From a bacterium (GTDB lineage Bacteria; Patescibacteriota; Patescibacteriia; S139-126), in NCBI GenBank assembly GCA_030666865.1, contig DAOUWZ010000010.1, forward strand, positions 1 through 39,802: a DNA stretch of 39,802 nt. Direction: 5' to 3'. The notes beneath the pieces were generated by a model. It did no database searches. It saw nothing but the letters and a program-made list of their open reading frames with translations, and had not been told where the DNA came from. Positions 1 to 39,802 of the stretch are shown here, piece by piece (the stretch's first letter is position 1; each line of letters starts with the position of its first letter). The translations under genes and the position numbers were made by a program.

Positions 1-133
1 GCGCGGATACCTCCGCTTTCTTCCTCCTTTCCTCTCCGCGGTTCTTCCTCTCCCATCGGCTCTCCCAAATTTCTTTACGCAATCCCTTCGGGATTTACTT
101 CCCGAAACTTCGTATCATCCGCACGCGTTAAAC
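1..133 (+). other. attC-like recombination site, left end cut by window
   Basis: The right arm is complete: a stem strand at 111-126 followed by a GTTAAAC core (127-133) that fits the R' consensus GTTRRRY. The left strand (GCGCGGATAC at 1-10) pairs with GTATC-CCGC-GC of the right strand if two 2-nt bulges are allowed. The R'' core would lie just before base 1. Between them lie sub-hairpins, including AATCCC-TTCG-GGATT (81-95), and the CTCCCAAATTT block (63-72) that recurs in the other sites of this window. Assignment as attC is inferred from core motif, folding and position 5' of a cassette-type gene. Confidence 0.6.
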
Positions 134-192
134 GAAATTGCTACGGGGTCGCCTTAGAAAGTTTTATAATGTTTTCAAAATATTCTTAGATT

Positions 193-699
193 ATGCAAAA
201 GTATGTTTTCATAAAATATAATCCAGAGTATCGGGCTTTTTTCACTTCAGAAAAAAAGGAAATAGCTAAAACTCTTGGTTCAACAGCAAAAATTGAACAT
301 GTAGGCTCAACAGCCATTCCTGGTCTTGGCGGCAAGGGAATTCTTGATATCGTTGTGGGTGTTTCAAAATCAAAGTTGGCGGAAGCCAAAAATAAATTAG
401 AGGAAGCTGGTTATGAATTTCGTGAGAAAGCAAGTTATCCTGAAAGATTATTTTTCAGAATTGATTATCCTTACAAAAATAGAAAAAGAAGAATTCATAT
501 TCATCTCACGAAATTTAATGGTCAAGATTGGAAAGAAATTATTGGCTTCCGCGATTATTTATTGAAACACCCAGACGCTGTTGAACAATATGTTAAAATC
601 AAAAAAGAGGGAGTGAAAAAAGCCCTTGGTGATGGCGAGAAATACAGAAAACATAAAGAAGAATTTATACAGAATATTTTGAAGAAAGTATTATCGTGA
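193..699 (+). CDS. GrpB family protein (UPF0157, nucleotidyltransferase fold)
   Basis: The 168-residue product has the GrpB/UPF0157 signature: IEHVGSTAIPGLGGKGILDI near residues 35-54 (nucleotidyltransferase-type GS and Asp motif), then HIHL near 101 and the FRDYLLKHPD segment near 117 that is typical of the family. Length is normal for a single-domain member. Substrate is unknown for the family, so none is assigned. It is the only gene between two attC-like sites and points toward the downstream one, as gene cassettes do; GrpB-like proteins are common cassette cargo. Inverted arms follow the stop (701-720) and precede the start (138-153). No clear ribosome-binding site is visible. Family call is firm, function is not. 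Confidence 0.88.
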   Translation: MQKYVFIKYNPEYRAFFTSEKKEIAKTLGSTAKIEHVGSTAIPGLGGKGILDIVVGVSKSKLAEAKNKLEEAGYEFREKASYPERLFFRIDYPYKNRKRRIHIHLTKFNGQDWKEIIGFRDYLLKHPDAVEQYVKIKKEGVKKALGDGEKYRKHKEEFIQNILKKVLS

Positions 700-746
700 C
701 GGCGACCCTACGCAACTTGCTCCACTTCGTTCCGCACCACGCTGCG

Positions 747-766
747 CCTGCCTGCCGGCAGGCAGG
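747..766. repeat. 20-bp perfect palindrome CCTGCCTGCCGGCAGGCAGG
   Basis: A perfect G+C-rich palindrome. An identical copy lies at 3144-3163. Here it sits between the GrpB stop codon and the R'' core of the next attC-like site. In one frame it reads LPAGR, a peptide I associate with in-frame insertions in proteins of candidate-phyla bacteria (knowledge, not shown here). It behaves like a small dispersed repeat. Confidence 0.85.
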
Positions 767-791
767 CTCTTCTCCCTTTGGTCGTCGGGAC

Positions 792-891
792 ATATAACAA
801 GGGATATACGGTTCGGGGCTCGGCTCGGGCTTCACCCAAATTTTTCTTCCGCTTCGCTACAGAAAAACTTCGCATATACCAAACGTTAGGC
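792..891 (+). other. attC-like site ending the GrpB cassette
   Basis: Left core ATATAAC (792-798) and stem strand GGGATATACGG (801-811) pair with CGCATATACC (871-880), followed by right core GTTAGGC (885-891). The centre contains the shared blocks TTCACCCAAATTT and TTCCGCTTCGCTACAGAAAAACTTC seen, with variation, in the other sites. Size is 100 nt, within the usual attC range. The left core does not match the expected complement of this cassette's own start (GTTAAAC), so this cassette end has probably been rearranged; a palindrome insertion lies just upstream. Confidence 0.65.
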
Positions 892-1383
892 AAAATCCTT
901 TTAAATTATTTAATAAACACTATGAAAAAATTTTTATTTACCCTGCCAATTATTGGCATTCTATTTTTTACTACCGCCTGTTCCAATGAAGATATAACTG
1001 AAAAAACGGCACGCGAAAGAGCTAATTTTTATATTGGCATTGATGAAAATGTAGACACGCTAATTCAAGCCGAAGCACAAGCCGAGGGCTGGAAATATGC
1101 AGGCCAGGATTATAACCATGAATTAATAAAAACGGGAGTTACTGAAGCACCATTTATAACAACATTCAAATATTGTTTCAAAAATCCAGACAATGAAAAT
1201 CACACAAGATGCTTATTTAAAACTTATATTTTTGATAATCAATATTGGGATTGGGCTCCGCTTGTTGGAACAGTATTAGAAGAAAATAATGGAAACTTTA
1301 TAAAAATTTCTTCAGATAAGCTCTGGCAGGGGGATTACGACACCCCCCTTTTTAAATAATAATTTAAAAGGACATCGCCTAAC
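885..1383. repeat. Terminal inverted arms of the lipoprotein cassette (885-910 / 1358-1383)
   Basis: The first 26 nt of the cassette (GTTAGGC, four variable bases, then TCCTTTTAAATTATT) are the reverse complement of the last 26 nt (ending GCCTAAC) with three mismatches, all in the four variable bases. Standard attC theory predicts pairing of only the 6-7 nt core (own start with own R''); here pairing continues about 19 nt into the cassette body and reaches the stop codon. Confidence 0.85.
922..1359 (+). CDS. Cassette-borne putative lipoprotein of unknown function
   Basis: The frame is open further upstream, but ATG 922 is preferred because it starts a classic lipoprotein signal: MKK, a hydrophobic stretch to about residue 17, and a TTAC lipobox giving Cys20. 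The mature part (about 125 residues) has two Cys residues around a short loop (YCFKNPDNENHTRC) that could form a disulfide. I recognise no family. It lies alone between two attC-like sites. The region before the start and the region after the stop are near-perfect inverted repeats (885-910 with 1358-1383), and the left one contains the cassette core. The final codons hold GGGGG/CCCCC arms followed by five T, a possible weak terminator. Confidence 0.75.
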   Translation: MKKFLFTLPIIGILFFTTACSNEDITEKTARERANFYIGIDENVDTLIQAEAQAEGWKYAGQDYNHELIKTGVTEAPFITTFKYCFKNPDNENHTRCLFKTYIFDNQYWDWAPLVGTVLEENNGNFIKISSDKLWQGDYDTPLFK

Positions 1384-1400
1384 ACGGCGTATCTGGCTCC

Positions 1401-1809
1401 GCGAGCTAAATAAAATATATATTTATGAAATCATTTCCAGTGTCTGCAAATGTAGAATTTGTTAAAAAAATTACATCATCAGAACAACTAAAACAAAAAA
1501 CTAATATGTGCGTACTGGATGTAGAATCTAAAAAATTTTATATATACAGGGATAGTTCACGGAAACAAGGTTGGCTTAGTAAAGAAATCTATGTATTAGA
1601 AAATAGCGAAATTAAATTTCAGGAAAAGGATGAAATAAAATATGAGCCAAAAGAGATTCCGTCAGACGCTTATTTATGTGAACATGATTCGGTTAAAATA
1701 TATTCCATAAAAAAATTAGACGAGGAACAACTAACTAAAATTAAAAATTTTTTAGATTCTCTTGATAATAAATGATTTCATAAATATATATTTTATTCTT
1801 AACGCTCGC
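1401..1809. repeat. Inverted repeat bracketing the 1425-1775 ORF
   Basis: Arms 1401-1433 and 1773-1809. From the outside in: GCGAGC/GCTCGC, then a short unequal segment (TAA versus TCTTAA), then 24 nt of perfect complementarity (1410-1433 with 1773-1796). The left perfect arm contains the ATG and first codons, and the right arm begins exactly with the TGA stop. The outer GCGAGC/GCTCGC pair matches the place where sibling sites have a small hairpin (for example GGCTTTTTACAAAAGCC at 3104-3120), suggesting insertion into that hairpin's loop. Confidence 0.85.
1425..1775 (+). CDS. Unknown 116-residue protein nested in an attC-like site
   Basis: I do not recognise the family. The protein is soluble in appearance: no signal peptide or membrane helix, alternating Lys/Glu-rich strands and helices, one MCVLDVESKKFYIYRD segment that looks like beta-strand, and a C-terminal helix (EEQLTKIKNFLDSLDNK). 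Codon use resembles the neighbours and the frame is clean, so it is probably real. The start ATG and stop TGA both lie inside the perfectly matched inverted arms, so mRNA from this unit would put the start codon and the stop codon in one duplex. That could restrict translation unless the arms are unwound. Confidence 0.65.
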   Translation: MKSFPVSANVEFVKKITSSEQLKQKTNMCVLDVESKKFYIYRDSSRKQGWLSKEIYVLENSEIKFQEKDEIKYEPKEIPSDAYLCEHDSVKIYSIKKLDEEQLTKIKNFLDSLDNK

Positions 1810-1859
1810 TTCGCCCAAATTTTATTTTCTTTATCTGTTGTTGCTCCGCAAAATTATAA

Positions 1860-2225
1860 CAGGTAAAGAAAATAAAACTTCAGATACGCCGATATGTTAA
1901 GGGTCAAGAAAAATTAAAAAATGGATTTTATAAGCCGACGCCAACAATAACTAAAAATCATAACGGTTCTTCAAAAGAAATTCCTGCCAACTTTATGGAA
2001 ATGAATGAATTTTCAGTAATTAGTGCAGTTTTATACTGTGGTCATACATCATCTCATAGCTGGATGAATAATTATTCCATTGGTGACGACTTTCTATTTG
2101 CATATCACTCAAATCCAAACAATCCTATTCCGGATAATTTTTTTAAGTTCGGCCGCGGTATAATAAAAAACAAAAAAACTGGTTCAATTAGTAATAAAAA
2201 ACAAGATTATGAAAACAGAAATTGA
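1860..2225 (+). pseudogene. 5'-truncated gene fragment behind a cassette junction
   Basis: The reading frame is open from 1860 through the attC-like right arm to the stop at 2223-2225, but the first usable start codon is ATG 1995. Upstream codons from about 1917 to 1994 still read like protein (NGFYKPTPTITKNHNG, SSKEIPANF), with no ATG, GTG or TTG among them. This is what remains if the 5' end of a gene was replaced at the GTTAAGG crossover point. The readable part contains SAVLYCGHTSSHSW and IPDNFFKFGRG, but I do not know the family. If ATG 1995 is used, the product has 76 residues. It overlaps the next gene by 17 nt. Confidence 0.55.
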
Positions 2226-2931
2226 TATAATTTTAGGTGAATTATTAATTTTTCAACACCCCGAATATTTTATACCTAAATTTGATATAGAAAAAAATAA
2301 AGGAAATAAATTTAACTCACAAAAATTAAAAGATTACCAGGAGCTTATAAGCGGGATTAACTGGTTTGTTAAAAAAATATCCAGATATGAAATATTTTTT
2401 GATGAATTTTATCCGGATACAAACAAAATTACAAAACATGAAGCTCTCGAACATCACATACATGCGTATTTAGAAGATTTAGAAACACTAAAAAATAAAC
2501 TAATAAATTTTGTTGGAAAAATTAAAAATGATTCAAAGAAACAATTTCAAAACAAAGATGAAATAAATAATTACTTCGTTGGAATGAAAGATAAAATTTA
2601 TGAAGCTTTTAGAAACGTATCTGAAAATAGATCTCCTCATCGCCATGGTAATTATCGTTTTGTTGACACTCACGTTATTGATGGAGAAGCAGCAAGTATG
2701 ATGTTAGGTGACAATTTTGCTGATATGTTAACAGAATATGGTCAGAATAAACTTCAGAAACAAGAAGAGGAATCATTTGAAAAAGGAAAAAAATATTGGT
2801 CTCAAAATGCGCAAAAAAACTTCAATCAGGTGCAAGGATTAACAAATGAAATTATGAAAATAAATAAAAAGCTTTTATTTAAACTAATTGATATTAGACC
2901 ATACGGTATTAAAAATATAAAAAACAAATAA
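2209..2931 (+). CDS. Unknown 240-residue helical protein, cassette-borne
   Basis: A soluble, charged, mostly helical protein without signal peptide or membrane segments. Visible segments are an N-terminal part (ELLIFQHPEYFIPKF), a long Lys/Glu helix region around 60-130, and a His-rich patch (SENRSPHRHGNYRFVDTHVIDGE, described in pieces: SPHRHG then DTHVIDGE near 145-160). I do not recognise it; a nucleic-acid or HEPN-like helical fold is possible but not supported by a motif I can name. Its ATG overlaps the end of the truncated gene upstream, so the two were probably co-expressed before truncation. It ends about 150 nt before a half attC-like site. Confidence 0.7.
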   Translation: MKTEIDIILGELLIFQHPEYFIPKFDIEKNKGNKFNSQKLKDYQELISGINWFVKKISRYEIFFDEFYPDTNKITKHEALEHHIHAYLEDLETLKNKLINFVGKIKNDSKKQFQNKDEINNYFVGMKDKIYEAFRNVSENRSPHRHGNYRFVDTHVIDGEAASMMLGDNFADMLTEYGQNKLQKQEEESFEKGKKYWSQNAQKNFNQVQGLTNEIMKINKKLLFKLIDIRPYGIKNIKNK

Positions 2932-3079
2932 TGTGTTTTGGGGCAAAGGGCATTCCCGCCAGAGGCGGACAGGCACCCCTTTAATTCCCCTCTTCCCCTT
3001 GCCCCTAAACAAAAAAAGAAATTTGAAAATTTTTTAAAACAAGTCCCGCCATTGCGGGACAAAAGAAAAGAAATACATC

Positions 3080-3143
3080 AGCTAACACGGCATATCTGGT
3101 TACGGCTTTTTACAAAAGCCTTCACCCATATTTGCCTCCGCTA
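3080..3143 (+). other. Half attC-like site (right arm missing)
   Basis: Core AGCTAAC (3080-3086), stem strand ACGGCATATCTGG (3087-3099), a hairpin GGCTTTTTACAAAAGCC (3104-3120) and the shared block TTCACCCATATTTGCCTCCGCTAC match the left half of the family. The expected right strand (CAGATATGCCGT then GTT) is absent. The match stops exactly where the 20-bp palindrome begins at 3144, after which chromosomal sequence continues. This marks the right edge of the first island. Confidence 0.65.
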
Positions 3144-3163
3144 CCTGCCTGCCGGCAGGCAGG
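3144..3163. repeat. Second copy of the 20-bp palindrome
   Basis: Identical to 747-766. It lies at the break point of the half attC-like site and is followed by AATGACAGTGG, the kind of TGACA tail that also follows the palindrome at 20809-20832. Confidence 0.85.
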
Positions 3164-3215
3164 AATGACAGTGGCGTAGGAGCAGGGGTGACAAAGTGAA
3201 TTATCAGGGGGATTA

Positions 3216-4259
3216 TTACAAATAATCCTTATCAATAATCTCTTTGGTTATATATTGTTCCAATTCTGACGAAGTAATCTTTGAGTCAGAGATGATTTGC
3301 TTGCGTTTATTGGTAAATTGTTTCCGAGTTTTAATGCCGTCCCATAAAGTTTTTTGCCAAAGCATAGCTTTGCGTTTTTTGAGAAAATTCAGCCAAAGCA
3401 ATTTATATCCGATTATGATATGAAATATATATTTGATAAAAAGGGTTAAAGGCAGGTTTTTGTATAAAGTCCAAACAATATTCCGGTATGTATTTTGAAT
3501 AGCGAAATCTGACATTATGCCAGTTGAAGCTGAGCCGACATGATAGCAAATAGCTTTTTCCGCCAATAAGGGTTTGAATCCAGCGTGCAAGGCTCTAAAA
3601 CCTAAATCTAAGTCTTCTGCATAAGCGAAAAAATTGGAATCAAAATAATCATAAATAATACTGGATTCAAAACCAGTAGAAATTTGTTTTTCATGCCGAA
3701 TAGCTTCCAATAATTCTCGGGAATAACAAGCCGCGCCAGCTGACGGACAAAACATGGTTTTATTTGTTTGTTTGATATTGAAAGTAATACCTGATTTCAT
3801 TAGTTCAATTCCTAAATTATCAATTTTAGCTGGTTTATCCATTTGCATCATTTTTGACTGCACCATGCCAATTGGTCGAGCGGTCCGACCGTTTTTAGAG
3901 CGGTCGGATCGCTCTTCTTTAAATGGTTTAATTAGTTCTGCTAAAAAATCAGGTTCTACTTTTGTGTCATTATTCAAAGTTACTATGTATTCAGTATCAT
4001 TATTTTCCAAAGCTAGTCTGACATTAATATTATTTCCTTCAGCAAATCCGGTATTGTTATTATTTTCAGTAATAGTAATTTGATCCCAGTCATCATAAAG
4101 GTTGTGTAGAGTAATCTTATCTTCTCTGGCAGCGCCTTGAATTAATAAATAAATATGCCAATCCTTTATTGTTTGCAATTTCAAAGATTCTAAACACTGG
4201 ACTGTGAGTTTAGGTTTATTCAGATGTAGTATGGAAATGGCTATTTTTGTATTAATCAT
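3216..4259 (-). CDS. Family 2 glycosyltransferase (rhamnosyltransferase-like)
   Basis: The 347-residue protein begins with a GT-A fold: strand IAISILHLNKPKLTVQCLES, then NTGFAEGNNINV (residues 69-80), the metal/sugar-nucleotide motif TLNNDTKVEPDFL (94-106) and the AYAEDLDLGFRAL acceptor-side motif later on. These are typical of rhamnosyl-type GT2 enzymes acting on the cytoplasmic membrane. A hydrophobic stretch near the C-terminus may bind the membrane. Residues 116-128 (ERSDRSKNGRTAR) are encoded by a palindromic insert (3878-3914). The start overlaps the upstream flippase stop by 4 nt, so they form one transcript. It probably uses dTDP-rhamnose made by the rfb genes downstream, an inference from context. 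Confidence 0.88.
   Translation of the reverse strand: MINTKIAISILHLNKPKLTVQCLESLKLQTIKDWHIYLLIQGAAREDKITLHNLYDDWDQITITENNNNTGFAEGNNINVRLALENNDTEYIVTLNNDTKVEPDFLAELIKPFKEERSDRSKNGRTARPIGMVQSKMMQMDKPAKIDNLGIELMKSGITFNIKQTNKTMFCPSAGAACYSRELLEAIRHEKQISTGFESSIIYDYFDSNFFAYAEDLDLGFRALHAGFKPLLAEKAICYHVGSASTGIMSDFAIQNTYRNIVWTLYKNLPLTLFIKYIFHIIIGYKLLWLNFLKKRKAMLWQKTLWDGIKTRKQFTNKRKQIISDSKITSSELEQYITKEIIDKDYL
3878..3914. repeat. Palindromic element inserted in frame in a glycosyltransferase gene
   Basis: Arms GAGCGGTCCGACCG (3878-3891) and CGGTCGGATCGCTC (3901-3914) are complementary with one mismatch around a short A+T loop. It is far richer in G+C than the surrounding gene, keeps the reading frame, and codes for a very polar 13-residue stretch right after the DxD-like motif region. 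This resembles the behaviour of Rickettsia palindromic elements, though the sequence is unrelated as far as I can tell. Confidence 0.75.
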
Positions 4260-5521
4260 GTTTTAATTATACCTTTTTTGAATATTTGTTCACAGGCGAC
4301 AAAAATTATCAAACCAGCAATTATTTCTGTAGCAACCGTAGCCCAAGCAGCGCCAAAATAAGAATATTTAGGTATTAATAAAAAGTTTAAACTTAAATTC
4401 ACTATCAAGCCAATCGCGGTAGCGATAGTATAAATTTTTTGTTTACCAAGTGCGTTTAGGGTATATAGCCAGACATTAGCTAGATAAGAGAAAAATACGG
4501 CAATAGTTAATATATAAAAAATATTTATTGCTGGTAAGAATTCATTTCCGTAGAGCATGGGAATCAAATGTTTTACTATCAAAGATGATATTCCTAAAAT
4601 TAAAATTCCAGCTAAAGCAATTAAATACAAAGATTTTCTATATAATATTTTTGTTTGCAGTAGAGATTTTTTAGCTAGATTTGACAGTTTAGGATAAATT
4701 GACATCATAATAACATAGGCAAAAAAAGACAAAGAAAAAATAAGCAAGTAAGCGGCGTTGTACCAGCCAGTAACTTCGTCAGATTTCATAAATGACAACA
4801 TGATAGTATCAATACGGAAATAAATAATCACAAACACATTAGCCAAAGCCATTGGCATAGCTTGTTTTATAAAGTATTTGATCAGATTTTTGTCAAACGA
4901 AATTGATAGTTTAACGAATTTATTTTTTATAATAATCAGAGATACAATAGTGCCGTAAAGCGCTGTATAAAAGTATGACCAAGTAATTTGTGATAATGAA
5001 TGATTACGCGCAGCTATTATTATCAGAATTAGCAGTAAAATATGTTGAGATATTTTTACAAAAGCATCGAGTTTAAAATTTTCATAAGCTTTGAATAAAG
5101 ATCTCAAAAAGTCAGAGGCGGTGTAAAATATTACATATCCGCCAGCAACATAAATCAAATTTTTTATAAAATCTGGCTTATTGATGAATTGAATAGTTAA
5201 TAATATTAAAATAAAAGTTATTAAACTTATTATTAGCTTAATTCCCAAAAAATTGCTTAAATATTTTTCCAGTTTATCTTTATTGGTTGAAAATTCTTTA
5301 ACGCTTATTATAGTTAGGCCAAAATCAGATATTACTAGCCAAAGTTGAGCAAATGCGATAATAAAAGCAAACTGCCCATAAATAGTATCCCCGAGCACTC
5401 TGGCAATAATCACTGTAGTGCCAAATAAAATAATCATGGATACTGTTTCAGATATTGCCAACCATGATGTATTTTTGATTAAGATTTTTTTTATTGAATG
5501 CATATATTTATATTTTATCAT
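4256..5521 (-). CDS. Polysaccharide flippase (Wzx/RfbX-type, MOP superfamily)
   Basis: The 421-residue polytopic membrane protein has about 12 hydrophobic helices. The N-terminus carries the typical first-helix segment of polysaccharide transporters (NTSWLAISETVSMIILFGTT, VIIARVLGDTIYGQFAF), and the central region has LANVFVIIYFRIDTIMLSF, a frequent motif in this family. It is expected to move lipid-linked glycan across the cytoplasmic membrane. An internal ATG at residue 7 (5503) is an equally good start; no ribosome-binding site decides. It is the first gene of a two-gene minus-strand unit with the glycosyltransferase. Confidence 0.9.
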   Translation of the reverse strand: MIKYKYMHSIKKILIKNTSWLAISETVSMIILFGTTVIIARVLGDTIYGQFAFIIAFAQLWLVISDFGLTIISVKEFSTNKDKLEKYLSNFLGIKLIISLITFILILLTIQFINKPDFIKNLIYVAGGYVIFYTASDFLRSLFKAYENFKLDAFVKISQHILLLILIIIAARNHSLSQITWSYFYTALYGTIVSLIIIKNKFVKLSISFDKNLIKYFIKQAMPMALANVFVIIYFRIDTIMLSFMKSDEVTGWYNAAYLLIFSLSFFAYVIMMSIYPKLSNLAKKSLLQTKILYRKSLYLIALAGILILGISSLIVKHLIPMLYGNEFLPAINIFYILTIAVFFSYLANVWLYTLNALGKQKIYTIATAIGLIVNLSLNFLLIPKYSYFGAAWATVATEIIAGLIIFVACEQIFKKGIIKT

Positions 5522-5612
5522 TTAAATTATCAATTTCAAATGTTAGATCCTTGATCACCTGCCTGTCATTGCGAGGCATAAGCGGACAGGAGTCCGAGAT
5601 GACAGGGTGGGA

Positions 5613-5659
5613 TAAACATAAGTCCGACTTCTGAGTCCTAGAAGTCGGACTTATGTTTA
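5613..5659. repeat. Perfect 20-bp inverted repeat (hairpin)
   Basis: TAAACATAAGTCCGACTTCT (5613-5632) and its exact complement (5640-5659) flank a 7-nt loop. No T-run follows on either strand. It lies between divergent units, so it is not needed as a terminator; a dispersed palindromic repeat is more likely. Just upstream, CCTGTC...GACAGG (5562-5590) forms a further imperfect palindrome. Confidence 0.85.
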
Positions 5660-5701
5660 GATTTTATGTATAGATTTGTAGATTTAAAATTGGAATAAGG
5701 G

Positions 5702-5732
5702 TGTAGTGGCAGAGCAATGCTCTGCCACTACA
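5702..5732. repeat. 15-bp arm palindrome, single-base centre
   Basis: TGTAGTGGCAGAGCA, one A, then TGCTCTGCCACTACA. Perfect arms. It stands in the intergenic region before the 5804 gene, about 40 nt before a TATAAT at 5769-5774 that could be its -10 box. It could be an operator or a dispersed repeat; nothing in the sequence decides. Confidence 0.8.
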
Positions 5733-5803
5733 TAAATATATTGGTGTAAATTATTATCAAAATTAGGTATAATTAGATTGTTATAATACATCAATATTTG
5801 TTT

Positions 5804-6655
5804 ATGAGCATAAAAGCATTTAGTCTATTTTTGAATATTATTTTAGGCATGGGATTGTTATGTCTCATTATTTGGTTGGTAATACAAGACATCGATCCTG
5901 ATGGTTATCGAGAAATTGAATATAGTTTAGAAAATAAGAGTAATTTAGTGACTGGACCAGAGCCGGCAGCTAGAATATTGGGTGAATTTGAAGATCAAGG
6001 AATAAAATATTGGGAGGCGTTTATTGATCCAATTTATTTTGATTTGTATATTCCAAGACTTTATAACTCAATTACTATGGAAGTAGTTTATCGTGTCCAC
6101 AACCAGCAGATTTTGGAATTTGGCGGTTTAGGTACAGACGAGGGATGGAATTTTACTTTTAGACCAGGGGAAAATGAATTGTTGAATAATTTAGATTGGT
6201 CATGTAATAAATTTAATAAAGTAAAAATATGTAAAAATCCAGATAGCACTAGTCCTGAATTAACGTATCAGAATATAGATGAATTTTGGCGTCAGTTGAA
6301 TGATGAAAAGATAATTTTATATTTTTCACCTCGGCCAAAAAATTATGAATATGATTATTTAAATTTGAACACCGATTTGAGTTTGTATGATTATTTGATT
6401 ACTGAATATGACGGGTCAGAAGATTTTGGTAATGGTTGGCGAAGGAGAAAAGCATTTTTTTCATCAGAAGATTTATGGTTGGCTGGACATAAATATAAAT
6501 TTATTTTATCCGCTCCAGAGCTTGATCAGCGTGGTGGAGAAATTCAAATTGCATCAATAAAATTCATTTTAGAAAAAGAACCGATTACTTGGCAAAATAT
6601 TCCAATAAAATTGAAGAGATTAATGGCAAGACTTAAAAGTAAAATAGGCTTATGA
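5804..6655 (+). CDS. Membrane-anchored exported protein of unknown function
   Basis: The product has one N-terminal membrane helix (about residues 5-27) followed by about 255 residues outside the membrane, rich in aromatic residues and beta-strand-like segments (IKYWEAFIDPIYFDLYIPRLYN; EGWNFTFRPGENELL; KYKFILSAPELDQRGGEIQI). This suggests one or two beta-sandwich domains. I do not recognise the family. Start ATG 5804 is preferred to the TTG 6 nt upstream. A TATAAT lies 30 nt before the start without a convincing -35. Its stop overlaps the next start by 4 nt, so the two are translated together. Confidence 0.7.
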   Translation: MSIKAFSLFLNIILGMGLLCLIIWLVIQDIDPDGYREIEYSLENKSNLVTGPEPAARILGEFEDQGIKYWEAFIDPIYFDLYIPRLYNSITMEVVYRVHNQQILEFGGLGTDEGWNFTFRPGENELLNNLDWSCNKFNKVKICKNPDSTSPELTYQNIDEFWRQLNDEKIILYFSPRPKNYEYDYLNLNTDLSLYDYLITEYDGSEDFGNGWRRRKAFFSSEDLWLAGHKYKFILSAPELDQRGGEIQIASIKFILEKEPITWQNIPIKLKRLMARLKSKIGL

Positions 6656-7050
6656 TAATATCGCAAAAAATTAAAGAAAAATTATATCCGGTAAATAGAA
6701 TTTTATTTTATTGGTCGGTAATATTTTTTTTGGTACTAGTTATATTTGAGGATTTGAAAAAATCAATAGTATCCGCTCATTTTATGCCGCATATTTTTAT
6801 TATGTTAATTTTTTTATTTGGTATGATGACTTTTGTATTTTCTGAAAATAAAGTTAAACCTGAAAAAAAATATGTTATAAAAAAAACAGATAAGATATTG
6901 GCAATAATATCTGGAGTTATTTGCGCTGGTTTGTATTTGTTGTTTATTAAGAATATTTCCTATGTGACAGTTTTGATTATGATTTTGATAATAATATTAG
7001 TCTATTTTTTAATAGTCTATATGTTTAAAGAATTTGAAAAAAAAGAATGA
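6652..7050 (+). CDS. Small four-helix membrane protein, unknown
   Basis: 132 residues with four hydrophobic segments (about 18-33, 46-62, 83-99, 102-123) and a charged Lys/Glu tail. The segment between helices 2 and 3 (ENKVKPEKKYVIKKTDK) is basic and probably cytoplasmic. There are no recognisable motifs. It overlaps the upstream exported-protein gene (ATGA-type overlap), so a partnership between the two is likely but unproven. Confidence 0.65.
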   Translation: MIISQKIKEKLYPVNRILFYWSVIFFLVLVIFEDLKKSIVSAHFMPHIFIMLIFLFGMMTFVFSENKVKPEKKYVIKKTDKILAIISGVICAGLYLLFIKNISYVTVLIMILIIILVYFLIVYMFKEFEKKE

Positions 7051-7181
7051 ATTAGGTTTTAGTTTTTAGACCATATTATTTTGTTCTGTAAACGCAGGAT
7101 TAGAATCTAATTTACTAACAATCAAAATGTCTTGCAAAATAGCTATTTTTTAGCTAAAATATATAATATTAACACAAAAAA

Positions 7182-7667
7182 ATGATTGACGGAGTTAAAA
7201 TCAAGAAATTAAATGTTCATGCTGATATTCCTGATACTGAGGAGATTTTGTCAGAACCTGGATTTCTAATGGAGGTGCTACGGGATGATGATGAATTATT
7301 GAAAAAATTTGGTCAGACAACTTTTACTGTTGCTTATCAGGGCACAATTAAAGCGTTTCACTACCATGAGAAACAAGATGATTTGTGGTTTATTGCTACT
7401 GGTAAGGCAATGGTTGTTTTGTATGATATGAGGGAAGATTCACCCACGCGGGGAGAAACTCAGGTTATTCTAGCTGGAGAAGGGGATTATAAATTGATTT
7501 TAATTCCAATTGGAGTGGCTCATGGCTATAGGGTTATTTCTAAAGAGCCGGTTTTACTTTTTTATCATACAACCGAAAGTTATAATTCTGAAAATCCAGA
7601 TGAAAAAAGATTAGCTTATGACGATCCAAAAATAAATTTTGATTGGCAAAATAAAAGTTTAGAATAA
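7182..7667 (+). CDS. RmlC-like cupin (dTDP-4-dehydrorhamnose 3,5-epimerase-related)
   Basis: 161 residues with the RmlC-type double-stranded beta-helix: GTIKAFHYHEKQDDLWFIATGKAMV in short pieces is the classic core (GTIKAFHYHEKQ then DLWFIATG, residues 55-75), followed by LYDMREDSPTRGE, PIGVAHGYRVI and the C-terminal PDEKRLAYDDPKINFDW. His61, in the HYH motif, sits at the position of the epimerase catalytic base. The chain is shorter than most full RmlC proteins, and the gene is about 2.5 kb before rfbB, so it may supply the missing epimerase step (rfbC) of the dTDP-rhamnose pathway, or be a sugar-nucleotide cupin of other specificity. A TATAAT at 7162-7167 may be its -10. Confidence 0.8.
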   Translation: MIDGVKIKKLNVHADIPDTEEILSEPGFLMEVLRDDDELLKKFGQTTFTVAYQGTIKAFHYHEKQDDLWFIATGKAMVVLYDMREDSPTRGETQVILAGEGDYKLILIPIGVAHGYRVISKEPVLLFYHTTESYNSENPDEKRLAYDDPKINFDWQNKSLE

Positions 7668-7684
7668 ATATTAAATATAAAAAA

Positions 7685-8101
7685 ATGAATGATTGCATAT
7701 TTTGCAAAATTTTAGTTGGCGATATTCCGGCGGAAATTGTGTATGAAGATAAGGATGCAATTGCTTTTATGGATATTTCTCCAGTTACCAAAGGGCATGT
7801 CTTAGTGATACCCAGGGAACATTACAAGGATGTCATAGATGTGCCTGAGGAAATTTTACAAAAAATGATCGTGGTAGCTAAGAAAATCGCTCCAAAAATT
7901 GTTGAGGCAGTTGGAGCTGATGGATTTAATATTGGTATAAATAATGGTAAAGCTGCCGGACAGGTTGTTTATCATCTTCATATGCACGTTATGCCTAGAT
8001 ATGAATATGACAATTTGAAAATGTGGGAAGGTGATGGTTATCAGGAAGGAGAAATAAAAGAGTATGGTGATAAAATTAGAAATTATTTAGATATTAATTA
8101 A
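7685..8101 (+). CDS. HIT family nucleotide hydrolase (HINT-like)
   Basis: 138 residues. The histidine-triad motif HLHMHVMPR lies near residues 97-105, preceded by the FNIGINNGKAAGQVVYH segment. The N-terminus CIFCKILVGDIPAEIVYED has the CxxC pair (Cys4, Cys7) common in zinc-binding HIT proteins. It is predicted to act in the cytosol on nucleoside phosphoramidates or related adenylylated small molecules; the exact substrate is unknown. It lies 17 nt after the cupin and 5 nt before the SAH hydrolase gene, so it is within one operon. Confidence 0.93.
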   Translation: MNDCIFCKILVGDIPAEIVYEDKDAIAFMDISPVTKGHVLVIPREHYKDVIDVPEEILQKMIVVAKKIAPKIVEAVGADGFNIGINNGKAAGQVVYHLHMHVMPRYEYDNLKMWEGDGYQEGEIKEYGDKIRNYLDIN

Positions 8102-8106
8102 TAAAA

Positions 8107-9363
8107 ATGAAGAAATATAATATTAAGAATATAAATTTAGCTAGTCAGGGAAAAAAGAAAATAGAATGGGCAGGCAATGAAATGCCTGTCTTAAAGTCTT
8201 TGGAAAAGAAGTTTTCAAAAAATAAACCGCTCAAAGGTTTGCGATTAGCGGCTTGTCTTCATGTCACCAGTGAAACTGCAAATTTGATGATTCTTTTGAA
8301 AAAATCTGGGGCAGAAGTCAAGCTCTGCGCTTCAAATCCATTATCAACTCAGGATGAAGTAGTTGCTTCTTTGGTAAAAGATTATGGCATATCAGTTTAT
8401 GCAGTCCATGGTGCTTCTAGGCAGCTTTATTATCAGCATTTGGAATCGACAGTATCGGATCAGACAAATATGACTATGGATGACGGAGCTGATTTGGTAA
8501 ATTTACTTCATACAAAGAAAAAAAATTATCTGAAGAATATTGTTGGCGGAACTGAAGAAACTACTACTGGAGTTATTAGGTTAAAAGCGTTAGCTGGACA
8601 AGGGAAATTAGCCTATCCAATTATTGCTGTTAATGACGCTATGACTAAACATTTTTTTGACAATCGTTATGGTACAGGGCAATCTACTATTGATGGTTTA
8701 ATCCGAGCTACCAATATATTATTAGCGGGAAAAGTTTTGGTAGTGGCTGGCTATGGTTGGTGCGGACGAGGCGTGGCTATGCGAGCTAAAGGTCATGGAT
8801 CGCAAGTGATAGTTACAGAAGTAGATCCAGTCAGAGCGCTTGAAGCTAGAATGGATGGATTTGAAGTGATGCAAATGGTTGATGCAGCTAGAATCGGAGA
8901 TATATTTGTTACGGCTACCGGGGATATAAATGTAATTGACGCTAAACATATCAAATTAATGAAGTCAGGAGCTATTCTGGCTAATACTGGGCATTTTGAT
9001 GTAGAGATTAATGTAAAAGCCTTACAGAATATGGCAAAATCAAACAAAGAGGTTAGACCGCAGGTGGTTGAATATAGTGTTGGTAATAAAAAAATTAACT
9101 TAATAGCTGGTGGTAGGTTAGTCAACCTCTCTGCAGCCGAAGGTCATCCTGCTCAAGTAATGGATATGAGCTTTGCTGGTCAATTTCAAGCAGCTAAATA
9201 TGTTTGGCAGAACTATAAAAAAATGAAACCAGAAGTTTATGTATTGCCAATAAAACTTGATAATGAAATAGCTAAGGCGAAACTTTCTACTATGGGGATT
9301 CAAATTGATAAACTTACTCAGGAACAAAAAAAATATTTATCTAGTTGGGAATTGGGAACCTAG
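8107..9363 (+). CDS. ahcY: S-adenosylhomocysteinase
   Basis: The 418-residue enzyme splits S-adenosylhomocysteine into adenosine and homocysteine, using bound NAD. Visible features are the substrate-domain motifs LRLAACLHVTSETANL and TTTGVIRLKAL, the catalytic Lys/Asp segment IAVNDAMTKHFFDNRYGTGQ, the NAD-binding glycine-rich loop GYGWCGRGVAMRAKG followed by VTEVDP, and the C-terminal NLSAAEGHPAQVMDMSF. Length is that of the short bacterial/archaeal type without the 40-residue insertion. It recycles the product of methyltransferases; two methyltransferase-like genes occur in the second cassette island. Identification is firm. Confidence 0.96.
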   Translation: MKKYNIKNINLASQGKKKIEWAGNEMPVLKSLEKKFSKNKPLKGLRLAACLHVTSETANLMILLKKSGAEVKLCASNPLSTQDEVVASLVKDYGISVYAVHGASRQLYYQHLESTVSDQTNMTMDDGADLVNLLHTKKKNYLKNIVGGTEETTTGVIRLKALAGQGKLAYPIIAVNDAMTKHFFDNRYGTGQSTIDGLIRATNILLAGKVLVVAGYGWCGRGVAMRAKGHGSQVIVTEVDPVRALEARMDGFEVMQMVDAARIGDIFVTATGDINVIDAKHIKLMKSGAILANTGHFDVEINVKALQNMAKSNKEVRPQVVEYSVGNKKINLIAGGRLVNLSAAEGHPAQVMDMSFAGQFQAAKYVWQNYKKMKPEVYVLPIKLDNEIAKAKLSTMGIQIDKLTQEQKKYLSSWELGT

Positions 9364-9383
9364 ATTAGTATCTAGTATTAAGT

Positions 9384-10163
9384 ATGAATTATAATAAAGA
9401 ATTAAAAGTTATCAAAAAAGCGGCTAGAGAAGCTGGAGCTTCTTTAGCAAAATATTTTGATCAGAAGTTAAGTATCAAAATTAAATTGACTAATGCTGAC
9501 TTTGTTACCCAAGCAGATCTTGAGGCAAATAAGATAATCACCGACTTAATTAATAGGGAATTACCTTATGTTTTGGTTTATTCTGAAGAAAAAAAAGTTG
9601 TTACTAAAGATAGCGACTACGTATTGATTGTAGATCCTCTTGATGGTACTAACAACTTGGTATTGGGGATCCCAACTTTTTCTTCGGCTTTGACTCTGCT
9701 TTATAAAAATCAAGCTGTGGCTAATGTTATATACATACCCATGACGCGACAAATGTATTGGTCGGATGGTCGAGATTCATATTTAGGCAGTAAAAAGAAT
9801 AAAACTAGCATTGTTACAGATTTAAAAAAATCAACTTTTGCTTATCAACAGGATTATTTATCGTCGGTGACATACAAGACTAAGTTTGAAAATAAATTCA
9901 GACAAGCTGGAGCCATTAGAATATTAAATAATTGGTCGCCGCAGTTTGAATATGGTTTACTTGCCTCTGGTAAGATTCAGGGTGTTTATGCCCGCAATAT
10001 GTTTTGTCATGATTATTTAGGAGGAGTGTTATTGGCGCTTAAAGCTGGAGCTAAAATAAAATACTTTAAAAAACCTCAGAATTTAGTTGAAGATCAAGTG
10101 AGTTTTATTATAGCTGCTAATCAGTCTATTTTAAATAAAATGAAAAAAATATTAAATATATGA
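9384..10163 (+). CDS. Inositol monophosphatase family phosphatase
   Basis: 259 residues with the Mg-binding signatures of the IMPase/FBPase superfamily: the Glu pair in YSEEKK (around residue 68), DPLDGTNNLVLGIP (around 83-96), and a late HDYLGG segment in place of the usual WDxAAG. Substrates of the family include inositol phosphate, fructose bisphosphate and 3'-phosphoadenosine phosphate (CysQ type); the sequence does not decide. The departure from WDxAAG suggests some divergence at the substrate side. It overlaps the rfbB start by 4 nt. Confidence 0.88.
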   Translation: MNYNKELKVIKKAAREAGASLAKYFDQKLSIKIKLTNADFVTQADLEANKIITDLINRELPYVLVYSEEKKVVTKDSDYVLIVDPLDGTNNLVLGIPTFSSALTLLYKNQAVANVIYIPMTRQMYWSDGRDSYLGSKKNKTSIVTDLKKSTFAYQQDYLSSVTYKTKFENKFRQAGAIRILNNWSPQFEYGLLASGKIQGVYARNMFCHDYLGGVLLALKAGAKIKYFKKPQNLVEDQVSFIIAANQSILNKMKKILNI

Positions 10164-11137
10164 AAATATTGGTAACTGGAGGGGCAGGATTTATTGGTAG
10201 TAATTTTATTCATTATTGGCTTCGAGAATATCCAGAGGATGAAATTGTAAATTTGGATAAGCTGACTTACGCTGGTAGTTTGGATAATCTAAAAGAGATA
10301 GAAAATAAGCCGAGCTATAAATTTGTTCAGGGTAATATTGCTGATAACAAGTTGCTTGATGAAATACTTCCTGAGGTTGATAAAATAATTCATTTTGCCG
10401 CTGAAAGTCATGTAGATAATTCTATTACTGGGCCAGCTGTTTTTATACAGACAAATATTTTGGGTACTCAAGTTTTACTAGACGCGGCTATTAAACATAA
10501 AATTAAACATTTTCATTACATTTCTACAGATGAAGTTTTTGGCGCTCTGCCACTGGATAGCGAGGATAAATTCAATGAACAGACTCTATATGACCCTAGA
10601 TCGCCATATAGCGCTTCTAAAGCCGGCGCTGATCATTTAGTTAGGGCATATGGTGTTACTTTTGGTCTTAATTATACTATTACCAATTGTTCAAATAATT
10701 ACGGACCATACCAATTTCCAGAAAAACTTTTGCCAGTAGTAATTATTAATTTACTGCAAGGTAAAAAAGTGCCGGTTTATGGAGATGGAAAATATGTCAG
10801 AGATTGGCTTTATGTAGGGGATCATTGTCGGGCAATTGATTTGGTTTTGCAAAAAGGAAAAGTTGGAGAGACTTATTGTATTGGCGGACAAACAGAAGAT
10901 ATGAATAATTTGGAACTTATCAAAAAAGTAATAAAAATTTTAGACAAGGATGAATCTAGCATTGAATATGTTAAAGATAGGCCTGGGCATGACCGTCGCT
11001 ATGCAGTTGATTGGTCAAAGGCCAAAAATGAGCTTGGATATATGCCAGAATATAGTTTTGACGAATGGCTGGTTAAAACCATAGATTGGTATCGGGATAA
11101 TGAATGGTGGTGGGAAAGTAAATTGGTTAAAAAATAA
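10160..11137 (+). CDS. rfbB: dTDP-glucose 4,6-dehydratase
   Basis: 325 residues of extended short-chain dehydrogenase fold. The NAD loop GGAGFIGSNF is at residues 7-16, HFAAESHVDNSI follows the family pattern, the catalytic STDEVFG contains Thr-Asp-Glu, and YSASK gives the Tyr/Lys pair. NCSNNYGPYQFPEKLLP and GDGKYVRDWLYVGDH are diagnostic for RmlB. It converts dTDP-glucose to dTDP-4-keto-6-deoxyglucose, the second step of dTDP-rhamnose synthesis. rfbD and rfbA lie downstream on the same strand. Confidence 0.96.
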   Translation: MKILVTGGAGFIGSNFIHYWLREYPEDEIVNLDKLTYAGSLDNLKEIENKPSYKFVQGNIADNKLLDEILPEVDKIIHFAAESHVDNSITGPAVFIQTNILGTQVLLDAAIKHKIKHFHYISTDEVFGALPLDSEDKFNEQTLYDPRSPYSASKAGADHLVRAYGVTFGLNYTITNCSNNYGPYQFPEKLLPVVIINLLQGKKVPVYGDGKYVRDWLYVGDHCRAIDLVLQKGKVGETYCIGGQTEDMNNLELIKKVIKILDKDESSIEYVKDRPGHDRRYAVDWSKAKNELGYMPEYSFDEWLVKTIDWYRDNEWWWESKLVKK

Positions 11138-11138
11138 C

Positions 11139-11219
11139 ATGAAAAGAATTGATAATAAAAAACTACCATTATTTACTCAAGACGAGGTGATTAGGGATAT
11201 TTTGAAGTATAAAAAATAA
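11139..11219 (+). CDS. Possible 26-residue peptide or gene remnant
   Basis: A short frame starting 1 nt after the rfbB stop: ATG, then KRIDNKKLPLFTQDEVIRDI and a Lys-rich end. It is in the operon and has a believable amino-acid mix, but it has no family and no clear ribosome-binding site. It could be the remnant of a longer gene or a chance frame. Confidence 0.3.
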   Translation: MKRIDNKKLPLFTQDEVIRDILKYKK

Positions 11220-11231
11220 TAAGCATTAAGA

Positions 11232-11495
11232 ATGAAAAAAATTAAGAAAAAAGTTTGGCCAGAATACTTTCAGAGAATTTTAGATGGTGAAAAGAAATAT
11301 GAATTACGTTTAGCTGATTTTGACTGTCAAAATGGCGATTTTCTTATTTTGAAGGAGTGGGATCCAAGAATTCAAGATTATACTGGTAGAAGTCTGGAAA
11401 AAGAAGTGACTTTTGTTATTAAAACCAAAAATTTAAAATTTTGGTCTCAAACAGAAATAGATAAATATGGATATCAAATTATTTCGTTTAAGTAA
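11232..11495 (+). CDS. DUF3850 / ASCH-like small RNA-binding-fold protein
   Basis: 87 residues matching the DUF3850 pattern as I remember it: VWPEYFQRILDGEKKYELRL at the start (where a conserved loop bearing Lys and Arg binds ligand), DFDCQNGDFLILKEWDP in the middle and a YTGR turn, then a hydrophobic strand. The family is related to ASCH/PUA-like domains, for which RNA or nucleotide binding has been proposed. Its role inside a dTDP-rhamnose gene run is unclear; it is probably a passenger of the operon. Confidence 0.75.
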   Translation: MKKIKKKVWPEYFQRILDGEKKYELRLADFDCQNGDFLILKEWDPRIQDYTGRSLEKEVTFVIKTKNLKFWSQTEIDKYGYQIISFK

Positions 11496-11503
11496 TAAAA
11501 TTT

Positions 11504-11986
11504 ATGAAAATATTAATTCTATTCGGTTTACCAGGAGTTGGTAAGACGTTTATTGGTAATTTGATAAGTGAGAAATTCGATTATTATTTCTATGATGCAG
11601 ATAAAGATTTAACAAAAGAAATAAAAAGTGTTATCAAGAGAAATAAGTTGGTCAGTGATGAAATGAGAGATAAATATTATGTATTGGTTAAAAATAAATT
11701 AAAAATAATACAAGATAAATATGATAAGATTGTAGTAGCTGATGCAATACCTAAAGAAAAATACCGTCGGTTATTATTAGATAATTTTCCAGATGCAGTT
11801 TTTATTTATGTTACCGCTGATAGTAAAATAACAAAAAAACGTTTAACTCAAAGGAATCATATAGTAAATACTAAATATGCAGAGAAAGTAAAACTATATT
11901 TTGAAGAGCCTAAAATTCATCATGGTGTATTAGTAAATAACAGTGGTAGACAAGACATTTTAAAACAATTAGCAACATTATTATGA
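11504..11986 (+). CDS. P-loop kinase-like protein (shikimate/gluconate kinase fold)
   Basis: 160 residues with Walker A GLPGVGKT at 8-15, an Asp-rich second motif (YYFYDADKDL, near 27-36) where small-molecule kinases carry their substrate-binding Asp, and a late lid segment KKRLTQRNHIVN with Arg residues. This fits an adenylate-kinase-like small-molecule kinase. The substrate cannot be read from sequence. It is adjacent to rfbD, separated by 55 nt in which only a 20-codon frame exists. Confidence 0.75.
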   Translation: MKILILFGLPGVGKTFIGNLISEKFDYYFYDADKDLTKEIKSVIKRNKLVSDEMRDKYYVLVKNKLKIIQDKYDKIVVADAIPKEKYRRLLLDNFPDAVFIYVTADSKITKKRLTQRNHIVNTKYAEKVKLYFEEPKIHHGVLVNNSGRQDILKQLATLL

Positions 11987-12041
11987 AAATACTAATTTTA
12001 CCTTTCAATAAATTCAAGGCAAAATTATTTAGTAAAAATAT

Positions 12042-12878
12042 ATGAGAATGTTAATTTTGGGTGCTAAAGGCATGCTTGGGCATGATTTAGCTGAAGAATT
12101 CAAAGAATATGACCCTGTTCTATGGGATAAAGAGGAATGTGACATAACTAATGAAACGAAAACTCTAGAGTTAATTCTAGAGTTATCTCCAGAGATAATT
12201 ATTAATGCGGCTGCATATACCAATGTGGACGGAGCTGAAGATGATCAGGAAATAGCTGATAGTATAAACCACATGGCAGTAAAATATATATCTCAAGCAG
12301 CTAAAAAAGTAGGTGCTGTTTTAATACATATCAGCACTGAATATGTATTTGATGGGGAAAATCATAATGGTTACAATGAGGAATATTCTCCACAGCCATT
12401 AAGTGTTTATGGGCAAACAAAATTTGCTGGCGAGCAGGTTCTGGTTGATTCTAGGTGTAAATATTATTTAGTGAGAACATCTTGGTTGTATGGCAAGGCG
12501 CCTCAAAAAGGTAAGCCACGTGGTAAAAATTTTATTGATACAATTATAGAGAAAGCAAACTCGGGAGGAGAATTAAAAGTGGTTAATGATCAATTTGGCC
12601 GTCCGACTTTTGCTAAAGATTTAGCTCAGCAGATTCATTATTTGATAAAAAATAAATTGGATTTTGGTATTTATCATATTACCAATAATGGGCAAGCAAG
12701 TTGGTATGAATTGGCGAAATATGCGTTGCAAGTAAAAGGCATTGATGTTAAAATTAAGCCGTGCCAGACTGGAGATTTTATTGTTAAAGCAGCAAGACCA
12801 AAATATTCTATTTTAAATAACAGTAAATTACCAGAATTAAGAAATTGGCAGCAAGCAGTGAAAGAATATTTAAAATAA
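12042..12878 (+). CDS. rfbD: dTDP-4-dehydrorhamnose reductase
   Basis: 278 residues: NAD(P) loop LGAKGMLGHDL (residues 5-15), INAAAYTNVDGAEDD (RmlD signature), STEYVFDGENHNGYNEE, the catalytic YGQTKFAGEQ with Tyr and Lys, and VRTSWLYG. It performs the final reduction to dTDP-L-rhamnose. Two overlapping in-frame ATG codons (MRM) occur at the start. The nearby rfbB and rfbA supply the other steps and the cupin at 7182 could be the epimerase. Confidence 0.95.
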   Translation: MRMLILGAKGMLGHDLAEEFKEYDPVLWDKEECDITNETKTLELILELSPEIIINAAAYTNVDGAEDDQEIADSINHMAVKYISQAAKKVGAVLIHISTEYVFDGENHNGYNEEYSPQPLSVYGQTKFAGEQVLVDSRCKYYLVRTSWLYGKAPQKGKPRGKNFIDTIIEKANSGGELKVVNDQFGRPTFAKDLAQQIHYLIKNKLDFGIYHITNNGQASWYELAKYALQVKGIDVKIKPCQTGDFIVKAARPKYSILNNSKLPELRNWQQAVKEYLK

Positions 12879-12972
12879 ATTTATTTAGTTAATAAATTTA
12901 AAAAATTGGAAGGCTAATCCCGCGGCTGCGGGAGCGCTACATACTATATACTAACAACTAATCACTAATTCT

Positions 12973-13419
12973 ATGGCTCATGATTTTAAACTCTCAGTAA
13001 ATGCAATTCTTGTTAAAGATGATAAAATTTTATTGGTAAAAAGAAAAGATAGAGATGTGTGGAGGATTCCTGGTGGTGAGTTATCACTTGGCGAGACTGT
13101 TGATGAAGCAGTAGTAGCATTTATAAAAAATAAACTTGGATTGGATATTAATATCAAAAGAGTGGTTGGTTTGTATTCAAAACCTATTCAAAATGAATTG
13201 GTGGTTTTGTTTGAAGTAATTTTGCAACAATTTTCCCAACAGTTAAAACCAAGTGAAGAGTATACCGCAGCTGATTATTTTGATTTGAAAAAATTGCCTG
13301 AAAATTTACCGGACAAAAATTATGAAAGGATAAATGATTATAAAGAAGAATATGAGGATGTTGTTATCAGAACTCAAATGTCAGCTCCATCATCACTCAA
13401 GTTTCCATCATTGAAATAA
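12973..13419 (+). CDS. Nudix-fold protein with a degenerate Nudix box
   Basis: 148 residues with a clear Nudix beginning (ILVKDDKILLVKRKDRDVWRIPGGEL) given here as two pieces: ILVKDDKILLVKR and VWRIPGGELSLGE. The box should read GX5EX7REUXEEXGU; here the end is AFIKNKLGL, so the Arg-Glu and the Glu-Glu metal ligands are replaced by Ala-Phe and Asn-Lys. The first Glu of the box (LGE) remains. A classical Nudix pyrophosphohydrolase activity is therefore doubtful; a GDP-mannose-hydrolase-like variant or a binding role is possible. It lies 6 nt before rfbA. Palindrome CCCGCGGCTGCGGG stands upstream near 12918. Confidence 0.8.
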   Translation: MAHDFKLSVNAILVKDDKILLVKRKDRDVWRIPGGELSLGETVDEAVVAFIKNKLGLDINIKRVVGLYSKPIQNELVVLFEVILQQFSQQLKPSEEYTAADYFDLKKLPENLPDKNYERINDYKEEYEDVVIRTQMSAPSSLKFPSLK

Positions 13420-13424
13420 AAATT

Positions 13425-14156
13425 ATGAAAGGAATAATATTAGCAGGAGGGAAAGCTACTAGGTTGCGGCCGTTAACTTCAATAACCAGTAAACAATTAT
13501 TACCGGTTTATAACAAGCCAATGATTTACTATCCTTTAATGACTCTGTTGCAAGCTGGCATTAAAGATATTTTAATAATTATTTCTCCAGAATACGCTGG
13601 GCATTTTTTACAATTGCTTGGTTCTGGAAAAAAATTTGGTACCAAATTTACTTACGAAATTCAGGAAGAACCGAAAGGTTTAGCAGACGCTTTTATTATT
13701 GGTGAAGATTTTATTGATAATGATAGTGTGGCGATGATTCTTGGTGATAATATTTTCACTGATAATTTATCTGCAGATATAAAATCTTTCAAATCTGGCG
13801 GCAGGATTTTTGCTATTGAAGTTCCAGATCCAGAAAGATACGGGGTGGTAGATTTTGATCAGAGTGGTAAGGCGTTATCTATAGAGGAAAAACCAAAACA
13901 TCCAAAAAGTAATTATTGTGTTACTGGTTTGTATGTGTATGATAATTCAGTCGTAGAGATAGCAAAAAATCTTAAACCATCTGATCGAGGAGAAATAGAA
14001 ATAACTGATATCAATAAGTTTTATTTAGAGAAAGGTGAATTAGATGTAAAGATTTTGCATAATGATTGGTTTGATGCAGGTACCTTTGATTCTTTGCTTG
14101 ATGCGTCCAATTTAGTAGCTAAAAATCAGCATTTGTGGGAAGAATTTGGATCTTAA
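13425..14156 (+). CDS. rfbA: Glucose-1-phosphate thymidylyltransferase
   Basis: 243 residues with the sugar-nucleotidyltransferase signature GIILAGGKATRLRPLT (residues 3-18), KQLLPVYNKPMIYYPL, the metal-binding GDNIF (near 107) and VTGLYVYDNSVVEIA. It makes dTDP-glucose, the entry step for rfbB. It is shorter than the roughly 290-residue RmlA and ends soon after the WFDAGTFDSLLDASN segment, so it belongs to the short form. Its 3' end overlaps the convergent gene at 14119-15486 by 38 nt, with no terminator between them. Confidence 0.93.
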   Translation: MKGIILAGGKATRLRPLTSITSKQLLPVYNKPMIYYPLMTLLQAGIKDILIIISPEYAGHFLQLLGSGKKFGTKFTYEIQEEPKGLADAFIIGEDFIDNDSVAMILGDNIFTDNLSADIKSFKSGGRIFAIEVPDPERYGVVDFDQSGKALSIEEKPKHPKSNYCVTGLYVYDNSVVEIAKNLKPSDRGEIEITDINKFYLEKGELDVKILHNDWFDAGTFDSLLDASNLVAKNQHLWEEFGS

Positions 14157-15486
14157 ATATATTTTGAGTATTGGTTTTTGAATTTTGCAAAGAAAATATT
14201 ATATATTTTGCCTGTTTATCAAAGGAGGCATTTTCAATATGACTTTTTTTAAGGATTTCAGCTGAATTCCTATTATCTCTACTATCAAGTTCAATCATTT
14301 TTATAGACCCGGATGAAATTATTGATAAATAATTATTTGATTTGTGCCATAAGACATTTTTTATTTTATCACTTTGCCTGGTAATGAGCTGGGAAGAGCC
14401 ATTGATATCAGTCCATACTTCCCAGTTGTTAAAGTAAACAAATGTATTATCATCAACATAGAATACATTTTCTACATCAGAAATAATTCTTGAGGTTTTA
14501 TTAAAAGCATCTTCTTCATCAAAAAGAGATAAGATATACAATTTTTTATTTGATTTATCAAGTATGGTAACTTTATTATTTTTTATTCTAATAAATTCAT
14601 ATCCTAGATTATTCGGCAGTTGATAATCAGGGTTTAGAGCTTCGGTCTTGTTTTCATGTTTAATTTTTAAATAGATGTTATTATCACTAGATTTTTTTTG
14701 CAGATAATATATTTTATTGTCACTTAAGTAAAAATCAATCAGAGTGCCGTTTGTTTCTTTTAGTAATAAATTTTTTGATTTAGCAATAAAATTATATTTG
14801 AATAGTTCATATTCATTTTGACATAATATCGCATTGTCTTGAGTATTGGATAGTTTGCATTTATAATTTTTATATTTTAAAGTATTGTTTAAGCTATAAT
14901 AATCTTTATTATTTTGTAAATTTAGGAAAATAACGTCATCGGTGGTTGTGATAAATAAATTTTGATTATTGGCAGACCAAGAAATATTTTCAATTTTTTG
15001 GTCAAAATAGAACAATTTTTCAGTTTGATCATTCAAAAGATTATAAAGATATAATTTTTCATTTTGTTGATATAGTATAACATTCAATTTTTTATTATAT
15101 TGCCAAAATGTTACTTGTGGAAGTATATTTTCAGATAATACATTTTTCATAAATAGAAAAATATGTTCGGCAAAAGTTGTCTCACCTGAACGCACGTTTA
15201 ATTTTTTTTGCCATGAATGAAAGTCTGGTTGAGAAACAGTTACTAAATATTCATTAGGTATTAGATTGTTGAAACGCCAAGGAGTTATTTTTTCAGTTTT
15301 AATATCGCCAATTTGAATGGTTACTTTTTTGGGGATAGTTTTGATAACTAAATTTCCGATTTTTTCAATTTGATTTTTGTAGCTATTCCAACGATATCCC
15401 GAAGTATACAAAAGCAGTATTGGAGCTACTAATAAAAAGATAATAATAAAGATACTATACAATATCCTTCTTGATTGAAGACTCAT
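14119..15486 (-). CDS. Membrane-anchored PEGA/beta-propeller-like surface protein
   Basis: 455 residues. One N-terminal membrane helix (about 8-27) ends in LLLYTSGYRWN, a segment I know from candidate-phyla proteins with a PEGA domain. A PEGA-like domain follows (VIKTIPKKVTIQIGD ... YLVTVSQPDFHSWQKKLNV, about 45-100). After that come repeated strands such as ISWSANNQNLFITTTDD, VFYVDDNTFVYFNNW and VLWHKSNNYLSIISSGSIK, consistent with an outward-facing WD40/TolB-like beta-propeller. There are no catalytic motifs. The function is unknown; structural or binding at the envelope is likely. The gene is divergent from murA. Confidence 0.7.
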   Translation of the reverse strand: MSLQSRRILYSIFIIIFLLVAPILLLYTSGYRWNSYKNQIEKIGNLVIKTIPKKVTIQIGDIKTEKITPWRFNNLIPNEYLVTVSQPDFHSWQKKLNVRSGETTFAEHIFLFMKNVLSENILPQVTFWQYNKKLNVILYQQNEKLYLYNLLNDQTEKLFYFDQKIENISWSANNQNLFITTTDDVIFLNLQNNKDYYSLNNTLKYKNYKCKLSNTQDNAILCQNEYELFKYNFIAKSKNLLLKETNGTLIDFYLSDNKIYYLQKKSSDNNIYLKIKHENKTEALNPDYQLPNNLGYEFIRIKNNKVTILDKSNKKLYILSLFDEEDAFNKTSRIISDVENVFYVDDNTFVYFNNWEVWTDINGSSQLITRQSDKIKNVLWHKSNNYLSIISSGSIKMIELDSRDNRNSAEILKKSHIENASFDKQAKYIIFSLQNSKTNTQNIFKIQILPTNADF

Positions 15487-15594
15487 AATGATGGTTATTA
15501 TTGTTTATTGGTTTCATTTATAATATTACTTCTTATATTGAAAAAATTCAAGAAAGAAAGTAAAATATAGACTATAAGTAATAATTTATAAAAT

Positions 15595-16851
15595 ATGGGT
15601 AAATTTATTGTTCAAGGAGGAAATAAATTGTCAGGGGAGATAAGTGTTTCTGGTGCCAAAAATATGGCAACAAAAATATTGGCAGTATCTTTGATGTCAG
15701 AACAAACAATGAAAATAAGCAGGGTTCCTGAGATTGAAGATGTAAAAAGGCTGTTGGAAATACTGGAAGAATTGGGAGTTAAAATAGAAAGGGTTGCAAA
15801 AGGCGAGTACCATCTAGTTCCTAAAAATATTGATTTGGATAAATTTAATTATGATTTAGTTTCACAATTTAGGGCGTCTATTTTACTATTAGGACCGCTT
15901 TTGGCTAGATTTAAAAAAGTAAAATTTCCTCATCCCGGCGGTTGTATAATTGGTAAACGGCCGATAGATCTTTTTGTCAAAGGATTTAAAGCGCTTGGCG
16001 CTAAAATTACTGAACATAATGAATATTATGAGTTTGATGCCAATGGTTTAATTGGCGCTAAAATAGTATTTCCACAAATGACAGTTACTGGAACTGAAAC
16101 ATTGATGTTGGCAGCAGTTTTTGCCAAAGGAACTACTACTTTGATTAATGCAGCTCATGAGCCGGAAATAAGAGCATTGGCTGATTATTTAAATTGTCAA
16201 GGAGCAAAAATTACCGGAGCTGGAACCAATACTGTTGTTATTGAAGGTGTGGCTGAAATTAGCGCTGGTGAAGTTGAAATTATTCCTGACCGAATTGAAA
16301 CTGGTTCGTATGTTGCTTTGGCATTAGCGACAAAAAGTAATATCAAAATAACAAATTGTCATCCTCATGATATTTTGATACCTTTAGAATTGGCTAAACA
16401 AATGGGGGCGGATATTACTATTGGTGAAGATTATATTGATATTAAAGCGGCTCGTGAGTTGAAAGCGATTAATATAAAAACACATGAATATCCAGGGTTT
16501 GCTACAGATTTGCAAGCGCCTTTTACTGTTTTATTGACTCAAAGCAAAGGGCAGTCTTTGGTTCATGAAACAGTATTTGAAGGCAGATTATTTTATACAG
16601 ATTTTTTATCTAGAATGGGAGCAAATATTTTGATGTGTGATCCGCAGCGCGTTTTGATAACCGGCCCAACTCAATTGATTGGCAAGAAATTGGAATCACC
16701 TGATTTAAGAGCTGGTATCGCTATGGTAATAGCCGGATTGATCGCAAAAGGTGAAACTGAAATAGAGAATATTTATCAAGTAGAAAGGGGATATGAGGAT
16801 TTAATGGAGAAATTAAAAGGTATCGGCGCTGATATAACCAGGCAAGATTAG
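15595..16851 (+). CDS. murA: UDP-N-acetylglucosamine 1-carboxyvinyltransferase
   Basis: 418 residues, full length. The N-terminal GGNKLSGEISVSGAKNMATK carries Lys22 of the active site. The PEP-binding loop PGGCIIGKRPIDL has the catalytic Cys117 (the position of Cys115 in E. coli MurA). GTETLMLAA, EIIPDRIETGSY and the C-terminal SPDLRAGIAMVIAGL with GYEDLMEKL complete the family pattern. It performs the first committed step of peptidoglycan synthesis in the cytosol. Having Cys rather than Asp predicts sensitivity to fosfomycin-like inactivation. mraY lies at 36401 in the same window. Confidence 0.96.
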   Translation: MGKFIVQGGNKLSGEISVSGAKNMATKILAVSLMSEQTMKISRVPEIEDVKRLLEILEELGVKIERVAKGEYHLVPKNIDLDKFNYDLVSQFRASILLLGPLLARFKKVKFPHPGGCIIGKRPIDLFVKGFKALGAKITEHNEYYEFDANGLIGAKIVFPQMTVTGTETLMLAAVFAKGTTTLINAAHEPEIRALADYLNCQGAKITGAGTNTVVIEGVAEISAGEVEIIPDRIETGSYVALALATKSNIKITNCHPHDILIPLELAKQMGADITIGEDYIDIKAARELKAINIKTHEYPGFATDLQAPFTVLLTQSKGQSLVHETVFEGRLFYTDFLSRMGANILMCDPQRVLITGPTQLIGKKLESPDLRAGIAMVIAGLIAKGETEIENIYQVERGYEDLMEKLKGIGADITRQD

Positions 16852-16884
16852 TTTGTTTTTTATTGATAATATTTGTAAAAATTT

Positions 16885-16908
16885 ACCCACATGGTTAACC
16901 ACGTGGGT
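16885..16908. repeat. Palindrome between murA and the S41 peptidase gene
   Basis: ACCCACATGG-TTAA-CCACGTGGGT, with one mispair in the arms. It could slow transcription, but no T-run follows on the plus strand, so it is not called as a terminator. Confidence 0.6.
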
Positions 16909-16993
16909 GATAGTATATATCAGACGATTTTAGTGTGCTAAGTTTTTTCTTTTCTTAATGTTAAAAATATGCTATATTTTATTAGTGTAAAAT

Positions 16994-18253
16994 ATGGAAA
17001 GTAATAATATTAAACAAAATAATATTAAGCCGATAAAGCCTTTAAAAAAGGTTTTACTTATTATTTCCGCAGTAATTATTGTTTTTGGAGCCTTTTTCTC
17101 TGGATTAATGCTGGGATCAGTCAGGGGAGATATTGTTGATGTAATAACTGCTGGAAAAGGAAAAGTAACAAATAAAGAGGTTAAGCCTGATTATTTATTA
17201 AAAGATGTTGATTTTAAATTATTTTGGACGCTTTGGGATACCATTAAGGATAAATATTATGATGCTGATGAAGTACTGGATACTGAGATGTTATACGGGT
17301 CAATGATTGGGATGGTAGCCTCACTACAAGATCCTTATTCAGTATTTTTAAATCCAGAAATACATGAAGAGTTTACTGAGGAATTAAATGGTCGTTTTGA
17401 GGGAATAGGCGCAGAAATAGGTATCAGAAAGAATCAGCTGACTATCATAGCGCCATTGCCTGATACTCCGGCAGATAGAGCAGGTTTAAAGTCTGGTGAT
17501 AAAATTATTGGCATAGATGATGTGGATACTCAAGGCATGTCTCTTGATCAAGCCGTAAATTTGATAAGAGGAGAAGGCGGGACCGAAGTAGTCTTATCTA
17601 TTATGAGCGGAGATAATGAACTAAAAGAAGTGCCAATAATAAGGGATACCATTGATATTGTTAGTGTTACTTGGAAAGAAGTTGAACCAAAAGTATCATA
17701 TATTAAGCTTTCATATTTCAATCAAGATACTACTGCAGATTTTAGAAAAATAGCCAGTGAAGTTTTGGCCACCAATCCAAATACGATTATTTTGGATTTG
17801 AGAGGTAATCCAGGTGGATTTTTGGATGTTTCTGTAAAAATTGCTAGTTTTTGGATTGAAGACAGTCCAGTAGTTCTTGAAAAGATGGCTGATGGGACAA
17901 TTTCCAAATATAATTCATATGGCAAGCCAAGTTTTAAAGGTTTACAAACATACGTTTTGGTTAACGAGGGTTCGGCATCAGCATCAGAGATTGTGTCAGG
18001 AGCATTACAAGATTACAATTTGGCTACAATAGTAGGTGAACAGACATTTGGCAAAGGCAGTGTACAGGATTTAATTGAATTTAAAGATGGCTCATCAGTG
18101 AAATTAACCATTGCTAAATGGCTGACTCCAAATGGAAATACTATAGATCAAAGTGGAATTACACCAGATATTGTAGTTGAAATGAACGGTGAAGACTATG
18201 ATGAAGATAGAGACCCGCAATTGGACAGGGTTTTAGAATTAATTAAAAAATAA
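16994..18253 (+). CDS. S41 family C-terminal processing peptidase
   Basis: 419 residues. A short cytoplasmic N-terminus is followed by one membrane helix (about 20-42), then the extracytoplasmic part: helical region (70-130), PDZ domain (about 135-205, with GIGAEIGIRKN and AGLKSGDKIIGIDDVD), and the S41 core. Nucleophile Ser329 in NEGSASASEI and general base Lys354 in TFGKGSVQ form the Ser/Lys dyad. LDLRGNPGGFLD is also diagnostic. It cleaves or trims secreted and envelope proteins. The stop overlaps the acylphosphatase ATG by 1 nt (TAATG). Confidence 0.95.
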   Translation: MESNNIKQNNIKPIKPLKKVLLIISAVIIVFGAFFSGLMLGSVRGDIVDVITAGKGKVTNKEVKPDYLLKDVDFKLFWTLWDTIKDKYYDADEVLDTEMLYGSMIGMVASLQDPYSVFLNPEIHEEFTEELNGRFEGIGAEIGIRKNQLTIIAPLPDTPADRAGLKSGDKIIGIDDVDTQGMSLDQAVNLIRGEGGTEVVLSIMSGDNELKEVPIIRDTIDIVSVTWKEVEPKVSYIKLSYFNQDTTADFRKIASEVLATNPNTIILDLRGNPGGFLDVSVKIASFWIEDSPVVLEKMADGTISKYNSYGKPSFKGLQTYVLVNEGSASASEIVSGALQDYNLATIVGEQTFGKGSVQDLIEFKDGSSVKLTIAKWLTPNGNTIDQSGITPDIVVEMNGEDYDEDRDPQLDRVLELIKK

Positions 18254-18522
18254 TGCCATGCCTGAAATTAAAAGTATCAGGTAAAGTCCAAGGAGTTGGA
18301 TTTAGATATTCAGTAAAACAATGGGCGGATGAAAATAATGTTTTTGGACTAGTAAAAAATTTGTCTGACCAAACAGTTTTAGTAAATATGTACGGTGAAA
18401 CTGAAATATTGCAAAATTTTTTAAAGTGGCTAAATTTTGATTCGGAGTATATAATAAAAGAAATAGAAGAAGATTGGTCTGATACAAATAATTTTGATCA
18501 TAATTTCCAAATAATAAAGTGA
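18253..18522 (+). CDS. acyP: Acylphosphatase
   Basis: 89 residues, the usual size. VSGKVQGVGFRYSVKQWAD contains the phosphate-binding loop and catalytic Arg (residue 18), and GLVKNLSDQTV contains the catalytic Asn (residue 36). It hydrolyses acyl phosphates in the cytosol. It is translationally coupled to the S41 gene and followed by rplI after 1 nt. Confidence 0.92.
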   Translation: MPCLKLKVSGKVQGVGFRYSVKQWADENNVFGLVKNLSDQTVLVNMYGETEILQNFLKWLNFDSEYIIKEIEEDWSDTNNFDHNFQIIK

Positions 18523-18523
18523 T

Positions 18524-18958
18524 ATGAAAGTATTATTAATAAAAAATGTACCGAAATTAGGTAAAAAAGGTGAAATAAAAAATGTTAATCCAGGGTATGC
18601 AAGAAATTTTTTAATAGCCAAAGAATTAGCTAAAATGGCTGACCGGGCAACAATTGGCCATTGGCAAGCTATGCAGAAACACTTAGTGGACGATCGAATA
18701 TTAGCTAAAGAAAAAATAGAAGCGTTAAAAAACAAGATTGATGATATCAAAATTGAAATAAAAGCGAATAAGAATGAAAAGGGTCATTTATTTGCTCAGA
18801 TTAAGCCGTTAGATATAAATAAAGAATTAAAAAAATATAAAATTGAAGTACCGGAAAGTAAGATAATTATGCCAAACATAAAAGAAGTAGGCGAGTATAA
18901 AATTAAGATTGAGCTATCTGACCAGGTAATCGCGAAATTTTATTTATCAATAATTTAA
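18524..18958 (+). CDS. rplI: 50S ribosomal protein L9
   Basis: 144 residues: MKVLLIKNVPKLGKKGEIKN and NPGYARNFLIAKELA are the N-terminal rRNA-binding domain, followed by the connecting helix (about 42-75) and the C-terminal domain (GHLFAQIKPLDI ... VGEYKIKIELS). Full length. L9 is known to be absent from several candidate-phyla lineages, so its presence narrows the possible taxonomy. It lies between acyP and pyrG in a tight run. Confidence 0.95.
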   Translation: MKVLLIKNVPKLGKKGEIKNVNPGYARNFLIAKELAKMADRATIGHWQAMQKHLVDDRILAKEKIEALKNKIDDIKIEIKANKNEKGHLFAQIKPLDINKELKKYKIEVPESKIIMPNIKEVGEYKIKIELSDQVIAKFYLSII

Positions 18959-18975
18959 TTAAATATTACAACCCC

Positions 18976-20604
18976 ATGCCTAAAAAAAATACCAAGTTTA
19001 TTTTTGTTATGGGCGGAGTCTTGTCAGGACTTGGCAAGGGTATTGCCACCTCTTCAATCGGTAAGCTTCTACAAAGTAGAGGTTTTTCTGTTTCTTGCAT
19101 GAAAATTGATCCATATATCAATGTTGATGCTGGAACTATGAATCCAACTGAACATGGTGAAGTTTTCGTTACCAAAGACGGAATTGAAACAGATCAGGAT
19201 ATTGGAAATTATGAGAGATTTTTGGGCATAGAATTGACTGGAGAAAATTATATGACGCAAGGTTTGGTTTGGAAGACAGTAATTGAAAAAGAGAGAAATC
19301 TTGAATTTGGCGGTAAATGTGTTGAGGTTGTTCCGCACATTCCTGAAGAAGTTATTAGACGTATAAAAAAAGTAGGTAATAAAAAAGAAGTTGATTTTGT
19401 GATGATAGAAATCGGTGGTACAGTCGGTGAGTATCAAAATTTTATATTTTTAGAAGCTGCTCGTATGATGAAGTTGAAAATGCCCGAGCAAGTTATGTTT
19501 ATTATGGTTTCATATCTGCCGATTCCTTCAAAGATAGGTGAAATGAAGACTAAGCCCACTCAAACTGCGGTTAGAACTCTTAATTCCGCTGGCATTCAGC
19601 CAGATTTTATTCTTACCAGAAGTACTAAACCAATAGACAATAAAAGAAAGGAAAAAATATCAATATTTTGCAGTGTATTATCTGAAGATGTAATTTCATC
19701 AGAAGACGTTGCCAATATATATGAAGTGCCTTTAAATTATCAGACACAGGGTTTGGATAAAAGAATTTTGAAAAAATTTAATATCAATATGGCCGGTCAA
19801 GATATGAAGGATTGGAAGAAAAAGTTAGATAGTATCAAAAGCATCAGAAAGAGAGTCAAAATAGCCATGGTCGGGAAATATTTTTCTACTGGGTCATTTA
19901 CCCTCTCTGATTCATATATTAGTGTTATAGAGGCTATGAAACACGCTGCTTGGTACAATAAAGTCAAGCCTGAGTTTACTTGGATTGATGCTGAAGATTT
20001 TGAAAAAAAGAAATTGGATATTTCAGCTTTGGCAGAATATGATGGAATAGTGGTACCTGGTGGTTTTGGCGCTAGAGGGGTTGAGGGGATTATTATGGCA
20101 ATACGTTATGCTAGAGAGAATAAAATTCCATATTTAGGGCTTTGTTATGGCATGCAATTAGCAACAATTGAGTTTGCTAGAAATGTTGCCAAATTAGCAA
20201 AGGCTCATACCACTGAAATTGATAAAAAAAATAAATATCCTGTAATTGATATTATGGAAGAGCAGAAGAAAAATCTGGATATGGATGATTATGGCGGAAC
20301 TATGAGATTAGGGAATTATCCTTGTTCATTAATTTCTGGAACTAAAGCGCAAAAGGCTTATGCTGAAAATAATATTTTGGAAAGACATCGGCACCGATAT
20401 GAATTCAACAACAAATATAAATCCAAATTGGAGAAAGCAGGTTTAGTAATATCTGGAATTAATAAGAAACAAAATTTGGTTGAAATAATTGAATTGCCAA
20501 ATCATCCATTTTTTATTGCTTCTCAGTTTCACCCAGAATTTAAATCAAATTTACTGGCGCCGCATCCTTTGTTTAGAGAGTTTGTTAAAGCGGCTGTGAA
20601 GTAG
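18976..20604 (+). CDS. pyrG: CTP synthase
   Basis: 542 residues. The synthetase domain begins FIFVMGGVLSGLGKGIATSS (P-loop region), with KIDPYINVDAGTMNPTEHGE and EIGGTVGEYQN. The C-terminal glutaminase domain has VVPGGFGARGVEGI, the nucleophile loop GLCYGMQLA (where GICLGMQ is more usual) and the His-Glu pair in FHPEFKSN. It converts UTP to CTP with glutamine. It is the last gene of the murA-S41-acyP-rplI-pyrG run, and a strong terminator lies at 20878-20907. Confidence 0.97.
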   Translation: MPKKNTKFIFVMGGVLSGLGKGIATSSIGKLLQSRGFSVSCMKIDPYINVDAGTMNPTEHGEVFVTKDGIETDQDIGNYERFLGIELTGENYMTQGLVWKTVIEKERNLEFGGKCVEVVPHIPEEVIRRIKKVGNKKEVDFVMIEIGGTVGEYQNFIFLEAARMMKLKMPEQVMFIMVSYLPIPSKIGEMKTKPTQTAVRTLNSAGIQPDFILTRSTKPIDNKRKEKISIFCSVLSEDVISSEDVANIYEVPLNYQTQGLDKRILKKFNINMAGQDMKDWKKKLDSIKSIRKRVKIAMVGKYFSTGSFTLSDSYISVIEAMKHAAWYNKVKPEFTWIDAEDFEKKKLDISALAEYDGIVVPGGFGARGVEGIIMAIRYARENKIPYLGLCYGMQLATIEFARNVAKLAKAHTTEIDKKNKYPVIDIMEEQKKNLDMDDYGGTMRLGNYPCSLISGTKAQKAYAENNILERHRHRYEFNNKYKSKLEKAGLVISGINKKQNLVEIIELPNHPFFIASQFHPEFKSNLLAPHPLFREFVKAAVK

Positions 20605-20620
20605 TATAAAAGTAACTGTC

Positions 20621-20640
20621 ACCCCTGCGAAGGCAGGGGT
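20621..20640. repeat. G+C-rich palindrome ACCCCTGCGAAGGCAGGGGT
   Basis: Arms ACCCCTGC and GCAGGGGT. It is preceded by TGTC and followed by TCTAG, the same kind of flanks as the palindrome at 20809-20832, which it faces across a gene fragment. Confidence 0.75.
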
Positions 20641-20796
20641 CTAGTACACAATCTAGTCCATTTTGAAACTACTTCAGATATTAATGAAGCCCTGCTTTGT
20701 GAAAAAAGATTAAAGAAATGGAAAAGAGATTGGAAAATAGGATTAATTGAAAAGAATAATCCCGCTTGGCAAGATTTATATAATGATATAATTTGA
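20641..20796 (+). pseudogene. C-terminal fragment of a GIY-YIG endonuclease
   Basis: The frame ending at TGA 20794-20796 reads HFETTSDINEALLCEKRLKK then WKRDWKIGLIEKNNPAWQDL and YNDII. This is the typical C-terminal half of small URI-type GIY-YIG nucleases (EK.IK.W.R..K..LIE..NP.W.DL). The GIY-YIG catalytic half is absent, there is no start codon, and palindromic repeats lie on both sides. It is a dead remnant between pyrG and rpmA. Confidence 0.75.
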
Positions 20797-20808
20797 TTTT
20801 GTTTCTAG

Positions 20809-20832
20809 ATTCCCCCGCCTGGGCGGGGGAAT
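20809..20832. repeat. G+C-rich palindrome ATTCCCCCGCC/GGCGGGGGAAT
   Basis: Perfect 11-bp arms around TG, preceded by TTCTAG and followed by GACA. It is a member of the TCTAG-palindrome-TGACA type of short repeat that appears several times in the window. Confidence 0.8.
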
Positions 20833-20877
20833 GACAAAGGAAAGGTGGCTAATAGAGTAGAATAACAACAAAATAAT

Positions 20878-20907
20878 AAAACACCCGCTCAGCTGAGCGG
20901 GTGTTTT
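20878..20907. terminator. Bidirectional rho-independent terminator between pyrG and rpmA
   Basis: A perfect 30-nt palindrome AAAACACCCGCTCAG/CTGAGCGGGTGTTTT. The G+C-rich core with an A-run on one side and a T-run on the other works for both strands, so it serves pyrG (plus) and rpmA (minus, whose stop is at 20919). Confidence 0.88.
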
Positions 20908-20918
20908 GATATATAAAG

Positions 20919-21206
20919 TTATTTTTTTTCTTCAGGCAAAACGTTGACAAATTTTGTTTTTTCTCTATTGCCGTTAAATTTAGTTGTATTTTTCGTTTGG
21001 AATTTTATAATTCCAGAAATTTTTGAGAATAAAGTATCATCACCGCCTTTTTTTACATTTTTACCAGCTCTGACTTTACTGCCACGTTGACGAACTAAAA
21101 TACTGCCAGCTTTGGCTATTTGGCCGTCAAACATTTTTATTCCTAGACGCTTGGCTTGGGAATCACGTCCTAAACCAGTTGATCCACCTGCTTTCTTATG
21201 TGCCAT
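20919..21206 (-). CDS. rpmA: 50S ribosomal protein L27
   Basis: 95 residues starting [20 protein letters not shown] with [20 protein letters not shown] and the HxG/GxN-type core replaced by [19 protein letters not shown]. The mature-type N-terminus (no cleavable leader) places the Ala/Lys tail near the peptidyl-transferase centre. It is expressed alone from its own promoter; rplU, its usual partner, is not in the window. Confidence 0.96.
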
Positions 21207-21248
21207 ATTGTTATCATTTATTTACTTAGATATTAAGTTTCGATATTT

Positions 21249-21277
21249 ATTATATATATTATATATAATAATGTCAA
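21249..21277 (-). promoter_or_regulatory. Sigma70-type promoter of rpmA
   Basis: On the minus strand, TTGACA (21277-21272) and TATAAT (21254-21249) are perfect consensus boxes with a 17-nt spacer, ending 42 nt before the rpmA start. An expected arrangement for a ribosomal protein gene. Confidence 0.88.
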
Positions 21278-21561
21278 GAATTGTCATTCTGGGTATGTTT
21301 TGATTTAGCGAAGTGGGTAAGGAGTTGTTTCCCCTGAAGGCTATTCGGCTCTGAGCTTATGGTCGAAGAGGGGATTTAGGGGGTTTATTATAGATCCACC
21401 CTTCTTATTTAATTTGAATTAACAATAAAATATGTATATAATTAAGTTATTATTAGTTTTTATTAATATTTATTTTGAATCATACCCCTCTTATGATTGA
21501 TAAAATATATAATAATTTTAGCTAATTTTAAATAAATGATCAACGAGTTTATATATTACTT
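21278..21561. other. Intergenic stretch before the second cassette island
   Basis: There is no gene. The left part (21300-21385) is richer in G+C and contains CCCCTGAAGG and GAGGGGATTTAGGGGG, resembling leftover repeat DNA; the rest is very A+T-rich. I see no left attC arm here although the first cassette core (GTTATAC) follows at 21562, so the left border of the island is degenerate. Confidence 0.5.
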
Positions 21562-22056
21562 GTTATACGCAATTCGTTTTTGGCTTTACTTAACCCCAAC
21601 TATTTTGTATGAAAAATAAAATTTCAAATATCCCCGATCATTTTTACAGAGTCAGTGTAAAAGCTTTGATTTTTGATAAAGAAAAAAGATTTTTACTTAC
21701 GCTGGAAAACAAGGGTTTGTGGGAATTACCCGGCGGTGGCTTAGATTTTGGTGAAAAACCTCAAATTTGCCTTGCACGTGAAATAAAAGAAGAAATGGGT
21801 TTGAATATTATCAGCATAAGCAATGAACCATCATACTTTTTCACAGCTCTACACAGAAGTGGCAAATGGTGGATATGCAACGTTGTCTACGAGGTAGTTG
21901 TAGAAAATCTTAATTTTACACCTTCAGACGAATGTGTGGAGTTGAGGTTTTTTACCAAAGAAGATGCTTTAAAAGAAAATCTTTTTTCTAATGTTGTTGA
22001 ATTTGTTAAGCTATATAATTCCGATAATCACTAACCAAAAACGAACAGCGTATAAC
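21562..22056. repeat. Terminal inverted arms of the Nudix cassette (21562-21583 / 22035-22056)
   Basis: The first 22 nt of the cassette (starting with core GTTATAC, then GC, AA, TTCGTTTTTGG) are the reverse complement of its last 22 nt (ending AGCGTATAAC) with two mismatches. The core pair GTTATAC/GTATAAC is exact, as attC biology predicts, and the match continues 15 nt further into the cassette body. Confidence 0.88.
21609..22034 (+). CDS. Nudix hydrolase, cassette-borne
   Basis: 141 residues with a complete Nudix box: PGGGLDFGEKPQICLA then REIKEEMGLNI, so all metal-binding Glu residues of REUXEE are present, unlike the Nudix protein at 12973. The N-terminus (RVSVKALIFDKEKRFLLTLE) is a typical first strand pair. 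It hydrolyses a nucleoside diphosphate linked to an unknown group. Nudix proteins are frequent integron cassette cargo. It is the only gene in the cassette, oriented toward the downstream attC-like site. Confidence 0.93.
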   Translation: MKNKISNIPDHFYRVSVKALIFDKEKRFLLTLENKGLWELPGGGLDFGEKPQICLAREIKEEMGLNIISISNEPSYFFTALHRSGKWWICNVVYEVVVENLNFTPSDECVELRFFTKEDALKENLFSNVVEFVKLYNSDNH

Positions 22057-22121
22057 AGCGGATAGGCTTACTTCCTAACAGAAGTCCTTCGTCAGGGCTT
22101 CGCCTATCCGCGGCATTATAT
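22050..22121 (+). other. Short attC-like site ending the Nudix cassette
   Basis: Core GTATAAC (22050-22056), stem AGCGGATAGGC (22057-22067) pairing with GCCTATCCGC (22102-22111), an inner hairpin GAAGTCC/GGGCTTC and right core ATTATAT (22115-22121). The right core has A where G is expected at the crossover point, so the present site may be poorly active. Size of 72 nt is typical for a compact attC. Confidence 0.72.
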
Positions 22122-22633
22122 GAAATTACTGTTAAATCACTAATATGGAAACTTTAATATCACTTCAATCAATAGTTATAGCAAGTATCGGCGTATTTGC
22201 GTCCGTAATCACTGCTTCTTTGTCATATTATTTTGCAAAAAGACACCAGCTAAAAATGGAGGAAAGAAGATTAAAGGAGAATTTTTATATTAAGTTTATT
22301 GAATCACTTAGTTTAGTTGCATTAGACAACAGCAACGCAACAGCTCTCGATAAACTTTCTGATGGTTTTAATAATCTTTTGATAATCGCCAATCAAAAAA
22401 CAATTGAAGTTTTAATGGAATTCCATAACTTTGTAAAAGTTGGGGGTAATACCGGTATACAGAGAGGTTCAATTGAATGGTCGAAAAAACACGATGAGTT
22501 ACTGACGAAGTTAGTGAAAGAAATTAGAAAAGATTTGTTAGGAAAAAAATCTGTGAGTGATAAAAATTTTCCTTTAATCCATTTGACCGGCGGAGGATCA
22601 AAGAAGCAGTGATTTAACAGTAACATCATATAA
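22116..22633. repeat. Terminal inverted arms of the next cassette (22116-22140 / 22609-22633)
   Basis: 25-nt arms with two adjacent mismatches: the left begins TTATATGA and ends GTTAAATCAC, the right begins GTGATTTAAC and ends with the core. The right arm contains the TGA stop of the ORF, and the left arm ends 4 nt before its ATG. Confidence 0.88.
22145..22612 (+). CDS. Membrane-anchored unknown protein, cassette-borne
   Basis: 155 residues. One N-terminal membrane helix (about 8-29, SIVIASIGVFASVITASLSY) is followed by a cytosolic helical domain beginning with a basic-acidic coiled stretch (KRHQLKMEERRLKENFYIKF). This layout (one helix plus a soluble helical tail) is common among proteins encoded by integron cassettes, but I recognise no family and assign no function. 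It is flanked by 25-nt inverted arms and followed by a large attC-like site. Confidence 0.72.
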   Translation: METLISLQSIVIASIGVFASVITASLSYYFAKRHQLKMEERRLKENFYIKFIESLSLVALDNSNATALDKLSDGFNNLLIIANQKTIEVLMEFHNFVKVGGNTGIQRGSIEWSKKHDELLTKLVKEIRKDLLGKKSVSDKNFPLIHLTGGGSKKQ

Positions 22634-22772
22634 CACGGTGTATCTGGCTCCAGAAAAATTCTTTTATTAATTATAATAATGAGTAAATTTTTCTTCCGAT
22701 CCAAATTTTGAAAATAATTATTAATTTTAATAAGGAATTTTCAAAACTTCAGATGACACCGATATGATAGAG
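22628..22772 (+). other. Long attC-like site
   Basis: Core ATATAAC (22628-22634) is the complement of this cassette's own start TTATAT. Stem ACGGTGTATCTGG (22635-22647) pairs with CAGATGACACCGAT (22750-22763) apart from a small bulge, then right core GATAGAG (22766-22772), with A in place of the first T of GTT. The centre is A+T-rich and forms further hairpins. The stem is nearly identical to those at 1384 and 3087, showing that both islands use one site family. Confidence 0.72.
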
Positions 22773-22806
22773 AGATAATTATAATCAACATATAAAACAG
22801 AAAATT

Positions 22807-23238
22807 ATGCCACCAACTTTTTTTATAATTTTGTTATTATTATCAATAGGATTTCACGTTGTATTCCCAATATTCAAGTTTGTTTTTTCTCCTTACAATT
22901 ATCTCGGAATAGTGTTGATTATTTTTGGAATTATAATAAATCTTTGGACAGATTCACTTTTTAAGAAAAAAGAAACTACTGTGAAACCTCATGAAACACC
23001 AAATTTCTTTATTGTTAATGGACCATTCAAATTAAGTAGGCATCCTATGTATCTTGGAATGTTATCTAGCTTACTTGGAACAGCGATTTTTCTCGGCTCA
23101 TTATCTCCATTTATTTTTTCAATAATATTCATAATCATAATTGAGAAATCATTTATTCCAATGGAAGAGAAAAATCTTGAAAAGAAATTTGGCAATAAAT
23201 ATATTAATTATAAAAAAAGAATAAGATGTTGGATTTAA
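22807..23238 (+). CDS. Isoprenylcysteine carboxyl methyltransferase-like membrane protein
   Basis: 143 residues with four or five hydrophobic segments and the ICMT/PEMT signature: GPFKLSRHPMYLGMLSSLLG (residues 74-93), with Arg-His-Pro and Tyr of the SAM/substrate site, then EKSFIPMEEKNLEKKFGNKY and YKKRIRCWI at the C-terminus. It is a SAM-dependent methyltransferase in the membrane; the substrate in bacteria is usually unknown. It is the third ORF of the second island and has the same orientation. Confidence 0.9.
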   Translation: MPPTFFIILLLLSIGFHVVFPIFKFVFSPYNYLGIVLIIFGIIINLWTDSLFKKKETTVKPHETPNFFIVNGPFKLSRHPMYLGMLSSLLGTAIFLGSLSPFIFSIIFIIIIEKSFIPMEEKNLEKKFGNKYINYKKRIRCWI

Positions 23239-23292
23239 TTCTACGGCGGGTTTTCGAACTGTCCCTTCGGTCGGTCGCCTTGCAGTCTCCCC

Positions 23293-23312
23293 ACATAACA
23301 TCGCGGATAATT
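23293..23312 (+). other. Possible half attC-like site after the ICMT-like gene
   Basis: ACATAAC (23293-23299) followed by ATCGCGGATAATT looks like a left core and left stem of the site family (compare ATAACAGCGGATAGGC at 22052). No matching right half follows before the promoter at 23352. It is a weak call, based on short similarity and position only. Confidence 0.35.
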
Positions 23313-23351
23313 ATTTGGCGCTATTTTTTATTTTTTTGCCCACAAAAACTA

Positions 23352-23379
23352 TTGACAAAACAATGTAAATGATGATAAC
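23352..23379 (+). promoter_or_regulatory. Likely promoter of the peptide/radical-SAM unit
   Basis: TTGACA (23352-23357) with GATAAC (23374-23379) at a 16-nt spacer. The -35 is a perfect consensus; the -10 is a 4 of 6 match. It precedes the small peptide gene by about 85 nt. Confidence 0.55.
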
Positions 23380-23464
23380 TTGTTATGTTAGTTCTTTAAC
23401 ATCCAATTCCAAGTCCTATTTCTTTATATTGCTCTTTCGGGTTAATAAAGTTAAATGGAAATCC

Positions 23465-23620
23465 ATGGTGGATTTTCAGCCCAAAGAGTTATTAGGGATA
23501 ATAGGCAAGAAAGGAGGAATTGCCGTGCAACCGGAAATCAAAAAGAAACCAGAAAAGAAACCAGAAAAGAAGCGCGTGAAAGTGCGCATCGGCAAGGGCA
23601 GTTGCAGCATCTGCGACTAG
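23465..23620 (+). CDS. Small Lys/Pro-rich peptide, candidate radical-SAM RiPP precursor
   Basis: From ATG 23465 the product has 51 residues; from GTG 23525, which has an excellent ribosome-binding site (AAGGAGG, 7 nt before), it has 31. Both end IGKGSCSICD. The body repeats KKPEK (EIKKKPEKKPEKKRVKVR) and is strongly basic; the only Cys residues are the two near the end, in CSIC. A short leader-like part followed by a small Cys-bearing end, placed 64 nt before a SPASM radical-SAM gene, is the standard layout of ribosomally made, post-translationally modified peptides. No known family matches from memory. The start choice is unresolved: the ATG form includes a plausible leader (VDFQPKELLGIIGKKGG). 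Confidence 0.6.
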   Translation: MVDFQPKELLGIIGKKGGIAVQPEIKKKPEKKPEKKRVKVRIGKGSCSICD

Positions 23621-23635
23621 CGCGTCCACCAACCG

Positions 23636-23662
23636 AGGGGAGGGTTGAAAAAATTCTCCCCT
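23636..23662 (+). promoter_or_regulatory. Hairpin between peptide gene and radical-SAM gene
   Basis: AGGGGAG (23636-23642) pairs exactly with CTCCCCT (23656-23662), followed by TATTTCATTC. The weak T-run suggests partial termination or protection of the upstream mRNA rather than a full stop. Such a hairpin would allow more peptide than enzyme to be made. The radical-SAM gene's own AGGAGG begins 10 nt later. Confidence 0.6.
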
Positions 23663-23684
23663 TATTTCATTCAGGAGGTAAAAC

Positions 23685-24764
23685 ATGGAATGCAAAACAG
23701 AAACCCCTCGTCTGGAAGTTGAAACCGAAGACACTATTTATGAGATAGAATTCGGCCAGGTCCAGATTGAAATCACAGGTCGGTGTAACATGAGTTGCCA
23801 ACATTGCAGGGCAGCTCATCAGCCTAAACATGACATGCCGATCGAACAGATCGTCAAAATTATCCGATTCGCCCGACAGTTCAGCCCGAATTACAAGGAA
23901 GTAATCCTGTCCGGCGGTGAACCATTGATGCATCACGACTTCGCCGATGTCCTGAGACAAGTTCGCAACAACGGTGGAGAATTTATCACGCTAACGACTA
24001 ACGGTTCGTTGCTTACCAACGAGCACCTGACACTGATCAGGGATTTGTCTTTTCAGCGCTTCGTGCTTTCGGTAAGTCTGGACAACCTCGATCCAGTTAA
24101 GCATGATGAATTCCGCGCGCATAAGAACGCTTTTCCCAAAGCCGTCAGCGCTCTACGCTTAGTGGCCGAAAGTGGTCTGACGAATGTTATCGCCTCAATG
24201 CGGTCCACAATTCAGGCTTCACAAATCGGTGAGATGGAAAGCATGGTGAAGTTTGCGAAAGACATTGGCTGTAAACGAGTCAGCTTTTCCGCAATCCATC
24301 CCGCAGGAAAAGCAATTGAACGCGATGATCTCTGGATGACCAAAGAACAAAAACTAGCATTCATTCAAGAGATATATCGGCTCAAAACTGTTTTCCCTGA
24401 ACTGAATGTCACTACTAATGATCCGTTAAAATGCCTGCTCCGTGGAAAAAATGACTTGGGAGAAAACGGAGAATTGGTTTTTGACGGATGCGGAGCCGCC
24501 GCCATAACTTTCAACGTCAATTCTGATGGCACGATGACCCCATGTGCCTTACTGAATGTTCCGATGATGAACGTCTTCCCTTTGAGCATAGAGGAAATGA
24601 CTGAAAAATATCGGGAAAATTCCATTGTCAGGAACATGCTGGCGATGAACCTTAAGGGTAAATGCGGATCCTGCCAAATGAAATATCAATGCGGCGGGTG
24701 TCGTGCACGTGCCCTGATCCAAAAGGGGGATTATCTTGAAGAGGACCCTCATTGTTGGGTGTAA
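23685..24764 (+). CDS. Radical SAM/SPASM peptide-modifying enzyme (candidate)
   Basis: 359 residues. The radical-SAM cluster motif CNMSCQHC gives Cys34, Cys38 and Cys41 (CX3CX2C), followed by the SAM-binding SGGEPLMHHDF. The C-terminal SPASM domain shows GCGAAAITFNVNSDGTMTPC and the cluster Cys327, 330, 336, 339 (CX2CX5CX2C) with Cys357 at the extreme end, enough for two auxiliary iron-sulfur clusters. SPASM proteins mature peptides or enzymes by radical chemistry, for example thioether formation; the CSIC end of the upstream peptide is the obvious candidate substrate. Strong AGGAGG ribosome-binding site. By eye about half G+C, against about one third around it, so probably acquired. Confidence 0.88.
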   Translation: MECKTETPRLEVETEDTIYEIEFGQVQIEITGRCNMSCQHCRAAHQPKHDMPIEQIVKIIRFARQFSPNYKEVILSGGEPLMHHDFADVLRQVRNNGGEFITLTTNGSLLTNEHLTLIRDLSFQRFVLSVSLDNLDPVKHDEFRAHKNAFPKAVSALRLVAESGLTNVIASMRSTIQASQIGEMESMVKFAKDIGCKRVSFSAIHPAGKAIERDDLWMTKEQKLAFIQEIYRLKTVFPELNVTTNDPLKCLLRGKNDLGENGELVFDGCGAAAITFNVNSDGTMTPCALLNVPMMNVFPLSIEEMTEKYRENSIVRNMLAMNLKGKCGSCQMKYQCGGCRARALIQKGDYLEEDPHCWV

Positions 24765-24783
24765 AAACCCACTTCTACCAACC

Positions 24784-24813
24784 AAGGCCATTTTTGAAAA
24801 ATAAAATGGCCTT
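24784..24813 (+). terminator. Rho-independent terminator after the radical-SAM gene
   Basis: AAGGCCATTTT (24784-24794), loop TGAAAAAT, AAAATGGCCTT (24803-24813), then TTA. It closes the two-gene unit. Confidence 0.75.
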
Positions 24814-24851
24814 TACTTCTTATATTCGCCTTTTTATTATATAATGAGAAT

Positions 24852-25316
24852 ATGAACATCTATTTGAAAAAATTTATTGAAGAAAAATTTAGAAAACCAG
24901 GTAAGGCATTGGATTTAGGAGCTGGTGATTTTTTTGATGTTGCTTGCCTAAAACAGCTGGGCTGGAAATGCGAAGGAGTGGACATAAAAACTGGCGTTGA
25001 TTTAGAAAAATATTTTTTATCAGAAAAACACCCTTTCGATCTGGTTTTTTCAAATTATGTAATTCATAAACTAAATGATAAAGAACAATTTATCAAAACA
25101 GTTTTTGATAATTTAAAAAAAGATAGCTGGTTTTTTATTCATACCTTTGATAAAAAAGACAAGAATAGTAAATCGGCCTTAACAGCAGATCACTTGCGAA
25201 AAATATTGTCCAGACAGGGTTTTAAAAATATTAAAACTGGAGTTTTCAGTTATTACGACAACGAAGAAGGACATAAACATTGGCATAAAATTTTAGAAGC
25301 AACCGGAAAAAAATAA
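24852..25316 (+). CDS. Class I SAM-dependent methyltransferase
   Basis: 154 residues: motif I ALDLGAGDFFDVACLKQLGW (residues 19-38) with the Gly-rich SAM loop, acidic end of strand 2 in EGVDIKTGVDL, motif IV FDLVFSNYVIHKL (57-69) and a later strand SWFFIHTFDK. It is compact, similar in size to TehB-like methyltransferases. The substrate is unknown. It is followed by a complete attC-like site, so it is probably a cassette whose left end was lost when the radical-SAM unit arrived. A+T content returns to the local norm. Confidence 0.88.
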   Translation: MNIYLKKFIEEKFRKPGKALDLGAGDFFDVACLKQLGWKCEGVDIKTGVDLEKYFLSEKHPFDLVFSNYVIHKLNDKEQFIKTVFDNLKKDSWFFIHTFDKKDKNSKSALTADHLRKILSRQGFKNIKTGVFSYYDNEEGHKHWHKILEATGKK

Positions 25317-25391
25317 AAAATAGCCCCGAATAATATTTTGCTTCCCGCCAATTCGGCGGGCAGGCGCAAAACAAAAATTTTTAATTACATC

Positions 25392-25491
25392 CGATAACAA
25401 CGAGTATCCGGTTACGGCTCTTCCGAGAACCTCCACCCATATTTTATTCCGCTCCGCTACACAAAATATCAGATATACGCGAACGTTAGCA
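25392..25491 (+). other. attC-like site at the right edge of the second island
   Basis: Core CGATAAC (25392-25398), stem AACGAGTATCCGG paired imperfectly with CAGATATACGCG, right core GTTAGCA (25485-25491). The centre has TTACGGCTCTTCCGAG, the block CTCCACCCATATTTT and TTCCGCTCCGCTACACAAAA, closely matching the sites at 792 and 3080. No cassette follows; the pilus operon begins, in the opposite direction. A G+C-rich palindrome (CCCGCCAATTCGGCGGG) lies at 25345-25361, before it. Confidence 0.7.
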
Positions 25492-25593
25492 TATTACACG
25501 ATCCTATTTACCGACAGGTAGACTTTTTCAGCCAAAGGCTGATCCGCCTCGGGCGAAAATTCCTCTTTCAAGAGGGGATAGCTTGATATCAAC

Positions 25594-25962
25594 CTAGAAT
25601 GTTGTATTTGGTTTTAGTTTATTATCTTTTGAAGTAGATTCCGAGGTTTTTTTGATTGTTTTGAATATTGATTGGTATTTATCCCAATTATATTCCTCTA
25701 CTTCTAGTTTTTCCAAATATTTTGTTTGGATTTTTTCAAGAAAATGGATTTTTATTAAAGCTGGAGAGACATCAGCCTGTAAAACAATTATTTTTTTTGC
25801 TGAGATTATTGTCTGATAAAAATTAAAATACAGAAAGAATCCAATTAACACTACCAGTATAACAGAAATAAGAATACTAGAAGATTTAATATGCTTAATA
25901 AAGAAAGAAAATATTGTTTTTAGTTTGTTGGTGATTGTTTTTAAGTTCATTTTATTGTACAT
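25594..25962 (-). CDS. Small membrane protein at the end of the pilus operon
   Basis: 122 residues with a basic N-terminus, one membrane helix (about 30-48, SSILISVILVVLIGFFLYF) and an exported tail of about 70 residues rich in Lys and Ser. It lies where other operons carry pilP, but it has neither lipobox nor the PilP domain, so I do not call it PilP. ATG 25962 overlaps the pilO-like stop; the ATG 12 nt downstream (25950) lies just after that stop and is an equal choice. Confidence 0.65.
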   Translation of the reverse strand: MYNKMNLKTITNKLKTIFSFFIKHIKSSSILISVILVVLIGFFLYFNFYQTIISAKKIIVLQADVSPALIKIHFLEKIQTKYLEKLEVEEYNWDKYQSIFKTIKKTSESTSKDNKLKPNTTF

Positions 25963-26488
25963 ATATTTTCCCGATCAGTTGGGTAACAACATTGGATTCA
26001 GAAGAAATTTCTGACGGGCTATTGCTAAAAGTTATTGAATTTAGATTGATATAAAATTCTTTTCTATCTAAATCATTTATATAATTCAGAGTATTTTTGT
26101 ATTGGCCATTGAGTGTTATACTTATTGAAATCGGCGTGATTATATTTGGTTTACTAAATTCCGAAATATTTATATTTTGTTCTAAGTTGTTTTCATCAGC
26201 AATTGCTTCAAGTTCTTTTATGAAATTCAGAGTTTTGGCTGAGTCAATGACTATATTGGAAAGACTTTTAAGTTTTTCATCAATTTTGTTCATTTGTTTG
26301 GTAGTGTCTTTTAATGAAAGTCCTTGTTGATATTGTTTTTCAAGTAAAATACGTTTTTGCAATATGGAATCATTAATTACATTGATATCAAAAACTGTTT
26401 TACCAATGAAAACTAATATTAATATCAATAATATCGTTAATCCGTATATTGTTGTATTCAAAAATTTTTTATTCTTCATCCAATTCAC
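25952..26488 (-). CDS. pilO: PilO-like type IV pilus inner-membrane protein
   Basis: 178 residues: short cytoplasmic tail, membrane helix (about 12-30), coiled-coil helix (about 38-75, with ILLEKQYQQGLSLKDTTKQM), then an alpha/beta ferredoxin-like domain (KTLNFIKELEAIADENNLEQ and PISISITLNGQYKNTLNYIN). This is the PilO architecture, and the position after pilM and pilN supports it. It is thought to form the alignment subcomplex with PilN. It overlaps pilN by 20 nt. Confidence 0.82.
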   Translation of the reverse strand: MNWMKNKKFLNTTIYGLTILLILILVFIGKTVFDINVINDSILQKRILLEKQYQQGLSLKDTTKQMNKIDEKLKSLSNIVIDSAKTLNFIKELEAIADENNLEQNINISEFSKPNIITPISISITLNGQYKNTLNYINDLDRKEFYINLNSITFSNSPSEISSESNVVTQLIGKIYVQ

Positions 26489-27017
26489 AATCTAAGTTAT
26501 TTATATCAGCAGTTAAGGTAAAGTTAATATTGTCTTTTTTTAGAAGAGTCCTCAAAGGCAAGGAAATATTTTCTAATAAATCACATTTTTTTAAGCTTTC
26601 TTGTAGATTTAATAAATCTTCTCTGGTATAAGCGAATCCTGATAATAAAAAGGAATTTTCGTTTATGTTAAGTTCCATTCTTTCTATTATAACATTTTCG
26701 ACTAATAGCTGATTAATAGTATTTAATGTTTTTGACCAAGGAATAAATTCAGTCTGCATATTAAATATATTTTGCAGTTTTTTATTATAAGCATTTACTT
26801 TATTATTTATATTTTGGTGGGAAATATTGATGGATTCTGATTGTAGTTCAACCTCAGCGAATCTTTTCATTAAAATAATTTTGGATGCAAATAAAACCAA
26901 AGAAATCACAAAGGAAACTGTTAATATTATAAGAATAAAATTTTTAATAATATTATATTTCCACAACAAATAAGACTCTGTTTTTTCGCTTGGTGATAGT
27001 AAGTTTAGATCTAGCAT
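26469..27017 (-). CDS. pilN: PilN-like type IV pilus assembly protein
   Basis: 182 residues. The N-terminal LDLNLLSPSEK is the short conserved motif by which PilN binds PilM (NLLP-type). A membrane helix (about 25-47) and an exported coiled-coil plus small alpha/beta domain follow, ending with an acidic tail. The start lies 1 nt after the pilM stop, so coupled translation is expected. Confidence 0.86.
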   Translation of the reverse strand: MLDLNLLSPSEKTESYLLWKYNIIKNFILIILTVSFVISLVLFASKIILMKRFAEVELQSESINISHQNINNKVNAYNKKLQNIFNMQTEFIPWSKTLNTINQLLVENVIIERMELNINENSFLLSGFAYTREDLLNLQESLKKCDLLENISLPLRTLLKKDNINFTLTADINNLDCELDEE

Positions 27018-27018
27018 A

Positions 27019-28077
27019 TTACATTTTTAGTGCCAGGCCAATAGCCGTTGTGTATGATAATTTTTCATTTTCAGGAATAGTAATTTTATTTAAATTTGTA
27101 ATTTTTGCAAATGGATTGCCTTTCACGGTTTCGATTCCTAATGTTTTACTCAAAAATGATTCTAATTTTTTTATTTCCGCTCCGCCACCACATAATAATA
27201 TTTTTGTCAATTTAAGACTATTGGCAAAATTATTATTATAATAATCTATAGCTGATTTTATTTTGTTTGCTAGTTCATTTAGTTCGTTGTTCAGAATTGC
27301 ATGTATGCCATCTTTACATTTATTTTCATCAAGACCGCATACTATTTTTGCTTCCTCAGCTTGTTTTGGATCCAGTGACAATTTCTGACTAATAATTTCT
27401 GTTATTTTATCACCAGCCAGTGGGAGGCTAAAAATGCTTTGCACTGTATTATTTGCATAAATTATAAAACTACTTCTAGTAGCGCCAATGTCAATAATAC
27501 CTACAGCATTCTGATTATTTTTTTCAGAGTTATTATTAAGCATAGCTCTTATGATAGATAGTGCTTCAATTTCTAGTGATAAGGGTATAAGATCTGCTTT
27601 TTTTAATAAAGAAGTATAAGAATCGACAATATTTTTTGGTGCCGCGCCAATTAAAATATTAATCTCATTATTATTTTTATCTGTGCCAATTTTTTGCCAA
27701 TCAAAATAGAGTTCGTCTAGGGCAAATGGTAAATGATGCTCAGCCGCCCATTCAACGGCAGTATGAATTTCGTTATCAGGAGTAGGTGGTATAGAAATTA
27801 ATTTTATAAAAGTATGTTTTTCTGGCAGGCAGGCGTGGATAAATTTTGATTTTAATTTAGGTCCTTTGGCAAGGTTTATAAGTTCTTTAATTATTTTGAT
27901 AATTTCCTTTTCATTGACAATTTTGCCATTATCAAAATAATTTGACGGCAAATGCATACTATTTAAATTGACTAAAGAGTAATTATTGCCTTTTTTGTTT
28001 AAGCCGATCAATTTAAGAGATTTGTCACTTAAGTCAAGACCCCAAATTGATACTTTTCTTTTATTATTATCAAACAT
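27019..28077 (-). CDS. pilM: PilM-like actin-fold ATPase of the type IV pilus
   Basis: The 352-residue form starting at ATG 28077 (MFDNNKRKVSIWGLDLSD) is preferred to a longer frame from 28101, which overlaps the preceding gene. Actin-like elements are WGLDLSDKSLKLIGL (phosphate 1), VGIIDIGATRSSFIIYANN (phosphate 2) and ILLCGGGAEIKKLESFL (adenosine). It sits on the cytoplasmic face and binds the N-terminus of PilN. Full length. Confidence 0.92.
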   Translation of the reverse strand: MFDNNKRKVSIWGLDLSDKSLKLIGLNKKGNNYSLVNLNSMHLPSNYFDNGKIVNEKEIIKIIKELINLAKGPKLKSKFIHACLPEKHTFIKLISIPPTPDNEIHTAVEWAAEHHLPFALDELYFDWQKIGTDKNNNEINILIGAAPKNIVDSYTSLLKKADLIPLSLEIEALSIIRAMLNNNSEKNNQNAVGIIDIGATRSSFIIYANNTVQSIFSLPLAGDKITEIISQKLSLDPKQAEEAKIVCGLDENKCKDGIHAILNNELNELANKIKSAIDYYNNNFANSLKLTKILLCGGGAEIKKLESFLSKTLGIETVKGNPFAKITNLNKITIPENEKLSYTTAIGLALKM

Positions 28078-28079
28078 AA

Positions 28080-29474
28080 TTAATTTGGTATTTCTTCCCA
28101 AGAAATAAATTCGTATTGGCTGCTAGTAGGGAAACTAGGCGGCGGTTCAAACATTAGTTTACTATCATATATACTCATGGTGTTTCTATAACCATCTACA
28201 GTATTTGATCCTGATACCCATGACCAAGTCCAGATTTTATTGGTTATGATACCTCCATATACTTCAATATAATTTTTTATGCTTCTTTGCCACCACCAGC
28301 AATAATTTGCTCGGTAAACTCTTCCTTTTTGAGCCAATAAAATTCCATCTATATAGAGATTATTAGGAGCATGTCTTGGTACTTTAATATTTTTTTGAGC
28401 GATTAAACCAAGAGAATGGTTGCCATCTCTGGCTAAATATTGAATATTGTTATTTATGATTATTGAAGTATTAGTACTAGCAGAATCTGGAAATTTTGCC
28501 GAAGCTAGAGTAACTTTACCATTTAGCGTACCTTCTACCCAAACATTATCTTCTATAAATATTATACCATTATTTGGCAATGAATAGTTGCCCAGATAAT
28601 GTTGTGTGCGTATTTCTTCAGCTTTCCATTCACAGCCTGAAAAATCATCGTCATCAATTTGATATAAAGCCCACCATAGCCTGGTTATCCGATATAGATT
28701 ATAAGTTCCATTATTTTGGAAAATTATATGATAGCCATAATTTCTTGGGGCATAATAATGACCATCGTTTTGCGCTTCAGTTTTTAAATTAGCCAGATCC
28801 ATAGTTATGGAGTTGAAATCAATTTCTGTTACTGGGTAGCTCCATAAATCATTATTTGGACCACTTCCCCAAACACCAGGTTTTTCTTCATTACTGCAAC
28901 CGTGGTCAGTGGTGCAGATATAAGTTTCCTTAGCTGATGTAACTAAAGAGTCGTTAGTACCATCCATTCTGACTCCACCATTTGAATGAAGTGTTCCTGA
29001 TACACTCTCACTATCACCAAGCCAAATATCACTATTGGTTAGATATGAATATTTAGCCAAGGATGGTTTGCCATATCTAACTTCTAAAGTTTTTTTAATA
29101 TTTGGATATTTATTTATCCACCCAACTGATTTTATATTCACAATAGTTGAACCTATTGTTGGAGGAGTTATTTCTAAACTAAAAGTGCCAACCAATCCAG
29201 TTGTTGGATCTTCATAAGTATGAATATAAGGACCTGGCCCGCCAGTATTATCCGTATAATCTTCCTCAGCATGCGCTAAATGCCAACGGTAATAGTTGAT
29301 ACCTGCTTCAGCAATATGGATTGCTTGAACTTTAGCAATGTGTTGATCATTTAATTTTTTTTGGTAAACAACCATTCCCAATAAAGAACTTATAGATAAT
29401 AAGAAAATTCCAGTGAATACTATGATCAAAATTAAAATAGCTCCTGATTCATTTTTTTGTTTTTTATTAAACAT
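28080..29474 (-). CDS. PilX-like minor pilin/pilus assembly protein
   Basis: 464 residues. The N-terminus ESGAILILIIVFTGIFLLSI resembles PilX_N, with a membrane helix and then AIHIAEAGINYYRWHLAHAE, a frequent continuation in PilX-type proteins. The long exported part has beta-rich repeats, many Trp and Tyr residues, and a Cys pair (ICTTDHGC) plus another in CEWKAEE. The part after about residue 160 contains LHSNGGVRM and GIIFIEDNVWVEGTLNGKVT, typical of bacterial right-handed helix or filamentous domains. It probably sits near the pilus tip. It overlaps the pilW-like gene by 1 nt. Confidence 0.75.
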   Translation of the reverse strand: MFNKKQKNESGAILILIIVFTGIFLLSISSLLGMVVYQKKLNDQHIAKVQAIHIAEAGINYYRWHLAHAEEDYTDNTGGPGPYIHTYEDPTTGLVGTFSLEITPPTIGSTIVNIKSVGWINKYPNIKKTLEVRYGKPSLAKYSYLTNSDIWLGDSESVSGTLHSNGGVRMDGTNDSLVTSAKETYICTTDHGCSNEEKPGVWGSGPNNDLWSYPVTEIDFNSITMDLANLKTEAQNDGHYYAPRNYGYHIIFQNNGTYNLYRITRLWWALYQIDDDDFSGCEWKAEEIRTQHYLGNYSLPNNGIIFIEDNVWVEGTLNGKVTLASAKFPDSASTNTSIIINNNIQYLARDGNHSLGLIAQKNIKVPRHAPNNLYIDGILLAQKGRVYRANYCWWWQRSIKNYIEVYGGIITNKIWTWSWVSGSNTVDGYRNTMSIYDSKLMFEPPPSFPTSSQYEFISWEEIPN

Positions 29475-30091
29475 TATAAATTATTTTTTAAATTTCTTAA
29501 TTGGACATCTGTTTCCAAATCAAAATCTTTAGGCGCTCTAATAGGATCTATATTTATTCTCAAAAATACATGTAATAATTTTGTTTCTATCAAACGGGCC
29601 GGAGCGGGTAGGGGATTATTTTCAGTATCATAAGGATAATCTCCATTGTAGTAAGTAAAAATTGGGATAGAATCGTTTCTAACATGTGTTGAAATTATAG
29701 TTATTTCCTCAGTACCAGTATAATCAAGTGGATTGCCAGATGGTTCAATTATACCTTTTTCTAGGTTAGTTCCATTCAATGTATATCTTACTCTTTCTGT
29801 ATAAACATCTTGATCGATGTCTGAATAAAAAATTATTTCTTGGTCGCCAGCTAATTCCAATGGGTATGATCCGTTTTCAGCTATTGACGCTTCTCTTATT
29901 TCTTTAGCCATAATATCAACACCTTTTTGTGCCAATCTGATTGCTTCAATTTGATCTTGACCAAAAGACGCGCTTTGATAGCTGTTTATTGAAAAATCAA
30001 ACCAAGCTAAAATTAATATAATAAAAATGCTTGTAGCTACTGTTATTTCAAGTAAGGTAAATCCGTTATTTTTTAGCTTATTTTTTTTCAT
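29474..30091 (-). CDS. PilW/PulJ-like minor prepilin
   Basis: 205 residues with a type III prepilin signal: KNNGFTLLEITVATSIFIIL, with cleavage expected after Gly10 and Glu at +5 (EITVAT). The rest is a pseudopilin fold of about 170 residues, containing QKGVDIMAKEIREAS, a known feature of PilW/PulJ proteins. Stop and start codons meet the next gene almost without gap. A prepilin peptidase is needed but is not in the window. Confidence 0.85.
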   Translation of the reverse strand: MKKNKLKNNGFTLLEITVATSIFIILILAWFDFSINSYQSASFGQDQIEAIRLAQKGVDIMAKEIREASIAENGSYPLELAGDQEIIFYSDIDQDVYTERVRYTLNGTNLEKGIIEPSGNPLDYTGTEEITIISTHVRNDSIPIFTYYNGDYPYDTENNPLPAPARLIETKLLHVFLRINIDPIRAPKDFDLETDVQLRNLKNNL

Positions 30092-32914
30092 TTATTGAAT
30101 AACAATAATTATGTCAGTTGAAGTGGCAGCAGAAAGGAAAAATGGTTTTTCTGGGGTTGATTGCACATATGAATATGAAACATCTGTTACATTGATGTCG
30201 TAAGTATCCCATTCTAGATTAGAAATAGTTATTTCTCCTTGAGCATTAGTAGTAAAAGAATTTTCATATTTCAAAAGATCAGGATTTTCATAAATAAGTT
30301 TAGCGCCAAATAAGTCAAAGTCCACATAAGGCACGGGTGTTTCTGGATTAGAAGGGTCTACAGTGCCAGTCCAAATATTTCCATAACCTTCGTGATAATC
30401 AGTCCAAGAAACTACTACTTTGTCTGTTTGATATATGCCAATATCATTGATAGATTGATCGCCATCACTTTCTAAGTTCACTTGTATTTCTTGAGTCCAA
30501 ATAGCAGTTCCAGTGGAAGTAATTTTATGTAAAAATATATCATGATCACCGCTGCGATTATCAGACCAAGTGAAATAAATATCTCCATTTTGATCGCCGG
30601 CGATTTGAGGATCAATTTGTTGCGAAGTAGGTGATACGGTAGCTAAGTTTTGGTCGTCAGTAAACATTTTGGCGCTACTGGAGGCAAATTTTTGCCAATA
30701 GATATTGTGTTGTACATCTCTAGTATCTGACCAAGCGATATAAATATCATCGTTAGTATCAGTTGTGATATCAAAATTATTATGAGTAACGCTTGGTGAT
30801 TCATTATTTACTTGTTTTTCACCAGTCCAAATGTGATTTCCAGTATCATCAATTTTTGCTAGATAAATTTTTTCAATACTATCTCGATTATCAATCCAAC
30901 CAATAATCAAATCATTATTTTGATCTTTGACAATTTTGGGTGAAGTTTGTATAGCAGTACCAATATCTGTATTTATTTTTACATCAGCGGCTAATAGTTT
31001 GACTCCATCAGTATCTAAAATATTAAAATATATATCTCCTTCATCATTTCTTTTATCTTGCCAAGCAACATGTAGTTTGCCGGCGCCATATATAATATCA
31101 GGAGTAATTTGATCTGCAGTTGAACTGTCATTATGAGCTTTTTTACTTGATCCCCAGACATCAGCTCCAGCACTAGAATGTTTTGACAGAAAAATATCAT
31201 AATTTGAAGAAGCTGGGTCAGACCAGACTGTATATATATTTCCTGAAGTATCTAGCGCTATTTTTGGTGATTGTTGGTCGTTTCTGATTGATAGGGAAAT
31301 ATCATTGGTCCATTGTTTAGTGCCCAGCGTAGAATATTTTTGTCCATAAGATTTAGGATCAGTGCCATCACGGAAATCTTTCCAAACATAATAAAAATAA
31401 TTATCATTGGCAGCTAAACTAGAATTTATTTGATCAGTGGTAGTAACGCCAGTATTAATTTGCCAATTACCAGGTAATGTTTTAGAAACTGTTTGAATAG
31501 TTAATTCGCTAATTCGGTCTATGGAAAATCCCACTTCAGTAGTTTGTCCCTCAACAATTGAAATAGGCGACCTAACTGGGGTAGTGTAGATGCCAGTAGG
31601 TTCATAGGTCCTGTCAGTGCTATAGCTAGTTTTAGTGACTGTAATGTCGTAGTTTTCATCTGTCGGCACCCCAGGTAAAATTAATTGACCGCTACTATTT
31701 GTTTCTAAGTTTAAATCTATTATTGGTAGAATATTGTCATTATAAATATGTATATTTGCCCCGTTAACTCCAATACCTTCAGAATCAAAAACATTTATGA
31801 CCATGGTTCCGCCACCTTCATTTGATTCAATTCCTGGTGGAGCTATATCAGTTATCATATAAATTTCTTGAACTCCTCTTGAAACAGTCCATGTAACTGT
31901 AACTTTAATTCTTTTATAGTCCGTATTCAGTAGATCGCCAGGTACGCTGGCTGGGTTTGGATTATCTAAAATAAAAAATTCGTCAATTGCTCCGCCTGAT
32001 AAATCTTCGGAAAATGGACCGGTATTACCAATATACAAAAAGCTGCAATTCAACGGTGGTTCAATATTACCACTGGTTTCGTAGCCAACTTCTTCATTGT
32101 CACGGTAAACGGCAATTTCATCATTGATGGAGTCGTACATAACTTCTATTAGGTACCAATGATCTATTTCCCATTGTAAGGGATGAGTTGATATGTATTC
32201 AAAAGTCATTAAAGATTGGCCATAGACCATTTCTAGTTTATTTGAATTATCTCGGTATAGTAGGATTGATCCATTACAACCGCTAGCAGCAAAGAAAAAT
32301 AAATCATCACTTATATTTTTGCTGTCTGGTTTATACCAAAAGGCGATTCGTCCTTGATTCGTGTCAAGATTATTTGTTGCAGGAATTTTGGCGTAATCCA
32401 TTTCAGATGGCGGTGAGAAATGACAAGCTAAATTGTCAACCCCTTCAACAGTGGAGAGAGATGCTGAGGTAGTGATAGTGCCTGATCCGATTTGCGGAGA
32501 CTGGCCTGATGATGCATCGTCCATATTCCAGTAAAAAGTAACATCAGGATTATCGTCTCGATAAGGTGATTCCAATTCACCAGGCACTAGCGTGCCATCA
32601 AAAGGATCGTCAATATAAATTATTTCCGTAGTTACAGTATAGTCATAATTATTTCTCGTTACAGTTTCTGTTTGCGGAATATTGCCACCAGGAACTCCGC
32701 CGATAGTACCAACTAAATTGTAGGGTAAATTTCGGATAGTTTCTAATTTTTGATTGGCGAGTGAGGCAGCAGTAATTTTGAATTTTTCTTCAGCGGTTAG
32801 TCTAAGGTAGGTTGTATATAAACGTGAAATTCCCGCCAGAGTCAAAACCATTATTCCGATTGTAATGACTATTTCTAAAAGGGTGAAACCATTTTTATTT
32901 TTTGAAATTAACAT
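30092..32914 (-). CDS. Giant modular prepilin with LamG-like domain and beta-propeller
   Basis: 940 residues. Residues 1-35: prepilin signal NKNGFTLLEIVITIG with Glu at +5. 40-110: pilin alpha-helix and first strands. 115-320: a LamG/concanavalin-like jelly roll (GRIAFWYKPDSKN, HWYLIEVMYDSINDEIAVYR, GGAIDEFFILDNP) inserted in the pilin fold, which resumes at PGDLLNTDYKRIKVTVTW (325-342). 370-470: carboxypeptidase-regulatory-like beta domain. 490-855: seven repeats with W-x-D motifs at about 511, 564, 618, 673, 728, 783 and 837, a seven-bladed propeller. 862-940: second regulatory-like domain. Ordinary minor pilins have 150-250 residues, so this is probably a tip adhesin that recognises a host-cell surface. 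Confidence 0.85.
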   Translation of the reverse strand: MLISKNKNGFTLLEIVITIGIMVLTLAGISRLYTTYLRLTAEEKFKITAASLANQKLETIRNLPYNLVGTIGGVPGGNIPQTETVTRNNYDYTVTTEIIYIDDPFDGTLVPGELESPYRDDNPDVTFYWNMDDASSGQSPQIGSGTITTSASLSTVEGVDNLACHFSPPSEMDYAKIPATNNLDTNQGRIAFWYKPDSKNISDDLFFFAASGCNGSILLYRDNSNKLEMVYGQSLMTFEYISTHPLQWEIDHWYLIEVMYDSINDEIAVYRDNEEVGYETSGNIEPPLNCSFLYIGNTGPFSEDLSGGAIDEFFILDNPNPASVPGDLLNTDYKRIKVTVTWTVSRGVQEIYMITDIAPPGIESNEGGGTMVINVFDSEGIGVNGANIHIYNDNILPIIDLNLETNSSGQLILPGVPTDENYDITVTKTSYSTDRTYEPTGIYTTPVRSPISIVEGQTTEVGFSIDRISELTIQTVSKTLPGNWQINTGVTTTDQINSSLAANDNYFYYVWKDFRDGTDPKSYGQKYSTLGTKQWTNDISLSIRNDQQSPKIALDTSGNIYTVWSDPASSNYDIFLSKHSSAGADVWGSSKKAHNDSSTADQITPDIIYGAGKLHVAWQDKRNDEGDIYFNILDTDGVKLLAADVKINTDIGTAIQTSPKIVKDQNNDLIIGWIDNRDSIEKIYLAKIDDTGNHIWTGEKQVNNESPSVTHNNFDITTDTNDDIYIAWSDTRDVQHNIYWQKFASSSAKMFTDDQNLATVSPTSQQIDPQIAGDQNGDIYFTWSDNRSGDHDIFLHKITSTGTAIWTQEIQVNLESDGDQSINDIGIYQTDKVVVSWTDYHEGYGNIWTGTVDPSNPETPVPYVDFDLFGAKLIYENPDLLKYENSFTTNAQGEITISNLEWDTYDINVTDVSYSYVQSTPEKPFFLSAATSTDIIIVIQ

Positions 32915-32940
32915 GCAAAATTAATTTAAATCGAGGTTAA

Positions 32941-34134
32941 TTAAAATGCTTGAGTAAGAGAATACATTGGCATGATTACAGCTACGGCAATACTACCAAC
33001 ACCGACACCAAGCAATAGCATTAAAATAGGCTCAAGCGTGGAAGTTAAAGTGTTCATGGTCTGATCAACTTCTTCTTCATAGAAAATAGCTAATTGTTCC
33101 AATATTTCGTCAAGTGAACCAGTTTCTTCACCAACAGCAATCATTTGGATAACTATTGGCGGAAAAAGATCTTTTCTGCTTGATAGGGTTTCATTTATAT
33201 TGACACCTTTTTTTAGTTCTTCAGCCGCATTTTTTAAAGTGTCTTTATATTCATAATTTCCCAAAACTTTTGAAGTAATTTGAAAGTTTTCAGTAATTGA
33301 AATATCTGTTTTTAGTAATGAGCTGGTTGTTCTAGCAAATCTGGCTAGATTAATTTTTTTTAAAATACCTGAAATTATAGGCAGTTTAATAGTGAATTTA
33401 TTCCAAACTTTTTTACCTTTTTCACTTTTTATATATTTAATAAACCCACCAATAATCAAAATAGCTGATAAGCCAACTAAGACACCATTATTAACAGCAA
33501 AATCAGAAATAAACATTAATGCCCTTGTAGCTATTGGGAGTTCTGCATCTAACTCTTTAAAGATAGATGTTATTTGCGGTATAACAAATACAAACATTAA
33601 AATCATAATTACTATCATAGCGGATACTACTATTGCTGGATAAACTAAAGCGCCCCTTACTTTTGAAATCAAATGATGGTCTTTTTTCATTTGAATAGTT
33701 AGTTGGTTTAGCACTTGCTCTAGTTGACCGGCAGTTTCTCCAGCTCTTATCATATTAATAAAAAGTTCACCGAATATTTTGGCATGAGGAGCTAGACTAT
33801 CAGAAAGTGTTGTACCTTTTTCAACATTAGTTTTAATGTCTAATAATATTTTTTGTAATTTTTTATTGCCAGTTTGTTCAGCTAATGTTGACAGGGCTCT
33901 TGATAAAGAGACGCCAGCTTTGACCATAACTAAAAGATTTTGGGTAAAAAATATTTTTTCTGCTGCGGGTACACTAGAATAATCCAATAATTTATCATTT
34001 ATTTTATCAATATAGTATTTTATTGAATTTATTTCTTCCGAATCAATTTTTTTTTCATCAGTAATTTTTTCAGTTTTAATATCCTTGTCAGTAATGTCGT
34101 TTTCAACTTTTTTTTCTTTTGAAAATAAAGACAT
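32941..34134 (-). CDS. pilC: Type IV pilus inner-membrane platform protein PilC
   Basis: 397 residues with two T2SSF domains. The first has FTQNLLVMVKAGVSLSRALS and MIRAGETAGQLEQVL; the second has FARTTSSLLKTDISITENFQ and MIAVGEETGSLDEIL. Three membrane helices are visible, the last near the C-terminus (EPILMLLLGVGVGSIAVAVI). The first about 45 residues are Lys/Asp/Glu-rich and not part of the family. The stop of pilB lies 1 nt before this start. Confidence 0.94.
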   Translation of the reverse strand: MSLFSKEKKVENDITDKDIKTEKITDEKKIDSEEINSIKYYIDKINDKLLDYSSVPAAEKIFFTQNLLVMVKAGVSLSRALSTLAEQTGNKKLQKILLDIKTNVEKGTTLSDSLAPHAKIFGELFINMIRAGETAGQLEQVLNQLTIQMKKDHHLISKVRGALVYPAIVVSAMIVIMILMFVFVIPQITSIFKELDAELPIATRALMFISDFAVNNGVLVGLSAILIIGGFIKYIKSEKGKKVWNKFTIKLPIISGILKKINLARFARTTSSLLKTDISITENFQITSKVLGNYEYKDTLKNAAEELKKGVNINETLSSRKDLFPPIVIQMIAVGEETGSLDEILEQLAIFYEEEVDQTMNTLTSTLEPILMLLLGVGVGSIAVAVIMPMYSLTQAF

Positions 34135-34135
34135 A

Positions 34136-35866
34136 TTATTCCTTGGTTACTCTTAAGATTTCTTCAATAGTTGTTATTCCATTTTTAGCTTTGATAAAGC
34201 CATCTTCAAACAGAGTTAACATTTTTTGTTTATTGGTAGCCTCGGTAAATTCAATGGTTGAAGCTTTTTGCATTATTAATTTTTGAATATCAGGTGTAAT
34301 TTCTAAAACTTCATAGATACCTATTCTGCCTTTATAACCACTGTTATTGCATTGTTTACATCCTTTACCACGGTAAAATAATAATTCCTTTATTGAAATA
34401 TTAGGTGAGGTAATAATTTCTTCATCAGTTAAAGTTTGTAAAACCGATCCAATATTATATCTTTCTTCCAATTCTTTTATACTTTCAGGGGTTAAGTTGT
34501 ATGAAGAAATACAATTGTTACAAATTTTTCTGACTAACCTTTGCGCAACAATCAGATTAGTTGTGGTAGAAATTAAAAAACTGGCGATACCCATATCCTG
34601 TAATCTTGGCAGGGTTGCTACAGCACTATTGGTATGAAGAGTAGATAATACTAAATGTCCAGTCATAGCAGCATGAATAGCAATTTCAGCTGTTTCTAAA
34701 TCTCTAATTTCTCCAACCATAATTATGTCTGGATCTTGTCGGAGCAAAGCTCTTAAACCGCCTGCGAAAGTGAATCCTACTTTAGGATTTATTTGTGATT
34801 GATTTATTCTGGGCATTCTGTATTCAACTGGGTCTTCAACAGTAGAAATATTTACTTTTGGCGTATTCAAGAGATTAAGTACTGTGTATAGGGTAGTGGT
34901 TTTACCACTTCCTGTTGGTCCAGTTACCAATATCATACCATGAGGTTTATCAATGTTTGCTTTTACTGTGTTGAAAGCGTGTTTTTGAAATCCAAGCTGT
35001 TCAAGAGTTAAAATTTGACTGGATTCGTTCAATAGTCTCATTACAATTTTTTCTCCGTCAAAAATTGGTATTATTGAAACACGGAAAGCAACTTTGTATT
35101 GTTCTGTTTTTATTTTGAATCGACCATCTTGAGGCAGGCGATGTTCATCCAATTTCAAATTTGCCAAAATTTTAACTCTAGCAATAATGCCTTGCTGGGC
35201 ATTTTTTGGCAGGGTCATAACATCTTTCAGTATTCCATCAATTCGATATCTAACCAGGACTTCTTTTTCTGAAGGTTCAATATGAATATCAGAAGCACCT
35301 TCAAAAATAGCATATTCCAAAAGCGTATCTACTATGCGAATGACTGGCAAATCATGAGCTAATTCTTTTAAATCCTTGCTAGTTTCATCAATATCACTTT
35401 GAGTTGTCTTAGTAATGTCTTGAAATTCAGCTTTTAAGCCTTTGTGATATTGTTTTAAGACTTCATCCAGTGATTTAGGGGTAGTTAAATGTATAATTAT
35501 ATTCAGATCTGTTTTCTTTTTGATGAATTCAATTGTTTGAATATCATCAGGGTCAAGAGTGGCAATTTTTAAATCTTTATTATCAAGATCAAATGCTACG
35601 ATGTTATGAGTTTTAGCAATTGATTCAGGTATCAAAAACAAAATATCTTTTCGGATAATTTTATTTTTGATACTTATAAAAGGTAATTTTAATATCTGTG
35701 CAGCTGTCTCATACAATCTAGCTTCTGGGATTATTTTTTTTTCTACAACCAAATTATGTAATTTTTTACCTTTGTTTTTTGCATCAGTTCGTAATTTATC
35801 CAAAGTCTTTTTATCAACAATCTCTTGATCAATGAGTATTTTTTCTATTAAAGAGTTTTTGAACAT
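34136..35866 (-). CDS. pilB: Type IV pilus assembly ATPase PilB
   Basis: 576 residues. The N-terminal MshEN/GspE_N domain (about 1-140) is followed by the ATPase core: GASDIHIEPSEKEVLVRYRI (Asp box start), Walker A GPTGSGKTTTLY, TFAGGLRALLRQDPDIIMVG (Walker B), EIRDLETAEIAIHAAMTGH and the zinc site built from CNNC and CKQCNNSGYKGR. It drives pilus extension. No pilT retraction ATPase is seen in the window. It is the first gene of the minus-strand pilus operon. Confidence 0.95.
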   Translation of the reverse strand: MFKNSLIEKILIDQEIVDKKTLDKLRTDAKNKGKKLHNLVVEKKIIPEARLYETAAQILKLPFISIKNKIIRKDILFLIPESIAKTHNIVAFDLDNKDLKIATLDPDDIQTIEFIKKKTDLNIIIHLTTPKSLDEVLKQYHKGLKAEFQDITKTTQSDIDETSKDLKELAHDLPVIRIVDTLLEYAIFEGASDIHIEPSEKEVLVRYRIDGILKDVMTLPKNAQQGIIARVKILANLKLDEHRLPQDGRFKIKTEQYKVAFRVSIIPIFDGEKIVMRLLNESSQILTLEQLGFQKHAFNTVKANIDKPHGMILVTGPTGSGKTTTLYTVLNLLNTPKVNISTVEDPVEYRMPRINQSQINPKVGFTFAGGLRALLRQDPDIIMVGEIRDLETAEIAIHAAMTGHLVLSTLHTNSAVATLPRLQDMGIASFLISTTTNLIVAQRLVRKICNNCISSYNLTPESIKELEERYNIGSVLQTLTDEEIITSPNISIKELLFYRGKGCKQCNNSGYKGRIGIYEVLEITPDIQKLIMQKASTIEFTEATNKQKMLTLFEDGFIKAKNGITTIEEILRVTKE

Positions 35867-35900
35867 ATAAATCTATTTTTACACATTAACTATACATATT

Positions 35901-35929
35901 ATTATACCATAAAATTAAAACAGTGCCTA
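35901..35929 (-). promoter_or_regulatory. Candidate promoter of the pilus operon
   Basis: On the minus strand a perfect TATAAT (35906-35901) lies 35 nt before the pilB start, with TAGGCA (35929-35924) at a 17-nt spacer, a 4 of 6 match to TTGACA. Confidence 0.6.
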
Positions 35930-35933
35930 TCAC

Positions 35934-35962
35934 TTGACCTAATAGCAATATTTTTAGATAAT
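35934..35962 (+). promoter_or_regulatory. Candidate promoter of the 36039-mraY unit
   Basis: TTGACC (35934-35939), 17-nt spacer and GATAAT (35957-35962); both boxes match 5 of 6. It diverges from the pilus promoter with the -35 boxes 5 nt apart, so the two could influence each other. Confidence 0.68.
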
Positions 35963-36038
35963 TAAGTTACTCTTATTAATAGATATGCTTATTTTTTATT
36001 TAAGCAATGAGGGAGTGATTTTTTAAATTTTTTTAATT

Positions 36039-36398
36039 ATGAAATTATTGCTGATAAAAAATTTTTTTAAGGATAAAAAAATTTTACTGCCGATTATTTT
36101 TGGCATAATTATTATTTTATCGAATTTTATTTATGTGGGCTGGAAAGTAGGTTTGGAAACTTCAATGCTGTCGCTTCATTATAATATTTATTTTGGTATT
36201 GACCAGCTTGGCGAGGCTTATAGAATTTATTTTTATCCAATTTTTAGTTTGTTAATTTTTTTGATTAATTTGTCTATTTCGTTTGCCATTTATAATAAAC
36301 AAAAGATAATTAGTTTTTATTTATTATGTTTAGCTGTTTTATCAAATATTTTTTTATTACTCGGAAGCGGATTAATAATTATTATTAATGAGTTGTAA
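36039..36398 (+). CDS. Small membrane protein upstream of mraY
   Basis: 119 residues with three hydrophobic segments (about 16-33, 67-84, 95-116) and a Lys-rich N-terminus (KNFFKDKKILLP). No recognised family. Its stop lies 2 nt before the mraY start, so it belongs to the same transcript; a link with cell-wall lipid metabolism is possible but is inferred only from position. Confidence 0.65.
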   Translation: MKLLLIKNFFKDKKILLPIIFGIIIILSNFIYVGWKVGLETSMLSLHYNIYFGIDQLGEAYRIYFYPIFSLLIFLINLSISFAIYNKQKIISFYLLCLAVLSNIFLLLGSGLIIIINEL

Positions 36399-36400
36399 GT

Positions 36401-37447
36401 ATGATTGAAATTGGTATTATTAAAATTTTCTTTTTGATTTCTATTTCATTCGTTTGCGCCGTGGCATTTACTCCTTTGTTAACTTATTTTTTATATAAGT
36501 ATAAATTGGGCAAAAGAATCAGGTCTGAATCAAGCGCGCCAATTATGTCAAAGTTACATGCCAAAAAATCTGGCACGCCAACTATGGGGGGAATTCTAGT
36601 CTGGTTTACAGTAATATCACTGGCGCTGATAATTAATTATTTGATGCATTATACAAATAGTCAAACCTTAAAAGATTTGAATTTTTTGACTAGATCAGAA
36701 ACTTGGCTGCCAATCGGAGCTTTGTTTTTGAGTGCCATGGTTGGATTGTTTGATGATTTTTTGAATATTCACGGCATTGGTTCAAAGGGTGGGGGACTTA
36801 GAGTTAGGCATAGATTAATAGCCTATACCTTAATAGCTATGGCGGGGGCTTATTGGTTTTATTTTAAATTGGATTGGGATTTGATCAGAGTGCCTTTTTT
36901 AGGTGATTTTAATATTGGTTTATGGTATATACCAATCTTTCTTTTTATAATAATTGCTACTTCTTTTTCTGTAAATGAAACTGATGGGCTTGATGGTTTA
37001 GCTGGTGGCGCTTTGCTGACATCTTTTACCGCTTTTGGCGTAATTGCTTTCGTGCAAGGTAGGTATGATTTAGCCGCTTTTTGCGGGGTAATTATTGGCG
37101 CTTTAACTGCATTTTTGTGGTTTAATATAAATCCAGCTAGGTTTTTTATGGGTGATACTGGAGCGATGTCTTTGGGGGTTACTTTAGGGGTTATTGCCAT
37201 GCTGACGAACACTGTTTTGTTATTGCCAATTATTGGATTTATTTTTGTGATTGAGTCTCTTTCAGTAATTATTCAAATTACCTCTAAAAAAATTCGTAAA
37301 AAGAAAGTATTTAAATCAGCTCCGATACATCATCATTTTGAAGCAATCGGTTGGTCAGAACCAAAAATCGTGATGAGATTTTGGATTGTTTCGGGGATGA
37401 TGGCAGTAGTTGGATTGATTATTTTTATGCTTGATTATTCAATTTAA
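36401..37447 (+). CDS. mraY: Phospho-N-acetylmuramoyl-pentapeptide-transferase
   Basis: 348 residues, ten predicted helices. Diagnostic motifs are KKSGTPTMGGILVW, GLFDDFLNIHGIGSKG (Mg-binding Asp pair), SVNETDGLDGLAGG, FNINPARFFMGDTGAMSLG and the late SAPIHHHFEAIGWSE with the His-rich loop. It makes lipid I in the cytoplasmic membrane. It does not lie in a dcw cluster here, which is unusual for many bacteria; it is followed by an AbrB-like gene. Confidence 0.95.
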   Translation: MIEIGIIKIFFLISISFVCAVAFTPLLTYFLYKYKLGKRIRSESSAPIMSKLHAKKSGTPTMGGILVWFTVISLALIINYLMHYTNSQTLKDLNFLTRSETWLPIGALFLSAMVGLFDDFLNIHGIGSKGGGLRVRHRLIAYTLIAMAGAYWFYFKLDWDLIRVPFLGDFNIGLWYIPIFLFIIIATSFSVNETDGLDGLAGGALLTSFTAFGVIAFVQGRYDLAAFCGVIIGALTAFLWFNINPARFFMGDTGAMSLGVTLGVIAMLTNTVLLLPIIGFIFVIESLSVIIQITSKKIRKKKVFKSAPIHHHFEAIGWSEPKIVMRFWIVSGMMAVVGLIIFMLDYSI

Positions 37448-37450
37448 GAT

Positions 37451-37470
37451 CTCTAGAGTTAACTCTAGAG
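37451..37470. promoter_or_regulatory. Perfect 20-bp palindrome upstream of the AbrB-like gene, candidate operator
   Basis: CTCTAGAGTTAACTCTAGAG lies 3 nt after the mraY stop and 15 nt before the AbrB-like start. A dimeric DNA-binding protein encoded next to a palindrome often regulates itself. A near copy occurs inside rfbD at 12163-12182, where it is coding sequence. Confidence 0.5.
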
Positions 37471-37485
37471 TTTAATATAGAGATT

Positions 37486-37665
37486 ATGTCTAGACGCAAA
37501 TTGGAACAAAAAAATATTAGAAAATTATTTCGGACCGGGCGTGGCGCAACTATTGCTGTTACCTTGCCAATAGAAATTATGCGTGAGCTTAAATGGCAGT
37601 CCAAGCAAAAAGTGGTAGTGACAAAAAGGGGTAAGAGGATTTTGATAACTGATTGGAAAAAATAA
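37486..37665 (+). CDS. AbrB/SpoVT-like small DNA-binding protein
   Basis: 59 residues: SRRKLEQKNIRKLFRTGRGA, then TIAVTLPIEIMRELKW and QKVVVTKRGKRILITDW. The pattern strand (ATIAVTLP), helix (IEIMRELKW), strands (KVVVTKRG, RILITDW) is that of the swapped-hairpin AbrB fold, as in MazE-type antitoxins and transition-state regulators. No toxin gene lies next to it; the following gene is a membrane protein. It is strongly basic, consistent with DNA binding. Called from motif order only, without alignment. Confidence 0.7.
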   Translation: MSRRKLEQKNIRKLFRTGRGATIAVTLPIEIMRELKWQSKQKVVVTKRGKRILITDWKK

Positions 37666-37705
37666 CATTTGTCAATATTACAAAATTACAAATTAATATA
37701 ATTTT

Positions 37706-38071
37706 ATGTATTACAAAAAAGTTTGGTTCAAAGCGTTGTATATCTTTTTAACTACTATTTTATTTATTTTGGTTGGGATTTTATTGCATTGGTTGCTTGA
37801 GTATCCGGTTTTGTATTTTTTGACCAAAGATTTTAATTCATATTCTTTGGGGATGTCTCTTTCCGGTTGGCTTGGTTTGCATAATATTTTTTCTTTATTA
37901 ATATTGCTAGTAGCAATTTTTGCTGGAATTTATTTTGGTCTTGATTGGTATGACAAAATTTATCTAGCTAAAATGAAAAAATTGGATTTGCTGAAGCATA
38001 AAAATTTTTTTATCAGCGCTGTAATATTATTTTTTATTTTATTAGTAGCGGTTATTACTGCGTTTGTTTAA
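37706..38071 (+). CDS. Small three-helix membrane protein, unknown
   Basis: 121 residues with hydrophobic segments at about 10-30, 54-75 and 98-119, and a loop carrying DWYDKIYLAKMKKLDLLKHK on the cytoplasmic side. There are no catalytic motifs. It is probably independent of the neighbouring genes, being separated from the AbrB-like gene by 40 nt and from the next by 56 nt. Confidence 0.65.
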   Translation: MYYKKVWFKALYIFLTTILFILVGILLHWLLEYPVLYFLTKDFNSYSLGMSLSGWLGLHNIFSLLILLVAIFAGIYFGLDWYDKIYLAKMKKLDLLKHKNFFISAVILFFILLVAVITAFV

Positions 38072-38127
38072 TTAGATTTTTATTTTCATATTATAATGAA
38101 GCTAGAAATTTGATTAATAAAATAAAT

Positions 38128-38829
38128 ATGAAAAAATCTATAAAAATATTTCTACCTCTAGTTATTATTATACTTATCGCAGGATATGTATATTGGTTTA
38201 GAGGTGTAGAAAACAAGCAAGGTAATGAAAATGATAACAAACAAGAACAGATAGTGGAAAATAATAATGAAAATCAAAATATAGATAATAGTAATGACAA
38301 ACAAGAACCAGAAGTTATTACTTCTGATATTGATACTTCGGATTGGCAGACTTATAGGAATGAGGAGTTAGGATTTGAGTTTAAGCACCATGTTGATTTT
38401 AGTGTAGAAGCACAGCCAGATGTAGATTATACTAAGCTAAAAATAAATCATGGGGAGTATTATTTTTCCTTACATTATCAAAATCAAATATCAGCTAGTA
38501 TAAATTTTTATTTCCATAGAAGAGGGGTTGTATTCGGAAGCGAAATATATATACCATCAATAGCAGGATATAGGGTAAATGCAGAGTCTATAGAGGTATA
38601 TTTAGACGATAAGTGGGTAAAAGTGAAACCTATTGATAGGGTAAAAAGCGGTTTAGGAGATATTATTATAGTTGATGGTAGTTTTGCTTCGTTTGATAAT
38701 TCAGTAATTGCAGTAGGTAATTTTGATAGTAATACAAAGATTGATGGTTTTAGGATAATTCTTGATAATAATAGTCAAGATATTAATTTGGATTTATTGA
38801 AAAAGATGTTAATGACAGTGACTGATTAA
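38128..38829 (+). CDS. Membrane-anchored exported protein with Asn/Gln linker
   Basis: ATG 38128 (KKSIKIFLPLVIIILIAGYV) is preferred to a TTG 18 nt upstream. One membrane helix (residues 5-22) is followed by a low-complexity Asn/Glu/Gln/Lys linker (about 27-62), then a compact domain beginning SDWQTYRNEELGFEFKHHVD. I know this beginning (YRNEELGFEF) from many candidate-phyla surface proteins, resembling PsbP-like folds. There is no catalytic signature. It is expected to be outside the cell, tethered by the linker. Confidence 0.7.
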   Translation: MKKSIKIFLPLVIIILIAGYVYWFRGVENKQGNENDNKQEQIVENNNENQNIDNSNDKQEPEVITSDIDTSDWQTYRNEELGFEFKHHVDFSVEAQPDVDYTKLKINHGEYYFSLHYQNQISASINFYFHRRGVVFGSEIYIPSIAGYRVNAESIEVYLDDKWVKVKPIDRVKSGLGDIIIVDGSFASFDNSVIAVGNFDSNTKIDGFRIILDNNSQDINLDLLKKMLMTVTD

Positions 38830-38941
38830 GTAGTAATAGATATTCAGTAAGCACATTAAAAATATAGAAAGGAGGGATATATAAATAGTTTTTTGGGTAA
38901 ATAAGTAACTGATAGTTTAACTTAGAATTTAGGAGTAGAAG

Positions 38942-39802
38942 ATGAAGCGATTTACAGTCTTAATAGTTTTACTGTTTTTAATAGCAGTAGATGGTTTATT
39001 TGGACAAGATAGGTTTTTGACTTATCCGTTTGAGTGGTCTGCAAAAGGTATTGTTAGAGCAGGTTGGTATTATCCTGATTATCAAGATGAGTATGGTGTG
39101 TGGCATTACTGTGAGATGCATGCACCTAATGGAGCTATTGATTTTGACGAAAGTGTCGGTGGTCAACAAACGTCATTTAATGTAATTACAGTTGCTTCAG
39201 GTGAAGTCATACTTAATCAATGGAGTGACACTTATGGTTGGTGGGTAATATTAAAACATCTAGTAGATGGAAATACATATTTTACTGCTTATGCACATCT
39301 AGATGTTCAGTCACAATTATCAGTCGGTATTTATATAGCAAGAGGTGATTATATAGGATCAGCTGGAACTACAGGAAATTCTTCAGGCGTACATCTTCAT
39401 TTTGAGGTAAGAAAATATAATGGCACAGGTACGGCAACTTGGAGTTCTAGTGTCTCAGTAGATCCATATGATAAAAGATTAAGAGCGGATGGAAAAAATT
39501 GTGCTACTGGTACTTGGGGTACTGCTTATCCAGATCCTCATAATGGTCCCGTAGGAAGAATGGGAAATAATTACCTTTGGACATCTGATCCACCAGTACA
39601 TTACAATGTTGGTTGTTATGCAGAATCACCATCTTGGCACGATGAATCTCATCCTCAACCGTCATTACCTTTTGCTGACGCATATAATCGTCATCCAAAT
39701 AAAATAGGTCAACCCAATGATAATGGTGGTGGCACTTATGTCCATGAATGGTATGGTAAATGGATTCAGGATTTTTACAAGGAGACTGGTGAATGCATAT
39801 CA
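38942..39802 (+). CDS. Secreted M23 family metallopeptidase, 3' end outside window
   Basis: Open to the last base, so the C-terminus is unknown. ATG 38942 follows TAGGAGTAGAAG, a good ribosome-binding site. Signal peptide KRFTVLIVLLFLIAVDGLFG. The LytM fold is visible: His60 and Asp67 in HAPNGAIDFD, then TAYAHLD (His119) and GVHLHFEV (His151, His153), the zinc ligands and catalytic His of M23 enzymes. A part after about residue 165, rich in Trp, Pro, His and Asn, does not belong to the family core. It probably cuts peptidoglycan peptide bridges, either for remodelling its own wall or that of another cell. Confidence 0.88.
   Translation, partial: MKRFTVLIVLLFLIAVDGLFGQDRFLTYPFEWSAKGIVRAGWYYPDYQDEYGVWHYCEMHAPNGAIDFDESVGGQQTSFNVITVASGEVILNQWSDTYGWWVILKHLVDGNTYFTAYAHLDVQSQLSVGIYIARGDYIGSAGTTGNSSGVHLHFEVRKYNGTGTATWSSSVSVDPYDKRLRADGKNCATGTWGTAYPDPHNGPVGRMGNNYLWTSDPPVHYNVGCYAESPSWHDESHPQPSLPFADAYNRHPNKIGQPNDNGGGTYVHEWYGKWIQDFYKETGECIS

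Follow-up and report, generated by a model that had tools for sequence, protein, structure and literature searches.

CPR bacteria, with their very small genomes, are believed to live on other bacteria, and few means by which they act on their neighbors are known. In a member of the class Patescibacteriia, the stretch of DNA analyzed here (the window, 39,802 nucleotides) encodes a tiny basic peptide with the C-terminal end GKGSCSICD beside a radical-SAM enzyme of the SPASM type, and the question is whether the two form a peptide-modification system and how such a system is carried. The initial annotation had described a mobile two-gene unit inside a cassette island, with a peptide starting at the ATG at position 23465. 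From comparisons across related loci we think it likely that the unit makes a ribosomally synthesized, posttranslationally modified peptide and is carried as an integron-type cassette (Table 1).

Table 1. Features of the peptide-enzyme unit and its cassette (positions in the window)
Feature	Position	Strand	Details or basis
R''-like box of the preceding PEMT/ICMT methyltransferase cassette	23293..23299	+	ACATAAC; sequence
Unit as a whole	~23300 to 25491		Three genes: peptide, SPASM enzyme, methyltransferase
Left inverted-repeat arm	23310..23337	+	ATTATTTGGCGCTATTTTTTATT...; 93% complementary to 25307-25334
Promoter-like TTGACA + TGATAAC inside the cassette	23352..23380	+	Aligned in L026, L030, L004, L032; consensus match only
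Structured 5' leader	23390..23520	+	Alignment and RNAalifold
Shine-Dalgarno of the precursor gene	23510..23517	+	AAAGGAGG; sequence; kept in relatives
Precursor peptide gene	23525..23620	+	31 aa, VQPEIKKKPEKKPEKKRVKVRIGKGSCSICD; GTG start
Hairpin between precursor and enzyme genes	23635..23662	+	Folded spacers
Radical SAM/SPASM enzyme, predicted peptide maturase	23685..24764	+	359 aa
Terminator-like hairpin 3' of the enzyme gene	24784..24814	+	Sequence; counterpart visible in L004
Class I SAM-dependent methyltransferase (Methyltransf_23), third gene	24852..25316	+	154 aa; Pfam
Right inverted-repeat arm	25307..25334	-	Complementarity to the left arm
attC closing the cassette	25391..25491	+	R'' CGATAAC, L'' ACGAGTATCCGG ... 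R' CGTTAGC

The small ORF, read directly from the sequence, terminates in KKRVKVRIGKGSCSICD at 23620 and has two candidate starts, the ATG at 23465, which is without a good ribosome-binding site, and a GTG at 23525 behind AAAGGAGG. The peptide's ATG in the nearest relatives (loci L026 and L030) aligns exactly with the window GTG and likewise lies behind AAAGGAGG, and in L026 the upstream frame contains a stop; for these two reasons we take the peptide to be 31 aa long. The ATG at 23465 was rejected as a start, and the 20 N-terminal residues originally read from it belong to a noncoding, structured 5' leader, while the small basic peptide with its GKGSCSICD end stands.

The enzyme gene has its own ribosome-binding site (AGGAGG, 23673 to 23678) and is followed by a terminator-like hairpin, both as first described. 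Its product carries the CxxxCxxC cysteines at residues 34, 38, and 41 and seven SPASM cysteines at 269, 287, 327, 330, 336, 339, and 357, in the ligand pattern of SPASM maturases (CxxxCxxC, then Cx9-15Gx4C ... Cx2Cx5CxnC ... C); the three SAM-cluster and seven auxiliary-cluster cysteines are invariant in all 12 aligned family members. Pfam recovered Radical_SAM (5.4e-22) together with a SPASM match that fell under that model's own cutoff. Assignment to a known SPASM maturase family was rejected, as every curated cutoff was missed: the best NCBIfam scores were to NirJ2 (159 bits), TIGR04053 (143), GeoRSP (143), and AhbD (139), with PqqE lower at 82 bits (cutoff 381), compared with cutoffs of 381 to 500 bits for these five models, and the PapB model NF047865 gave 77.8 bits against a cutoff of 340.

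The predicted structure of the enzyme (mean pLDDT 83.5) has SkfB, SuiB (with SuiA), and CteB as its closest solved folds, at 17 to 21% identity, with PqqE (6c8v) and anSME ranked lower; judged from this model, the fold neighbors are peptide- or protein-modifying enzymes. General radical-SAM similarity (7.8e-17) was seen to the PADLOC pVip model (prokaryotic viperin, a defense protein); the SPASM ligands and the linked peptide argue against a viperin identity. An apparent giant fused enzyme in another genome (G656, open frame of 3030 aa) arose as an artifact where masked sequence was read as N. In L035/L006 the clade B enzyme has a frameshift near its end, directly behind its GGCRARA motif, that is either real or an assembly error.

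We examined 287 genomes of the phylum, 381 genomes of the class, the family of G112, and, in a broader scan, 84,980 species; after duplicate records of one genome were merged, the enzyme family was represented at 17 distinct loci, the window counted. Most of them come from metagenome-assembled genomes (MAGs), and the great majority belong to Patescibacteria/CPR, with two labeled otherwise (a Planctomycetota MAG and a Bdellovibrio MAG); these two labels could be binning errors. Relatives without a neighboring short Cys-ended ORF were specifically sought, and there were none (0 of 17): a tiny basic ORF of 19 to 40 aa with a Cys-containing tail lies near the enzyme at every locus and is adjacent to it at 16, the exception being L036, where the candidate peptide is 3' of the enzyme with one other gene in between. 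Examples of these peptides are MQPEIKKKPEKKRVKVRIGKGSCSICD, MKNKVVKKRIKVRIGKGSCSICD, MSPKKKRIKVRIGKGSCSICD, and MKKKRVRVRIGKKSCSTCD (19 aa), and others read MKKPKQKKRLKVRIGQNGCRTCDTNG, MKTRIRVRILKCRCFTCDSN, and MNTSEGKKRVRIVLASGGCDTSGSYK.

A preset test required a peptide of 18 to 45 aa with a ribosome-binding site, a net charge of at least +4, and C-x-x-[CS] near its end, located no more than 400 bases upstream of the enzyme. It was passed by 14 of the 17 family loci, by none of 18 outgroup radical-SAM loci, and by 0.5% of 4,000 random positions, and the association of peptide and enzyme exceeds chance. Each of the three misses still has a candidate peptide; the contig end cuts off the ribosome-binding site in L028, the net charge is +3 in L037, and the peptide follows the enzyme in L036. 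What the loci hold in common is a short precursor encoded beside a modifying-type enzyme, with the pair conserved, which is the genetic criterion for a RiPP. One copy of the peptide, enzyme, and methyltransferase genes (L027; CAINVT010000050.1, 2895 to 6629) lies in the S10 operon of ribosomal protein genes, flanked by rplB and rpsS.

The peptide tails fall into three types by enzyme clade: C-x-[IT]-C-D in clade A, CRC[FM]TCDxN in clade B, and CxTSGSYK in clade C. Clade B (four enzymes) and clade C (two enzymes) have support values of 99/100 and 98/95 in the enzyme tree, with C-x-[IT]-C-D tails on the remaining branches, and the tails co-diversify with the enzyme clades. The basic segment, the first Cys, [IT] at +2, and [CS] at +3 are invariant over all loci. 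Ser replaces the second Cys in clade C, and the final Asp is missing there and in L070 (Ser instead; tail CAICS), leaving a Cys-X3-Asp/Glu acceptor motif in clade B and most of clade A. Because of these losses of Asp, a CX3D cross-link suits the window peptide without extending to every family member, and with Asp changed to Ser in L070 and the second Cys to Ser in clade C, no single cross-link of this type can apply to all members.

The unit is larger than first supposed. The span originally given, 23465 to 24764, contains the peptide and enzyme genes, and the pair itself is confirmed, but the unit extends beyond it on both sides and in clade A includes a methyltransferase as a third gene. 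Proteins of this methyltransferase family are ~155 aa long and adjoin the enzyme or its remnant at at least eight loci, after the enzyme in the window, L026, L004, L027, and L032, before the peptide in L008 and L070, and also at L081. Homologs occur in 5 of the 287 phylum genomes, and 4 of the 5 lie beside the enzyme or a remnant: three next to an intact or truncated unit, and the fourth (G138) right after a remnant. That remnant (G138:C27, locus L081, ~6180 to 6772) is a degraded unit that retains the basic N terminus of a peptide and the enzyme's last residues, GGCRARAFVEYNDYLAPDPHCWL, with the methyltransferase intact. In clade B, the third gene is a polymerase-beta-type nucleotidyltransferase located after the enzyme, recognized by weak Pfam matches in L033 and L069 and by eye in L034.

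Two further points of the initial annotation are borne out. The base composition is distinct, with a GC content of 49% in the precursor gene and 47% in the enzyme gene compared with 32% in the whole window (the methyltransferase gene has 30%), and no transporter or protease was recognized adjoining the window unit. Across the loci, no leader-removal protease or exporter was recognized next to the unit except for a MATE exporter 3' of it in L037, and no RRE domain was found beside most copies. A leader-removal protease or exporter is usual in RiPP clusters, though not universal.

The ends of the unit identify its vehicle. Inverted arms surround it in the window, L026, and L034, and in L030 the left arm is present before the contig ends. 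In L026 and L034 the same cassette opens with a G followed by TTATCGGAAATAATTAAAAG (start G, then TTATCGG) and has CGATAAC-A-L'' ... L'-ACGTTR at its far end; this opening is missing from the window, where the preceding cassette abuts a truncated 5' boundary. L034 has arms and attC as in the window and L026 but holds a clade B unit, with an enzyme 39% identical to that of the window and a different third gene, whereas the other two hold clade A units, and ends of one kind therefore carry different cargo. Over 16 attC sites, 93.8% of cells in the helices (core plus arms) are paired, compared with 18 to 37% when slid by one to three columns; covariation is 0.313, compared with 0.123 when shuffled and at most 0.108 when slid, and 29 cells are changed on both sides, compared with 10 in shuffles. 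With attC core boxes, covarying arms, and the same boundaries around different cargo, the unit is an integron-type gene cassette; the idea of a mobile unit in a cassette island thus holds, though not its restriction to two genes. Carriage by viruses or plasmids was rejected, as nothing closer than distant radical-SAM proteins turned up in two scans of viral contigs or in the phage and plasmid collections.

Integron cassettes are known chiefly for resistance genes. The present cassette shares with integron cassettes and CALINs the R''-L''/L'-R' attC architecture, arrays in one orientation, and cargo exchange, and differs from the usual ones in its three-gene cargo, a predicted promoter of its own, and the lack of an integron integrase in the window's genome. 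There, no integrase scored above the cutoff, and only two matches fell below it: the candidate at G000:C21, rejected on inspection as an Xer-like recombinase of 271 aa that adjoins miaB and lacks the integron-specific insert, and one other. Relatives of this attC type occur in 94 of the 381 class genomes, several per genome and in same-strand arrays (L107 and L108), and an integrase above the cutoff occurs in one of the 381 (G475). The latter is a full integron integrase (436 bits; G475:C17, locus L105, 2594 to 3580) in a genome that also has arrays of this attC type; its contig is only 3.8 kb, so that its ownership is unsure in terms of binning. The class-wide distribution of this attC type suggests that Patescibacteria have an extensive integron cassette system, in most cases with no recognizable integrase. 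In the open-access literature we found no report centered on integrons in Patescibacteria or on this attC type there, which is weak evidence of absence.

Two more attC sites lie in the window (791 to 891 and 3079 to 3144), and others were seen at loci L083 to L102, L107, and L108. Immediately 5' of the unit is an array (21561 to 23299) of a NUDIX gene (21609 to 22034), a small membrane protein gene (22145 to 22612), and a PEMT/ICMT-type methyltransferase gene (22807 to 23238); the first two cassettes have their own inverted terminal arms, and the third ends in the R''-like box.

Very short precursors paired with a SPASM enzyme are known from PqqA-PqqE and MftA-MftC, where they are precursors for PQQ and mycofactocin. 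The unit resembles these pairs, and PqqE is among the structural matches of its enzyme, yet it has no adjoining PqqD/MftB chaperone, protease, or downstream oxidation genes, and its tail differs. On this likeness rests the best-surviving alternative, in which the peptide would give rise to a small redox cofactor or a metal-binding molecule rather than to a secreted peptide. Scale and layout are the same (a precursor of 19 to 40 aa, a SPASM enzyme, an expected modification site at the extreme C terminus, and no exporter), and the leading NCBIfam scores, with PqqE below them, can be read in its favor. However, no PqqD/RRE, peptidase, or dependent oxidoreductase is conserved next to the unit, and its patchy cassette distribution is unlike that of a core cofactor pathway; we regard a cofactor precursor as unlikely.

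Sactipeptide, ranthipeptide, and streptide systems usually have larger precursors and an N-terminal RRE domain in the maturase. Their maturases SkfB, CteB, and SuiB are the best structural matches of the unit's enzyme, share auxiliary clusters with it, and act on peptide substrates, as is proposed for it, but the enzyme lacks the N-terminal RRE domain, and identity to them is low, as given above. In PapA/PapB-type ranthipeptides, the SPASM maturase PapB makes a CX3D cross-link, and the precursor has six such motifs (PMC9413430). The window tail CSICD is itself CX3D, but the present precursors carry one motif in 19 to 40 aa, no RRE domain was seen, the PapB model scored far under its cutoff (78 bits against 340), and the Asp is missing in L070 and clade C. 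RiPP loci of the graspetide type have already been described in CPR bacteria (PMC8939145), with ATP-grasp ligase chemistry in contrast to the radical-SAM chemistry here. The early expectation that a mobile two-gene peptide maturation system in candidate phyla would be new needs qualifying by these graspetides; in the open-access literature searched we found no radical-SAM RiPP family in CPR, an absence that is weak evidence. The RiPP logic is known, the enzyme-peptide family is new, and an integron cassette is an unusual vehicle for it.

The expression elements bear on a further alternative. The promoter-like TTGACA box and a leader of ~130 bases are common to five clade A loci (window, L026, L030, L004, and L032), and the leader contains a boxA-like AGTTCTTTAACAT, AAGTCCTA, and a long hairpin able to reach the ribosome-binding site. 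RNAalifold on the five sequences gave 42 pairs, 12 of them with two-sided changes; because the covariation term is unfavorable and the set is small, a conserved leader structure is suggestive only. No Rfam match was found. The leader is a candidate regulatory RNA, possibly masking the ribosome-binding site; a copy of an rRNA leader was rejected, as the 16S leader of the same genome has a different sequence by eye. Between the peptide and enzyme genes, a stable hairpin is present in all 16 spacers folded, with sequences unrelated between clades, and it may be a leaky terminator or a processing site; such hairpins are as would be expected of a leaky terminator giving more peptide than enzyme.

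The order of short ORF, hairpin, and enzyme gene, behind a structured 5' leader, could also be that of attenuation, with the ORF as a leader peptide whose translation, together with the hairpin, controls the enzyme gene, and not as a substrate. In the 17-codon core of the clade A peptides (seven loci), however, pS is 0.83 and pN is 0.086 (pN/pS of 0.10), with mostly silent differences; the core is under purifying selection, and the amino acid sequence is conserved against silent drift. The tail moreover follows the enzyme clade, and in L036 the peptide lies 3' of the enzyme gene, making attenuation highly improbable. Slimmer still is the chance that the enzyme acts on another substrate (tRNA, lipid, heme, or protein) with the peptide as an accessory metal or cluster carrier. 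The enzyme's scores to heme-pathway SPASM enzymes and the metal-binding potential of a CxxC tail speak for it, but the tail comes in three types that co-diversify with the enzyme, one of them lacking the second Cys, and no metabolic neighbor is common to the loci.

The peptide-enzyme unit is thus best read as a new RiPP-like family in which the radical-SAM enzyme very probably modifies the Cys-containing tail of the peptide. The peptide would be made in excess over the enzyme, since the spacer hairpin would limit read-through. Recognition by the SPASM enzyme may need no RRE domain and rely on direct contact with the basic K-K-R-h-x-V-R-h segment; when the L028 peptide was modeled as a read-through fusion to its enzyme, residues 4 to 10 formed a strand (mean confidence 72) and the tail was disordered (35). 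The enzyme would then use its radical on the C-terminal C-x-[IT]-[CS]-[DG] tail, most likely yielding a thioether or comparable cross-link that starts at the first Cys, which is conserved throughout. The methyltransferase of clade A or the nucleotidyltransferase of clade B may tailor the product further or protect against it, and leader removal and export would rely on host functions encoded elsewhere. For the window, L026, and L034, the genes are the cargo of an integron-type cassette with a predicted promoter of its own, which would account for both the patchy distribution and the replacement of cassette for cassette.

A bolder version of the modified-peptide reading is possible, and we offer it tentatively: the unit would represent a new RiPP class, in which a basic mini-peptide with almost no leader has its invariant C-terminal Cys cross-linked not to Asp but to the residue at +2 or +3 (Ile/Thr or Cys/Ser), and which has spread among CPR episymbionts as exchangeable integron cassettes that deliver four elements at once: the precursor, its maturase, a tailoring enzyme, and a promoter.

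These findings suggest that the class Patescibacteriia has an extensive attC-type cassette system and that integron cassettes can carry a complete peptide biosynthesis unit. At 31, 359, and 154 aa, this self-contained mobile peptide-modification system is small enough for expression in Escherichia coli, which would allow a direct test of how such peptides act.
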